From: Pollenia angustigena
Lineage: Eukaryota; Arthropoda; Insecta; Diptera; Polleniidae
Length of the DNA stretch: 64,000 nucleotides
NCBI GenBank assembly: GCA_930367215.1
Contig: OV884056.1
Location: 277,928,067-277,992,066 of the forward strand
Direction of reading: 5' to 3'
The notes below the pieces were generated by a model, which made no database searches, was not told the origin of the DNA, and saw only the letters and a program-made list of their open reading frames with translations. Positions 1 through 64,000 of this stretch are shown piece after piece. How positions within the stretch are numbered: the first letter of the stretch is position 1; the number at the start of each line of letters is the position of its first letter. The translations under genes were made by a program, and so were the position numbers.

Positions 1-575
1 CAACTTCAAGCTCGAACAAGGCTTTTAAGAGCCGAACTTTTTTATTTTAAGTTTTCAAACTTTTACTAATTACTCTAAGCCTAAGGCATATTCAGTAAAT
101 GAATATTAAAGTAGAAAAAATATAATCCGGGAATTTCTCCAAAATGTCTCTGACTTTAGTTTTTGGTTCAATTGCCAACTTATGGATGATGAAAAGAACG
201 TTTTATTATCTAAGTGAAGTAAAGTTAAGGGAACTCAATTTTTATTATGTATTCTTCCTAAAGTTTTGATTTAAATTTTTTGCATCATCGCACTTAAGCA
301 GTTTTTTAAAAACTTAAGCATGATGCAAGAAAAGCAGCGATTTTTAATCGAGAAAAACGATTGTTTTATCATTTCAAATAATGTTCGTTAGAAATAGTTT
401 AAAATTTTCTTTCAAAAAGCCAGAACAAAAAGATTTAAATTAAATAGTAAAATATATGCGATTCGTCTAGATATTGGTTTTAAAATCGTTTGCGTTGCAA
501 TTGAGTTATAAGCAAAAAAAAAAAACCATTGGCTATTTTTTGACCAAAAACTTTTTTTATTAAGATTTTTGTATG
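1..575. other. AT-rich stretch, nothing recognised
   Basis: AT-rich sequence with short A and T runs. No credible coding region, repeat copy or RNA gene was seen. Confidence 0.5.
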
Positions 576-840
576 ACGTGCTAAATTCCCAATTTTTCAT
601 ATTTGATAAATACACTGAAATTTATTGTCGAGGGAAAGCTAGCTTCTATGCGCATTTCACTGGTTGCTTAGGCCAGATCATCAGGAAACCTTTTCCAAAG
701 ATTTTAGAAAAGCTAAAAATATTATACAAATAAAACCCTAAAGCGAATAAGAATTTTAAACACTCAAAGTCTTACTTGTAACAATATCAAAGCTTAAACA
801 AAACACCAACATAAACAGTGAGTTTATCTTTTCTTACATC
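576..840 (-). mobile_element. Hammerhead family 2 repeat, copy A
   Basis: Dispersed repeat of about 265 bp with related copies at about 43950-44110 and 59730-60000 and a fragment at 13441-13482. Read on the minus strand, its middle forms a hammerhead ribozyme fold (separate entry). About 75 bp downstream of the ribozyme the repeat ends near GGGAATTTAGC. No ORF is present, so it would be a non-autonomous element. The layout (short, non-coding, hammerhead-bearing, dispersed) fits animal retrozymes or Penelope-derived sequences; that assignment is inference. Boundaries come from where the copies stop matching and are approximate. Confidence 0.65.
641..690 (-). ncRNA. Candidate hammerhead ribozyme (family 2, copy A)
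   Basis: On the minus strand the sequence has the full conserved hammerhead core: CTGATGA (684-678), a stem II of CTGG/CCAG, GAAA (658-655), then TGCGCATA ending in the cleavable triplet ATA (cut between 647 and 646). Stem I pairs GGTTTC (690-685) with GAAGCT (646-641) including two wobble pairs. Stem III is the palindrome ATGCGCAT, so it could pair within one molecule only poorly but between two molecules well, as described for the minimal hammerheads of Penelope-like elements. The core-adjacent stem II pair is T-T, a weakness. Activity is untested. Confidence 0.65.
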
Positions 841-934
841 CCCCTAATTTTTTTATTTAATTTTTCACATACATTCCATAAACTGCTTCATATCCTCACC
901 CAAGGTTTGAAGAGAAAATCATTTTGTCTTATAT

Positions 935-1949
935 CGTCGCAGGAATTAAAGAACGCTGTAACTGACAAAAAATCGAAAATAATTTTGTTGCATCATTTTA
1001 ATAAGAAAACAAGAAAAAAAGTATAGTCGGTCAAACCCGTCCATATGATACCCTACACCACAGTATTAAAAAACACATCATGCTTATATGTCCATATAAA
1101 TATGGATTTATCTATGTTTATAAAACTCATTAAAATCGGGTTAAAAGTTTGTGAGGGGCAGAAATTGCCCCCTACCTCCCCTTGTGGTCCTATTTTTGAA
1201 AAACTGTATAGCTTATGTGTCCATATAGATATGGATCTATCTATGTTTTGAATTTCATTAAAATCGGTTTGAGAGGCAGAAATTGGCCCTATCTCCCCTC
1301 GTGGTCCTATTTTTTTAAAAAATACATCCCTTTTGTGTCCATGAAGATATGGTTCTATGTAAGTTTTAGATTTCATTAAAATCGGTTTGATAGTTTCTGA
1401 GAGGAAGAAATTTCCCCCTATCTTCCCTCGTGGTCCTACGATTTGGCCCATTTTCAATAGGCTTAGTCCTTGTGTCAATAAGAACCTATGTCCCAAATTT
1501 TATCGAATTATCTCCAAAATTTCGACCTGTACATTGCGCACAAGGTTACATAAACATCCAGCCAGCCTGCCAGCCAGCCAGCCGGACGGACATCGTTAGT
1601 TCGACCCAGAAAGTGATTCTGAGTCGATCAGTATATTTTAAGGTGGGTCTAGCACTAATATTTTAAGGCGTTACACACATCAGCACAAATGCATAATACC
1701 CTCTCCACTATTGTGGTGTGGGTATAAAAATACTGCGTCGATGGGTCCCAGTCCCATATTTCTATGATGAAAAAAATTCATTACGCGAAAAAAAAACGTT
1801 TGCTGTAATCCGCAGAATCATCTGGAATAATAGACTTGAGAGAAAAAAAAAAGTTTTTGTGATATGAATTTTGTTCTACTTTTTTTCATACAGGCTCTGG
1901 TGAACATTTTATGTTTTGTCAGTTACAGCGTTTTTTAATTCCTGCGACG
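935..1949. mobile_element. ATAT|CGTCG-type DNA transposon, non-autonomous
   Basis: Terminal inverted repeats of about 40 bp start CGTCGCAGGAATTAAA at 935 and end with the complement at 1949. Both are flanked by ATAT (931-934, 1950-1953), read as a 4-bp target duplication or a fixed palindromic end. An H1 repeat is inserted inside, so the original element was only about 290 bp. It shares the ATAT|CGTC end with elements at 4820, 29682 and 36010; the last encodes a transposase and is a candidate source of mobility. Confidence 0.75.
1008..1730 (+). mobile_element. H1 Helitron/DINE-like repeat, full copy
   Basis: Starts near AACAAGAAAAAAAGTATAG, followed by a short dyad (TCGGTCAAACCCG) and ATACCCTACACCACAG. 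It ends TTGTGGTGTGGGTATAAAAA, which inverts the ACCCTACACCAC motif. The interior has three degenerate units of about 125 bp (each with TCCATA..GATATGG and a CCCCTCGTGGTCC stretch) and an AGCC-rich run near 1557-1585. A second full copy lies inverted at 34792-35512, with 5' fragments at 33205 and 18115. A Helitron/DINE-1-like assignment rests on the end structure only and is tentative. Confidence 0.6.
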
Positions 1950-1953
1950 ATAT

Positions 1954-2840
1954 GTACTTAATTAATGTTTTATTCTATTTATGTTTGAAATCACACATGT
2001 TTTTGTAATAAATCTTGAAATAAATACTTATTCGTGTCACTTCGTGTAATTGAAAATTAACATTTAGATTTAATTGCGAGCGAAAAAATTCTTCCGTTTC
2101 TGTTTTTAATACATAAACAAAAAGTTAATTATGTTAATGAACATTCTTTGCTTGCTTTTGTCATAAATACAAAAATCTAGGTCATGAATTTAAAACATTA
2201 AGAATTTTTGAATATAAATTAACCCAGCAATAAATTTTCATATTCTGAAAAGTACTGCTGGCACATTCTTATAATTCAGCACATATTAAAGAGGTACGTA
2301 ATAAAGAAAGTAGAGCAAAGGTTTAAAGTAAATTAATAAATTTTGAGGAAATAAAAAGACAAAAAAAAAAATCTATTAACATAACATGTTCGGAGGTAAC
2401 ATCAGTAAAGTTTTTTATGACTTTCTTAAGTAGGACAAACTGCCCATATATACCAGAGATAAATATAATGCGGCAAACATATATTGCAGTAAATGTCAAA
2501 ATTATGTTATCTTTAATGTTGACAGAACTTTTTTGTACATATGTTTGTATGTATACTATTTATGTTTCAATAAAAGTTAATCAATTTTCGTTGACAATTA
2601 CTGCTAACATAAAACGTAAAATTTGGTTGGCAATGGAAAAAGCAACAATAAAAAGAATAGAAGCAAATTGTGTGGGAGAGAAATTAAGTTTGGTAAATGC
2701 TAGCAAATTGTAATTGAAGTAAAAGAATTAAATAATTAAAAATAAACACTAAAATATTTTTTTTTGGAAAATAAAAACTAAAATAAAATTGCAAAACTTA
2801 TTTTTATTAATTAGGGAAATTACGATGGGTAGTGCTAAGT
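1954..2840. other. AT-rich stretch, nothing recognised
   Basis: No coding sequence or clear repeat copy was recognised. A 98-codon open frame at 2417-2713 has no recognisable domain and ordinary AT-rich composition, so I do not call it a gene. Confidence 0.5.
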
Positions 2841-2848
2841 GTGCAAAC

Positions 2849-3500
2849 TAGAGTTTGCTGAAAACCGTAAAAATGTGAAACCGCGGTTTCGGTTTCAAAA
2901 TAATTAAAACCGGTCGGTTTCGGTTCGGTTACGGTTTTGAAAATATCAAAGTTAAACTTCATACACAAAAATATAAATTTTTTTTATTTGTTTCAATGCA
3001 GGTACTTTTATTAACTTGTATACCTGGGCCTGGGCAGGCCCGTGCGCGTCGCAATTGGCGTAATGAAAGTTTTGGTCATATTGTGCTCTATTATATCGAC
3101 CCCTTTGCGCGAAATTATCGTATATGCCAATTTTTTGGAACTTGAGTTTTTGATGCAATCTTGTTCTAAATTCAAAGAGACGTCACCTGACAAATGTTGT
3201 AGGCGAATTCCACTTCGTTGCTCCAAAAATTGAATGTATATTTTCATTTAGATATTGCAAGTGATAGCAGAGAAAAGTAGAAAAATGGCTCTCCTGTTAA
3301 ATTTGGTTTTTGTAACATACGATTATTTGGCGCAAAGGAGTCGATATATGTACTGTAGTTAATAAAATCAAAATGAAACGTATCAAAAAGCATACGACAC
3401 ACATAAGAATTCTTTCCTTACTGTGTTTTCGAAGAATTATTCCACTTTCCACTTTGAAACCGCGGTTTCGATTTCGGTTAAAACCGAACAGCAATCCCTA
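2849..3500. mobile_element. hAT-type non-autonomous transposon, copy 1
   Basis: Flanked by a perfect 8-bp duplication GTGCAAAC (2841-2848 and 3501-3508), diagnostic of hAT-like insertion. The ends are TAGAGTTTGCTG and CAGCAATCCCTA. Subterminal regions are rich in AACCGAAAC / GGTTTCGGTT motifs, probable transposase binding sites. A longer copy lies at 24501-26058. This copy lacks the extra segments of copy 2 and preserves the empty target site of the MITE at 25118. Confidence 0.85.
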
Positions 3501-3837
3501 GTGCAAACGATGCAAATGCGTGCAAACAAAATATACGATGTATTTGGAATTTGCTCTATTTTACTTGTAGGCCACACGAACAAGTTTTACCTTTCAATTC
3601 CTTTCAATTTGAAATACACTCTCACTTTTTTACTAACCCACTCACACTTTTTAAATTCACTACGAAATGGCTTTAAATTTCACCTTTCCATTTGTTTAAC
3701 AATTTTACTTTCATTTTAACAGCTGATAACATGTTTGTCTTTATAAATTGTTTTCTTGAGGATATCTTGAAAGTAAATTGCTTACAAATTGATAGCAACC
3801 TACGTCACAGCTTTCTATTTATGTAAATTTTGACAAA

Positions 3838-4120
3838 CAGTACCCATGCTACTATAGTGAGAACTTCTCGCATAAAAAGATGTGAAACAAAATATTTCAT
3901 CGTTTCTCGAAAAGTCAGAATAAAGTGTGTCTGCAATCATGTCGAATGCTAGCAAAAGAGATTACGTCGTTACGTTATAAATGTCATAACATTGTACTCG
4001 AAGCCGAAGTGACATTGCAGACGTTGATGACGCCGGTAACACATATCGTTGACGCGACCAAAATTTACTAAAATTCAAAATTTTTCAACGACGGCGACGA
4101 AAATACCACCGGCGGCTATA
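3838..4120. repeat. Left arm of a 280-bp dispersed inverted repeat
   Basis: This segment is the reverse complement, with scattered differences, of 5625-5885. Shared landmarks are GTGAGAACTTCT, AGATGTGAAACAAAATATT, GACATTGCAGACGTT and CAACGACGGCG. The right arm lies inside the transposon 4820-6014, so this one may be a fragment of another copy of that element's interior. Confidence 0.65.
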
Positions 4121-4294
4121 CCTAATAATTTAATTAATAAATTTATTAATTGAACATTTTCTTGGGTTTTAATTTACAGTAGAGAATTATGTCATGAGTT
4201 AAGGATTCATGTAAAAATTATTTGTTCCGAATTTTATTTAGTTATCATCATCTAAACGAGATTTTAGGATGGGGATGTTATGTATGTATATTAG

Positions 4295-4795
4295 AGCGAC
4301 TCCAAAAAAAAGTAATGTTGTTTCCCCTTTGAAAATAAAGCTTAATATGTTTTATGATGATTCCCAAAATATTTTGGTTCTAGCGTTGACCATCCGTGAG
4401 CAGGACCATTTTTAAAAAAGGCCTTTTTTCAGTTTTTCGAATTGTTTTGTACTTTGCTCGAAGACGACATAAATACATATGTGAAACTTGACCTATATTT
4501 TCGTTTCGGGTATTCATACAAATTCTACGTATGTGGAAATAATGTTCTGCTTTTGTTTTATATACCATTGGACGCTGCTTCAAAAACTCTTTTCGATGAT
4601 ACCAAATTTTATTTATGACGTCTTGGAGCAAAGTACAAAAAAATTCGAAAAAAATTGAAAAAATACCTTTTTTAAAAATGGTTCAGCTCACGGATGGTCA
4701 ACGATTGAAAAAAAAACTTTTTGGGAATCATCATAAAACATATCAAGATTTTTTTTCAGAGGGGTAACAAAATCATTTTTTTCTGCTCCATACAA
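4295..4795. mobile_element. Foldback MITE
   Basis: Arms of about 170 bp are inverted copies of each other. Landmarks: ATGTTTTATGATGATTCCC, CGTTGACCATCCGTGAGC and TTTGTACTTTGCTC on the left, and their complements at 4633-4790 on the right. The loop is about 150 bp. No coding capacity beyond a chance 83-codon frame. The superfamily is not assigned, because no convincing target duplication was found. Confidence 0.65.
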
Positions 4796-4819
4796 GTTGA
4801 GTCGGTGTAATGTATATAT

Positions 4820-6014
4820 CGTCATCTTAAAGACCTAATAACCTCTGTGCAAAAATTTCAAAATTGAGCTTTTTATGGATTTTTATTTCCTATATCATAA
4901 CGCATACGTGTGCAAAACATGTAATATTACAAATGACAAAGTTTTTGTACCTCGAGGACCGTTACGCACAAAAATAGAGAAAAATAAATGATCAAAAATC
5001 ACGATAAAAGTTTAGTTTTGTTGCATAGTGTAATTTAATCAAACATTAAGTACTTGTTTTTGCTTAAACCAGTAAAAGAAACTGCTACTGTAATTATTTA
5101 ATGTATATAATATTCATGTGTATAAAAAAAACCTAAGTGTCATAACATAAGCTGTGATTAGAAAAACAAAATTTTCTCAACCGATATATATTACTGTGCC
5201 CATGTTCTGTAACTCTCGCGTCGAGAAAGTTTTCGATTGAAATGTGTGAAATGAAACAAAAATGCCATAAATTGTAACAAACAGCTGTTTTTCTCACTTA
5301 ACTGTGTCTGTAACTTTTTTTGGCGAGTACAAGCTGTCACGTAAGGAAATTACTTGCCAATTTACAGAAAAAGTGTGTCTGCAACGTTTTGGTGAGAAAA
5401 GTTCCCGCTTTGAACTGTCAAATAAACTCACGATTAAAAATGGGGCGAGAAAAAATGTTAACACTAAAAACCATTAAAAATGCAAAGAATAATAATAATA
5501 TTTTGTTCATGGCACATTTTTCATTGTTTTATTATTTTGCTTTTAACATTTAAATAAAATATACGAATGTCTTCAAAGCTCGTTTGCAAACAACAAACAT
5601 TAAAGTCGCTCTTTACACAATTTGGTATAGCCGACGTTTGTATTTTCGCCGCCGTCGTTGAACAATTTTCAATTTTAGTAAATTTTGGTCGCCGTCAACG
5701 ATGTGTGTTACTGGCGTTCTGAACGTCTGCAATGTCACATCGGCTTCGAGTGCAATATTATGACATTTTTCATAGTTTTCGACATGAGTTACAGACACAC
5801 ATTTTTCTCACTTTTCGAGAAACGACGGAATATTTTGTTTCACATCTTTTCGATGCAAGAAGTTCTCACTAAAGTTACTGGGTACTGGATTCATTTTAAT
5901 CAAAATGTGTAATTTTCGTTTCAATATCGTTAAAAGTTTTAATGTTATAAAGTTTTTTCCTCTCCTGTAAACTTTTAAAAACTGCAGATAGTTTATTTCG
6001 TCTTTTAGGTGACG
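4820..6014. mobile_element. ATAT|CGTC-type DNA transposon, non-autonomous
   Basis: Inverted ends CGTCATCTTAAAGACCTAA (4820) and the complement of CGTCACCTAAAAGACGAAA (ending 6014) are flanked by ATAT on both sides (4816-4819, 6015-6018). The interior holds no convincing transposase. It contains the right arm (5625-5885) of the inverted repeat whose other arm is at 3838-4120. It belongs to the same end-type group as 935-1949 and 36010-39189 but is a separate sequence family. Confidence 0.65.
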
Positions 6015-6018
6015 ATAT

Positions 6019-7259
6019 ATGTATATTATATAGCTATCGTAAAAATTTTCACCGCCAATTTTTATGTAAATACCAAAATTTATAAGAAAGTTATGGCATT
6101 TAAAGCTATTTTCTGGAGAAGTATTTGTATCAGAGCTCAGATTTCAGATTTCAATCCAATTCGTTATATTTTCATATGTTTTTAATTGATTTAATTCAAG
6201 ATTAACTCAAAATTTATAAATTTTCAGTAAAAAAAAACTCTTGTTTATATGTACTCTTATATTACAAAGGGGGATACAATCGCATTTTCTTGTGGCAAAA
6301 TACTAGAGAATTAATCTTAAAATTAAATGAAAAGCTTAAAACTTTAAACATATGAACATTTAAAGACTTATCACGCATTTACCTAAATAATTTTACTTTA
6401 AACTCAATAACTTAAGTAAAAGTCAACGGAAAAAGCTTTATGTTTTTAATGGAAAATCAACTATAAATATCATACAACCTGAGTAAAGAAACACCTAAAT
6501 CGTACGAGTTGAGCTTTTTTTAAATTATCTTTAATGTAAGTAACAAGGTACTAAACGCTTTTTATCTAAAGTAAATCAATTTCCACAAACAACTAAGTAA
6601 ATGATGTATAGGACTCATTTCATTTTAACTATGGCGTCTTGAGGCATTTGGTTTTACCTTTAATTTACTGTTTATGCACAAATGCATTAAATACTCAGAG
6701 AGAAATGGATGTTTGCCCAAAGGTGTAATGTACTTACACACACTCACACATTCTCTTCTTTATGTGTGTTACACACGCATGAGTTAGTAGCGAAGTGTTG
6801 TATTTAATAGAGTTAGAAAATATTTTCCCCTATGGAATCTCAGTTGTTTAGTGTTGAGTTGCTGTTAAAATGGGAAGTATGCTATTGTCGGTGTCTGGCG
6901 TCTGGCGTCTGGGTTATGATTATGGTTTTTTCTACTCGTGTATATTCAAAACATGTCCTTGACCTTTAAACTTTGTAGACAATAATCTGTTAAAACAAGA
7001 GGATTTTGGTTTCTGCAAATTATGTGTTTGTTAATCTCTGCAAGTGATGATACATGTGTCAAAATAATTTTTGTTTGTTTTATGTTTTGTAAAATGAAAT
7101 TTATTGTTGTATCTTGAGCACATAAAATAATGGTTTTGTATTTAATTTACAAAAGAAGAAGATAGTTTTGTACTTATCTAAATAATCTTAAATTATTTGA
7201 TTAATTATAATTAACAAAATATACAATTGAAATATATTTGTATTGTATTTTTTATATAT
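6019..7259. other. AT-rich stretch, nothing recognised
   Basis: No gene or repeat copy was recognised. Around 6891-6911 there is a short direct repetition of GTCTGGC. Confidence 0.5.
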
Positions 7260-7370
7260 ATTCTCCACCACCAGTAGTGGTGCATGACGCTTTAAACCGT
7301 CACATATGATGCTTCTGTAATAAAGTTTGATTTGTTACAGTTTTATAACACACTTTTAAATTTTATTAAG

Positions 7371-7690
7371 GTTGGCCCATAATTTACCATAGGCCACATA
7401 AAAAGCCTTCTCTCGAAAACAGTTTAGTACGCACAAAACCATAACGAATAATGATTTTGTAGCGGAATTTGGTCTTTCGTAGTTTGACATATGAAAGTAG
7501 AAATTGTGAAGAATTTTATGAAGATTGGTCCATAATTTCCCATAGGCCCCATATAAAGCCTTCTCTCAAAAACAGTTTAGTACGCACAACACTGTAACGA
7601 ATAATGATTTTGTAGCAGAATTTGATTCTTCGTAGTTTGACAAATGAAATTAGAAAATGTGAAGATCGGTCCATATTGTAGTAAAATTTG
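7371..7690 (-). repeat. Two tandem 152-bp units inside the H2 repeat
   Basis: The two units align over their length at an offset of 152 bases, with landmarks CATAATTT, CCATAGGCC, AAAGCCTTCTCTC and AACGAATAATGATTTTGTAGC. Confidence 0.75.
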
Positions 7691-7999
7691 GTCCAATTGA
7701 GATTCATATGGAGAGAAATAATATCATGCGATTTTGTAATAATCCGTCCATAATTTTAACTTATGTCTCATAATAAGCAGCCTTCTAAAATCATTTTAAA
7801 ATTCTAAAACGGTACAGCAAATTTTACTTGTAAGCATATCGAAATTTGCTCTAATGTAGGTTTTTTTATAACCACAAATCACTCTACAGAATTAAAGATT
7901 GTTTCATAATTAACCATGGGTCCAATAATGGCTGATTTTTTAAAAGCTATAGGAAAGTTTAAAAAAACACATAAAATTAGAAAAATGCATGAACTCCAT

Positions 8000-8690
8000 A
8001 TAATTTTAGGTTTGAAGATTATTTCATGCAAATGTTGACCGTGACTGCGCCTCAAATGGTCCATCCGCTTAGTCCAATTTTGGCATACTCTTTCCAACAT
8101 TTCGGCCGGTATCTCATGCTTCAATGTTGTCTTCCAATGCGTCAATTGAAGCGGGCATGTGTGTATAGACATGAGCTTTAACATAGCCCCACAAAAAAAA
8201 GTCTAAAGGCGTTAAATCGCACGATCCAGGCGGCCAATTGACCGGTCCCGAACGTAAAATAAAATGTTCACCGAACTCGCCTCTCAATAAGTCCATTGTT
8301 AAGCGTGCAGTGTGGCATGTGGCACCGTCTTGTTGAAACCACATGTCATGCAAGTCAAGCTCTTCCATTTTGGGCAAAAAAAAGTTGGATATCATTTCAC
8401 GGTAGCGCTCACCATTCACAGTTACGTTACGATTCGCATCATCTTTGAAGAAGTACGGTCCAATGATGCCACCAGCTTATAAACCGCACCAAACTGTGAC
8501 TTTTTCTGGATGCATTGGTAGCTCTTGCAATGCTTCTGGCTGATCTTCACTCCGAAATCGACAATTCTGCTTATTAACGTACCCATTGAGCCAAAAATGA
8601 GCTTCGTCGCTGAACACAAGAAGCGCGCGATAAACTTTCTTAACAGAGCACGCATTTTGATAATAAAATTCAATCACTTGCAAATGAAAT
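8000..8690 (-). pseudogene. mariner-like transposase, internally deleted
   Basis: Minus-strand frames carry recognisable pieces of a mariner-family DDE transposase in the correct order: a helix-turn-helix region (IEFYYQNACSVKKVYRALL), the first catalytic-Asp block (VFSDEAHFWLNGYVNKQNCR), the second (MWFQQDGATCHTA), the third (WPPGSCDLTPLDFFLWGYVK) and the C-terminal block (QNWTKRMDHLR). The N-terminal and catalytic parts are joined directly, so roughly 130 codons are missing. The frame changes near 8425-8480 and 8115-8180. It is therefore dead. The C-terminal block also survives at 44130-44225, and a related degraded element is at 30122-30882. Confidence 0.85.
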
Positions 8691-9140
8691 GTTCGTTTGT
8701 AAGACGATTCATGGTTAAATTATAGACCAAACTGAAGATGTTTGAAACAAAACAAGAAACGTGCGTCAGCTGTTTAAACCAGTGTTGCCAAAAAGATAAT
8801 AGCTAAAAAATCACCCGATATAAGTTCCTATCCCGAAAATTATTTTAGTTGGGCCAAAATGGTTCGGATCATGATAATTTACTAAAATGTATTATTATTA
8901 ACTTTAAAATTACTAGAAATAAAAGCACAAAGCTTTCTTTCCGACTGTCGTGCAATAATTTGACATATTATGTATGTATGAAGGCCTAAGCCGCAACCAA
9001 TTTAAATCTGGCGTTCGTTTTTATAAAGATTAATTAATTTTATTTATTTAAATGCTTCTCCTTAATATTCTTACTTTCGGTGGATAGTATCCAAGATTCG
9101 GCGCAGCCGAATATAGCACTCTTACTTGTTTTTATAAGCA

Positions 9141-9480
9141 CTGTGATGGCATCACATTTGAAGAAAATTCTAATTTTGTTTTTAAAATGCTACTGTAATA
9201 CTTCATTTTAGTTAAAAGTCACAATTTCTGTCTGAGTGGATAAAAAGAAAATGTTAAATAAATATCTTGGCAATAATGACATGAAAATATCATAAATCAT
9301 AAACACAAACCACAAAATATAGACAGAAAAAATGATTGATGAATCGTAAATTCGAAATTGTCTAACAGAATTGGGGTATAAATTATGTATTTTCTAGGAA
9401 CCGTGTGCGAAGTATTATAAATATCTTAAATAAAAAAGTGGTATGCCTATGCTTATAGATGTAATCTTAAGTTCACTATT
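9141..9480. other. AT-rich stretch, nothing recognised
   Basis: No gene, RNA or repeat copy was recognised between the H2 repeat and the small hairpin at 9481. Confidence 0.45.
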
Positions 9481-9606
9481 GTGCTGTTTTCACAACACAA
9501 GTGATTGGACGTGTAGTAAAATTTGTGTGGAAAACACTCAAAAAACTGAGTGCTTTTCATATAAATTTCACTACAAGTGCAGTCACTTGTGTTGTGAAAA
9601 CAGCAC
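9481..9606. mobile_element. 126-bp foldback micro-MITE
   Basis: The outer 24 bases of each side are perfectly inverted (GTGCTGTTTTCACAACACAA.. at 9481-9504 and its complement at 9583-9606). The inner parts pair less well. The whole unit would form one long hairpin. No target duplication was found with confidence. Confidence 0.65.
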
Positions 9607-9965
9607 ATATGTTACAAATAATTACCCCTATTTTGAAAGTCAGTGTCGACACGAATCCTTTAAAAAAAACCAAAAGTCGGAAAATATCATAAAAAGCGTT
9701 AAAAAATTATCTTTAATGATGAAGAATAAAAATAAAAGAAAACTAATTGGAGATTGGATTTATTTTTGTGTTAGATTTTCGATAACAAGTCCACGTCGAC
9801 AAAACTTTCTTATAAAATACCAAACTAACGTCAAAGTGATGTAAGCGTCGACTTGATGTGACAATAATAAAAAATTAATGCCGACTTCGACAACAACTTA
9901 CAAAATAGGGCTGTATATTTTCTTAAATCAAATTGTGATCTCTTATAATTAAAAAAATTGATTAA

Positions 9966-10383
9966 TGGCGTTTTCTTTTCTGAGTAAAATTCTGCATTTA
10001 TGCTGCCTTTTAAATTTTTTTATGTTCTTTTCTGAAAAACATGTATTATTTTAAAAGTGTAAAGCGCTCTTTTCTGATGATGTTCATTTTAATTAAAGGA
10101 GCATGAGTGCAGCACTAGATCAAAGCGAATTCAGTACAAGGTGGTGGCAGGTTTCGAGCTGTGAACACTAACAATGCAATACAAAAAACTTCTGTATTCT
10201 TGCCACCACCTGTAATTGAATTTACCTTGCGCTTATTGTACTTTATTGCTTAATGCCGAAATTTGTGTTCTTTTGTAAACGTAAAATATGAAACACTTCT
10301 TAAAAATTAGGGGAGCATTTAAAAATATTGCCAAGTCACATGTAACACTTATGCAACAGTTTTTTTTAGAAAAGAAAACGCCA
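9966..10383. mobile_element. Harbinger-like MITE
   Basis: Ends TGGCGTTTTCTTTTCT and its complement AGAAAAGAAAACGCCA are flanked by TAA at 9963-9965 and 10384-10386, the trinucleotide typical of PIF/Harbinger insertions. The centre has a second imperfect inverted pair around AGGTGGTGGCA (10139-10149) and TGCCACCACCT (about 10200). It is 418 bp long and non-coding. Confidence 0.6.
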
Positions 10384-10386
10384 TAA

Positions 10387-11010
10387 GTGACAAACTTAAA
10401 TCGATAAAATTAACTCGATTTGTGGCCAACTTAATTTATTTTACTAAAACCGATTGTTTTAAAAAGTAAGCAAGTATTTGACAGACATAATATTTGTGAT
10501 CATCAGGAAAGCCAGAAATAAGCTCTATGAAAAAGTTTTTTATGTGCATTAAATATGCAGTAAAACCTTAAAAAGAAACTATAACAATTGTAAGAAATAT
10601 GCCGTAAAAAAAGAAAGTGACTTATGTAAAACAAAACATGCATTTAATAATATTTGTTTAAATATGATTACTAAGTAAAGAAGTAAAGTCGGCCAAGCCA
10701 AGGACAAATTCTTAAGGGTTTACCCTATTGCGGAGACCGACGGGATTAAAATGATGTTATCAGGTTAAGATTTTTATAACAACACTTTGCGTCCTACCTA
10801 CATATCAACATCTGTAATAGATTTTTCCACCTTAATGTGATTTAAGGGACGGGATTTTTACCATAAGTAAAATGGTGAAATTTTGACTTACGATTACAAA
10901 CCAATTATTTCAATATCCACATTTAGAAGGAAATTATATAATTAAAAGCTTTTTCGCTAGTATTAGAGCTATTGGCAAATATGGATCGTTCCTAATGATT
11001 ATGTCTTGTG
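10387..11010. other. No gene recognised; possible H-type repeat remnant
   Basis: Mostly unassigned AT-rich sequence. Around 10672-10740 the text AAGTAAAGAAGTAAAGTCGG is reminiscent of the 5' end of the H1/H2 repeats, but too little matches to call a copy. Confidence 0.35.
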
Positions 11011-11014
11011 GTTC

Positions 11015-13160
11015 CTATAAGGAACAAAGCGCCACCACAAACTGATTCCATTCAGTTCTTTCAGATGCGTTATGTTTAATTTCTCTCCAACTAAGACCAC
11101 TTTGAGTAATCGAACATTCCGGTTGGTGCCTCAATGTGAGCAATGGACGGCCTCTTCTTCTTGTACTACCCTGGGGTGTCCAGTTCATGGCGTGTTTTGC
11201 TATGTCTCCTGTGGGCCTGCGCAACGTATGGCCAATCCAACGTCATTTGCGATTCAATCTAGATTGGCTGTAGATTAGTTCTAGGGACTAAAGTTGCATG
11301 TTCAGAAGGACGGCCCTAATGGTATACCTTCAACATACAACAAAAGCCTATGTATTACCTCCTCGTGGTGGTCCCTGTCAACAACTCTTTGAGATGGCTA
11401 AAATACAAGGCTCTAGTCGAGGCTGGCTAGGAAATGCTAGAGCGAATTCCAAAAGTCTAGCGTCCTTGAATTTATTCAATGAAGTGAAGTATTAACCATA
11501 ATACTTAAGGTTATATGGTATCCTCGGGGATCAGTGCCCATAGGTGCACCCACCACCTGTCTGATCATTGGTTGAGGTATGAGCTTACCTTACCACTGGC
11601 AGTGGTGACTCTTGTAAGTCAAGGGATTTGAATCAGAAAGCCAAAATTTTTGTGAAGTAACACTTTTTGTGGAGGAAAAAGACGTCGACGTTGTAGACAA
11701 CTGGTATGTGAGAAGAGGTGAGAAGGATTGATGTGAGTTGATGGCAAGAAGTGTCGGAAGTGGTGCAGTGTACGTTGATTGTGTGTTGAAAAGTAAGCTT
11801 TCCTGGTCAGATGTAGGATTTATTCGGTAGTGCCGAATTTGGACATCGGAAGGGAAAGTCTGGTAGTCTTCACACATTGGATGTGCACTGCACGGTTGGA
11901 TGGTGTAGTGAGAATTTGAAATGTTCGAACTAGTAACACTGCTCTTGAAAGAGTAGTGCACATGGTTTCGCCCTATGCCATGTGCTCTAAGAGAGAGTGT
12001 GAAAATCCTTATGCATTGGATGTTGCTCTGCACGAGTGTTGAGGATCTTGGTTTGTAGCAGGTTTCTTTCACAAAAGATTAGTGTTGCTGAACAAAGACT
12101 AGGCTTTTTGGTTCAAAAGCTTTTCTTACAATTGATGTCGGTAAGCTGATTACACGAGGTGGCTGAAGGTGCTACCCAAACTAACGCGGTTAGATGTTTT
12201 CCAAATTGCAATTGGAACTAGTGGAGTGGTTCGGTTGCGAGGAGGAAACATCTGTGTCCTGTTACTATTTAACAGGAGCTGTTGACAGAAAACACGCAGC
12301 AAGAGATTAGATAGCTCGAACTTCCTAGCAAGGAGTTTGAATGTTTTCAGTTCTACCAACTGTTAACATATTGCAAGATATGCGAGACTTTGTCAAACAC
12401 TGTACATCGACATTTAGAGTAAAATGTAAAAAACTAAGTGGCTAAAACCCACCGTGCAATTACGTCATAGTACATATATGCATGTCAAACATGGACATTT
12501 GTAGATTAGTTCTACTCCATAGCTGTACGTTTGATATTGTTTCAGGCCAGAATATTCAAAGAATTCTTCGCATAGCATTTATATCACGTGGGGATGCGTT
12601 CCACGTCTCGCTGACATATAGGAGCACGGATTTCAAACAGGTGTTTAACAACTGTATCTGGGTGTTTAAGGAGATTACGGTTGATTTCCATATTTTACTT
12701 TGCATGCCGAATGCTTGATTGTGTTTAGATATTCGGTATACCACATCATTGCTAGAGCCGCCAGTGTATGTAATTATACTACCAAGGTAGCAGAAAGATG
12801 TTACATCATCTAGTTCTACGTTGCGTAGTTTAAACCTGCCAAATTGTATTGCATGCTTTTGCTCTTGGTGTTGTTTAACTTAGGACTATCCTTTGCGGTC
12901 TCAATCTCTATAGACTTAAGTTACGCCACCATATCTCTGTGGCTATGTGACAGCAAGTAGATGTCATCTGCAAACTCGAGGCATTCAAGGCGTTTATTAA
13001 GACCCCATCTTATTCCAACTGAGTTGATTCCAAGCTTGAGTTACATTTCGTATGATCAAGCACAATATTGAACAGCAACGGCGATAATATGCATTCTTAC
13101 CTGAGTTTAAGTCTTCTGTGGATGGAACCCAGCTTGCTCATGCCTGAGCTCCGGCAATAT
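11015..13160 (-). pseudogene. RTE/CFDP2-type non-LTR retrotransposon, 3' part
   Basis: The minus strand, read from about 13160 down, carries the end of a LINE reverse transcriptase. An active-site block reading LEFADDIYLLSHS lies near 12960-13000, then LDDVTSFCYLGSIITY near 12810, then QLLNTCLKSVLLYVSETW near 12600-12650. The extreme C-terminal block (RWIGHTLRRP...NWTPQGSTRRRGRP...GLSWREIK...W..FVVALC) is at 11015-11260. Several stops and frame changes make it a pseudogene. The two parts are separated by a 1.2-kb insertion (11284-12499). The upstream polymerase fingers and any endonuclease are missing, as expected for a 5'-truncated copy. Confidence 0.8.
11284..12499. mobile_element. 1.2-kb insertion in the LINE with a 15-bp target duplication
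   Basis: The 15-mer TGTAGATTAGTTCTA occurs at both edges (11269-11283 and 12500-12514). Removing the insert and one 15-mer rejoins the LINE protein reading (LWSRTNLQ into the RWIGHTLRR block). A duplication this long suggests target-primed reverse transcription, yet neither edge ends in poly(A). The 160-codon minus-strand frame at 11590-12072 has no recognisable domain. The element type is unknown. Confidence 0.75.
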
Positions 13161-13384
13161 AGCCTGGGACAATCTGTTATTTAAAATGTGTGCTATTATT
13201 TTTTTTATTGCACTAAGAATGGTTATACATATGTACCTCTCCAATTTTGACAATCCGTAAGGTCTCCTTTTTAGGGATATTGCCGATAATACCTTCTTTG
13301 AGCTGGGGATCCAATTCGTTTGTGGCCCAGAATGTTATGTTGGTTATAATTGATTTTTTTTTGGTTCTGCGCTCTTTCCAGCAA

Positions 13385-13960
13385 AGATACTTGCAGGCGC
13401 CATTAAATAAGTCCTGGCGAAATAAGTCCCCAAAAATATAGAAGCTAGCTTTCCCTCAACAAATGAAAAATTGGGAATTTAGCATTTGGAATTTGGTATC
13501 TTATTTCATATAAAACAAATCCCCAATTCTAAAAATTAAATAAGCTACCAACGAAATTAAATAATACTCCAATTTTTAGGGACTCATTTCATATGAAGTT
13601 AAGCCCCAGTTTCCAAAATGAAATAAGACCCCAATATAATTTATTTAATTGTACAGTTTTGGTGTTAAGAACCGGCCAATAGATAGCTTGGTTGGCGCTT
13701 CAGCCAGATGCAAGGACTTTCTCCTCTATGGTATAGCAAATACGGGCAAACTAAATTAGCTCTGCATTGTCGGCCTTTGGCCGGGCGTAAGGATTTTCAC
13801 CTCTATGATGTAACAAATCGAAGCCTCTCTGCATAACGGGCGTTTGGCAGGGCGCAATGCCGAATTTTGAAGCTTTTATAAACGAAGCAGGTACCATCCT
13901 TGCGCCTATACTAAGCCCAGCTATGCAGATAAGCTTTAATTAGCGATTTGGAATTAGGGA
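13385..13960. mobile_element. Fragment of the CCCCAA-iterated foldback family
   Basis: Degenerate units of the form GAAATAAGNCCCCAA recur at 13418-13640, followed by a GC-richer middle (CTCTGCATAACGGGCGTTTGG, with CTCCTCTATGGTATAGCAAA-like text) matching the centre of the complete element at 46628-47471. Only one arm is evident, so this is a partial copy. A hammerhead family 2 fragment interrupts it at 13441. Confidence 0.6.
13441..13482 (+). repeat. Hammerhead family 2 fragment starting at the cleavage site
   Basis: GAAGCTAGCTTTCCCTC followed, after an internal deletion of about 27 bases, by GAAAAATTGGGAATTTAGC, matches the minus strand of copy A (646 downward). Its first base is the base immediately 3' of the predicted ribozyme cut in copy A. 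It lies inside the foldback repeat. Confidence 0.6.
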
Positions 13961-15030
13961 TTTTTAGTTAAAAAATTATATATTAAAAATATTTCAGATT
14001 TCTGAGTCTGAATATTTAAACCAAAGTACTTTTCATTTACTATTAACCAAATGACAGTTTTGGCTGTTTACTTTACCTTTTAAAATCTCACAAAAATGTT
14101 TTATGTTTTCAATTACTATTAAACTCATGTTTTATGCACTTGCTTGCGTGATAAAAATTATTATTAAAATTTCACTTTTACACCTGCATCCCTAAGATGA
14201 ATAACACAATTTCAAAAAATTGTCACCGAAAATGTCATTCTTCTTTAAAATTTACAAGCTTAAATTATTTATTTTATTTTAATGGAACATATGAATAACA
14301 CATAAAATTGGCACAGCCAAAAAGTTTTTGTGTAATTTCAATCCCCATTAAAAAGAAAAAAAATTACCTAAAAATCGTAGACTTTCCCTTAATATGGCAC
14401 AATTTAACTTTAACAACAAATATGTCAAGGTGGTTTTATAATTCGTTCTACTTTTCTGCTCGCTCACACAATTCCAGATACACACAAAGATCTAGATACT
14501 TAGGAACATGGAATTAAATATTCTTAATGGAAAGAATAAACAGCAGTAAATAAAGATGAAAAAGCTAATGGCAAAAAGAAACAAAGTCTACTCAAACTAA
14601 AAGTAGGCAGGAAGGAGTGAATAAAACACAATACAAATTCAATGTCTAAGAAATGTCAGTGAGAAAAGTTAGAGTTCTTCAGAATTGAGTTGATGTGAGA
14701 TGTTAATGCATGTACTAGTCGAAACATGTATGAAATACGTATTTACTAGGATTAACTTTTAAGGCCATTAATGTCGACAAGTTTCTTTTATGGTTAGAGA
14801 TTTGTATATGAACGCATAATGCGAGTAAAAATGGCATATTTCATTTTCTAACAGGAAAATGGAAGCAGTAGATTAATTTTGAAAGTTGTTTATAGTTGTT
14901 TAACGTAACTACATTTTTACGAGTAAGTACATAAGGATGTCTTCAAATGAATGTTTAGTATGCTAAAGGTCACAAATTAGAATTGTGCGTACTTTTGCAA
15001 GGTAGTTTGAATCTTTATTCTTACAATTTT
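13961..15030. other. AT-rich stretch, nothing recognised
   Basis: No credible gene, RNA or repeat copy was seen. Confidence 0.45.
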
Positions 15031-15034
15031 ATGC

Positions 15035-15720
15035 AAGAAAAATAAGTAATAGTGTTTAATTTGGCTATGCCGAATCTTTGATACCCTTCACTGAGAATTA
15101 GAATATCTAAGGAGTGGGCTTTTATAGGGGTATATGGTAAGTTATAAGCCAATCCTTATAAAATGTAACTGTGTGACTTCTACTGCAGACCAAATTTTAC
15201 TACTATAGCGTTATTCGTTAAAGTTTATATCGTCCTAAAGTGTTTTCCGAGAGTGGGAATTATTTGCTGCAACATCGTTATAATTCAAAAATATTATTTT
15301 TACAGAAAACGAATTTAAAGTCTCAAATTTAGACAAAAAGTAATGGAAAGAAAATTTTACTCTTCCCTCAAGAGTTGAGTTAATAATACCTTTATGAGAA
15401 ATATTTACAATATCTTCGTTAAAATGATCTACTGTGCATTTGTATATTTGTGATTTTCGACTTATGAAGCTGTTGTAGCAAATGATTTCTAGTCTTATAA
15501 AACTATCACAGAGCGAGATTAATTACAAAATACTAATAATAATTCGTAAAAGTCTTAGGCGTACTAAATTGTTTTCCAAGAGTGGGGTTAATATGGGGTC
15601 TATGGTTAATTATGGATCAATCATTACGAAATTTAGTTGCATGATTTTACATTATATATAACGAGTTTGCGCAAAACTTAATAATCAAAAAAATCTTCAA
15701 GTTTTATTCAAGATTGTCGT
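15035..15720 (+). mobile_element. H2 Helitron/DINE-like repeat, partial copy
   Basis: Begins AATAAGTAATAGTGTTTAA with the dyad TTTGGCTATGCCGAA and GATACCCTTCACTGAG, as at 26985. It then carries degenerate units with GTGTTTTCCRAGAGTGGG and TATGGTTAATTATGGATCAA. The 3' end is not clear. Confidence 0.55.
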
Positions 15721-16359
15721 TCACAACGTTTTTTTAGTGATAATGCAAGAAAACTGCGTTACTCACTTATCTAGTGATACTGCAATAATAATGGGCATGC
15801 CTTTAATGTTATTTAAAACTTAATACACTTTTTGATAAGAAAATAAAGTGGAGCAATAGTTTTGAACTAAAATGTTTTATGCTCACTTTAATGATAATGC
15901 AAAAGTAGTGCAAATTGTCCAGGTCTGGTGATATCTCTTGCCCACTCTGGGTACTGGTAACCGTAGTAATAATTAGGATATTATTGCCTAAAGGAGTGTT
16001 AACTAATTGGTGTATATGCCGTTATAAAGAGAGTGTGTTGAAGACACGTTTTAACAACATCGATCCAATTACTAAAACAACAGTTTATGATTGTGGGATT
16101 TGAAGCTATTGACATATTCCCATTTATTAATTTTTATTTATCAATGCAACTTTTGATGTCTTTAACGATAAATTAGGCGCATTACAAAAAAGTTATGTCC
16201 TTAAGTACCGGAAAAAGGGGTCGAAAATTACACTTGAAAAATACGCTGTACCAAAAAAGCTTGCGGTCCATAATTACCACAACCATATTTAAACATGAGC
16301 AATATTATATACGAAGTAGTGTGTCTTTGAATGTATTCATTTATTTTATTTTACTTTTT
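15721..16359. other. AT-rich stretch, nothing recognised
   Basis: No gene or repeat copy was recognised. Confidence 0.4.
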
Positions 16360-16374
16360 TTTTTTTTTTGAAAC

Positions 16375-16540
16375 AAAAAATTATATCGATACCTTTCCAT
16401 AAGAATGTATTAAGCGACATTTCTAAAATTGTGTAGGAAACGAAAAAAAACGTCGCATTTAGTTATTTATTTTTCGGATTTTATTGAAAGGAACATATTA
16501 AGAAAGCTATTTTCAGAATACAAAACATATTTAAAAATGT
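16375..16540 (+). repeat. Dispersed repeat, inverted relative to 22645-22795
   Basis: About 160 bp, from ATATCGATACCTT through GTATTAAGCGACATTTC, AATTGTGTAGGAAACG, TTTCGGATTTTATTGAAAGG to TTTTCAGAATACAAAACAT, are present in reverse complement at 22645-22795 with few differences. Probably remnants of one unidentified transposon. A short frame here (16429-16611) shows no known domain. Confidence 0.7.
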
Positions 16541-16924
16541 GGCTTAGCATAATTTCTTTGGCGGATAATACAAATTACAGGGTGCAACATTATTCCAGTG
16601 AGAAAACTTGACGGTTGATACAATTTTATTTTCACTCTAGTTTCCTTTGCATGCATGATAGGGCAGCGAAACCCAGGCCAAAATATGTTTTTACTTTAAG
16701 TATTTTTAATAATTTCTAATAAGTTTGTATAAATATAAATAATTTTAATTTTATTTAATTTTATTCAATGTTTTTGTTCCTTTTTTTTAAATTTTTTTTG
16801 ATCCTTAAAATTTTGAAATTTTTTCACACTTCTTTTAAATTAAATTGTTTTAAGTTGTTTTACTATAACTTCTTCTAGTTCCATACTATAATTATAAGAT
16901 GTATGTCTTGTTGTATGGAAATAC

Positions 16925-16948
16925 AGATAAATAAATAAATAAATAAAA
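16925..16948. repeat. (AAAT)n microsatellite
   Basis: About five perfect ATAA units in a row. Confidence 0.85.
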
Positions 16949-16949
16949 A

Positions 16950-18110
16950 TATTTTGCCAATACACTGCAGTAGTTGTAAAACGAATTAAACCATATTTCG
17001 ACAGCTCAATTCTAAAGCACCCTATGTCGACTAAGCATGTTTTTAATATTTTAATGTTCTTAAGTTAAGTATTAAAAAAAAAAAATTAAATTTGGTGTGG
17101 ACCGGCTGATCTCATCAAAAGTTATAAACAAAAACTACTTAACATTCAACTACATGTTAAAAAAAATCCAATTCCAAAATATTGTAAGTCTACTTAGCAT
17201 TCTTTGGTTTTGAACCTTTTCAATTTGATAAAATGTTAAGTAAATTTAACATTATTATATGTAATGAAGCCCACACTGCCACACGTGCGACAAGGATCTT
17301 AACGTCACCCACATCCTAGACGAATGAATGCATCAGCTGTAACACTGCCCGTGTTCTCCTTCTCCGGAACTTATCCGATACGAACATTAAACTTATATAT
17401 AAATGTATATTAAATATTATCATGCTTAATAAAATCAAATTATCTATTAACCTCCAGGCCGAAAGCCATAGCTGCTAGTTCACTTACCTCTTTTAATTAG
17501 TATAATTGATTGTCTTTTTATTACTAATAAATAAATATATATATGTAATGGAAATTTTTTTTGTGCTGTGTTTTCTATGTAAATTTTTATTGAGCAACGC
17601 ACTACTTTTTGCACCTCCCAGTGTTTTTAGCAGAGTTTCCCCTAACTGGGAAAACTTGTTTGAAATGTATGTTTACCCGATAACTTACACTCGTACTTGA
17701 TACAGTTTTCATAATAAACTAACATATACTTCTTTAAATTCGATAGCGCAAAAATTTTTTATTAAATTTTAAATAAATAAAGTAAAATAATTAAAGTTCT
17801 CCCTTTAATTGTTAAAGAGATATCGCTCGTAAAATTTAAGAGCTTTTCCTGCAAAACTCACTTTTTCGACTTAGCATGTTTTGGAATTTATTTGTCGATT
17901 TATACGCAATCCACCAAAGTGATGGGTCTTAAATTACCTCCCTTCTAACATGTCTGTGAAACGAACAAATCTCATAAAGGTTTTGATATCTAGATAATAT
18001 TCGGCACAAATATTCCTATATGAATCTGAACCTAATGACATGCTTTAATTTATGATATATGATCGCTGATGGGTTGCAAATAGTGTCCGCTCTCAAAAAT
18101 GTGTCTCTAA
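16950..18110. other. AT-rich stretch, nothing recognised
   Basis: No credible coding sequence, RNA or recognised repeat was seen. Confidence 0.4.
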
Positions 18111-18114
18111 ATCT

Positions 18115-18170
18115 ATGATGTAGGGTATCATATGGTCAAGTTTGACCGACTATTTCTTAATTGTTTTTGA
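18115..18170 (-). repeat. 5' fragment of an H1 repeat
   Basis: TAGGGTATCATATGGTCAAG and GACCGACTAT match, inverted, the first 60 bases of the H1 copies at 1008 and 33205. Confidence 0.6.
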
Positions 18171-18279
18171 TAACTAAATTGCGAATGCTCAACAGGATAG
18201 TTATCGTCCAGACTTGCTATTTTTTGGTGCAACTTTTTTTAATTCTATATTTTGATCTTGTTGTTTTTATATTTTATAT

Positions 18280-19225
18280 TAGCTGACTCGACAGACGTTG
18301 TCCTGTCCAAATTAGGAGAAATGTTTGCGTTCGATTTTTAAAATCCGTTAAAAAGATTCGAACATTTGAAAGAAAAATTATTCAAATCGATGGAGCCGTT
18401 TTCTGATTTTAGGTAAATCGAAAAAAGTGGGCGTTAAAGTGAGTGGGGCAAAATTTTCTTTCCGTAAAAACCTAAGTTGGACCATGGCGATGATTTTAAA
18501 GAAAAAATCGTCCAAATCGGTCAAGCCGTTCTCAAGTTATGCGCTTAATAGGAAAAGTGGGCGTAAATATAGGCGTGGTACATTTTTCTTTCGATGAAAA
18601 CGTAAAATGGATTAATACGAGCACTTAAATGAAAAATTAGTCAAATCGATGGAGCCGTTTTTGGATTTAAGGTAAATCGAAAAAAGTGGGCGGGGCAAAA
18701 TTTTCTTTCTGTAAAAACCTAAGTTGGATCATGGCAATCATTTTAAAGAAAAATCGTCCAAATCGGTCAAGCTGTTCTCAAGTTATGCGCTTAATAGAAA
18801 AAGTGGTCGTAAAAATAGGCGTGGTACATTTTTCTTTCGATGAAAACTTAAAATGGATTAATACGAACATTTGAAAGAAAAATTTGTCAAATCGATGGAG
18901 CTGTTTTCTGATTTGAGGTTATTCGAAAAAAGTGGGCGTAAAAGTGGGCGGGGCAAAATTTTGTTTTCGTATAAATATATGTTGAACCATGTCGATCATT
19001 TTAAAGAAAAAATCTTCAAAATTATATAGATGTCATTGGTGGTGCAATATGAACATTGGATTTTGCCACGCCCCTCCGCCCGCAGACCGAAATTCAAAAA
19101 TCAGACTTCACAGTGTCACCCGCCTGAATATTCTGAAGATTCCCTGAAAATTTCATCAAAATCGGCCCAGCCGTTTTGGAGTCCATACGTTACATACATA
19201 CATTTTATATATATAGAAGAATATA
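18280..19225 (+). mobile_element. Dispersed insect repeat with tandem 255-bp units
   Basis: Starts near TTAGCTGACTCGACAGACG and ends with the CAGCCGTTTTGGAGTCC...CATACATACATTTTATATA type of end. Both are motifs I know from widespread insect interspersed repeats. The interior is an array of 2.6 units whose starts are near 18354, 18619 and 18865 (landmarks GATGGAGCCGTTTT, GTGGGCGGGGCAAAATTTTC, TCAAGTTATGCGCTTAATAG, GGCGTGGTACATTTTTCTTT). It contains no plausible ORF. The class is not determined. Confidence 0.6.
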
Positions 19226-19953
19226 AATACAAATACATCAACAGCCAAGTTCAAGTTGAAAAGTTATAGATTTAAGAAACAAAACAGAATTCTCACCAGT
19301 GAACTTGAGAATTGCCGCAACAAATGTAGCAAGTCTGGACGATGATAAATGTTATCAAAGCTCTTGCGAAATATGGAAAAACTTTCCCTGATTAATTAAG
19401 TGCAATGACGGGGTTTTTATTATTTATTATTGTATTAAAATCATGACATTTAAACATTTAATGTAATTTGTTTCATGTTTATGTGAAGTTCGTATTAGGT
19501 TTCTAATTACTTGTATAAGAAATTATATTCTCTAATAACCCAGAGGTAAATATTGAAAGTATAGCAAGTGGCAGCGCTTTTAGAAGGCCTCTATATCCGT
19601 TTCTATAAGATTCGTTTCTTGTGATATCCCATTATTAGAAATATGCCTTCAAAAGGCTTCTGTCTGCTAAATATGGCCTTATATTAGGCGTCTTTACACA
19701 TTCTCTTACCGTTGACATACGAGTATGTTCATTAAAATTAAATGTAAAAATTCCTAATATAACACACACATAGGAATACATTAAATGTACTTATTTTGTT
19801 CAAAAAATACACATATATACACATGTATGTCATAATTATTATTAATTGAAGACTAGTACATTTAACACTTACGAAATATGTAAGTCTTGCTTTAACAAAA
19901 ATATAAATAGAATATACGAAAAATTTATTTGGAAAAATTAAAGAAAAACTTAC

Positions 19954-20125
19954 GTGCGGATTTGATTTTAAGTAACGCCAATTTTCACCTGTCGTATACC
20001 AACCAGAACATATGGGTAGAAATGATAAAAGAGCAGGCGCCAACCACACAATAATCAGCATAATAAACACTCGCCGGTACGTCATAATTAAAGGATAATC
20101 CAATGGCTGGACAATGGCATAATAT
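19954..20125 (-). CDS. Octbeta2R: Octopamine beta receptor, exon with TM4
   Basis: This minus-strand exon follows a clean acceptor (polypyrimidine then GCAG|ATATTATGCC at 20126/20125) and ends at a consensus donor (CAC|GTAAGT at 19954/19953). Its first base completes the Arg codon split by the preceding intron, restoring the DRY motif at the end of TM3. The 57 codons cover the second intracellular loop (YYAIVQPLDYPLIM), TM4 (VFIMLIIVWLAPALLSFLP) and part of the second extracellular loop (CSGWYTT...). This class of G-protein-coupled receptor binds octopamine at the plasma membrane and raises cAMP. The QPLDYP wording points to Octbeta2R rather than beta1 or beta3, but only a search could settle the paralogue. 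The exon ends in phase 0. The next exon is not recognisable in this window. Confidence 0.9.
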
Positions 20126-21374
20126 CTGCAAATTAAACGAGAGTGAAAAAAATAAAAACGAAACATTTGGCAATGGTAAAAATATTATAATTAATCCTTA
20201 ATGGGCAGCAAAAAATTTGATTTGATTGAATAAAGAGAAAATAATTTTTGAAAGCTTTAAAACTTTAAGGGTGGGTTTTTAACATGGAGATTCGAGATTT
20301 AGTCATCTTAAATCTGGGTTTTTAGTTTTAAGACGAGGATTAATTACTTTTATTTGCAAGTTTAAGCGGCCAATGTTAGTGGTTTAAACTTAATGAACAA
20401 ATGTCAACCCATACACATGTATAACAAAAGCAGCTATTAAAATACATAGAAAATACATAAAATAATTTTTTTTTTAGAAAACAGAAAAATGAATTATTTT
20501 AGTAAAGTTGAACACCTCAGTGATTCTGAAACATATTAAAACCAAAATAAAACAAATTAAGAATTGATTTTTTTTTTATAAGAATTAAAAGGGCGAAATT
20601 TCTTTTACTTCTGTATAAAATGAAAAGTGCATTGATAAAAAGTTTCCATTTGTTGTTATTCAGTATGGCAATGCTGCGAGGTTTAAACTACCTCTTAATA
20701 ACGACAAACACAATTAGTACTCAATTAAATTTATTCTCAGATTAATAAATTATAGTTTGTCGCTAAAATTAAACTCGATGTTAAAAACCAACTATATACC
20801 GTGTTCAGATATACCTTTTTTTATCGAGTCAATATTCGGTTAATTGACATAATTATCTTTATGTTCACATATACACAATTTAGGTAACTCAATTTGTATT
20901 ACTTCTTCATACAACATTTAATGTAAACAAAAATGTACATGATTAAGAAAATGTAAACAACTTTTGACAACTTTTGAAGGAATAAACATCTGGCTTTTGC
21001 GCAGACCTAATGGATGGGCCATTTTTTTGTTGTAATTTCAGTTGCCAAATGTCAAAACACTGTTTAGTAAGTTGTGTTTTGCTTAATAATTGCACTTGTT
21101 ACAGTGTCGCATTTTAACTTTACTCAATATTTATTGCAATTTCGTATTAATAGTAACTAAATTGCGATTTTGTATGGATAATTGAGCTCAATGGCATTTA
21201 TTGCGTAAAACTCAATTAAGGTGCATATCTAAGCACGGTATAAGTGTATTTATATACCGGCTAAAAGTGTTTATTTATTGTTAAATAATAACCAGATTTG
21301 AATGTAATATTATTTAAATATTGTTGGTCTCCTAAGGGTTAATTATTTATTTACTGTAGTTTTTCATTACTCAC
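20126..21374 (-). other. Intron of the octopamine receptor gene (1249 nt)
   Basis: Bounded by GTGAGT at 21374-21369 and GCAG ending at 20126 on the minus strand. It contains a MITE at 20796-21242 and otherwise AT-rich sequence. Confidence 0.85.
20796..21242. mobile_element. MITE inside the receptor intron
   Basis: Inverted ends ACCGTGTTCAGATATACC and the complement of ACCGTGCTTAGATATGC lie next to TA on both sides, consistent with a Tc1/mariner-type TA duplication. The arms also share AATTGAGTT-like subterminal text. It is non-coding. Confidence 0.55.
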
Positions 21375-21572
21375 CTATCCACTGAGATACAACATAAATG
21401 CATTATACTGGCTGTTGAAAAATATACATCAAAACTATTCCACATATCACACATTATTGAACCAAACATCCATTTACCGGATATTTCAACGGAAGCATTA
21501 AAGGTCATGGCACATAGAGCAACCAACATATCCGCCACTGCCAGTGAAACCACAAAATAATTGGTGATAATA
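21375..21572 (-). CDS. Octbeta2R: Octopamine beta receptor, exon with TM2 and TM3
   Basis: The exon opens after a strong acceptor (TTTTGCAG|T at 21573/21572) and closes at ATAG|GTGAGT (21375/21374), splitting the Arg codon of the DRY motif. It encodes 65 full codons: TM2 ([19 protein letters not shown] with the conserved Asp), the first extracellular loop (ISGKWMFG), the conserved disulfide Cys (MCDMW) and TM3 ([20 protein letters not shown]), whose Asp in DVYFST is the amine-binding residue of biogenic amine receptors. No signature residue is missing. Upstream exons (N-terminus and TM1) and downstream exons (TM5-TM7) are not seen here, so the gene extends beyond the window. Confidence 0.92.
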
Positions 21573-22640
21573 CTGCAAAATATAACAAAAGAGAAAACAA
21601 TATAATAAAAAACAGTAGTACAAAGTTTATAAAATGAGTCAAAAGTTCAAGTTTAATTGTTGAAGTTTTACAAAATTTAATGAATTTTTACAAAAAATGA
21701 TTTTGCTGTGCAGGAAATATAAATTTTGCTATTTGTTTTTAAAGAAATTAATACAATTTAGAGATAATGTACTTAACCATGACCATATCAAATGTCTTAA
21801 ATATTTACAAATCGATTTAGTAAATGATTTTCATAGACATTTTCTTCATATTTGCAATGTAATTAGTTAAATAAAAAACAAAGTTATACTGTTGTTATTT
21901 AGGATTTAGTTGCACTCTCGCATGTTGCACACAAACACACACACACCTATACAAGCGGTAAAGAACAACTAAGGCCCTACCCTTATGTGAATGTGCTGTC
22001 TTAAGCACCTGTTTGAATACGTAAACATATTGAACTTAAGGAAACTTTTTGTTATGTTTTATAAAACTGTCATTACCTAAAGCAAAGTGCGAAGGTGTAA
22101 GGAAATGTAAGGTTAGGTAGAAATGACAGCCAGTATCCATCTGCACACTTATACCTAATAATCAATTATGATATCATGGAGTTTCCCTAAACCAAACACC
22201 CATAACAGAACCAACACTAGCTTCCCACGAAGTTTTAAATGTACTCCAGTTCAACATCAGAGACGTTTTACGGTTTATCAAAGGTGGCGGAAACCATTTC
22301 AGACAGCCGTCTTCCCACCAGTACAGGACAGTGACAGAGAAGGTATTCTACGTTTTTCTTCTCGTATTCATAGTATCTGGCTCCCAGGCGCTGTGCATGT
22401 CTGCATATATGCGCTGAATAATGCGCTTTATATGTCAAAAATATATTGCTTCAAAGTGGGAACTCGCCATATAAAATTCATGTCTTCCGTAAGCGCAATG
22501 GTAAGCGAAACTTTTATGTTTCTCCCTTACAAACCAATTTCGTTGGAAGCTCCATTTTTATTGGGATTATCTTTTAATTAAAGTATTAGAGTTATTTCAT
22601 AAAATGTTTTAATCACTTTTTTGGAAAAATAGCTCTTTGT
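21573..22640. other. Probable upstream intron of the receptor; no gene recognised
   Basis: AT-rich. It includes a short CA-rich run near 21930. The 137-codon plus-strand frame at 22168-22581 shows no recognisable domain and is treated as chance. Confidence 0.45.
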
Positions 22641-22644
22641 TAAA

Positions 22645-22795
22645 TATGTTTTGTATTCTGAAAATCGCTTTCCAAATATGTTCCTTTCAATAAAATCCGA
22701 AAAATTAATAACTAAATGAGACGTTTTTTTTCGTTTCCTACACAATTTTAGAAATGTCGCTTAATACATTATTATGGGAAGGTATCGATATGAAC
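22645..22795 (-). repeat. Dispersed repeat, inverted copy of 16375-16540
   Basis: Matches the reverse complement of 16375-16540 through landmarks CCTTTCAATAAAATCCG, CGTTTCCTACACAATTTTAG and GAAATGTCGCTTAATAC. Confidence 0.7.
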
Positions 22796-22822
22796 TGTAT
22801 ATCGATATTGATATTTGATATA

Positions 22823-23769
22823 CAGTCAGTCTATAAAGTTTACGCACAACATGACTCAAAAGACATCTGTCAATATCTTTACATTACGCTTAACTTAAAT
22901 AAATCGTTTTTATATCTTTTAATACATTGATCGTTTTACTGTCAATTCCCCAGCAAAAACTTTACTTACCTGGTAAGTTAGCAAATAATGTTGGAGAAAA
23001 TAAACACTACTTATTTTTCGGGTGAATAACTACATATATTTGTTCGAGGTGTCCAAAGAATTCAGTACTTACAAAATACACTTACTAGAAGTCAAAAAAT
23101 ACCTAGTTATTATATAACTACTAGTAAGTTGAATTTTAAGTACTTACAATAAACTTTTCAGAAGCCAAAAAATCACTAGTTAATTGACCTAATAAGTAGT
23201 TATTGAGTACGTTACCAGTAAGCAAATATTCAGTAGTGAAAATAACAAAAGTAATAAGTAGTTGCTGAGGTTATTACTAGTAAGTACTTATTGAAGTTTT
23301 CAGAATAATGAAAATTGTAATGACAACTACTTACCAGGTAATGTATGAAATAACTACCACCTATTACCAAAAATCAAAAAGTTTTTCCTGGGTCAAAGCA
23401 AAAAAAAATATATCATATTGTATCCTTTGTATCATATAACGCTTTGAAAACTAAAAAAACATACTGTGCTTAAACTTTTTTCATGTGGATTTTGCTTTTA
23501 TAATAATAATTTTCCAGTTTGTTATGTGTTAATTCGTTTTTCTGTGCAAGTTAATTGCACAGTAGCCGAGTTTAGAATGCAAAAAATTATACTCGATTTT
23601 GTATTTCCAAAGACGTTCACAAAATTATTATAAATCTTTACGCGCAAGGAAAATCATATTGCGAGAGGTCATATACAAGTGTCAGAACCATTGTTAAATA
23701 TCTAAGCAAATGTAAAATTAATGGACCGATCTCTTTTGAAAGTCATGTTGTGCCTAAACGTTATTGACT
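22823..23769 (+). mobile_element. Tc1-like element remnant
   Basis: Inverted ends share GTTTA.GCACAACATGACT (22841-22860 and the complement at 23741-23760). The plus strand near 23580-23725 reads like the N-terminal DNA-binding region of a Tc1-type transposase (LYAQGKSYCERSY...SVRTIVKYLSK) with stops, then runs straight into the right end, so the catalytic part is deleted. A foldback MITE is nested at 22949-23393. Confidence 0.55.
22949..23393. mobile_element. Foldback MITE nested in the Tc1-like remnant
   Basis: Ends CCCAGCAAAAACTTT and AAAGTTTTTCCTGGG are inverted. Inside, TTACCTGGTAAG is matched by CTTACCAGGTAA, and ACTAGTAAGTACTTA-type motifs recur many times in both directions. No coding sequence. 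Confidence 0.6.
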
Positions 23770-23850
23770 ATATATTTGAAAAACCTTGTTTAATATTGCC
23801 GTCTAAGGCAGTTTATTTTTAACAATCCATTTTTCTTTTAAAATATGTAC

Positions 23851-24242
23851 ATTAGGGCTATAACGAAATTTTTGGCATAGTACCATGAAGTGGCCAAGAA
23901 TGCTTTAGTAATGAAAACACCTGTCTCCCGTCGTTTTGCGAAAAAGACCTCACGCAGGGAAGCAAATTTCTAAAACCTTCAAAGAAATTTTTAACCGCGA
24001 TGAATTGTAAACCGTAGAAAAATGTTTAATTCTAAAGCAGTGGATAAATTCCAAAATAGCATTTAACTGATACGTATAGGAATATATACAAATATCAGGT
24101 GTATATTTCCGTGAGATAAAAATGGTTGTTTTCAAACTTCAACCCGATCTTTATTTATTATTAATATCTTTTTATGTTCAGCGCGACTATACTATGCCGA
24201 TTTTGATATTCGCAAAAAGTGTGAAAAAGTTATAGCCCTAAT
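23851..24242. mobile_element. ATTAGGGCTATAAC MITE
   Basis: Inverted ends ATTAGGGCTATAAC (23851) and GTTATAGCCCTAAT (to 24242), with a further matched block GGCATAGTA / TACTATGCC. About 390 bp, non-coding. Its ends resemble those of the larger transposon at 33845-36001 (ATTAGGGGTATGAC), suggesting one superfamily. Confidence 0.6.
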
Positions 24243-24249
24243 GTTCATA

Positions 24250-24292
24250 TGTATATGTATACATATACATATGTACATATATACATTTTTAT
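24250..24292. repeat. (TATACA)-type AT microsatellite
   Basis: Alternating ATGTATATGTATACATAT text, largely self-complementary. Confidence 0.7.
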
Positions 24293-24500
24293 CTATTTTG
24301 CTGAAAAGCTTTAAATTTCCAAGAAACTCTTCCACAAAATGAATTGTTCATATGAAATATAAGAAGGCGTTCAGCCTTTTACCTGTTGGGCTTTTAGTTT
24401 TCAAGAAAATCACATGTTTAGTTTTTCATTTAAAATGGTCCAAAAAATTTAATGCCTTTTATGGAACATACATTTCAACAGATTTTCACTCTGTTCGCTG

Positions 24501-26058
24501 AAGAGTTTGCTAAAAACCGTAAAAATGTGAAACCGCGGTTTCGGTTTTAAAATGATTAACACCGGTCGGTTTCGGTTTTAAAAATATCAAAGTTAAACTT
24601 CATACATAAAAATATATATTTTTTTTATTTGTTTCAATTCAGGTACTTTTATTAACCCTTGTATACCTGGGCCTGGGCAGGCATTATTTTTGACTTTTTT
24701 CCAGTTTTTTTTATAAATTTTATTAAGTATATCAAAACGAAACATTATGTTTTCCTTAATCAAAGTGTTTTTTAGCAAGAAAATGAGAAAAAAGTGTAAA
24801 CACCGTGGGCGTCGCAATTGGCCAAATGAAAGTTTTGTTCATATTGTGCCCTATTATATCGACCCCTTTGCGCGAAATTATCGTATATGCCAATTTTTTG
24901 GAACTTGAGTTTTTGATGCAATCTTGTTCTACATTCAAAGAGACGTCACCTGACAAAATGTTGTAGGCGAATTCCACTTCGTTGCTCCAAAAATTGAATG
25001 TATATTTTCATTTTGATATTGCAAGTGATAGCAGAGAAATGTAGAAAAATGGCTGTCCTCTAAAATTTGGTTTTTGTAACATACGATCATTTCGCGCAAA
25101 GGGTTTGATATATGTACTAGGGTGGTTACCAGAAACTAATGTTAGATTTTCCATCGGCGCAACCCTAAAACAGTGATTTTTCACTAAAATTCGTATTTCT
25201 TTGTCCTTTATTAATGCTAAATATCACTTTATCTATTGGTATAAGGAACAAAACTATCAATATCAAAATTAATAAGAATAAAATTTCCTATAAAACCAGA
25301 CTCTACTTAGGTTCCTAGATTGAATGGTTTCGGTTATAAAGGCAAGGAAATACGAATTTTAGTGAAAAATCGCTGTTTTTTCTTAATTTATTCTCAATGA
25401 GGCACATGTTAACGTTATCCGATTAAGCTGAAACTTTGTCAATCGTATTTTTTATGCTATTGGCACATATTAGGGTATTGCGCCGATGGAAAATCCAACA
25501 TTGATTTCTAGTAACCACCCTAATATGTACTGTAGTTAATAAAATCAAAATGAAACGTATCAAAAAGCATACGCAACACATAGGAATTCTTTCTTTACGG
25601 TTTTTCGAAGAATTATTCCACTTTCCGCCAAAATTTTTCTGCTACAGCAATAAAACTCCAAACATATAAAAGTAGTCCCAGCATTGCCCAGGGGTTCGTT
25701 AGTGTGAGTTTTTTCTATAGCCACAAAAACTCCATACAAAATATATTGGTCCCAGCTAGGCCCAGGTGGTAATATATGCCACACAAATAAGGTGTCTACT
25801 TAAGAGTTAAAAAGGTAACATTTTCTTAGTACTTATTTTGAATTTTAAGAATTTTGAAATACCTTGCCATTGTTGTATGTATAAAGCTTTTGTATATGAA
25901 GTTCCAGTATTATGTATAATTTGCAATTTCTTTAAGCATAAATATATTGTTTAAGTAAATCCGAAAACCGAGGTTTTTTTTTGCCGGTTTTCGGTTTCAG
26001 TTTTTAGCCATTTGAAACTCCGGTTTCGATTTCGGTTAAAACCGAACAGCAATCCCTA
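24501..26058. mobile_element. hAT-type non-autonomous transposon, copy 2
   Basis: An 8-bp duplication GTTCGCTG flanks it (24493-24500 and 26059-26066). The ends match copy 1 at 2849 (AAGAGTTTGCT and CAGCAATCCCTA), with the same AACCGAAAC-rich subterminal blocks. It is longer than copy 1 because it keeps segments near 24680-24810 and 25640-25990 and contains a second hAT MITE at 25118-25522. No transposase frame survives. Confidence 0.85.
25118..25522. mobile_element. hAT MITE nested in copy 2, with empty site in copy 1
   Basis: Ends TAGGGTGGTTACCAGAAA and the complement of TAGGGTGGTTACTAGAAA form inverted repeats of about 50 bp. The 8-bp duplication is ATATGTAC (25110-25117 and 25523-25530). 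The paralogous copy 1 has the uninterrupted single ATATGTAC at about 3343-3352, a direct empty-site comparison. Confidence 0.9.
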
Positions 26059-26066
26059 GTTCGCTG

Positions 26067-26974
26067 TAGGTAATTTTGTTTCCAAGCATTTTGATTTAAG
26101 TGGTGCATCTTAATTTTTCCAAGAAATCGAAAAGGATTTTTCTCATGAATAATTTTTATGTCTCAAACTTTTAATTAAAATTATGCAACTTTGCTTTTAT
26201 TAGGTTGTACTTTTATATGCACAGTGCGTATGAATAATATTAAATCTTACTAATTTTAAATTATTCCTACGCACTGTGCACTTTGTTCGAATGCTCAACA
26301 CTTCCAGTACTTTGTATGTTTTTTGGAATAATTTAATTGCTTAACATTTATTTAAAAAAACTAGTGTCATTTAATCTATAATTATAATTTTTTTTTCAGG
26401 TCTTTAAAACTTAATCATAAATTCAGTGTCGATATAAAAAAGAAATTATTTTTTATTTGTATTTGTTTAATATTGTAGGCCATTGCTAAGAATTCGTGTT
26501 AAATTTGTTTTTGAAATGAAAATTTTAAAAACGATATCTTGCGTGTCAAATGCAAGTTTTAAAGCAAATTACGTTTAATAATTTTATAAATTAGTTCGTT
26601 AGTGAATTTGTTGTTTGGCTAATTGATTAAGCAATTTAATTTAAGGCGGTTTTTTTTTGCAAAAAAAAAAGTAAATCGTATAATTTATGTATTTATTAGA
26701 AAATAAAAACCAGGGACAGAAAGGATTATGACATTTATAATTGTAATAAAAATTTAATTGTTATATTCTAATTTTTATTATTTTTCTTTGTATAAATAAT
26801 TGTTATTTTAAAATTAATTTTTTTTTTGCAAAAATTTTTATTTTCTGATTTAAACTTTTTTATTGGCAGATGTAATTGATTTTTTTTTTTATCTTTTTTT
26901 GGAAATGATCTTAAATATTTGGTGGAAATGATTTTTATTTTCTGATTCTAATTTTTGCCAGAAATAAATATTAA
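26067..26974. other. AT-rich, with one 63-bp hairpin
   Basis: No gene recognised. At 26218-26280 a near-perfect hairpin (TGCACAGTGCGTA, then GAATAAT and its complement) looks like a micro-MITE. The rest is T- and A-rich. Confidence 0.5.
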
Positions 26975-27309
26975 ATAAAGCAAGTTAGAGTGCTATATTT
27001 GGCTGTGCCGAATCTTTGATACCCTCCACTGATAGTTCGAATGTTTTAGGAGTAATATCTGTATGATGTATATTTATGTATACTAGGATCGCCCGGTTGC
27101 CGAAATTCGACCACTCGACACTTACTTTCGAGAAAACCTGTGCGTTATACAACAAAAACGTACACATTTTAAGAGAACGGCAAAAAATGCACTATTCACC
27201 GATCTTTGTACGTATGTCTGTAAGATAAATTAAAACGCTTTTCAAACACTTTAAATCAAAATTTAGAAAAACAATATATTCTACAAACAAATTCCTTTAA
27301 AACGATATA

Positions 27310-28026
27310 CAGTCAAAGCCCGGTATAACGAATACGCAGTTTAACGAATATCCGATATAACGAATGGCCAAATTTTTACATTAACTACCTTGTATAGCGA
27401 ATGGCAAAAAAAAAAAAAATAATCCCGATTTAACGAATGACAAAGCAAAAAAAAAAAAAAAAATCGGAATAGAACCGTTAGATTTTTGTGTGTGTTTTTG
27501 GCTTCTTTGCTTTGTATTAAAGCAACACGTGTGATGCGTTGCTTTTTTCGTTAAAGTTTCAGTAGATTTGTTTGGTTCATTGTGAAAACGAGATGTCAAA
27601 TCGAAAAAGAATCTCTTTTTTTTTAAAAATTAAAGATTTTAGAAGAGTCTAAGAAAGGTGCAAATCTTTCAGTAAGGGGTGATTCACACACGTCAAGTTT
27701 GACTCGTCAAGTCTTGAGTTTTTAAGAGAGAGGGGAAAAGATATGACATTCGCAATTCCCTTCTCTCCTTAAAGGTCAAGACTTGACGAGTTAAACTTAA
27801 AGTGTGTGAACCGCAGTTGATATTCCAAAAGTATGGAATAACAAAATCTTATTAAAGTTTTATATATACACCAAATTATGAATACAATTAAATTTTGATG
27901 TTTTTTTAATTGTGAACCACCATTTTTTATAAAATTTTAAGGTAAAATTACTGATCGATATAATGAATATCTCGGTATAATGAAAGGTCTGAACATTATA
28001 TCATTCGTTAAACCGGGCTTTGACTG
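27310..28026. mobile_element. pogo/Tigger-like MITE nested in H2
   Basis: Inverted ends CAGTCAAAGCCCGGTATAAC and the complement of CAGTCAAAGCCCGGTTTAAC, with ATAACGAAT motifs repeated inside, are typical of pogo-type Tc1/mariner elements. The left end abuts TA; the right TA is not preserved. No transposase. A smaller foldback (about 27678-27813, inverted GATTCACACACG and CGTCAAGTCTTGA blocks) is nested in it, making three levels of nesting. Confidence 0.65.
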
Positions 28027-28409
28027 AATGTTTCATTAAAATCGGTGGACGATAAGATACTTAAAAATCAACCACAAAAAAAATTGTTCCCGTATTTATA
28101 TATAAGATCTGCTGAACTTAAATGATTTTCAGGAGAGCAATTTATATTGGAGCCATGGTAAGCTATGAACCAATCATCCCAAAATTCTGCAGAGTCTGGT
28201 ATTAAAAAACAGAAATTTCAATACAGCGGTGCAATTAGCTTAAGCGTTTGCATTGAATTTCAGAAGGCTGCTAAAATGGGAAATAAGGTAAATTATAGAC
28301 CGTATATAACAAAATTGCATAACATTTTTTGTTGGTCATAAGAAGCTAAGCTGGTAGAAAGTTTGCCGCAAAACTTATATCCGCTACGATTTTAGGCGTA
28401 TTTAATTAT

Positions 28410-29000
28410 TTTACCAGAGTGGTTAACTCGTGGACCGATCTTCACGAAATTTCACAGTGTCCTTTCTAGTCCTACAAAACTGTGACGTACCAATTTTTAT
28501 TATGATAGCATTGTTCATTAAGGCGTACTTAACTACGCTCCGGGAGTAGGGTAAATTATGGACCGATCTTCACGCAATTTCACAGTGTCATTTCAAGTGC
28601 TATAAAACTGTGACTAAGCAGTTTTCCGGAAGTAGGTTTTATATGGGGCTAGGGGTAAATTATAAACCGAACTTCACGAAACTTCCCAGTGTTATTTCTA
28701 GTCCCATTAAACTGTACCGAGCCAAATTTTGTTATGTTAGCATTATTAATTATGGTCTTAGGAGTACTAAAGTGTTTTCCGGAAGTAGGGTTTATATGGG
28801 GCCTAGGGTAAATTATAGACGAATCTTCACGAAATTTTACAGTGTCATTTATGGTCTTATTAACCTGTGACTTGCCGAAATTGGCTATGATTCGATTGGT
28901 AATAAGGGTTTTAGGCGTACTATACTGTTTTCCGGGAGTAGGGCTTATATGGGGCCTAGGATAAATTATGGATGGATCTTCATGAAATTTTACAGCGTGA
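28410..29000 (+). repeat. Degenerate tandem array in H2
   Basis: Five units with landmark CGATCTTCACGAAATTT (near 28435, 28563, 28657, 28810, 28975) and GGAAGTAGGGTTTATATGGG. Spacing varies from about 94 to 165 bases. The same unit, inverted, forms the repeat at 7371-7690. Confidence 0.7.
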
Positions 29001-29405
29001 TTTCCAGTCGAATAAAACGAATATTTGCAAAATCTTATATTATTCGTTGCATTTTTTTTTTTTTTTGTAAAAAAATTATTTTAAATTCCACATTTTGATT
29101 CATAACTCTGATCCTAGTGAACCGATTTTGCTGGATTTCAATCCAAAATTGCTTAGGATAACTGCAAGCAATTTGACACCAAGTTTTCTTATTTCTTTTG
29201 AGTTTTTCGAAAGTGAGCGTGTTTTCAACGGACGTACAGACAGACGGACATGGCTTTATCGACTTAGAATTACTCAAGGACCCAGAATATATATACTTTA
29301 TGGGGTCTGAGATGAATAATAAAACAGTTTCACACGGAATGAAAAACTTGGCATACCCTCTTCACAACTAATTGTGGTGGAAGGTATAAAAAGCACTCAT
29401 TTCTG

Positions 29406-29437
29406 TCAAAAAAAAAAAAAAAAAAAAAAAAAAAACT
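29406..29437. repeat. Poly(A) tract
   Basis: An uninterrupted run of about 30 A just downstream of the H2 3' end. Confidence 0.85.
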
Positions 29438-29681
29438 ATAAAATCAAACAACAACAATTCATTCTGCAAAAAAAAAATCAAGAATATAAAAAGCATATTA
29501 TTTAAGAAAATATAGCTGAAAACCAGTAAATTTGTGTTACTGAAACTTCAAAAACAATTATTATTTTCGCTCCCTGATAAAATTTTGTTTTTGTAGATAG
29601 CACAATTGAAATATAAATTTTCGAACTAAAAATTTTCCTTTTCAAACAAGACGTACTAAAAGTCTTACATTATATACATAT

Positions 29682-31261
29682 CGTCGTTCCGGAGTTATCT
29701 TGTCGTATATCACAAAATCGAAAAAAAATGAGATAAGACCGTTTCCTGTGGTAAATTTAACAGATCTATCGATCTGCCCAATCCTCACGTCTCTATCTCT
29801 TATGGTTAATTAGATATTACAAAGCCATTTTGTTGTATATCCACTTTTTCGAATAATTTAATGCGTTATAATACCGTATGTAGCATAATTGTGGATATAC
29901 GACAAAAAACGCATGAAAACTTTTAATTAAAAAAATCTTGCGTTATCTTGTTGTATGTGAACAAAGTATATTAGGCATGTTACAAAAAGAGATCTTATTA
30001 ATATTTCCGTTATTTTAACATTTTTCGTTTTATATGTAAAGATACGGCTATTTATATTGATGGAATTATTGCTATATTGCCTAAATTCATTTTATTGCTA
30101 AGCAATTAAAGGTTGAATATACAGGGTGGCACAACCATAATGCACAATGTAAATTGTAAATAAAACAAAAAGTTATTAGCGAATTATCTGAATATTTTTT
30201 TATTATTATAGAAGGATCTGTGACAACTATGTGTGAGACAAATTATCGGCCAAATGATCGCCGCGGCTTCGGTTGCATACCTTGTCCTATGGTCCATATT
30301 TTCAATGGCTCTGAGACATTATTGAGGTTCAATGTACTTAATGTGTCAAATTATCTATCTTTAGCTCTTTAATTTCTTCTTTCTTCTTTCAACGGTTTCA
30401 AATCATATGATCGTGACGGCCATTCTTTTGGAACTACTTATCGTTTAGGTCCATATCCTCCATTTCTAATGCAAAAATAAATCCATTATCAGCTCGCGAT
30501 TGCGAACGCCATACCTCATTTTCGAAGAAGTAAGGCCCGATGATGCCGCCTGGCCATAAACCGCATCAAGCATGCAAGCACAGGCGTTTTCACATTTCCT
30601 ACAGAGCTGGTTTGCTAAAATTGGCGCACAATTATCCCGATTGTGGACACATTTGATCGATTATGCTGACCAAAAAAATCAAGATGTGCACAAAAAGTAT
30701 TTTTTATTTGACCGCCAATTTTCGTAAAAGGCTTCAGCAATCTTAACGCGCTGCTCAATGCTGAACCTCTCCATGGTTGATTTTGGCACTGATACCAAGA
30801 AATGTCAAAATAAGTTGGACAAAAATTTGACGCTACGGTGTGACTCACAGTTAACATCGTGCATTATGGTTAGACCACCCTTAAGTAATAATAAACTTAA
30901 AATTATTCATACATAAGAAAATTCAATAATATAAAATTTATAACTATACGAAAATTGTTATAACTTAATTTTCAATATTGGTCAAACACGTGAATGTAGG
31001 TTTTTAATACCTTATTTTGACTTATATCACACAAACTAAAAAATATATCGCAAAAAGTGGCGTATACGACAAAATTTAAAATTTTTTTCGGACTTTGGAT
31101 ATTTTTACATAAATCGATAAAGAACTTCAAACACAATATCTGACAAAAATATTGGAAGACTTTTTTCACGTTCATTTTTGTGTATAAAAATGTGAACCTT
31201 AAAATTCGATTTCCCAAAAAAAAAATTTTGTGATATACGGCAAGATAACTTCGGCACGACG
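29682..31261. mobile_element. ATAT|CGTCG-type DNA transposon, non-autonomous
   Basis: Inverted ends of about 40 bp begin CGTCGTTCCGGAGTTATCTT (29682) and end in the complement at 31261. Both are flanked by ATAT (29678-29681, 31262-31265). Just inside the left end, GAAAAAAAATGAGATAAG is nearly identical to the corresponding place in the autonomous element at 36010, so the two families are related. A mariner-like remnant sits at 30122-30882. Confidence 0.75.
30122..30882 (-). pseudogene. mariner-like element, degraded and nested
   Basis: Inverted ends of about 32 bp (CAGGGTGGCACAACCATAAT, and the complement of AAGGGTGGTCTAACCATAAT) enclose a minus-strand transposase ruin. There is an N-terminal piece (ERFSIEQRVKIAEAFYEN) near 30750, then, after a large deletion, the YGQAASSGLTSS remnant of the region between catalytic blocks near 30540-30560. 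Frames are broken throughout. It is related to the mariner fragments at 8000-8690. Confidence 0.7.
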
Positions 31262-31265
31262 ATAT

Positions 31266-33204
31266 GTATATTTATGACAATAAACACATCTACTTGTGTT
31301 CCTTTTAACATAATAACTTTTGTAAATTTTAAGCATTTTAAAAGGATCATGCTTTCTTAACATAAAACACCATATTACACATTAAAAATTAAAATAATAT
31401 CAACAGAATTGTAAATTATCATAAAAAAGGGCATAAATCAAAATTAACCACAATTTTATATTAATGCTACTCTTTAAAAAAAAAAAAAACAAAAACAAAA
31501 AAAAAAATACAAATTAAGTATTAAGAAACAAGAAAAAATAAAACCAAACTCCATCTGGCCTTTTAAAACCACATCCATTATGACATTCACGTACCATGTT
31601 GTAGTGCTACCAGCCGAAATGGACCAGTAGAATAAAGCAAGAAAAATTTTATTTAACTCATGTAAACTTAATGTACAACTTCCTCTTTTCTCACACACCA
31701 AAGGAAAAAACCTCTAAGCAACCACACACACGTATAGTGTGTATTTAAACAAATACATAGACTTCGATACACGGGATGATTTCTACTTTTTGCAAAAGCT
31801 TTAATGACAAGTAAAAGGGAGAACAGTTTGAGGAGGAGTTGCAAGGTTGTGCCTCTGTTAATGACCTTGACAAGATATATAAGACTTGTTACTTCAAAAA
31901 AACTTTGTTTCTTATACCAAATAAAAAATTTTACAAACAAATACCTACATCACAAACTGACATTAACTTTTGAATAAGAAGACATTTTAACTCTTCTACA
32001 TTACATTTCTTATATACGTATGAAGAAAGAAGAATTTAGTGGAATATTAAAAACCAAAATCTATCTATCAACAAAAAAAAAAAAAAAAATCAATAACATT
32101 AAACTTGGAAAGTTAAACATGCGAATATAAACGGTATTCAAAAGAATTGCACACACTTTACAAAGCAATCAATGTGGGATAACAAACATACGTTCGTATC
32201 ATCACCTCGAATACTGACGGACGTAACTACACAAAAACATGAATTAGAGTTCTTTATTTATTATTGCTCGTTTAAATATCTACGCATTCAAACAAATGTT
32301 TGGGATTAACTTCTTGGCCTTTATTGCTGGGGTCTAAAACTGTCCTTTTATTGATTTTGTAAGATTTTTTGCTTATCCTGTCAAAAAAAAAATAATAATA
32401 AAACAGCAGTTACGTCCTTTTGCATACGTACATATGTATGTATACTTTTAACAAAATCCTCCATCCTTTTTTGATAAAAAAAAAACAGAAAAAAATATAC
32501 ATCCTCATTTCTTAAAACACTTCATTCACCATGCTTTAAGAATATTTTTGTACAAATTTTTGAAAATGAAACCACTACTTTTATGTGACATATTCGTACT
32601 TAACCTTTCTTATATATTCACACAATTTTTAAGGTATTAAAGAATATTTAATACATGAATATATTTATATTATAAATTATACAATGCGGCTTAAAATAAT
32701 AAATGCATGAGCATTTTTAAGACTTCTTACTTTGCATACAAAAGGGTTTATGTAGCTTGAAAGAGCTTTAAAGAATATTAATAGAAGCAAGCAGCTTAAA
32801 AGAACGGATTGGAAATCATATTTCTAAGCTAATAAAAAATCGTGTAGAATTTTGTAGAAGTTGGACATACATTTTGCAAATAAGTTATATAAACTTCTTA
32901 AATATTTGTATAAAAAAGGGAGGAACTTGGAAATTAAATCTATTAAATAATAAAGTCATTGGCAGTATTTTAAGATGTTTTAATGGGAATTAAAAAAGGA
33001 TAAACAAATTAACAATTCCATAATTATTAAAAAATATACACAAAATTAAAAACAAAGGTTTTTTTAGCGGGTCATACAAAACCCCAAAAGTATGCAATAT
33101 AATATTTGAGCTTCTTTTTAGAAATTAGAGCAAATTTTTTTTTATATATAAAAAAAATCCTTTAAGAACTATTTATTTAAAAAGAGTAACAAATACAATT
33201 ACAA
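31266..33204. other. AT-rich stretch with many A runs, nothing recognised
   Basis: No gene or repeat copy was recognised. Short frames here are low-complexity (poly-A/T derived). Confidence 0.45.
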
Positions 33205-33290
33205 ACAAGTAAGAAAGTATAGTTGGTTAAGCCTGACCATATGATACCCTACACCACAGTATTAAAAAACACATCATGCTTATATGTCCA
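33205..33290 (+). repeat. 5' fragment of an H1 repeat
   Basis: AACAAGTAAGAAAGTATAG, a GGTTAAGCCTGACC dyad, GATACCCTACACCACAG and the CATCATGCTTATATGTCCA text match the first 85 bases of the copy at 1008. Confidence 0.75.
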
Positions 33291-33339
33291 CCAAGTTGTA
33301 GGTAACATTCCTCTTATTGATTTTTTTTAGAAGATCTCA

Positions 33340-33760
33340 AGACCCCTTTTCTAAATATATTGAACATAACTAAACTTCTACCTCAAAGTGGAATCAGGTC
33401 ATATACAAATACAAAACTGTTAAAACCACAACTAGCTGATGAGCTGATTATGTTTGCTAAAAGAGATAAACACCTTCTAATATCTAAACTTGAACCTGAA
33501 CTGTTGCATTGCCAACAAACATGAAAATATCTGAAAATCTATCAGATAACGTTATAGATGCTTTAATATACGGCGATGAAGATATCTACCCAAACTTAAG
33601 AAAAATATTTCAAATTTTCTTTTCAATGCTGGCAGTATTGCTACGAGCGAGAGGTCATTTCCTACCCTTCGTCGAATACAAACATGGTTCAGATCAACAA
33701 TGACAGAAGATAGACTGTACTGTCTAAATTTTCCTCACAAGGAAATCCTTAATTGCTTTT
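33340..33760 (+). pseudogene. hAT transposase, C-terminal fragment
   Basis: Plus-strand frames contain a hAT dimerisation region like that of ZMYM1-like insect transposases: ELIMFAKRDKHLLISKLEPE near 33440-33500, then DEDIYPNLRKIFQIFFSML (33568-33625), then after a frame change RERSFPTLRRIQTWFRSTM and TEDRLY (33640-33720). The invariant E-R-S-F of the hAT C-terminus is present. Stops and at least one frameshift make it a pseudogene. No ends of this element were found. Confidence 0.75.
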
Positions 33761-34262
33761 TTAAAAAGATTAATTTATATTGAACTGATATTATATTTTA
33801 TTTAACCTTATTGTTGAGTTTTTTCTTTAAAATATAATATACACATTAGGGGTATGACTTTTTTGTAACATATATTGTGCATGGCCGTACATGGTGAGAA
33901 ATGGCAAGAAAATAATAACTGTGTTTTTAGTTTTTTATTTTATTCAAAAAAAATCCCGCACCGACCAAGATTAAAAATTGTGGGTCTTAAACTGGAATAA
34001 GAAGACAACTCAATTGAAAAGGCCTAAAATTTTTTTGTTATGTACAAATATTCTGTTTATTTATGAGTTCTGCTTTACTTTTTTATTTTCAAGATAAAAA
34101 TACATATAAATCAGAATTATAGCTCGCAAATAGTTTTATTTTTTAATTTTTTCATTAGATGCAATATATTTCAAGTTCAAAGTGCGTTCAGTTTTACAAT
34201 AAGTATAGATTTCTTGAATTACTTTAATGGCTCGTTCTGCACAAATATTGGTTCGTTTTAAA

Positions 34263-34791
34263 TTAATAGATTTTTTCCAAATTTTCAAAGTTATTGTGGC
34301 GAAAACGTTGATCTGAAAACCATATATCGTACCATGCGCTGCATATAAATTGACAAATTGTCAAAAGTTCTGTCCTGTGTTCGGGTTTGAGTATACAAGT
34401 TAAAAGTGCCAGAATGGCTCTGGAATTCCAGCGGGCGTTACTGAGTGCTGGTAATACACGGAATTTGATAAAAGGAAATAAGTTATTTTTCTCATAATAT
34501 TTGAATGCTTGTCCTAGTTCGAACAAATACTGCATGTCATCACGCCACTTGATTCTGTGTATTTCCAATATGATATCGCTTTGCTTGAAGTTTTGTTTAA
34601 GATTTTCGTATTCGGTAATCAATTCTGTAAAAATATCGTACGAAATATTTGGTGATGTTGATTTTGCAACAAGCATTTCATTCATGACATGCTTTAGAAT
34701 CAAATCTAAAACATGATGTTGACAACCAACATATTGCGGAGGTGAAAAAGATTTTTCCTGAAACAATGTCTGCAGTAAATAAACAATTCCA
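34263..34791 (-). pseudogene. Unclassified transposase-like protein, C-terminal part
   Basis: The minus-strand frame begins where the H1 repeat was inserted (34792) and ends at 34263. It reads YKNGIVYLLQ, then CQHHVLDLILKHVMNE, SPNISYDIFTELITEYENL, KWRDDMQYLFELGQAF, FPFIKFRVLPALSNARWNSR and AILALLTCILK. The CxHH and FPFIK...SNARWNSRA blocks recur, in my experience, in uncharacterised transposon-encoded proteins of insects and other invertebrates. I cannot name the superfamily. The N-terminal part would lie on the other side of the H1 insertion (35513 upward), where no long frame remains. It is therefore a pseudogene inside the 33845-36001 element. Confidence 0.65.
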
Positions 34792-35512
34792 TTTTTATAC
34801 CCACACCACAATAGTGGAGAGTGTATTATGCATTTGTGCTGATGTGTGTAACGCCTTAAAATATTGGTCCTACCCCCCCCCCCCCTCTTTAAAGTATACC
34901 GATCTACTCAGAATCACTTTCTGAGTCGAACTAACGATGTCCGTCCGGCATGCTGGCTGGCTGTATATGTAACATTGTGCGCAAAGTACAGGTCGCAATT
35001 TTGTAGATAATTTGATAAAATTTGGGTCATAGGTTCTTATTGGCACAAGGACCACGCCTATTGAAAATGGGCCGAATCGCAGGACCCCGAGGGAAGATAG
35101 GGGGAAATTTCTTCCTCTTAGAAACTATCAACCCGATTTAAATGAAATTAAAAAAACATAGATAGAACCATATCTATATGGACACAAAATGTATAAATGT
35201 TTAAAAAAATCGGACCACGAGGGGAGATAGGGGCAATTTCTGGCTCTCAAACCGATTTTAATAAAATTCAAAACGTAGATAGATCCATATCTGTAGGGAC
35301 ACATTAGCTATACAGTTTTTAAAAAATAGGATCACAAGGGGAGGCAGGGGGCAATTTCTGCCTATCACAAACATTCAAACCGATTTTCATGAAGTTTATA
35401 AACATAGATAAATCTACATTTACATGAACACATAAGCATGATGTGTTTTTAAATACTGTGGTATAGGGTATTATATGGTCGGCCTTGACCGACTTTACTT
35501 TCTAGCTTGGTT
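34792..35512 (-). mobile_element. H1 Helitron/DINE-like repeat, full inverted copy
   Basis: Reverse complement of the copy at 1008-1730. It starts TTTTTATACCCACACCACAA at 34792 and ends GACCGACTTTACTTTC near 35512. It interrupts the transposase-like ORF at 34791 and includes a C10 run at 34875. Confidence 0.75.
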
Positions 35513-36667
35513 TTTCCTGTATTGTTATTTGTTGTATCACAAATAATCATTTTAATGGAATTCCATAGTTTAAATTTATGTACAATTTTGTTGATACCTG
35601 CAATATAATATCATAGTTAGTTATCTATTTAAAAACTTTTTATTTATTTAGCACCTTGAAATATTGTCAAACTTTGTCCATTATGAAGCTTCATGACCAC
35701 CAACCTGACTTGTTTAAGCTCGTTTGGCAACACCACTACCTGCACTTCGTTTTTACCATATTTCTTCCCATCAAAATGCATGCACCAATTTTCTTCTTTT
35801 AATGTAGCCATATACTTTTCTGCGAGAAACCAGTGGTGGGTTATGTTTGTCTTTAAGAATTTACATGTAAACTTTAATCTTAGTCGGTGCGGGACTTTTT
35901 CTAATAAAATGAAACGCAGTTATTATTTTTTTGGCATTTCTTATCATGTACGGCCATGCATATTAAAAAAAAAAAAAAAATGCAAAAGTCATATCCCTAA
36001 TACACATATCGTCGTTCGTAAATTATTGTGTTCTATACCGCAAAATTGAAAAAAAAATGAGATAAGGGCGGTTTCATGATAAACTTTTGGAGATCAACCG
36101 ATATGTGTAATCGATTGTCTGATATCACTAATAGTTTTCGAGATACGAGACATCAACTTTATCCTATACAACATTTAACTGACACAGTTCGTAAGTTATT
36201 ATGTTCCATGTTCAAAAAAGTGTGCATATAGAACAAAAACGTAGGAAAATACTTAATAAAAAAAAAAAATTGCTTATATTGTTCTACATGCAATGCATTT
36301 AATTTTTTTTAATGTTCTTTGCTCTGCTCTTATTTCACATTCCTTATAAAAATGTCATAAAATGAAATGGAGAAAAATCCTTGATCATTTGTTGTTAGTG
36401 CTTTATGCATTTATTGCTTTTGATCTTTTTGTTTTTCAACTAATAGCCCTTGTGTTTATTTTAATTTACCGTTACTAGAAATAACTAAACTTTTGTAGTA
36501 TACTACCTACTTAACTAAAAGAATTTATAGTTGAAATCAGTTTGTTGGGACTAATAACTGTTGAAAGTGACTCTGTGAGTTAAGAAATATTACTGCTTTA
36601 AACTTTTTAATAGACATTAACGCTTTCGAGGCATCTTAAAATTCAATTTTTGTACTACAAAACTTCT

Positions 36668-38649
36668 ATGGGTGAGTATAAAAAAGCAAGTTTGTGTAAG
36701 AATAATTTTTTATTTTAATGCATTGTAGCGGATTTTGACTCTGACGATCATCTAAATGATCCGGATTTTGTAATTCCTAATATGTCAGGTGAAAAAGTTG
36801 ACATGAGAAAAACGTGTAGCTCCAGCTCATGGAATGAGTCCGATAGTGACGTATATCAATTACCCTTAAATGTGCGAGACAGTTCATCAAACAAATCATC
36901 AGAGGAACCTCATATGAACTCATGTGAACTTTCCTGTAAAAGAAAAAATATTGCTAACCCATCGAAACAGTATTTGCGTAAAATGCGTAGGCAACATGGT
37001 GAAGAGTATGTTTCAACAAAAGGTTTATTGCAAAAAAAGAGAGAAATAAAACCTGCTTGCACGTGTAACTGTTACTTTTCATGTAGTGAACTATTTTCAG
37101 AAACTGACCGACAAAATATTTTTAAAGAATTCTGGTCGCTTACGGATAGCCAAAAGAATACTTTTTATAGTAAATTTGTTTCAGTTAAAAACGTTGAAAG
37201 AAGAGTCGTAAAGCATTCTACAAGAAAACAAAAAAGCTTTATTTACTATCTAAAAAACAATATAACAAAATCATTGCAACGGGTTTGTCAAAATTTCTTT
37301 TTAAATACTCTGAATATTTCCAAAAATAGAATATATTATCATTTCAATCACCTTTACGATCCAACCACAGGTGTTGCCAAAGAATTACGAAAAGGCAAGC
37401 ACATTAAGCATGCCATATCAAACGAGACAAAAGAAAAAATAAGGGAACATAAAAAAAGCTTTCCTGCAGTTGATTCACATTATTGCAGAGCCAGTACATC
37501 ACGCCAGTATTTGGAGGAGGAATTGACGATAAGTAAAATGTTTCGGGTTTTTCAACAGAAGTTTCCTGAACAATGCGTATCATTGTCGACGTTTACCAGT
37601 ATTTTTAAAAAGGAATTCAATCTTGGATTTTTTGTGCCAAAAAAAGATCAGTGTGATCGTTGTGCACTATTTCAAAAGCAAAAACAATGTAATACCTTAG
37701 ATGAAAAGATGAAACAAGAATTTGAAAAACATTGCCAAGAAAAACTTTACTGCAAAGTCGAGCGTGAAAAAGATAGAGGCATTAAATCCAATGACACTTT
37801 AGCAATCTGTTTTGACTTACAAAGTGTTTTCACCCTACCAAAAGGGCTTTCTTCAATTTATTACTATAAGAGAAAACTTTCTCTTTTTAATATGACGGCA
37901 ACAGTTTGTTCCCAAAATAAAAAGCCAAACATTACTTACTGTGCTATTTGGAACGAGATACAAAGTGGTCGTTCAGGTAATGACATAGCCAGTGCCATTG
38001 CAAAAATTTTACACCAAATAGCTAACGATTATAAGAATGCTAAACATTGCATCTTGTGGAGCGATTCTTGTGTTCCCCAAAATAAAAATCAAATTTTTTT
38101 AACAGCTCTTCTACAGTTTATGAATAACCAAACAAAAATTATTTCAATCACACAAAAATTTTCTGAACCAGGTCATTCTCAAATCCAAGAAGTGGATGCA
38201 GTGCCATTGACCGTCATTTGAAATTACGGGAAATTCACGGGCCTTTAGATTTAGTTGAATTGCTTAAAACTTATAAATCACCAAAAGTTATTCTTATAGT
38301 GCTGGAAATGACACGTAGAGATTTTTACATGTATTTAACAAAATCAAAATTACTTAACTTCAAAAACGTGCCTTTTGCACAAATTAAATCATTGCAGTAT
38401 CAAAAGAGTAATCTATTTGCAATATATCATAAAACGTCTTTATCGCAAAAAGAATATATAAAAACTGATGTTAAGAAAAAAGGTCGAAAAAATGTTTTTT
38501 CAACACCAGTGGATTTATTTAAGAAAACACCACAAAACTCACCATCTAAAAAAATATCATCGGAGAAAGTTGATGATATAAAAAGTTTATATAACTTTCT
38601 ATCATTGGATGTAGTGGCGTATTATAATGATTTGTTTAAAATAAATTAA
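36668..38649 (+). pseudogene. Transposase of the ATAT|CGTCG element, one intron, one frameshift
   Basis: The natural start is ATG at 36668. ATGG (36668-36671) is followed by a 57-nt intron (GTGAGT...TTGTAG, 36672-36728), and exon 2 opens CGGATTTTGAC, giving an acidic N-terminus (DFDSDDHLNDPDF) in frame with Met at 36782. The long frame runs to 38221: a Cys-rich zinc-binding motif (CTCNCYFSCSELF, about residue 92 from 36782), a helical region, and an RNase H-like catalytic core with Asp in CFDLQSVFTLPK (about 346), Asp in LWSDSCVPQNKNQ (about 425) and the EPGHSQIQEVD motif (about 465). One base is missing near 38203. The protein resumes in another frame (LREIHGPLDLVELLKTY) and ends at 38649 after a Lys-rich tail. 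Apart from that break it looks complete, so the family was active recently. Confidence 0.8.
36672..36728 (+). other. 57-nt intron in the transposase gene
   Basis: Donor G|GTGAGT and acceptor TTGTAG|C. Length and signals are typical of short fly introns. Splicing restores ATG-GCG-GAT in frame with the downstream ORF. Confidence 0.7.
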
Positions 38650-38800
38650 TATATAGTACATGTACATTGTTCCGTTTTTGAGTTTAAATTTATCTTGTTT
38701 TAATAAATTTAAAACATAATTATAAAATTAAACGTAAAACTTATTATGAAATAAAGATTTTGTTATATTAAAATATTATCTCGCTTGCATATCTATATAT

Positions 38801-38876
38801 CGTTTTTCGTAAATTATTGTGTTCTATATTGTTATATTTTACATATATTATAGAACACAATAATTTACGATCGACG
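38801..38876. mobile_element. 76-bp micro-transposon made of two TIRs
   Basis: CG..TTCGTAAATTATTG TGTTCTATA is followed after about 18 bases by its complement, ending CGATCGACG, with ATAT on both sides (38797-38800, 38877-38880). It is a back-to-back pair of the ends of the surrounding element. Confidence 0.75.
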
Positions 38877-39199
38877 ATATGTAAATGGATTTTTATTACA
38901 TGCAATATTTTCTTACATTTTGTTCTATATGCTAAGAAATGAGAATAATGTCGTAAATACGTGCATATAGAACAAAGCAATTTCTTTTAAAACGCTAGTT
39001 GCTTTTAGCCAAACTTCCAAAAACAAACAAATCAATTGTAAAATGAAAGACAAAGTTCTTAACTTTTCTCAGTAAGAATATCATGGTATTTTTTTCGGTT
39101 CAGTTTTTTGTAATTGATATCTAAACTTTAACATCGATTTTCTCAAAACATATTTTCGGCACATAGAACACAATAATTTACGAACGACGATATTGTTTT

Positions 39200-39728
39200 T
39201 AATAAACTTTAAAAAACAGATTTCTTAATTTTTTGTATTATAAAAAATTCCCCCCCTCCCCCTAAGGCTCAAGCTGGATTAAAACTATACCACTAAAAGT
39301 TGTAAATAAATTATTATTATGAAACATAACAACCATAGTCGACCATAAGATAATTTTGGCTTCCAAGTGCAGGGCTAAGTTAATCAAAATTGGATTGCCA
39401 AGGACCATAATAATAACCATATTGAAAAAAAAACATTTTTTAAAGAAGAATGAATATAAGCAATTTTGCAATTTAGAAATTCTGTTTTTTGGATAAAAAA
39501 ATTAATTGATGAAATTTTTTGAAAAAAAAATTAGCTTAGTGTAAACTGAACATCACAGACTAGTTTTTAACTGAATTTAATTGCTACTTATCTTAATTTT
39601 TTAAACTAAAGTTTAGTTTATTCGTATAAAATAAATAATTTAACCATCAGTTAAAATATAACCCAGAACTAGTAGGAAATATTACAAACGCTTTGACAAA
39701 GTTTTATTATTCGACTTAAATTCTAAAT
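39200..39728. other. AT-rich stretch, nothing recognised
   Basis: Includes a C-rich run at 39250-39263. No gene was recognised. Confidence 0.45.
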
Positions 39729-39940
39729 ATTTTAAAGAATAATTAGTATTGTGGTTATTTTGTTGAACCATTTATGGTTTTTTAATCCAAATTTTTAATA
39801 TTTTAATTAGGCTTAAGTTCATGAAATTTAATTTTTATTAAATTATTTTTATGAAGAAAGGAATTTTACAACATGAAAATCAATCCAAATTGTTATTAAT
39901 AATCTTTCATTCTTGACGTGGCTCGGGCTCGAACCCTGGC

Positions 39941-39993
39941 CGGCAGGTTACCATGACATGTTTCGATCGCAACCACTCGATCTCCTCAGATGG
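39941..39993 (-). ncRNA. Candidate hammerhead ribozyme in the inverted arm (truncated)
   Basis: On the minus strand: CCAT (39993-39990), CTGAGGA (39989-39983), stem II GATCG/CGATC, GAAA (39964-39961), CATGTC, then ATGG (39954-39951). The core is complete, but the outer 5' strand of stem I is lost because the inverted arm ends exactly at CCAT. Confidence 0.6.
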
Positions 39994-40153
39994 AAAAAAC
40001 AGAAGTAAAGGAAAAAACATGTAAAAATCAATTAAAATGGATAATCATTCAGGAAAGCAAATTTCGATCTACCAAATGTTAAAATACAATTTGGTTTAAG
40101 GATTGATGTTTGACTAGTGACGTCAGCAGTCGTTGATGGCTGCGAGTGTAAGA

Positions 40154-40214
40154 CGGCAAATCCATCTGAGGAGATCGAGTGGTTGCGATCGAAACATGTC
40201 ATGGTAACCTGCCG
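40154..40214 (+). ncRNA. Candidate hammerhead ribozyme (family 1)
   Basis: Complete hammerhead consensus: inner stem I CCAT (40162-40165) with ATGG (40201-40204); outer stem I CGGCA (40154) with TGCCG (40210-40214) beyond an internal loop; core CTGAGGA (40166-40172); stem II GATCG/CGATC with an 8-base loop; GAAA (40191-40194); cleavage triplet GTC ending at 40200. Stem III is just ACATGT, a perfect palindrome, so efficient folding probably needs two molecules. The copy at 47949 changes both sides of stem I and stem II together, preserving pairing. Confidence 0.8.
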
Positions 40215-40719
40215 GCCAGGGTTCGAGCCCGAGCCACGTCAAGAATGAAAGATTATTAATAACAATTTTGATTGATTTTCATGTTGTAAAATTCCTTTCT
40301 TCATAAAAATAATTTAATAAAAATTAAATTTCATGAACTTAAGCCTAATTAAAATATTAAAAATTTGGATTAAAAAACCATAAATGGTTCAACAAAATAA
40401 CCACAATACTAATTATTGTTAAAGCTAAGGCACGAGCTCTATGTGTACATTTGTCCTTCAAGTTGTGCTGAAAAAGGTCAACAGAAAAGAGAAAGACAAA
40501 GGGAAAAAAAAACAAAAAAATGTACTTGGACTTCAAGAAAAATTCTTGACGAATGTACGAAAAAACAGAAGTAAAGGAAAAAACATGTAAAAATCAATTA
40601 AAATGGATAATCATTCAGGAAAGCAAATTTCGATCTACCAAATGTTAAAATACAATTTGGTTTAAGGATTGATGTTTGACTAGTGACGTCAGCAGTCGTT
40701 GATGGCTGCGAGTGTAAGA

Positions 40720-40780
40720 CGGCAAATCCATCTGAGGAGATCGAGTGGTTGCGATCGAAACATGTCATGGTAACCTGCCG
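40720..40780 (+). ncRNA. Candidate hammerhead ribozyme (family 1, second unit)
   Basis: Same sequence as the motif at 40154, exactly 566 bases downstream. The core CTGAGGA is at 40732-40738, GAAA at 40757-40760 and the predicted cut after 40766. Two ribozymes in tandem could release a unit-length 566-nt RNA. Confidence 0.8.
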
Positions 40781-40940
40781 GCCAGGGTTCGAGCCCGAGC
40801 CACGTCAAGAATGAAAGATTATTAATAACAATTTTGATTGATTTTCATGTTGTAAAATTCCTTTCTTCATAAAAATAATTTAATAAAAATTAAATTTCAT
40901 GAACTTAAGCCTAATTAAAATATTAAAAATTTTAAAGAAT

Positions 40941-41597
40941 TTATAAAACATTTTTGTGTGCCAGGTGGCTGGGTGTTCCAACAGAAATTTATAAAATTCT
41001 CCCACTATCCTTTATTATAAAGGTTTTTATTATACAAGCCACATAAAACAATGAAAACCTACACGATTGCCACCCATCAATAACAAAGAACGACGAAAAG
41101 GTAAAATGCCTGGGTAAATGAAGTATGTTTTGGGCAGACTAAAATGTAAATTATACTTCTACTTAAAAATACATAAATGTATAAAATTAAAAGGAAATGA
41201 ACACAAACTTAAAAGCAAAACGTTTTGTTGTTTTCGCCCCTTGCTGGGCTACCTTCATAAAAAGGAAATGCGAAAGGTTTAAAGAAATTGTAGAAGTAAA
41301 AAATAAACAAAATAATTTTTTTCTTTTTTTTTCAAAACAAAATAATGAATTGTGTTTTCTAATTTTTGTTACTAAACAAACAATTTATTTACTGAAAAAA
41401 AATAGTTTTTCTGTTAGAAAATCATTTGCATGTTTAAGGATTCATTTTGTTTTTGTCAGGAGAGTATTTTATTATTTTTAGCTTAAATGGCAATAATTAA
41501 TGTCCAATCATTCTCCACATAAAGCAACAAAACAAACTTAAGCACACCTTCCACGGGAAATGTCCCTAAAATCACATAAAACGTATTCTCGTTCTTA
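40941..41597. other. AT-rich stretch, nothing recognised
   Basis: The 94-codon frame at 41197-41481 has no recognisable domain. Confidence 0.4.
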
Positions 41598-42573
41598 AGT
41601 CCCAATTCACACGTTGCATGTCTTATTGATCAGCTTGCTACTTTATAACGAGAGTGAAGAGAGGAAAATTAACGTTTCTCGCTCACTCTCTCTCGCCTAT
41701 AAGGTAGCAAGCAGTGATGCCAACTAAGTGCTTTTGGCATTATTTATGGTGCTTTTTGATACCTCAAAACGCCAAAATTTTATCCATAGTGCCAAACTAA
41801 GAAAAAGCACTAACTTGGACAACATATTTAGTACTCGTAATAAAAAACGATGTATTTGTCTCAAAAATAGAAAATGGCTTAAAAATATTAGGAATTGTGA
41901 ATGGAAAAATAAACAAAGATTAATAGTCATGTAGAAAAAACGTTTTGAAAAGTTAATAAACATGCAGTCGGAAACCATACAAAAGAACGCAAAGACTTAA
42001 AAAACAAAAACAGAGCCGTAATTTGGTATAAGCAAAGTTTGAAATAAATTAAAAACTGCTGACAGAAAATGCTTTTATAACGAGCGTTGTGTTACCTGCC
42101 ATTTTTCATGCGCTTTAGTTTTTAAACGCACGACAATCGTCTCCAAATAACCGCGTGTTGTGCACTTCTTCCTTGAGTGCTATTGTAAAAAGGTTTGACA
42201 ATATCATACGCCAATTGTTTTATTAAACTTTGCACGATTTTAATTTAGATTTATTTAAACGATAAAATATAAGTTTTTTTTTTATCAAATAAGGGCTGTC
42301 ATTAAGTTTAATAAACAATGGTCGGTCATTGCAAATTTTCGGTAATTGCAACAGGCCAGGCTTTTTCTAGCTACGATATCGAGCTCGCACTGTATTCGAT
42401 TGCAACTTGTTTTGTGTTTAATTAAATTGGAAAAATGGCTTAGTGCACTTTTTTTGTTCGAAATAGTGCTTTTTAGTGCTTTTTTTAAATTTTAAAGTGC
42501 TTTTTGCTCTCAAAAAGTTGGCATCACTGGTAGCAAGCTGATCAATAAGACTTGCAACGTGTGAATTGGCACT
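41598..42573. mobile_element. MITE with CCAATTCACACGTTGCA ends, split by a hAT element
   Basis: Ends AGTCCCAATTCACACGTTGC and the complement of AGTGCCAATTCACACGTTGC continue as matched GTCTTATTGATCAGCTTGCT blocks. Without the nested hAT element it would be about 150 bp. Confidence 0.75.
41712..42529. mobile_element. hAT-type non-autonomous transposon
   Basis: Ends CAGTGATGCCAACT and AGTTGGCATCACTG are inverted. The 8-bp duplication is GTAGCAAG (41704-41711 and 42530-42537). The subterminal AAAAAGCACT motif is repeated several times on the right, as in hAT binding sites. No transposase. Confidence 0.9.
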
Positions 42574-43139
42574 AAGTATATAAACATACATTCATACTTG
42601 TACTTGTATCTACAATTTTTTTTGTCGAGTGTGAGAGAAAAATTGCTTTTTATAAGTGAATAATTGTACGATGGTTTCTCTTTTATTTAAAAAAATAAAA
42701 AGATTTCAAAAATTATTTAGTAAAAGTGCAATTTAGAAGATGATTTTATTGCTAATAAAAAAAAGTATTCAAATAACGAGTTTTATTTTACTTGTTTTGA
42801 TCGTTTACACATCACTAGTTCATTTTGTACAATTAATAATTTTTTGAGCTTTAATTTGTGAAATTGAAAAATATATCGAGGGTTGTTTTCCAAATAGTGC
42901 TATCTGAAAAATCACAATTTTACAGGAGAGTGAAAAAACTGATTTTTTCGATAACTCTAGGAGTTATAACTAAACTTTATTTTACAATATTATGAAAAAT
43001 TAACGTCTAAATCATACATACATTAATTTTATTTTTTAATTCCAGATATTCGCGCTTACATGTCTGATAGCACTATTTACAAATTAAAATTTTATCGACT
43101 TGAACATTGAAATAAGCAGATCGCACCACTGCGGTCCCC

Positions 43140-43495
43140 GTTAGCCAACAGTCAAACATCAATCTTTAACCAGTAGTACTGGTGGTTCGAAATTTGCTGT
43201 TATTATCACTTAAATTTCAGATTACATGTTGCCTCCTTTTTCCTCTGTTTTTTCGTATTCTTTCTTTCAAGACTTTGCAGTGGTGCAGTGGGTAGAACAG
43301 AAAGATCTTCTGGCGGTAGCAAGTGGTGTTTCTTGAAACATGTAAAGATCAACCCGGGTTCAAATCCCAGCTCAGCCAAGAAAAATTATCAATAAATTTT
43401 AACAAAAATGCCAAGTTGTAAAATTCCTTCCCTCAGTGAAAATAATTTAATGAAAATTAAATTTGATGAACTCAAGCCTAATTAAAGAATACCAA
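43140..43495 (+). mobile_element. Hammerhead family 1 variant copy
   Basis: The left part (43150-43260) matches the family body in inverted direction (AGTCAAACATCAAT, TCGAAATTTGCT, CTCTGTTTTTTCGTA). From 43381 to about 43490 the family tail follows in plus direction (TTGTAAAATTCCTT, GAACTCAAGCCTAATTAA). Between them is a ribozyme-like fold with a degenerate core. No target duplication was identified. Confidence 0.65.
43304..43350 (+). ncRNA. Degenerate hammerhead-like fold (family 1 variant)
   Basis: Stem I is a perfect 6-bp pairing of a different sequence (GATCTT 43304-43309 with AAGATC 43345-43350). GAAA (43335-43338), the palindromic ACATGT and a GTA cut site are kept. The first core strand reads CTGGCGG instead of CTGANGA, so it is probably inactive. 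Confidence 0.5.
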
Positions 43496-43949
43496 AATTT
43501 TACACTAACGTTTATTGAAAATCAATAAATAATTTAACTTTATCCACATATTTTAAATTATCATAAAAATATTGATACTCTTGCGAAATAGCAAGAGGCC
43601 GATTATAAGGGTTTCGCTTCTATTTATCTGATCGCTGCACAGTGTGGGAAATTTGGAAAAAATGGAAATAATTCTATATTTTATAAACGGTTGGTCCGAT
43701 TGGAATGCAGTCTTGGATTTGAGGTCTATAGACTTAGCAGGAGAGGTGCTATAGGTTCCCAAATTAGGACATCTCAGGTATAACAAAAACTAAAAACGAT
43801 CCTTAATTCTTAATTTTAGCTGGATGCTAAAAATAATTTTTTAGAGAAATGCGCTTGCCGAGTACTCCATAATTGGTCCAGTATTTTGGAAATATAAGAC
43901 TCAAATTTATCATAATTTGTTTGAAATATGTCAAAAAGATTTTGTTTGT

Positions 43950-44110
43950 CGTGCTTTATACCTAATTTTTATTTTTGATAAAAAACACTGAAATTTATTG
44001 CTGATGGGATAAGCTATTAACATACGCATTTCACTGGTTGCATAGGCCAGATCATCAGGAAACTTCTTCCAAAGATTTTAGAAAATTTAAGGACATTATA
44101 CAAATAAATT
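43950..44110 (-). mobile_element. Hammerhead family 2 repeat, copy B (partial)
   Basis: Matches copy A (576-840) from the TTTTTGATAAA..CACTGAAATTTATTG zone through the ribozyme to AAAGATTTTAGAAAA and TTATACAAATAAA. The upstream half of the family is missing. Confidence 0.65.
44010..44065 (-). ncRNA. Hammerhead-like motif (family 2, copy B), likely inactive
   Basis: CTGATGA (44058-44052), stem II CTGG/CCAG and GAAA (44032-44029) are conserved. The position of the cut site reads ATG, not a cleavable NUH triplet, and stem I is weak. It appears decayed relative to copies A and C. Confidence 0.5.
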
Positions 44111-44129
44111 CGCTTAACAGTTTTATTTG

Positions 44130-44225
44130 TATAATATCATGTACAAGTAAATTTTGGCCATGACTTTGTCTGAGGTGGTCCATTCGGACGGTCCAATTTT
44201 GGGCGAATCGTTCGACTTTGTATGA
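44130..44225 (-). pseudogene. mariner-like transposase, C-terminal scrap
   Basis: The minus frame reads FAQNWTVRMDHLRQSHGQNL, matching the C-terminal block of the mariner fragment at 8000-8690. Nothing else of the gene is visible. Confidence 0.7.
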
Positions 44226-44229
44226 CCCG

Positions 44230-44919
44230 ATATGTGTATAATAATTGTGCAATATGAATACTAAAGCGGCTCATACACTTGCAATAAAATTGTTCAATTT
44301 TACGTATTATACAATTATATCGCCAATGTGTATGCGATATTCGGTGGTAGCACAATATATTGGCAACAATCGAAAGGCTTGATTTTTATTGCACAACGAA
44401 AAGAAAGTGAAATGTGTTGGCAACATTGTACAATGCTGTTTATGTTATTCCTATAGGTTATGTTTTATTGAATGAATGAATATGGCGAATATCATATACA
44501 ATAATATTGCAAGTGTATGGGCCGCTTAAGACCCGTGCTTGGTAGCCATTATATTTCTAAAAAACACTAATTTTAGGGAATTTTCGGCTGTTTTTTTTGG
44601 GAATTTTGGTGTTCATTTTGTAAGTTTAATAAAATTTTGAGCTGGTTTGTATTAAGCATTAAAACATGTATTTACTTTTAAAATTTCATTAAATAATATT
44701 AGCTAACAAAGATTTTATTAGATAAATTAAAATTTATATTGTTTACAAAAACTCATAAAACAATTTTTTGCAGTTTTTTTTTGCAAAATTTCTACAACGA
44801 ATTTAAAAATTATAGTAGTTTATGAAATCTAGACACAATTCCCAACCCTTTGATGTATAATGTGTCTACTTTTTAATAACACTTTTTATCATTTTATTAT
44901 ATGAAGTAATATTTTTTAT
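44230..44919. other. AT-rich stretch inside the large element, nothing recognised
   Basis: Contains loosely inverted ATTGTACAAT-type text around 44250-44520 (GAATATCGCATACAC-like motifs and complements). No gene was seen. Confidence 0.35.
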
Positions 44920-44927
44920 GTAGATAG

Positions 44928-45596
44928 TAGTGCTGGGAAACTACCGATAGACTATCGATATTATCGTTAGTCTTAAAATATCGAAAATATCGATAGGAAA
45001 AATATAAATATCGATATTTTTATTTTTTAAAATACTGCTATGAAGACATCTTACAGCAGCTATACACACACAGTTTTTTGCCGCAAATTTTTACTTGCTA
45101 TTATTAATTCGCACTGAGTAACAGCAATGAATACAAACAACAAGAATGACAAGTGGTATGGATTGCTTAGCAGTGCTTTTTACTGCTAATTAAAGGTCTT
45201 TAAGTCGAAATTTTTACATGTTTATATAGGGACTGAAATGTCAAATATTTTTGTAATGTTGTAAAAAAATGCAATTGCAAGCATAGGGTTTTTTTGGGTT
45301 TAGAATTTGGAAAACTTTTTAAAGTTGCAATGGAATATCTTATAGTCCCAGTTACTTCGGTTCTTTCAGAAAGGTACTTATCAATTTTAAAAAAACTACC
45401 ATCTAAAATAACGTGTGTATATACAAACGTCTCATACATTCAATAAAGTGATAAAAACAACGGACTGTTGCTTATAAAAAAATAATTCATTTTTCCTGCA
45501 CAAGTACAAACATTCAGTCGATAGTTATATCGATAGTGAAATCTGAACTATCGATAAATATCGATAGTAGAAAATATCTATAGTATCCCAGCACTA
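44928..45596. mobile_element. hAT-type non-autonomous transposon with ATCGATA motifs
   Basis: Ends TAGTGCTGGGAAACTA and the complement of TAGTGCTGGGATACTA are inverted. The 8-bp duplication is GTAGATAG (44920-44927 and 45597-45604). Both subterminal regions are packed with TATCGATA motifs in either direction, likely transposase sites. No transposase. Confidence 0.88.
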
Positions 45597-45796
45597 GTAG
45601 ATAGCACTTTTTTACAAAAAAAAAAAACGTCTGTGTTAGAGAGCACAAAACAACATTTATGAAAAAAACGTTTTGGAATTTTTTTTTTTTTCAAATTTAA
45701 ATGACATGTGACCCTTCCGTCAGTGAACACGTTGCTATAAAAATAAATGTTTTGAAAAATTTCAGATAGCACTATTTGAAAAATAACCCTCGATAT

Positions 45797-46627
45797 TAAT
45801 AATATTCAAACATATTTTTGAATTTCATTTTATTATTAAAGCAGAAATACATACATAATAATATATTGAATGACAATTTCTCTCAAAAATGTTCAAAATT
45901 TGCATATACACAAAGAAAAAAGCAAAAATGTCATTTTAAAATAGGTTTAAACAAGCTAATTTTCGAACCAATTTTAAAATTCGCTTATTCACACAAGGTT
46001 TAAAATAGGGTTTTTAAGGTAATATTCGCTTATGAATACAATTTTAACGATTTATGCTTAAAACAGATTTGAAATGATGTTTAAAATGTTTATGAATACG
46101 GCTGTTAAAATTCAAAGCAAATAAATTTTTAACTGATTATAACAGTTATTCAAAAAACTAATTGCATGTAAATACGGATTTTCAGTTGCAGCTCATATTG
46201 TCCGTTGATTAAGTAAAATTATTCTTTATGTAAAATTAAATGAAAATGTAATTTAAAGTAATGAAAAGTTAATTAAATTTTAACTGTCAAAAATTCAACA
46301 GCGAATTCCGTAAAAACAAATGAATTGTCAGTTATTTTATATAATTTAACTACCAAAAATAAATTTTTCCTTATCTATAAAAAACGGTTTGCTTGTTTTG
46401 TGTAAAACAATTCCCAGTTTTTATTTGTTAAAATAATTAAGTTAAATACATACATCAAATTTTAAAAGTAAAATAATTGCAAAGCCATATCGGCCATGCT
46501 GCTGGTGTCTTATAATTGAGATTTATTCTGTAAACAACGGGGTCAGTACAACAAAAGTAAAACAAACGTGTGTACGGGGGTGCCAGATGATTTTGGTAAG
46601 AAAGCGGCATATTTTCAAAACAAAAAA
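45797..46627. other. AT-rich stretch, nothing recognised
   Basis: No credible gene or repeat copy was seen. Confidence 0.4.
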
Positions 46628-47471
46628 GGCGGCATGAAATAACCCCCCAAAAAAATAATGAAATAACCCCCAAATCGTGGGGCCTTATTTCATATGCAAT
46701 AAAGCCCCAATTTTGAAAATGAAATTAGCCCCCAACGAAATGAAATAACGCCCCAAACATAAATGAAATAATTTCCTATTTTTTGGGGGTTTATTTCATA
46801 TGAAATAAAACCCCAATTTCTGAAATGAAATAAGAGACCAATATATTTAATACAATTATTAATACAGTTTTGACATTCTTTCAAGAATCACGCGATAGAT
46901 ATCATTGTATGATATACCAAACACAAGCTTCGCCAACTAAGGCTTTTCTGCATAGCCGGTCTTCGGCTGGGCGCAATGACTTTTTCCTCTATGGAATAAC
47001 AAACACCGGCTTCGCTTACTAAAGCTTCTCTGCATAGTGCCAGGATTTTCTCCTCTATAGAATAAAAATACCGACTCGACCAGTCTACGCAGAGAATCTT
47101 TAGTTAGCGAAGCAGGTGTTTGGTACACCATATAGAAGAAAACCATTGCGCAGGGCTGAAGGCCGGTTATGCAGAGCAGCTTTATTTATCGAAGCCGGTG
47201 TTCTGTATACCAAAGCGGATAAATCCTTACGCCCAAAAACGTTTTCATTATAAATTTGGCAATGATATAATCCCCCACAAAAATATATTGGGGCTTTATT
47301 TCATAATGATTTTTTGGGGGATAATTTCATATGAAATAATACCCCAATTAAAAAATAGAATAACACCCCAAACAAAATGAAATAACACCCCAAAAATCGT
47401 TTTTGTTGTTCTCTGTACAAACTTTTGGGGGGTTATTTCATTATTTTTTTGGGGGGATATTTCATGCCGCC
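46628..47471. mobile_element. Foldback element with iterated GAAATAACCCCAA arms
   Basis: The outer ends GGCGGCATGAAATA and their complement match over about 45 bases. Each arm (46628-46845; 47265-47471) is built from many copies of ATGAAATAANNCCCCAA, some joined as the palindrome TATTTCATATGAAATA. The core (46930-47230) has GC-richer, partly inverted units around CTCTGCATAGCCGGT and CTTCGGCTGGGCGCAA. No ORF. A partial relative is at 13385-13960. The flanks are A-runs, so a duplication cannot be judged. Confidence 0.75.
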
Positions 47472-47747
47472 AAAAAAAAAACGGCATTGTCGGCAATTTA
47501 ATTTAAAAAAATCGGCAAACCAAAAATACATTTTTAAAAAACAGTAAAACATTTTTTTAGAAACAAAAAAATAACAAAACAGAACAATTAAGCATAATTT
47601 ATGTGTATATTCTCTTCTTTAGGGTAAATTGTTTTAAGGTGTTGTACTTTTTGTTATTATAGATACATATGAGCTTGACATTTTTATTTAATCCTAAATT
47701 TTAATATCAGCATCAAAATAGTTTAAAATTTTAAATTTGAAATAATC

Positions 47748-48539
47748 ATTAGTATTGTGGTTATTTTATTGAACTATTTATGGTTTTTAATCCAAATTTT
47801 TAATATTTTTAATTAGGCTTAAGTTCATTAAATTTAATTTTCATTAAATTATTTTTATGAAGAAAGGAATTTTTCAACATGAAAATTTATTAAAACTTAT
47901 TGATAATTTTTCATTCTTGACTCAATCTGGGCTCGAACCCAGGTGTTTACGGACAGGTTACCCTGACATGTTTCGATTGTAACCACACAATCTCCTCAGA
48001 GGGCTTGCCGTTTAACACTCGCAGCCATCGACGACTGCTGACGTCATTAGTCAAACATCAATCCTTAAACCAAATTGTATTCAACCTTTGGTAGATCGAA
48101 ATTTGCTTTGAATGATTATCTATTTTAATTTTATTTTAACATGTTATTCCTTTACTTCTGTTTTTTCGTACCTTTGTCAAAAATTCTTCTTGAAGTTCAA
48201 AGTACATATTTTTTTTTGTTTTTTCATTTTTTTGTCTTTCTTATTCTTGTTGACCTTTTCAGCACAACTTGAAGGACAAATGCAAACATAGAGCTCGTGC
48301 CTTAGCTTTAACAATTATTAGTATTGTGGTTATTTTATTGAACTATTTATGGTTTTTAATCCAAATTTTTAATATTTTTAATTAGGCTTAAGTTCATTAA
48401 ATTTAATTGAGATTGAGATTGAGTCAAGAATGAAAAATTATCAATAAATTTTAATAAATTTTCATGTTGAAAAATTCCTTTCTTCATAAAAATAATTTAA
48501 TGAAAATTAAATTTAATGAACTTAAGCCTAATTAAAAAT
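47748..48539 (-). mobile_element. Hammerhead family 1 composite, second locus
   Basis: Minus-strand unit with tail, ribozyme, body, head, and then a second tail copy (48315-48405 repeats 47750-47850), finishing with a tail segment in the opposite direction (48425-48539). The whole is bracketed by a 13-bp duplication ATTTGAAATAATC (47735-47747 and 48540-48552). It is divergent from the 39.7-kb locus, but its ends are the same, so the inverted/tandem architecture is a property of the family and not an accident of one locus. Confidence 0.8.
47949..48011 (-). ncRNA. Candidate hammerhead ribozyme (family 1, second locus)
   Basis: On the minus strand: outer stem I ACGG/CCGT, inner stem I CCCT (48003-48000) with AGGG (47964-47961), CTGAGGA (47999-47993), stem II GATTG/CAATC, GAAA (47974-47971), cut triplet GTC. 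Relative to 40154, stem I changed CCAT/ATGG to CCCT/AGGG and stem II GATCG/CGATC to GATTG/CAATC: two paired, compensatory changes with the core untouched. Confidence 0.8.
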
Positions 48540-48552
48540 ATTTGAAATAATC

Positions 48553-49109
48553 TTATAATGAAGAATTCCTTTCAAAGATAAATTTTGTTTTATTTAGTTG
48601 ACTTGGCTAAAAAAATTTTCTACTGTGGCGGAAGAATGTGAAAGCACCATAAATTGTTAGAAATGAACCTGCAGAAGTCTCACTTTTAAATCAGAATTTT
48701 TTGGGCAAAAATTTTAAAAAATTTACTTGACTGTCATACAAAAGATTGGAAATCTAATAGTTGATTTAGGCCCTAAATTTGTAAAACGCAACGCAATCCC
48801 AAAAATAACATTGAAAGCAAAAACAATGTCAAAAATTTTTCAAAATTTTATTGTTGCTTTCTATAGAAATACATATTGCGTTTTAAAATTATCAACGCCA
48901 CAAGATATGCAGCGTTTAAAATTTAAAAATTCAATATACATTTCTATAGAAAACAACAACAAAATTATGAAATATTTTCGATTTTGTTTTTGCTTTCAAT
49001 ATAAATGCTGGCGTTGCGTGTGCGTTTTACAAATTTAGGGCCTTAAATTTTTTCATTAAAAGTGAATATATATTTTGCCAAAACTTTTTTGTAAGTATCG
49101 ATCTACATA
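48553..49109. other. AT-rich stretch, nothing recognised
   Basis: A frame at 48727-49038 lies in partly inverted text (CCTAAATTTGTAAAACGCAACGC and its complement near 49010-49045), so this may be a foldback repeat and not a gene. Confidence 0.4.
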
Positions 49110-49352
49110 CAGTGTAATATTGATAATCCGGACTCCACTAACCCGGAATATTCGGTAATCCGGACAGAATTTTGCAGCTCATTGCGTATTCTATAATCCG
49201 GATTGATTGCAACACTATAATCCGGATTGAATAACACCCGTCTTTATTTATATTTTTTATTCAAATCACAGCATGCTTTGTAAATACAGTCATTGCGTCG
49301 TCTATAATCCGGATTGGTTGCAACTCTATAGTCCGGATTGAATAACACTTTG
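49110..49352 (+). repeat. pogo-like terminus with AATCCGGA iterations
   Basis: CAGTGTAATATTGATAATCC then GGACTCC is a pogo/Tigger-type end. Six TAATCCGGATTG-like motifs follow. No opposite end was found, so this is a remnant. Confidence 0.55.
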
Positions 49353-49516
49353 TCAAACGAAATTAATATTCTCTCTTTTTTATGAAACAAATATTTCAAT
49401 GTTACCCAAAATTAATAAGTTGTGCTAAATTGTGTTTTGGATGTTTATCAAAAAATCGGAATTTTTTGAACAAAATGGCAGGCCTGCGTGTGTAACGGGT
49501 TAAGTAAATAATAATA

Positions 49517-49537
49517 TTCTCTCTCTCTCTCTCTCTA
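49517..49537. repeat. (CT)n microsatellite
   Basis: Uninterrupted CT dinucleotides, about ten units. Confidence 0.85.
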
Positions 49538-49539
49538 AT

Positions 49540-50726
49540 TATAAAAACAAGCGGACAGGTGTCTGTCTGGAATTTTTTAGGAATTCGGCTCTTTTGTGGA
49601 GTAAACGAAAATTTCTTAATTTAATAAAATAACTGAATATTTCTTTGTTTTTTACGGAATATGTAGTTAATTTTTTGATATTTATTTTGTATAAAATACC
49701 GGAAAATTCATTTGTTTTTTATGGAACATGGAGTGGAATTTTGGACACTAAAAGTTAAATGAACTTTTCGTTAAAAATAAATGAATTATAAGCAGACTGG
49801 CTTTTAACTGAATTTTCATTTATTTTATATTGCAATTTCAGTTAACTTCACATGCAGAATATTGCGAGTGTATGATACAAAAGCTTTTAGGGTGATTTGC
49901 TTATGTAAATTATCATGTAAATAAAATAACTTGATTCGATTGATTTTTACTTAAATCTCGTGACAAACTTTTAGATAAAATAAATTTTGTAGTGACGTTA
50001 TAAGTTAATACTAAAAGTTTTAAAGAAAAAGTTTATTATTTTCTTTTAAGAACATTTAAATAAAACCTTGTTTTTAAAAAAAATGGTTTTTGGTTACCAT
50101 TTATTTTTTGATTTATTCGCGGCAAGTCCTTTTATTTGATACCCACATTGTAGGAATGCATTCAAAATAATTAGTTCGCAATCTTGGGTGTTCCACCATG
50201 TTGGATTTAGTATAAAGTCACACAGCTTACCATGTATTGTCATCCAAACTGGATGACTTAAAAAATTTAAAATTAAGTTTCAAGCTTTAGACTCAATGTA
50301 ACGAATTTTATTCTCACAAAACCTCTTTATTGCAAAGTTTCTCATATAAGAATGTTCCGTAGCTATGACGAAGAAATTTTGAGCTATAAGAAATATAAGC
50401 GAAGAAATCATCCAAATATGTGCCTTTAAGCAACTAATTCATTTTATTTTATTAAAAAAAAAAAACTTACCGCAAATCTCGAGCTGAAACCAATTTAATT
50501 TCCCAGGAAAAAAATCTTATTACAATCCATGTAAATTTATGAAGTTTAATACTTTTTTTAATTTCCATTTCTTCTCTTTGTGTTGTCTGCGTTAAATTGT
50601 GTTGACGTAGAAACAAAGACTTATTGTGTCATTGAAATTTATTACCATGTCATGATGTGACATTATTTTAACGCAACAACAGAGTGTTTCAGTAGGAGGA
50701 GTTTATTTTTTATTAGCGTTATTATT
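49540..50726. other. AT-rich stretch, nothing recognised
   Basis: No gene or repeat copy was recognised. Confidence 0.4.
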
Positions 50727-51260
50727 AGGGCACTGCTACACGTTCAATAAATATCGTGATATTTGGATCACGATCCATTTTAAAATATTGATGGATCACG
50801 AGCGTATGCTACATGTTCAATATTTATCGCGTCAGTATTTATGTTATTTTTGTGCTGTGCGGGTCGTTTATCAATGTCGCGAGAAAACCAAAAGAAAGCC
50901 CGTTTAGCTATTTTGCTCGATTTCACTGTCTTCTGCCATTACCCTTTATTTCAATAAACTTTTCACAAATTTTGTCAATTGTTTTACTTTTTATTTGTTT
51001 AATTTTTTCCACTGCGTATTTTATTTCTTTTATTTTGACACTTTTTACTGACGTATTAATTTTTATTAATATTATTTAATATCATGAAAATGCTACACGT
51101 TCAATATTTATCACGCGATCCACGATCCGCGATCTGGATTTCATATTTTAGGCCATTCTGCGATATGGATCGCGATCCATCAGTATTGCATGCTACACGT
51201 TCAATAAATATCGTGATACTAGAAATATCACGATATTTATTGAACGTGTAGCAGTGCCCT
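50727..51260. mobile_element. MITE with AGGGCACTGCTACACG ends
   Basis: Inverted ends AGGGCACTGCTACACGTTC / GAACGTGTAGCAGTGCCCT. The block GCTACACGTTCAATA plus ATATCG/CGATCC text recurs about five times in both directions inside. hAT-like in style, but no clean 8-bp duplication was found. The BEL element is inserted 64 bases beyond its right end. Confidence 0.7.
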
Positions 51261-51318
51261 TAGTGAAGTTTAGAAAAAAGGTTTTTTTTCTTTAAAGGAT
51301 TTTTTTTAATAGATATTT

Positions 51319-51323
51319 ATACT
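51319..51323. repeat. Target-site duplication of the BEL element, left
   Basis: ATACT immediately before the 5' LTR matches ATACT at 59152-59156 after the 3' LTR. Five bases is the usual BEL/Pao size. Confidence 0.9.
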
Positions 51324-51896
51324 TGTTGGCGTCTGGCTGGTGTGAACCGGGTGTCCATATTTGATTGTGTGCAACTGGACTACATGTGGTGGTGGCATCT
51401 GGCAACGCCTCGTGTGGTATGTCACCTGAAAACGAATTCGCCGTGTTTCTTTTAATTGCTAATTAAAACTTCAACCAGCCGGACGCCAGTAAATAAGAAA
51501 AAATTAAAATTTAATAAATTAAATAAAAAGAAAAGAATAAGAAAAAACTAAAAAGTGGTAAACTTGTGAATCGTGAGGGAAAAGAAGCCAAGAATAAAAC
51601 CAGAGGAAATTGGGAAAAAAGGAGTTTTCTTTTAATAAAAAACATTTGCCATTCGTCGTATTGCCGGTATGCCGCGCCATAAGGGTGGTTTTTAAGTGTT
51701 GTACTTGCTCTTTGGACCTGCCTCAACCGGTGGATTACCTCATTGCCATATCCCCAGCCACAAGTGTACTTCCGCGCCACAGCCCTTGCGCCTTACGTAC
51801 CCCATCACTCACTGCCCATCGGTGAACATTCCCGCCTATTGCCCACCTCCTACTAGAGCCAGCTGTATCTACCAGGTAAACGTCTATACCCCAACA
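51324..51896 (+). repeat. 5' LTR of the BEL element
   Basis: TGTTGGCGTCTGG...CCCCAACA, 573 bp. A possible poly(A) signal AATAAA lies near 51593. CAG|GTAAAC near the end (51875/51876) could act as a splice donor. Confidence 0.95.
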
Positions 51897-51899
51897 TTT

Positions 51900-51917
51900 T
51901 GGTCCTTCGCCCGTAAG
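51900..51917 (+). promoter_or_regulatory. Candidate primer-binding site
   Basis: TGGTCCTTCGCCCGTAAG begins three bases after the LTR and opens with the TGG expected opposite a tRNA 3' CCA. The primer tRNA was not identified. Confidence 0.5.
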
Positions 51918-51930
51918 GAAATATTTAAAG

Positions 51931-51936
51931 GTACGT
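51931..51936 (+). promoter_or_regulatory. Candidate leader splice donor
   Basis: AAAG|GTACGT matches the donor consensus closely and lies in the untranslated leader. It would pair with the acceptor at 57579 to make a subgenomic mRNA for the third ORF. Confidence 0.45.
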
Positions 51937-52333
51937 ACTCTGTGGAATTTGAAAATTATATATATATTGTGTCGCGCCATATTGTGTCTCAAATAAGTGA
52001 GGTTACGTCGCGCCAAAAATAAGACCTCAGAAATTAAGAGCCATCTTTTTTTTACTCGCCGGTTTTACCCGTTACTCGTCGAATTGTTGGTGTTTTATTT
52101 TGTTGCCCAATAAAATTTGCGTTAATTTATTTGAATTTATAAATAAAGGGAAAAAATCCAACAACAAATTTGCCTGATTTTGTTTTATTGCATAAATAAA
52201 AGGAAAAGTGTTGCCAGCACGTGAATTTTTTTTTTTTTGATTAATTTTGCTGGAAATTTTAATTTTGTTGCTCTTAAAGCAAATCGCATATTTTGTTGTT
52301 CTGTAGTTCGAGCAAACAACTAATAAAAAAAAA

Positions 52334-53968
52334 ATGTCTACTTTTGAAAAGTTTATACGGGCAGCAGATGAGCTCACAAATTTCCAGGTTATGTTGAAAA
52401 AGGAAGACTTTTCAACATATACCAAAGACGGGCTAGATTTTGAAAAAAGAGAATTAGACAAAAGATGGGAAAAGTTTGAGAAAATTTTTGAAGAGTGTTC
52501 CGGGGACACAATAGAGGATAAAAAATAATTAGTAGCGGTCAAAACAAAATATCCCCAGGTGCGGAAAATATACGTAAAATGTATAAATATTTTGGCAAAG
52601 GCTAGGCAGGTATTGGAAGAAGAGATCCAAAAAAATAAAACAGTGGTTCCCAACCAGTGTTCTATACCTGTCCCTCCTTGTGATACTGGCGTTTTTCATG
52701 GTGATTACGTATCGTGACCCACCTTCAGGGATATGTTTACGGCAATCTACATAAATAATTCGAGACTTAGCTCTGTAGAAAAGTTGTTTTATTTATTTAA
52801 AAAAACAGATAATGAGGCACGGGATATAAACAGAAATATTGCCCTCACGGCAGAAAATTTTGAAATTGCGTGGGGTAATTTAAAATCTCAATATGAAAAT
52901 AAACGAGTCTTAATAAATAGTCAGCTAAAAACTTTATTTAATTTGGCTCCATGTCAAAGAGAATCGTCTGCGGAAATAAAAAGGCTCCAAAGGGAAATTA
53001 ATAATTGTATTTCGGTGTTAAAATTATATAAAGTAGATATTGCCTCATGGGACCCGATTTTTGTTTTTCAATGTTCGTCTCGGCTCTCAGAAAATACTTT
53101 GCATCTGTGGGAGCAATCGGTAAAAAATAAAACAGAGGTTCCCAAATGGGAAGAATTAAATAATTTTCTGACCGATAGATTTCATGCCCTTGAAAGTGTT
53201 TCTGACATTATAGTAGCGAACAATGTAGCTGCCAGTGGTTCCCAAGCAGGCCCTTCACATAATAACAATATTTCTACAAAAGTTAAGCAGTTTAAGACAC
53301 ATCACACAAAAGTTGACTCGAGCTCATGTAAATTGTGTAAAGAAAGGCATAAGATTAGTGTTTGTAATAAGTTTTTGAGCATGGATTACAAGAATCGTGT
53401 TTCAACGTTAAAAAGATTTCGTTTTTGTTTTAATTGTCTTACTATGGGGCATTTGTATGGAGAGTGCAGTAGTGCTAATGGCTGTTCTAAATGCAATAGA
53501 AAACACCATACACTAATACATAAAGAAATAGTAAGAAACAACAATAATAATCAAAGCCAAACAAACACTAATTCTCAAACTCAGAGTCAAAATACGCAAA
53601 GTCAAATACAGTCCACTAATGTTGCCGGCCCTTCTAGCGTAGTTCAATCGCATCATACCTCTGTTGCAAAAAAGGTTATGTTAGCCACAGCCTGGGTTAA
53701 CATTATAAGTTTTGGTTCCTGTTACAAAGTTCGTGCCCTGATAGATCCATGTTCGGATGAAAGTTTTGTTTCAGAAAAGATACAAAAGTTATTGAAGTTG
53801 CCAACTAATCCAGTTTCTGCAGAAGTCTCAGGTTTAGGTGGAGAGATAATTAGTTCGTCTTCGAAAATGGCAGTTTTTACTATTGTTTCTCTTTTCGATC
53901 AGAACGTGGCTCTAAGTATTCAGGCCCTTGTTGTCCCTCGAGCAACGGGTAGTATTCCAACACATTAA
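52334..53968 (+). pseudogene. BEL gag plus protease region, three in-frame stops
   Basis: One frame from ATG 52334 is interrupted by TAA at 52526-52528 and TGA at 52715-52717 and closed by TAA at 53966-53968. All three lie in the same frame as pol, so the ancestor had a single gag-pol ORF, as usual for BEL/Pao. The middle is helical gag. A BEL-type cysteine/histidine zinc cluster lies at about residues 196-265 counted from 52733 (CKLCKERH, CFNCLTMGH, CSKCNRKHH). A Gln/Asn-rich spacer follows, then the start of a retropepsin (ALIDPCSDESF). The codons on either side of each stop remain gag-like. Confidence 0.88.
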
Positions 53969-56900
53969 TTTTTGCCTCAAAAAGAGATTGAGCTGCCTAA
54001 ATTATGTTATGCTGATCCGAAGTTTTATGAAAGCAGTGAAATTGATTTATTGTTAGGAGGTGATCTTTATCCTTCTATTCTTCGTGGTGGAGTAAGGCAT
54101 GGTGTTTTTGAATCGTTAGTGGCTCAAGAAACCATTTTTGGTTGGATAGTTACAGGTCCAACGCCTGCTAGAGTTTCCCCTCGAATAGTAAGAGTGTCTC
54201 ATATGACAAAAGTAGCGATTGATGACCAATTATCGAAGTTTTGGGAGTTAGAAGAGATTTCTCAAAGGCGTATTTTATCAGATGAGGATAAAAAATGTGA
54301 GGAGATTTATAGTTCTACTACCACTAGAGACTCTGAAGGGAGATATACTGTGAGTCTGCCCTTTAAAAATAGTTTGCTGTCGCTTGGTCCCAATAGGCAT
54401 ATAGCTGTTTGTCAATTTCTGAGAAATGAAAAATCTTTGATGCGCAATACTGAGCGTAAGGCCCACTACGATGAGGTCCTAAAAGAATATTTAACCCTAG
54501 GGCATATGGAAAAAGCAGAAAATGCTAGAGGTGACCCTGGTTATTATTTACCCCATCATGGCGTTTTTAAGCCTGAAAGTACAACTACGAAATTGAGGGT
54601 AGTTTTTAATGCCTCAAGTCCTTCGGCAAATGGCAGAAGCTTAAATGATTTGTTGTACACTGGCCCTATTTTGCAAGCTGAAATAGTAAATCTGATTTTG
54701 AGATGGCGATTTTTTCAGTTTGTATTTAATGCGGACATTTCAAAAATGTACCGGCAGATTTTTGTGACTCCCACACATAGGCCGTTCCAGAAAATTGTGT
54801 TTCGAAGCAGTGATAGTGCAGAACTTACTGATTACCAACTGAAAACGGTGACTTTTGGTGTAAATTGTGCCCCATATTTAGCCCTTAGAACCATTCTACA
54901 GTTGGCGAGTGATGAAGAGCGACGTTTTCCGTTAGGCGCTAGAATCCTGCGAGAAAATATGTACGTGGACGATGCCCTAGTTGGTGCCCATTCAGTTGCT
55001 GATGCTTTGGTGGCACGTGAGGAATTAATTGCCATTTTAGATATGGGGGGATTTGAGCTCAGAAAATGGACCTCGAATTCTGAAGAAATTTTGAAAAATT
55101 TGCCCCATGATCACCTGCTTAATTCTTCATTTTTGTCGCTCGATGAAAAAAGCACAACAAAAACGTTAGGGATTCGCTGGAATGCAGCAGAAGATGTGTT
55201 TTTCTTTGTTGGTGAAAAGATAACACTAAAAGCCTCATATACTAAGAGAGAGGTTCTTTCTACCATTGCTCGGCTATACGATCCTGCAGGTTGGTTGGCT
55301 CCGGTGGTAGTTGCAGCAAAAATTATAATGCAGCAAATGTGGCTTGATAAGATCGAGTGGGACGAGGCTATCAAACCAGTGGCTCTGCAGAAATGGCAGA
55401 ATTTTGTTGCGAATTATGCGGATATTGAAAAAATTAAGTTGCCACGTTGGGTTCAATATTCGCCTGGCTGTACTATTCAATTTCACGGGTTCTGTGACTC
55501 GTCTGAGTTGGCGTATGCAGCTACAATATTTATAAGGGTACAGCTCGAAGATAAAGTTTTATCAAGTTTGCTCACGTGTAAAACGAAAGTGGCCCCAATA
55601 AAGAAGCCGTCTTTGCCTCGTTTAGAGTTATGTGGAGCAGTTCTTTTGGCAAATTTAGTCGATAATGTGGTACCTACTTTTAACGTGAACAAATCCCCCA
55701 TGTATTTGTGGTCCGATTCCACAATTGTCCTAGCTTGGCTAAGAAAACCACCTTGTAGCTGGAAAACATTCGTGGCAAATAGAGTAGCTACAATATTAGA
55801 AAAAGTGGGGAATAAAAACTGGTGTCACGTGGCTTCAGTTGATAATCCTGCCGATCTAGCAACCCGGGGGCTGATCCCTGCGGATTTGATAGAAAATAGG
55901 CTCTGGTGGCACGGACCTGAGTGGCTCAACTTGGAGCCGTCTTCGTGGCCCGTAGGAGCAGTGGAGTTCGAGACGGCAGAAGAGTCGAAAGGAGGTCAAG
56001 TTTTTGTTGCTAGATCTGCTGATAAAGAAGATATTCTAGACAGGTTTTCTAGTTTATCTAGGGCGTATCACGTAATAGCCTACATGTTTCGATTTGTTGC
56101 CCTGGCGAGTAAAAAAAGGCGTGAAAAGGTCGACTATGGCTCGGGGAAGATTTCGGCTAATGAGTTGAAACTCGTGAGAAATCGCTTATTTTACCTTTCT
56201 CAACAAATTTACTTCTCAGGGGAGTTCAGCTGTCTTAAAGCAAATAAGAAAATTGATTCACGTAGCCCCCTGTTAACACTTACCCCTTTTGTTGATAAAG
56301 ACGATATTATTCGATCTAATAGTCGACTTAGCTCTAGCACTTGCCTGTCCTACAACGAAAGGCACCCTATTATCTTGGCATATGGCAGTAGATTGGCTCG
56401 GCTGTATGTGGAGTTCGTTCACACCCTAGTCCTGCACGGAGGCCCTCGTCTAGTCCTTAACGTAGTCCGGCAAGATTGTTGGATCATTCGGGCAAAAAAT
56501 CTGATAAAGACGGTGGTTCGCAATTGCAAAGTCTGTGTTCTTCACAGAAAAAAGCTTCAAAATCAAATAATGGCTGCTTTGCCCGCAGAAAGAACTACCA
56601 TTTGTCGCCCATTTACGAATACTGGCGTTGATTTTGCTGGCCCGTTTGAGATTAAAAGTTTCACTGGCAGATACTGCAGAATCACTAAAGGCTACGTGTG
56701 TCTTTTTGTTTGTTTCTCTACAAAGGCGATTCACCTTGAAGCTGTAAGCGATTTGTCTACCCCTGCCTTTCTAGCAGCCTTGGCCCGCTTCGTCGCCCGT
56801 CGTGGTTGCCCAAGCTGCATTTATTCTGATAACGGCAGAACTTCGTTGGCGCCGCTAGAGAAATCGACGCAGACTTCGCCAAGCACGTAAAAGAGCTTCG

Positions 56901-57546
56901 TGACACGGCTGTCGAAAATTATGGTCACCAGCGTTTGTCGTGGCACTTTATCCCTGCTGCTGCACCTCATATGGGAGGACTTTGGGAAGCGGGGGTAAAA
57001 AGTATGAAAATGCACCTTAAAAAGTCAGCTGGTCAACTTAAATTTACGTTCGAGGAGTTCTCAACCGTTTTGGCAAAAATAGAGGCGTGTCTCAATTCGC
57101 GTCCGCTAGGCCCTATGTCGGAAAATGCTGAAGATTTGTCTGCCCTTACCCCAGGCCACTTTTTGATAGGCACAGCTATGCTTACCCCTGCTGAACCCGA
57201 AGAGCTGTCTTCACCCCTAAGCATTGTTAATCGATGGCGTAAAGTTAAGGCCTTACAACAAGAGTTTTGTCGCCGATGGAAGCAGGAGTTTCTGAAGGAG
57301 CAAAATAAGCGCAACAAGTGGCAACACCCCCAGCTAGACCTAAAAGAAGGCGATCTCGTTGCTCTTAAAAGTGAACCAGGCTGTCCCACTGAGTGGCGGC
57401 TAGGCCGTATTGTTCGAGTTTATCGCGGGAGTGACGCTAAGGTGCGAGTAGCGGATTTAAAAACGCAAAGCGGCGTAATCACTCGGCCAATACACAAACT
57501 GGTAGCCCTACCAAGGGGCGACACAAAGATTTCCCTTTCCTTATAA
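53969..57546 (+). pseudogene. BEL pol: reverse transcriptase, RNase H, integrase, one frameshift
   Basis: The open frame from 53969 to 56890 begins in the linker after the protease (LLLGGDLYPSI; AQETIFGWIVTGP). It carries reverse transcriptase with FNADISKMYRQ near 54725 and YVDD at 54962-54973, RNase H (WSDSTIVLAW near 55710), an integrase zinc-binding H-H-C-C set (about 56415-56535) and the first two catalytic Asp residues (VDFAGP near 56630; YSDNGR near 56825). One base is missing near 56835-56838. The rest of integrase continues in the next frame to 57546 and includes the third catalytic residue in HMGGLWEAG (near 56970). No other break was seen. Confidence 0.9.
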
Positions 57547-57567
57547 TGTTCACCTTTTTTAATAAAT

Positions 57568-57579
57568 GTCTCCTTCCAG
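57568..57579 (+). promoter_or_regulatory. Candidate splice acceptor before ORF3
   Basis: GTCTCCTTCCAG ends at 57579, six bases before the ATG of the third ORF. A pyrimidine tract plus CAG is a good acceptor, in the place where env-bearing retroelements put theirs. Confidence 0.5.
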
Positions 57580-57585
57580 ATCTTC

Positions 57586-58281
57586 ATGGCCTTCAACCCC
57601 AACTTCCGCTGCCCCCTGTGCGTGCGGTTCCATGCGGTGCGGCAGTGCTCGCGCTTCGTTACGCTTCCGCCAGAGGAGAAGCTGCAGGTCGTGGCCCAAC
57701 ACCAGCTGTGCCGCAACTGTCTGGCACATTCTCACACTCATGACGCCTGCGGGAGCATAGACCGCTGCCGGCGATGTCTGCAAAAGCACCACAGCTTGCT
57801 CCACCCAATGCCCGAGGGTCGAGTATGGCTCAAAATGACCGCCAACGTGCGCATCCGGGGCCAGGCCGGCGGTGAAATCTTTTGGTCGCGGGCAGTGCTG
57901 GACCCCACCGTAGCCCGATCGTCCATCATGCGCGACGAGGCCGAGGGTTTGGGGTGTAACTTTGTACGAGGCCATGCAAAGATCACGGTGTTCTACGGGG
58001 TGGCCGACAGAAACCAATTCGAGGTGGAGTTGGCGGTAGAGGAGCATCGGTTTGGCATATCCCCAGCCGTCAGGGTCAGAGAGGTGCCACGGGTCGAGGA
58101 AAAGACTTCCCAAGCTAATCCGCAGTGGCACATGCCCGTGTTTCACTACCTGGTCTTCGGGGCCGACATGGCTCCCCGCATCTTCATCGGGCCTGCGAAG
58201 GGGAAACCAGGGTCGCTGTATGCCCAAGACACCATCTTCGGTGTTTCATATTTCGGGGAAGGGGTTCTGTGGACCCGGTGA
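57586..58281 (+). CDS. BEL ORF3: intact zinc-knuckle and protease-like protein in env position
   Basis: A complete 231-codon ORF starts 40 bases after pol. It has two parts. Residues 9-70 form a gag-type Cys/His cluster (CPLCVRFH, CRNCLAHSH, CRRCLQKHH). Residues about 90-226 resemble the BEL retropepsin region and linker: SRAVLDPTVARSS parallels ALIDPCSDESF of the main frame, and LVFGADMAPRIF with YAQDTIFG parallels the linker after the main protease. It has no signal peptide or membrane segment, so it is not an envelope protein. Its third codon positions are mostly G or C, quite unlike gag-pol and all neighbouring DNA, which suggests capture from another source, perhaps a domesticated BEL gag-protease gene. 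It is the only unbroken ORF of the element. Function unknown; a role in packaging or in trans complementation is speculation. Confidence 0.8.
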   Translation: MAFNPNFRCPLCVRFHAVRQCSRFVTLPPEEKLQVVAQHQLCRNCLAHSHTHDACGSIDRCRRCLQKHHSLLHPMPEGRVWLKMTANVRIRGQAGGEIFWSRAVLDPTVARSSIMRDEAEGLGCNFVRGHAKITVFYGVADRNQFEVELAVEEHRFGISPAVRVREVPRVEEKTSQANPQWHMPVFHYLVFGADMAPRIFIGPAKGKPGSLYAQDTIFGVSYFGEGVLWTR

Positions 58282-58565
58282 AGGATGAGGTTTTGTTTTG
58301 TGGCCCTTCTGGGCTCGCTTTGGTGCCCTCTGGGGCGATCGTGAACTATTTTAATTTTTTTTGTTATATTTTTTTTTTTTTTTTTTATATATGAATAATA
58401 TTGTTAAGTTTTTATTTTTGTTGTTACCTTTTTGAATTTTGAAATGTATCTTTTGTTAACTTTTTTTTATTTTAATTTTCGGTAACCTTAAAGATCTCTT
58501 TTGTTCAATACATTACTTTTGTTAAAATTCTAATTACATTTTGTTTTATGTTGCACCACCGTTGC
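58282..58565 (+). other. BEL 3' untranslated region
   Basis: T-rich (T run near 58366-58384) and non-coding, between ORF3 and the polypurine tract. Confidence 0.6.
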
Positions 58566-58574
58566 AAGGCGGGG
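58566..58574 (+). promoter_or_regulatory. Polypurine tract
   Basis: AAGGCGGGG just before the 3' LTR (58579), the expected plus-strand primer. It is short and interrupted by one C. Confidence 0.55.
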
Positions 58575-58578
58575 TGTA

Positions 58579-59151
58579 TGTTGGCGTCTGGCTGGTGTGA
58601 ACCGGGTGTCCATATTTGATTGTGTGCAACTGGACTACATGTGGTGGTGGCATCTGGCAACGCCTCGTGTGGTATGTCACCTGAAAACGAATTCGCCGTG
58701 TTTCTTTTAATTGCTAATTAAAACTTCAACCAGCCGGACGCCAGTAAATAAGAAAAAATTAAAATTTAATAAATTAAATAAAAAGAAAAGAATAAGAAAA
58801 AACTAAAAAGTGGTAAACTTGTGAATCGTGAGGGAAAAGAAGCCAAGAATAAAACCAGAGGAAATTGGGAAAAAAGGAGTTTTCTTTTAATAAAAAACAT
58901 TTGCCATTCGTCGTATTGCCGGTAAGCCGCGCCATAAGGGTGGTTTTTAAGTGTTGTACTTGCTCTTTGGACCTGCCTCAACCGGTGGATTACCTCATTG
59001 CCATATCCCCAGCCACAAGTGTACTTCCGCGCCACAGCCCTTGCGCCTTACGTACCCCATCACTCACTGCCCATCGGTGAACATTCCCGCCTATTGCCCA
59101 CCTCCTACTAGAGCCAGCTGTATCTACCAGGTAAACGTCTATACCCCAACA
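58579..59151 (+). repeat. 3' LTR of the BEL element
   Basis: 573 bp. It differs from the 5' LTR only at 58924 (GGTAAGCC here versus GGTATGCC at 51669) in a base-by-base comparison. Followed by the duplication ATACT (59152-59156). Confidence 0.95.
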
Positions 59152-59156
59152 ATACT

Positions 59157-59725
59157 TAAATGAAAGGTGACAATCTAAGCAATTTGGACTCGCGAATGTT
59201 ATGGGAATATGATATATGGGATCAAACCTAAATTCCCATCCCCAATAAATCGGTATTGCAAATATTTTGGGAGTAAAAATTTCTATTGCGAATTATTTGT
59301 CAGTGCTTTGTAAACAAAAGTCTCTATTGTGAGACTCTTGTCAGTGCTTGCATTGTGAAAGAAAAATATACAAAATAAAATACTAGTAAAAATATAATAA
59401 AATAAATAATGAATAGTGTTTATCTTCATATTCTTTATGTACACTCCTTCAATAAAAGGAAAAAGCAATTAAATTTAGTCCTACTTTAGTATACAAATTA
59501 AAATTTACATGTTCCCTTCTCGTTCACATCAACACCTGTTGGGAATTTATTTATTAAAAAAATTCGCGGGTATAAACATTGGCGATGCCAAATTTTTTAA
59601 GTTTGGGAATTCATTCCAAAAAAATTTGTTATGGGAATCATTCACAATACGAAATAAAAAAATATGGGAATATTTTAATGGGAGTAGTTGTTTGCGATAA
59701 GGGTGAATAATTTAAAAGATTTTGT
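59157..59725. other. AT-rich stretch, nothing recognised
   Basis: Short frames with no recognisable domain. TTGGGAAT/ATTCCC motifs recur loosely. Confidence 0.4.
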
Positions 59726-59729
59726 TATT

Positions 59730-60000
59730 CGTTCTTAATTCCCAATTTCTATTTTTGATAAAAACACTGAAATTTATTGTTGATGGGATAAGCTATTCCT
59801 ATGCGCATTTCACTGGCTGCCAGATCGTCAGGAACCTACTTCAACCATAAAGATTTTAGAAAAACTAAAGATATTAAACCAAATAAAACTGCAAAAACGT
59901 ATTATAAGCAACAGTTCTACTTGTAACAATATCAAAGTTTAAACAGGAACATCAACCATAAACAGTGAGTTTATCTCTTCTTACAGTCCCAACTACAATT
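59730..60000 (-). mobile_element. Hammerhead family 2 repeat, copy C
   Basis: Matches copy A over its whole length, from TTAATTCCCAATTT through CACTGAAATTTATTG, the ribozyme, AAAGATTTTAGAAAAACTAAA and TACTTGTAACAATATCAAAG to AACAGTGAGTTTATCTCTTC. It has a shorter stem II loop than copy A. Confidence 0.7.
59791..59838 (-). ncRNA. Candidate hammerhead ribozyme (family 2, copy C)
   Basis: CTGACGA (59831-59825), stem II CTGG/CCAG with a 3-base loop, GAAA (59811-59808), palindromic stem III ATGCGCAT and cleavable ATA, with the cut between 59800 and 59799. The core differs from copy A only at the free N position (C for T). Stem I pairs only the first three or so bases here, so activity is doubtful. 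Confidence 0.55.
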
Positions 60001-62555
60001 GATTGGAATTCTTCCAATATAAATTGTAGTTGTAAGTAGGTTATTTTTTTTTAAGCCGAGCACTTGCCTGTTTATTATCAAAGTAATTTTTGGGAAAAGG
60101 AATCTTTTTATAAGTTCTGATTACTTAATTCTACGCCAATTGATACTGGTATAAAACTAAAGCTTTTATGTAAAATCTTATTGGAGGTGAACATATTTTT
60201 AATTGCCTGCTTTACAATCGCCAGCATTCGCCCAGAAAATTTCTATAACAAACACTTCCTTCTTAAAATATTATTCATATAAAATTCTATGCAGACACTA
60301 ACGTTCGAATTTGTGAGGAAGCAGAAGTAAAAAAAAAGGATTTCAACTTTGTTGTTGTTATTTCAGACTTAAGCGACATGCAGTTTTTCCAAATGCGCGA
60401 AAGAATGCCTTTGGCAAAAGGAGATCGTAATTGATTTATGTTAGTCAATTTTAATTAAAAAAGTTGGCCTTGTTCAATTTAAATATTAGTTTAACATTTG
60501 GGAAATAGTTCTAGTGTATTGAATATTGAATAGCATTTGATACACATTTATCACGTAAGTTAGTCCAGTCATTTAAGGAAATAAAATGTGTCAACTGCGG
60601 ACTGAGAAATAATAAGCTTTAAACTCGTATACACCTTTATTTTTGTGTTCTAAAAGTTGTTTCAAAGTCTCGTATCTGTGCCGTAAATTATTCAAGGTCA
60701 ACGTTAACAAGAATCAGTTGTTCGCGATTATCTCGGTTTCTACGCACAGTAGTCCCAATAGCAATTTAGCGCGAAAAGTTAGTCCCCAAGTACAAGTACC
60801 CTGCGGGAAATTAGTGTCAATTGGTCCCACAGCCTGGTCCTGGGAGTTGTGAAAATAGAACAGGTTCAAAAAGAAAGAACTCATGACCAGTGAAAGGAGA
60901 ACCAATCATGTAACTGGTTTATGTAGAACAAAAAGGTAGAAAGTGTAATGAATTACAGTACAGTCTTCACCGGTGGTGTGATACATTTTTCTGTTTCTAA
61001 AATTTGGCTCTTGAATTTAATTCTAAGACTTGTTTTATTGAAATAATACTACATCGTATTGAAATAACACTACATTTTAGTAACTGTCACTTAACATGTC
61101 CATTGAGAATAGATTTGTGACTGGTCAAATGGTGTCAATTGACCCCCTCCAATGACAACCCCATGTAAAAGTGATAGGTCTTATTCATAGAAAGTGTTAA
61201 AACTTGAACCGGTCTCTACCACCAAAGACCTATCACGGGACTACTTTGGTGTCAGTTCGCTTCCCTCTAGGGTACCCACCGAGCACAACGGTATATAATT
61301 TAGTTGGTATATTTGCAATATTATAACTGCAGTATTGTTTCAAACACAAATAATTGCTTAATTTTGTTATTAATAAGAGATCAGTCGATAATTGTATGTG
61401 GTTTGGAGAGCTATTTAAACAATAGAGGCATGTATTTTTTTAATTGAAAATGGGCCGTTGATTTAGTATTCCCTTTAGAAAAAGGTGTATGGAAATTAAA
61501 AGGCATTTCTGAATTGTGCAATTTTATCTGTATTATAACTTGAGTTAGATTTTTGAAATGTGAATTTTACCAGCTTTCGCTTTTATTTTGTGTCGTTATC
61601 ATCTATAACATGTGAATTGTTAAATGTTTTAGAAATCAGCTGCCTATTTTTGCCTCAACACTATATCGAATCTTTTGTTTGCAGTGTATATCACCAAAAG
61701 GGATTTGTTCAATGTTTGGTACGCTAAAAAAGATCAAAAGAAAAAAAGTTACGGTGTCATATTTTACATTTTCATCAAAAGTGGAACACGATAAAAAAAT
61801 GACAAAAAATAAAAGGAAAGTAAGCAGATCAAAATTTCGTAAGCACTGTCGAAGAAGACGATGCAGGCACATCGAACAAAGAATGTTTTCGAGTCTACTT
61901 TAAATGTTGGTTGGATGAAAATTTCCTCTTTCCTAGTAAAGCCTCGACGATGTTTTTGGAAGAAGTCTCAAAGGATGGACCGTCAATATCGAAACACATA
62001 CGACCTTCCAAATCGTTAATAGAAGATGGACAAATATCCAAACAGTAGAAAATTAAGTCTCGTGTGAACACTTGCTTTCTAAAAAAGTTAACATTTGCTG
62101 CTGCAAGTAATTTGCAGTATAATTTATAAACAAAATTCTGTTCAAACAATTTCGGAAGGTCACTTTACCCTGCACTGCTTTAATCTTTAAAACTAACCAG
62201 CAAACTAAAAACAAATATTAAATTTATAATTTTCTCCAGAATATTCAAAATAATTGCCTCAGAATAGAAAATACATATTTAACAAAATTTACGAAAATAC
62301 AACAATTTTGATGCAGTTTACATAAATATTTCATAAAATATACACATTTTCATATGTTTTATGATAAAACGCTATTTTGAAATATTCTAAAGCTTTTCGT
62401 TCATTGTACGTAGGAGCTTCATGGTGCGAAATCAGGAACGATTTCACGTAATGAACGAAAGTTTTATTGATTTTATGTCAGCTAATTTTATATGGAAAGT
62501 GCCACCTCCACTGAATCAATTCCGCCCATTTTTGGAAGTGGATCATTCGTACTTA
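60001..62555. other. No gene or repeat recognised
   Basis: AT-rich, with somewhat GC-richer text at 60740-60900 and 61090-61280. The frames at 61679-61903 and 61895-62149 have no recognisable domain. Some of this may be decayed transposon. Confidence 0.4.
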
Positions 62556-63015
62556 TACACGCAGAAAAAAACATGTTTAAATATGGTCACCTCCAACAAA
62601 ACTATTTTTAAAGAACATTTTAAGCATATTATGTTTAATATTATCACCAACAGCCATATAATGGTTAAATTAGTCCTCCATCAAGAAGCCACAGCCATAT
62701 TATGGTTGCCTCTAAACACCATATGGTTTAATATGACAATAATTTGTTTTTAAATTAACAATATCTTTTCCAAGAGCAATATGCTATGATTGAAAACCAA
62801 CCATGCTCTTATAACTGTTTATTATGTTTTAGTTATTTTTAAACACAACATGTTCGGAGGCAACCATAATATGGTTTTGGCTGCTTGATGGAGGACTAAT
62901 TCAACCACTATATGATTAATGGGCAAATAAAACAAATTATGTTTAAAATTATCTTTAAAAATTGTTTTGTTGGAGTTGACTGTATTTAAACTTGTTTTTT
63001 TCTCTGGGTGTAGGA
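62556..63015. mobile_element. Foldback MITE with 200-bp arms
   Basis: The left arm (62556-62755) and right arm (62820-63015) are inverted: CGCAGAAAAAAACA versus CCCAGAGAAAAAAACA at the ends, then CTCCAACAAAAC, TTTTTAAAGA, GTCCTCCATCAAG and CCATATTATGGTTGCCTC. A third, direct copy of the left arm is at 63636-63800. Confidence 0.7.
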
Positions 63016-63630
63016 ACTTATAAAATAATGTTTTGGATTTTTTCGCGCTAAATTTACCATTGGGACCACTGTGCTTCGGCTCCAAAGATGTAAATACTTA
63101 CTATACAAAATGTTATACATAAAATTTGCTGCAGATTTTATTTTAAGAAATTTTTCATTCGCCCAATCGTTTTTGAGATACAGGCCAGATAGAAGGTAAT
63201 CGCCTTCAGTGTGAATTAATCATTACTTGCTAAAAATAGCGGGAGAAACACCACGAACGACACATCATATGATAATATGACACCTGTTGGTATCGAACTT
63301 GGTGAAAAAATGGGACGAATGTATGTCATCGATATTCGATTTCTTCTGTATATTGTCGTATGGAGTAATGAAGATAATTTTTCCGATGGCATAGACAAAT
63401 ACTTAAATTTTTTTAGAAAGACTACACTAAAGGCAATGGAACAACTAAAAAGAACTACTGCTCTTTCTCATCTTACGAAGTTTGTTTCAACGAAGCAAAG
63501 ATTGCGCCGATTAGTCAAGATAAGTTTATGTTAACTCGGTGTTATTAAAAGAAACTTATTGATTTGCTTTATAAAAATTTAGAGAAAGTTAATATTACAA
63601 CAAAACAAGAAAATAATGATGCTTATGTAC
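63016..63630. other. No gene or repeat recognised
   Basis: The 85-codon plus frame at 63277-63534 has no recognisable domain. It is too short and isolated to call. Confidence 0.4.
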
Positions 63631-63635
63631 TTATC

Positions 63636-63800
63636 ATACACGCAGATAAAAACATGTTTTAAAATGGTCACCTCCAACAAAACTATTTTTAGAGAAATTT
63701 TAAAACATATTATATTTAATTTAAACACAAAAAGTCCTTCATCAAAAAGATACAACCATATTATGGTTGCCTCTGAACGTGTTGTGATTAAATATGACCA
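63636..63800 (+). repeat. Single arm of the 62556 foldback family
   Basis: CGCAGATAAAAACATGTTTT, GTCACCTCCAACAAAAC, TCCTTCATCAA and CCATATTATGGTTGCCTC match the left arm at 62556. No partner arm is visible before the window ends. Confidence 0.65.
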
Positions 63801-64000
63801 GTGTTTGAAAATAAACAGTAGATTATTTAGCGTTCGGCTCACACACCGATATTTGTAGAAATTGTGTAGACGAACACAACCCTTAATACCGTTCGTTACT
63901 ATTTTCAAGAAAGGGCCGAACATTATATAGTGTTATATTCTTCGTTGAAGAACAGAACAACTCTTGATGCATAGTGAAACACCTAATTTAACTGTCTGTT

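Follow-up and report, generated by a model that had tools for sequence, protein, structure and literature searches.

A hammerhead-bearing, retrozyme-like repeat in a fly genome, with insertions resembling those of Penelope-like elements

Two insertions in the window

The window, i.e. the whole 64,000-nucleotide stretch of contig OV884056.1 of Pollenia angustigena that was analysed, contains four hammerhead motifs. They sit in two insertions (39741-40928 and 47748-48539), each flanked by target-site duplications of 12-13 bp. The original prediction had placed hammerhead cores CTGAGGA...GAAA at four places, which we confirmed at 40166-40194 (+), 40732-40760 (+), 39961-39989 (-) and 47971-47999 (-). 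Its stem variants (stem I CCAT/ATGG versus CCCT/AGGG, stem II GATCG/CGATC versus GATTG/CAATC), its ACATGT and its 566-nt spacing were all read again in the sequence and are correct; as for the bounds it gave, 39741 marks where element 1 begins on the left and 48552 is the last position of a target-site duplication. Element 1 ends at a site that we call B on its left and at a site A on its right; element 2 likewise runs between a B end and an A end. A relict of a related family, C, lies between them.

39729..39740: target-site duplication on the left of element 1, ATTTTAAAGAAT
39741..40928: element 1, made up of a minus arm (39741-39994) and a plus arm (39993-40928)
39951..39993, minus strand: hammerhead motif of element 1, stem I CCAT/ATGG
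40162..40204, plus strand: hammerhead motif of element 1, stem I CCAT/ATGG, with the cut predicted to follow 40200
40201..40766, plus strand: full 566-nt unit of element 1, from one predicted cleavage site to the next
40220..40230, plus strand: B box GGTTCGAGCCC of element 1
40363..40414, plus strand: 'tail' position between sites A and B of element 1, AACCATAAATGGTT plus the AC-rich CAACAAAATAACCACAATACTAAT
40728..40770, plus strand: hammerhead motif of element 1, stem I CCAT/ATGG
40929..40940: target-site duplication on the right of element 1
43150..43501: relict of family C, an inverted piece and a plus-strand piece
43304..43349: hammerhead-like stretch in the family C relict, core mutated (CTGGCGG)
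47735..47747: target-site duplication of element 2, one side
47748..48539: element 2, made up of a minus arm that runs to about 48408 and a short plus arm from about 48416
47929..47939, minus strand: B box GGTTCGAGCCC of element 2
47961..48003, minus strand: hammerhead motif of element 2, stem I CCCT/AGGG, stem II GATTG/CAATC
48540..48552: target-site duplication of element 2, other side

Covariation of the hammerhead stems

The motif has the core of a type I hammerhead (CUGANGA and GAA(A), with H17 before the cut). A loose core pattern is weak evidence when taken alone, with nine matches in the window compared with 2.3 expected and seven in the richest shuffle. Exact matches to the 30-base core number 22,856 (11,536 + 11,320) in the 1.37-Gb host genome, and the reversed control gives 0 and 0. 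The compensatory changes of the original prediction hold up in a wider alignment, in which 54 hammerheads from several families show covariation in both stem I and stem II. Double-changed cells in the two stems amount to 148, compared with 65 after shuffling (0 of 500 shuffles as high), and 81.8% of the cells are paired, a value that none of the 500 shuffles reaches and that is lower when the strands are slid by -3 to +3; two of the five covariation measures are not above the shuffles. There were 55 distinct rows, L080 being left out of the alignment for its long insert. L056 (judged a chance match), L001-L008 (which overlap other loci) and the Penelope-like element (PLE) loci L049-L052 had been dropped beforehand, and the CTGATGA rows were taken from 40 places picked by hand, mostly for variety in stem II, among 100 listed of 723. 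The ACATGT of stem III is invariant in the rows; no more than two pairs can form within a monomer, and six in a dimer (duplex of -4.6 kcal/mol).

We may wonder whether the motif is real and yet functionless, its covariation recording past selection and its present copies no longer cutting. The Rfam check went against the hammerhead claim, returning no hammerhead at the gathering threshold or at E values up to 10; a search of ten related loci at E values up to 1 returned none either, nor were the hammerheads of the PLEs listed in a search of five PLE loci of the L050 type and one stretch of L049. Single-sequence folding is equally unsupportive, none of the four motifs folding clearly better than its shuffles (z from -1.43 to 0.49), and the constancy of the core carries no evidence, since the rows were gathered by their core. 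Yet between the two commonest sampled families both stems show paired changes, and these families are young as judged by likeness; of all the explanations considered here we give this one the least credence. The stem I/II covariation supports a hammerhead fold in the RNA, which is proposed to cleave itself, perhaps as a dimer, and to give rise to circles of about 566 nt. It was also spotted by eye that loop II (GUGGU) may pair with (A/G)ACC beyond stem I.

Head-to-head arrays between two outer sites

The arrays were surveyed at 40 mapped loci around exact-core places in the first 6 Mb of contig C1 (without places 4662838, 5306060 and 5954104), a core-selected sample of one end of one contig that includes both of the near-copies L010 and L011. 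With arrays shorter than 100 bp or no more than 40 bp from a locus end excluded from the count, 28 of 49 mapped arrays are laid out head to head, with units of about 566 nt (560-582 nt for the 47 full units). Sites A and B lie about 50 nt apart and, by class limits set after the ends had been inspected, 22 of the 28 head-to-head arrays pair an A outer end with a B outer end, none has two of the same class (AA 0, BB 0) and six deviate from AB. Flanking strings of at least 10 bp are common to both sides in 23 of the 49 arrays, compared with 2.3% when flanks are re-paired; of the 22 AB arrays, 18 have such strings, and the duplications are 10-15 bp long in most AB arrays. The closest relative of a unit lies in its own array in 38 of 38 cases, opposite arms included; in L024, two subfamilies are mixed within one array. 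Target-site duplications, recurrent outer ends and within-array likeness together support the claim of a mobile, retrozyme-like element.

The inner ends are not concentrated at the cleavage site: three of 56 lie within 10 nt of it, compared with 2.1 expected. Three arms had at first appeared to start exactly at the cleavage site, which the junctions did not uphold upon base-by-base extension. We therefore abandoned the idea that reverse transcriptase (RT) runs off a cut 5′ end. Taken with the within-array likeness, the inner ends point instead to a template that is either circular or multimeric; the likeness could also have arisen from exchange between units at a later time.

Inverted arms and tandem units might also be expected of a foldback DNA transposon, the arms being its terminal inverted repeats, or of a satellite spreading by unequal exchange, and some satellites carry hammerheads. 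Such an origin is highly improbable given that the outer ends differ (A versus B) and lack mirror symmetry, that the inner ends are scattered and that duplications of 10-15 bp flank most AB arrays.

The same anatomy in Penelope-like elements of the host

The sampled PLEs of the host genome end in a comparable way. Among 20 PLE copies, ten stop at 78-86 past their own hammerhead, eight at 110-128 and two elsewhere; two stop sites bounding a tail are thus seen in 18 of 20 PLE copies, next to 22 of 28 for the AB ends of the retrozyme-like arrays. Three head-to-head PLE arrays have one end of each kind and duplications of 10-12 bp; in PLE array L114, one end matches neither stop site. The likeness between the two tails themselves is not significant, 194 and 232 of 1000 shuffles being as good. 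A Pfam scan of L049:3300-4601 gave no domain, and a scan of another frame and span gave a domain match. Among 37 relatives of the host PLE protein, all 13 named ones come from Haematobia, Musca, Calliphora, Rhagoletis and Eurosta, which we take to be flies; this fits the fly host of the original prediction.

Could the repeats then be broken PLEs, that is, solo pseudo-LTRs of a PLE bearing this hammerhead, with no separate non-autonomous lineage? The insertion anatomy is common to both, and a small hammerhead is also present in a PLE pseudo-LTR. Moreover, the 24 bases that precede the B site of the PLE find their best ungapped match in unit U1 near the retrozyme B site (17/24), and in U2 the match near that site is tied best (16/24), resemblances that are suggestive only. 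On the other side, the hammerheads differ in the PLEs examined, a full tandem unit contains no Pfam domain (one frame of one unit) and the B box is retained in most families. We regard this explanation as unlikely.

Coding capacity and Pol III signals

In the same frame of one unit, Pfam revealed no RT or GIY-YIG coding frame, for which a unit of about 566 nt is too short. The tandem units carry a hammerhead and no ORF (as judged from that scan), as do those of animal non-LTR retrozymes. A perfect B box occurs in 53 of 87 flanks, compared with 0 of 1740 shuffles, and a perfect A box in four of 87. The element is perhaps driven by Pol III, as the B box would allow. A tRNA-derived identity was considered and dropped: ARAGORN recognized no tRNA in 95 sequences, with the ribozyme left in or cut out, and none in the window.

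The B box and the long target-site duplications would also suit a SINE that depends on a LINE for its movement, twin priming having produced the inversions and the hammerhead being a passenger or processing signal; the SINE-like schistosome Sm-alpha does contain a hammerhead (PMC2770079). What makes this very unlikely is that the ends lie at two sites inside a closed unit with both strands usually primed, that PLEs of the same genome end in the same pattern and that the flanks examined carry no poly(A) or simple-repeat tail.

Comparison with known systems

The closest counterparts are the animal non-LTR retrozymes, which, as far as the excerpted text of PMC7229834 goes, share the type I hammerhead, the low-GC tandem repeat without an ORF, the thousands of copies and, when present, long target-site duplications; insects are named there among the hosts. 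Their units measure 150-450 bp, compared with about 566 here, a range given as a typical size and not as a definition, and that excerpt describes neither head-to-head arrays nor two fixed outer ends, both of which are seen in the fly element. Going by partial texts, the SINE-like schistosome Sm-alpha and Sj-alpha (PMC2770079, PMC8490949) are also small, with a type I hammerhead, a tRNA-like region and thousands of copies; they resemble tRNA-Gln, whereas the fly element, likened to them by description, has boxes only. The plant LTR retrozymes, as outlined in part of PMC4918200, are hammerhead repeats for which spread via circular RNA is proposed; in contrast to the fly element, they have type III hammerheads, LTR features and 4-bp duplications. 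Hammerheads in delta-like circular RNAs are the subject of a paper whose abstract mentions Diptera (PMC7936874).

PAc, a PLE of Anolis, has a small hammerhead upstream of two internal RT starts that bound a tail, and it inserts into AT-rich targets with both strands cut and extended and a tandem layout (PMC11167929). A small hammerhead, tail-bounding sites, AT-rich targets and tandem layout are all found again in the fly element, for which both strands would likewise be cut and extended; it differs in having no ORF and another hammerhead. In PAc, RT starts without a difference between strands, hammerhead mutants still inserted, cleavage not being needed in vitro, and RNA-seq ends at the cut site are absent (PMC11167929). 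The one-A-one-B pattern and a role for cleavage are therefore not predicted by PAc.

A retrozyme probably mobilized by PLE machinery

The placement of the sampled insertions in the genome suggests that they were pasted in by PLEs. The best reading, to which we assign a probability of about 0.75, is a non-autonomous fly retrozyme of the animal kind mobilized by PLE machinery, a PLE being the probable enzyme. The original prediction of a self-cleaving, mobile, retrozyme-like fly element is, as a whole, partly supported; the head-to-head layout, the two outer stop sites, the likeness to PLE insertions, the B box and the further families were absent from it.

Transcription of the retrozyme RNA would run through arrays and might start at an internal Pol III promoter. 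The type I hammerhead, whose stem III is the palindrome ACAUGU, would cut this RNA once in each unit, and the product would be closed to form a circle of about 566 nt. A host PLE would supply the endonuclease/RT, which would cut both strands of an AT-rich target about 10-15 bp apart; on the same RNA, one strand would be primed at site B and its partner at site A, the template would in some cases be copied round more than once and the two cDNAs would be joined head to head. That two PLE RT units prime both strands on neighbouring sites of one RNA circle, with rolling-circle copying making the typical retrozyme insertion a head-to-head pair of cDNAs, one with the tail and one lacking it, is to our mind an even bet. 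If true, an animal retrozyme would have its helper in PLEs, and the mechanism by which retrozymes insert would be defined.

According to the consulted part of a review, animal retrozyme repeats have no conserved motif revealing the autonomous element that mobilizes them (PMC7761336), and PLEs are put forward, without proof, as a strong helper candidate in the excerpt of PMC7229834. Among the open-access papers searched (by title and start of abstract, with subscription papers mostly outside this scope), none reports the present element. The tail was called unique to PLEs in the PAc paper (PMC11167929); the A/B end anatomy of the sampled young insertions resembles it, and PLEs of the same genome show it too. 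This anatomy, present in retrozyme insertions and in the host PLEs, makes the helper question testable by combining PLE protein with retrozyme RNA, and the many copies document the way in which two cDNAs become joined.

Hammerhead-bearing insertions and their stems

One repeat family is inserted twice in the window, which also holds a relict of a family related to it, and the positions originally predicted for four hammerhead cores were all confirmed.

Hammerhead-bearing copies in the window
39741–40928: element 1; minus arm, then plus arm including one full 566-nt unit
about 43150–43501: relict of a related family; core mutated
47748–48539: element 2; minus arm with hammerhead, and short plus arm

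Element 1 is flanked on both sides by copies of ATTTTAAAGAAT, and element 2 is bounded by 13-bp repeats.

The hammerhead motif is real. Between families, stems I and II each change on both strands (stem I: CCAT/ATGG, CCCT/AGGG, CTAT/ATAG, ATCTT/AAGAT, GAATT/AATTC, GAACT/AGTTC; stem II: GATCG/CGATC, GATTG/CAATC, AAGAAT/ATTCTT, AGAAA/TTTCT, GGGAAT/ATTCTC and others), and the compensatory changes first noticed, from CCAT/ATGG to CCCT/AGGG and from GATCG/CGATC to GATTG/CAATC, were borne out. In an alignment of 54 of the 55 listed rows, compared with 500 shuffles in a type of test that kinship among rows inflates, paired cells reached 81.8% (60.1% in shuffles), cells altered on both sides 148 (65) and the covariation score 0.586 (0.237), with none of the 500 shuffles as high for any of the three. 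Pairs with a double change (9 versus 9.3) and further pair types (24 versus 24.3) show no excess over shuffles in these rows, and all five measures drop when one strand is slid by 1–3 columns. Covariation among these sampled copies is found in the stems by three of five measures. The core is invariant across rows because it was the criterion for collecting them. Stem III is ACATGT, as predicted; by computation a monomer can form no more than two pairs there, and two RNAs can form six (−4.6 kcal/mol). PLE (Penelope-like element) hammerheads reportedly act as dimers, going by the title of a 2017 paper. The hammerheads of newt and axolotl are known to act as dimers (PMC7229834; PMC6155905). The Rfam check went against the prediction, no hammerhead being listed at these loci; none was found in six PLE hammerhead loci of the host genome either, and the minimum-energy folds of four sequences were in no case clearly better than shuffles.

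Array layout and template

Forty loci, chosen by exact core within the first 6 Mb of a single contig, were mapped together with the two window loci onto units running from one predicted cleavage site to the next, and 49 arrays were kept. Twenty-eight are head-to-head, with arms pointing outward. Outer ends were classed as A (unit position 145–200) or B (205–232), limits set after inspection: 22 of the 28 have one A end and one B end, four have B with another end, one has A with another and one has neither, and no AA or BB pair occurs among them. Flanks have a common string of at least 10 bp in 23 of the 49 arrays, compared with 2.3% after random re-pairing; of the 22 AB arrays, 18 have such a string. 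Some of these strings are of low complexity. We conclude that the element has moved.

Inner ends, where the arms meet, are spread across the unit and do not favour the predicted cleavage site (3 of 56 within 10 nt, 2.1 expected). Twenty loci supplied 47 full units, and for all 38 that have a sister in the same array, the nearest unit is such a sister. Identity averages 0.992 for pairs in the same arm (75 pairs; minimum 0.904), 0.990 between opposite arms (seven pairs, three loci) and 0.966 across arrays of one family (449 pairs). One array (L014) has 13 consecutive cores. Exchange among units after insertion could also produce likeness inside arrays. This likeness, together with the scarcity of ends near the predicted cleavage site, fits a circle copied repeatedly, or an uncut multimer, better than a cut linear monomer as the template. 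The array at L024 switches between subfamilies; a single unit (2482–3048 of that locus) begins U2-like and ends U1-like, a change that recombination or a template switch might have produced.

The fly element goes with animal retrozymes. It differs from those in the available part of their description (PMC7229834) in unit length, in its head-to-head layout and in its PLE-like stop sites.

Insertion anatomy in common with Penelope-like elements

A search for GIY-YIG gave at least 19 matches among the 150 of 493 candidates scored. The L049 locus has RVT_1 above the cut-off and GIY-YIG slightly below (22.2 versus 22.6 bits), and L050 has GIY-YIG above it. Among 37 relatives of a host PLE protein, all 13 named ones are from flies, the nine best not being among the named. 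L049, L050 and L051 have small hammerhead-like motifs of their own, one of which has 82 + 85 exact matches in the genome, with 0 for the control. Stops past this motif in 20 copies lie at 78–86 (10), 110–128 (8) and 39 and 45 (2), L111 and L112 having one flank in common. Three PLE arrays, read by eye, are head-to-head, combine the two kinds of end and are flanked by a duplication.

Head-to-head PLE arrays with both kinds of end
L049: duplication AAATTATTTT
L096/L097: duplication ATTTTATATGT
L115: duplication AATAATTCTTAA

A further PLE array (L114) has one end at A and a second that fits neither site. Two-site ends, head-to-head layout and duplications occur in both, so the sampled retrozymes and PLEs of one genome have their insertion anatomy in common. 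Likeness between their tail sequences is not significant, and the ungapped match is weak.

The Anolis PLE PAc starts internally, with two reverse-transcriptase start sites bounding a tail; it starts alike on either strand, uses AT-rich targets with both strands extended, and in vitro can dispense with hammerhead cleavage (PMC11167929). The one-A-one-B pattern is beyond what that in vitro work predicts. Insertion may involve two priming events on one RNA, of which no more than one could be at B. If true, the novelty lies in evidence for the machinery that mobilises an animal retrozyme and for the way it does so. At L053 (C1:202300200–202304300 of the host genome), a family-A retrozyme lies close to a PLE fragment.

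Candidate Pol III promoter

In the flanks inspected, a B box begins about 11–27 nt past the predicted cleavage site. Of 87 distinct flanks, 53 have a perfect B box and 16 more match at 8/9, compared with 0 and 0.8% in 1740 shuffles, although flanks within a family are not independent. An A box ahead of the ribozyme has a perfect match in 4 of the 87 and an 8/9 match in 19 (shuffles 0.4% and 4.5%), and stands out most in families C and D. One may picture the hammerhead in the place of a tRNA's anticodon arm. Pol III use of the predicted boxes is only a proposal, since ARAGORN finds no tRNA in any of 95 flank pairs, with the ribozyme left in or excised.

Abundance and further repeats

The 30-base core pattern of the two families has 11,536 + 11,320 matches in the host assembly (1,370,458,813 bases, 31 contigs), against 0 and 0 for the reversed control; at 566 bp per unit, exact cores alone amount to about 13 Mb, or ~1% of the genome. 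A CTGATGA pattern occurs at 377 + 346 places (control 1 + 1), with several other stem II sequences among 100 matches listed.

A second hammerhead-like family (GTTTC CTGATGA TCTGG..CCAGT GAAATGC(GC)ATA GGAAT), whose stem III is palindromic, is present in L024, L034, L035 and L051, in opposite orientations in L035 and in tandem at 472-bp spacing in L051.

Window copies of the second hammerhead-like family
655–684: minus
44029–44058: minus
59808–59831: minus

A 573-bp stretch occurs twice in the window (51324–51896 and 58579–59151; identity 99.8%) and is probably a recent duplicate or mobile element. Self-comparison gives imperfect palindromes at 9480–9607, 27683–27810, 48765–49046 and 62563–63003, and short repeats like ATGAAATAACCCCCCAAA lie in either orientation at 46628–47471.
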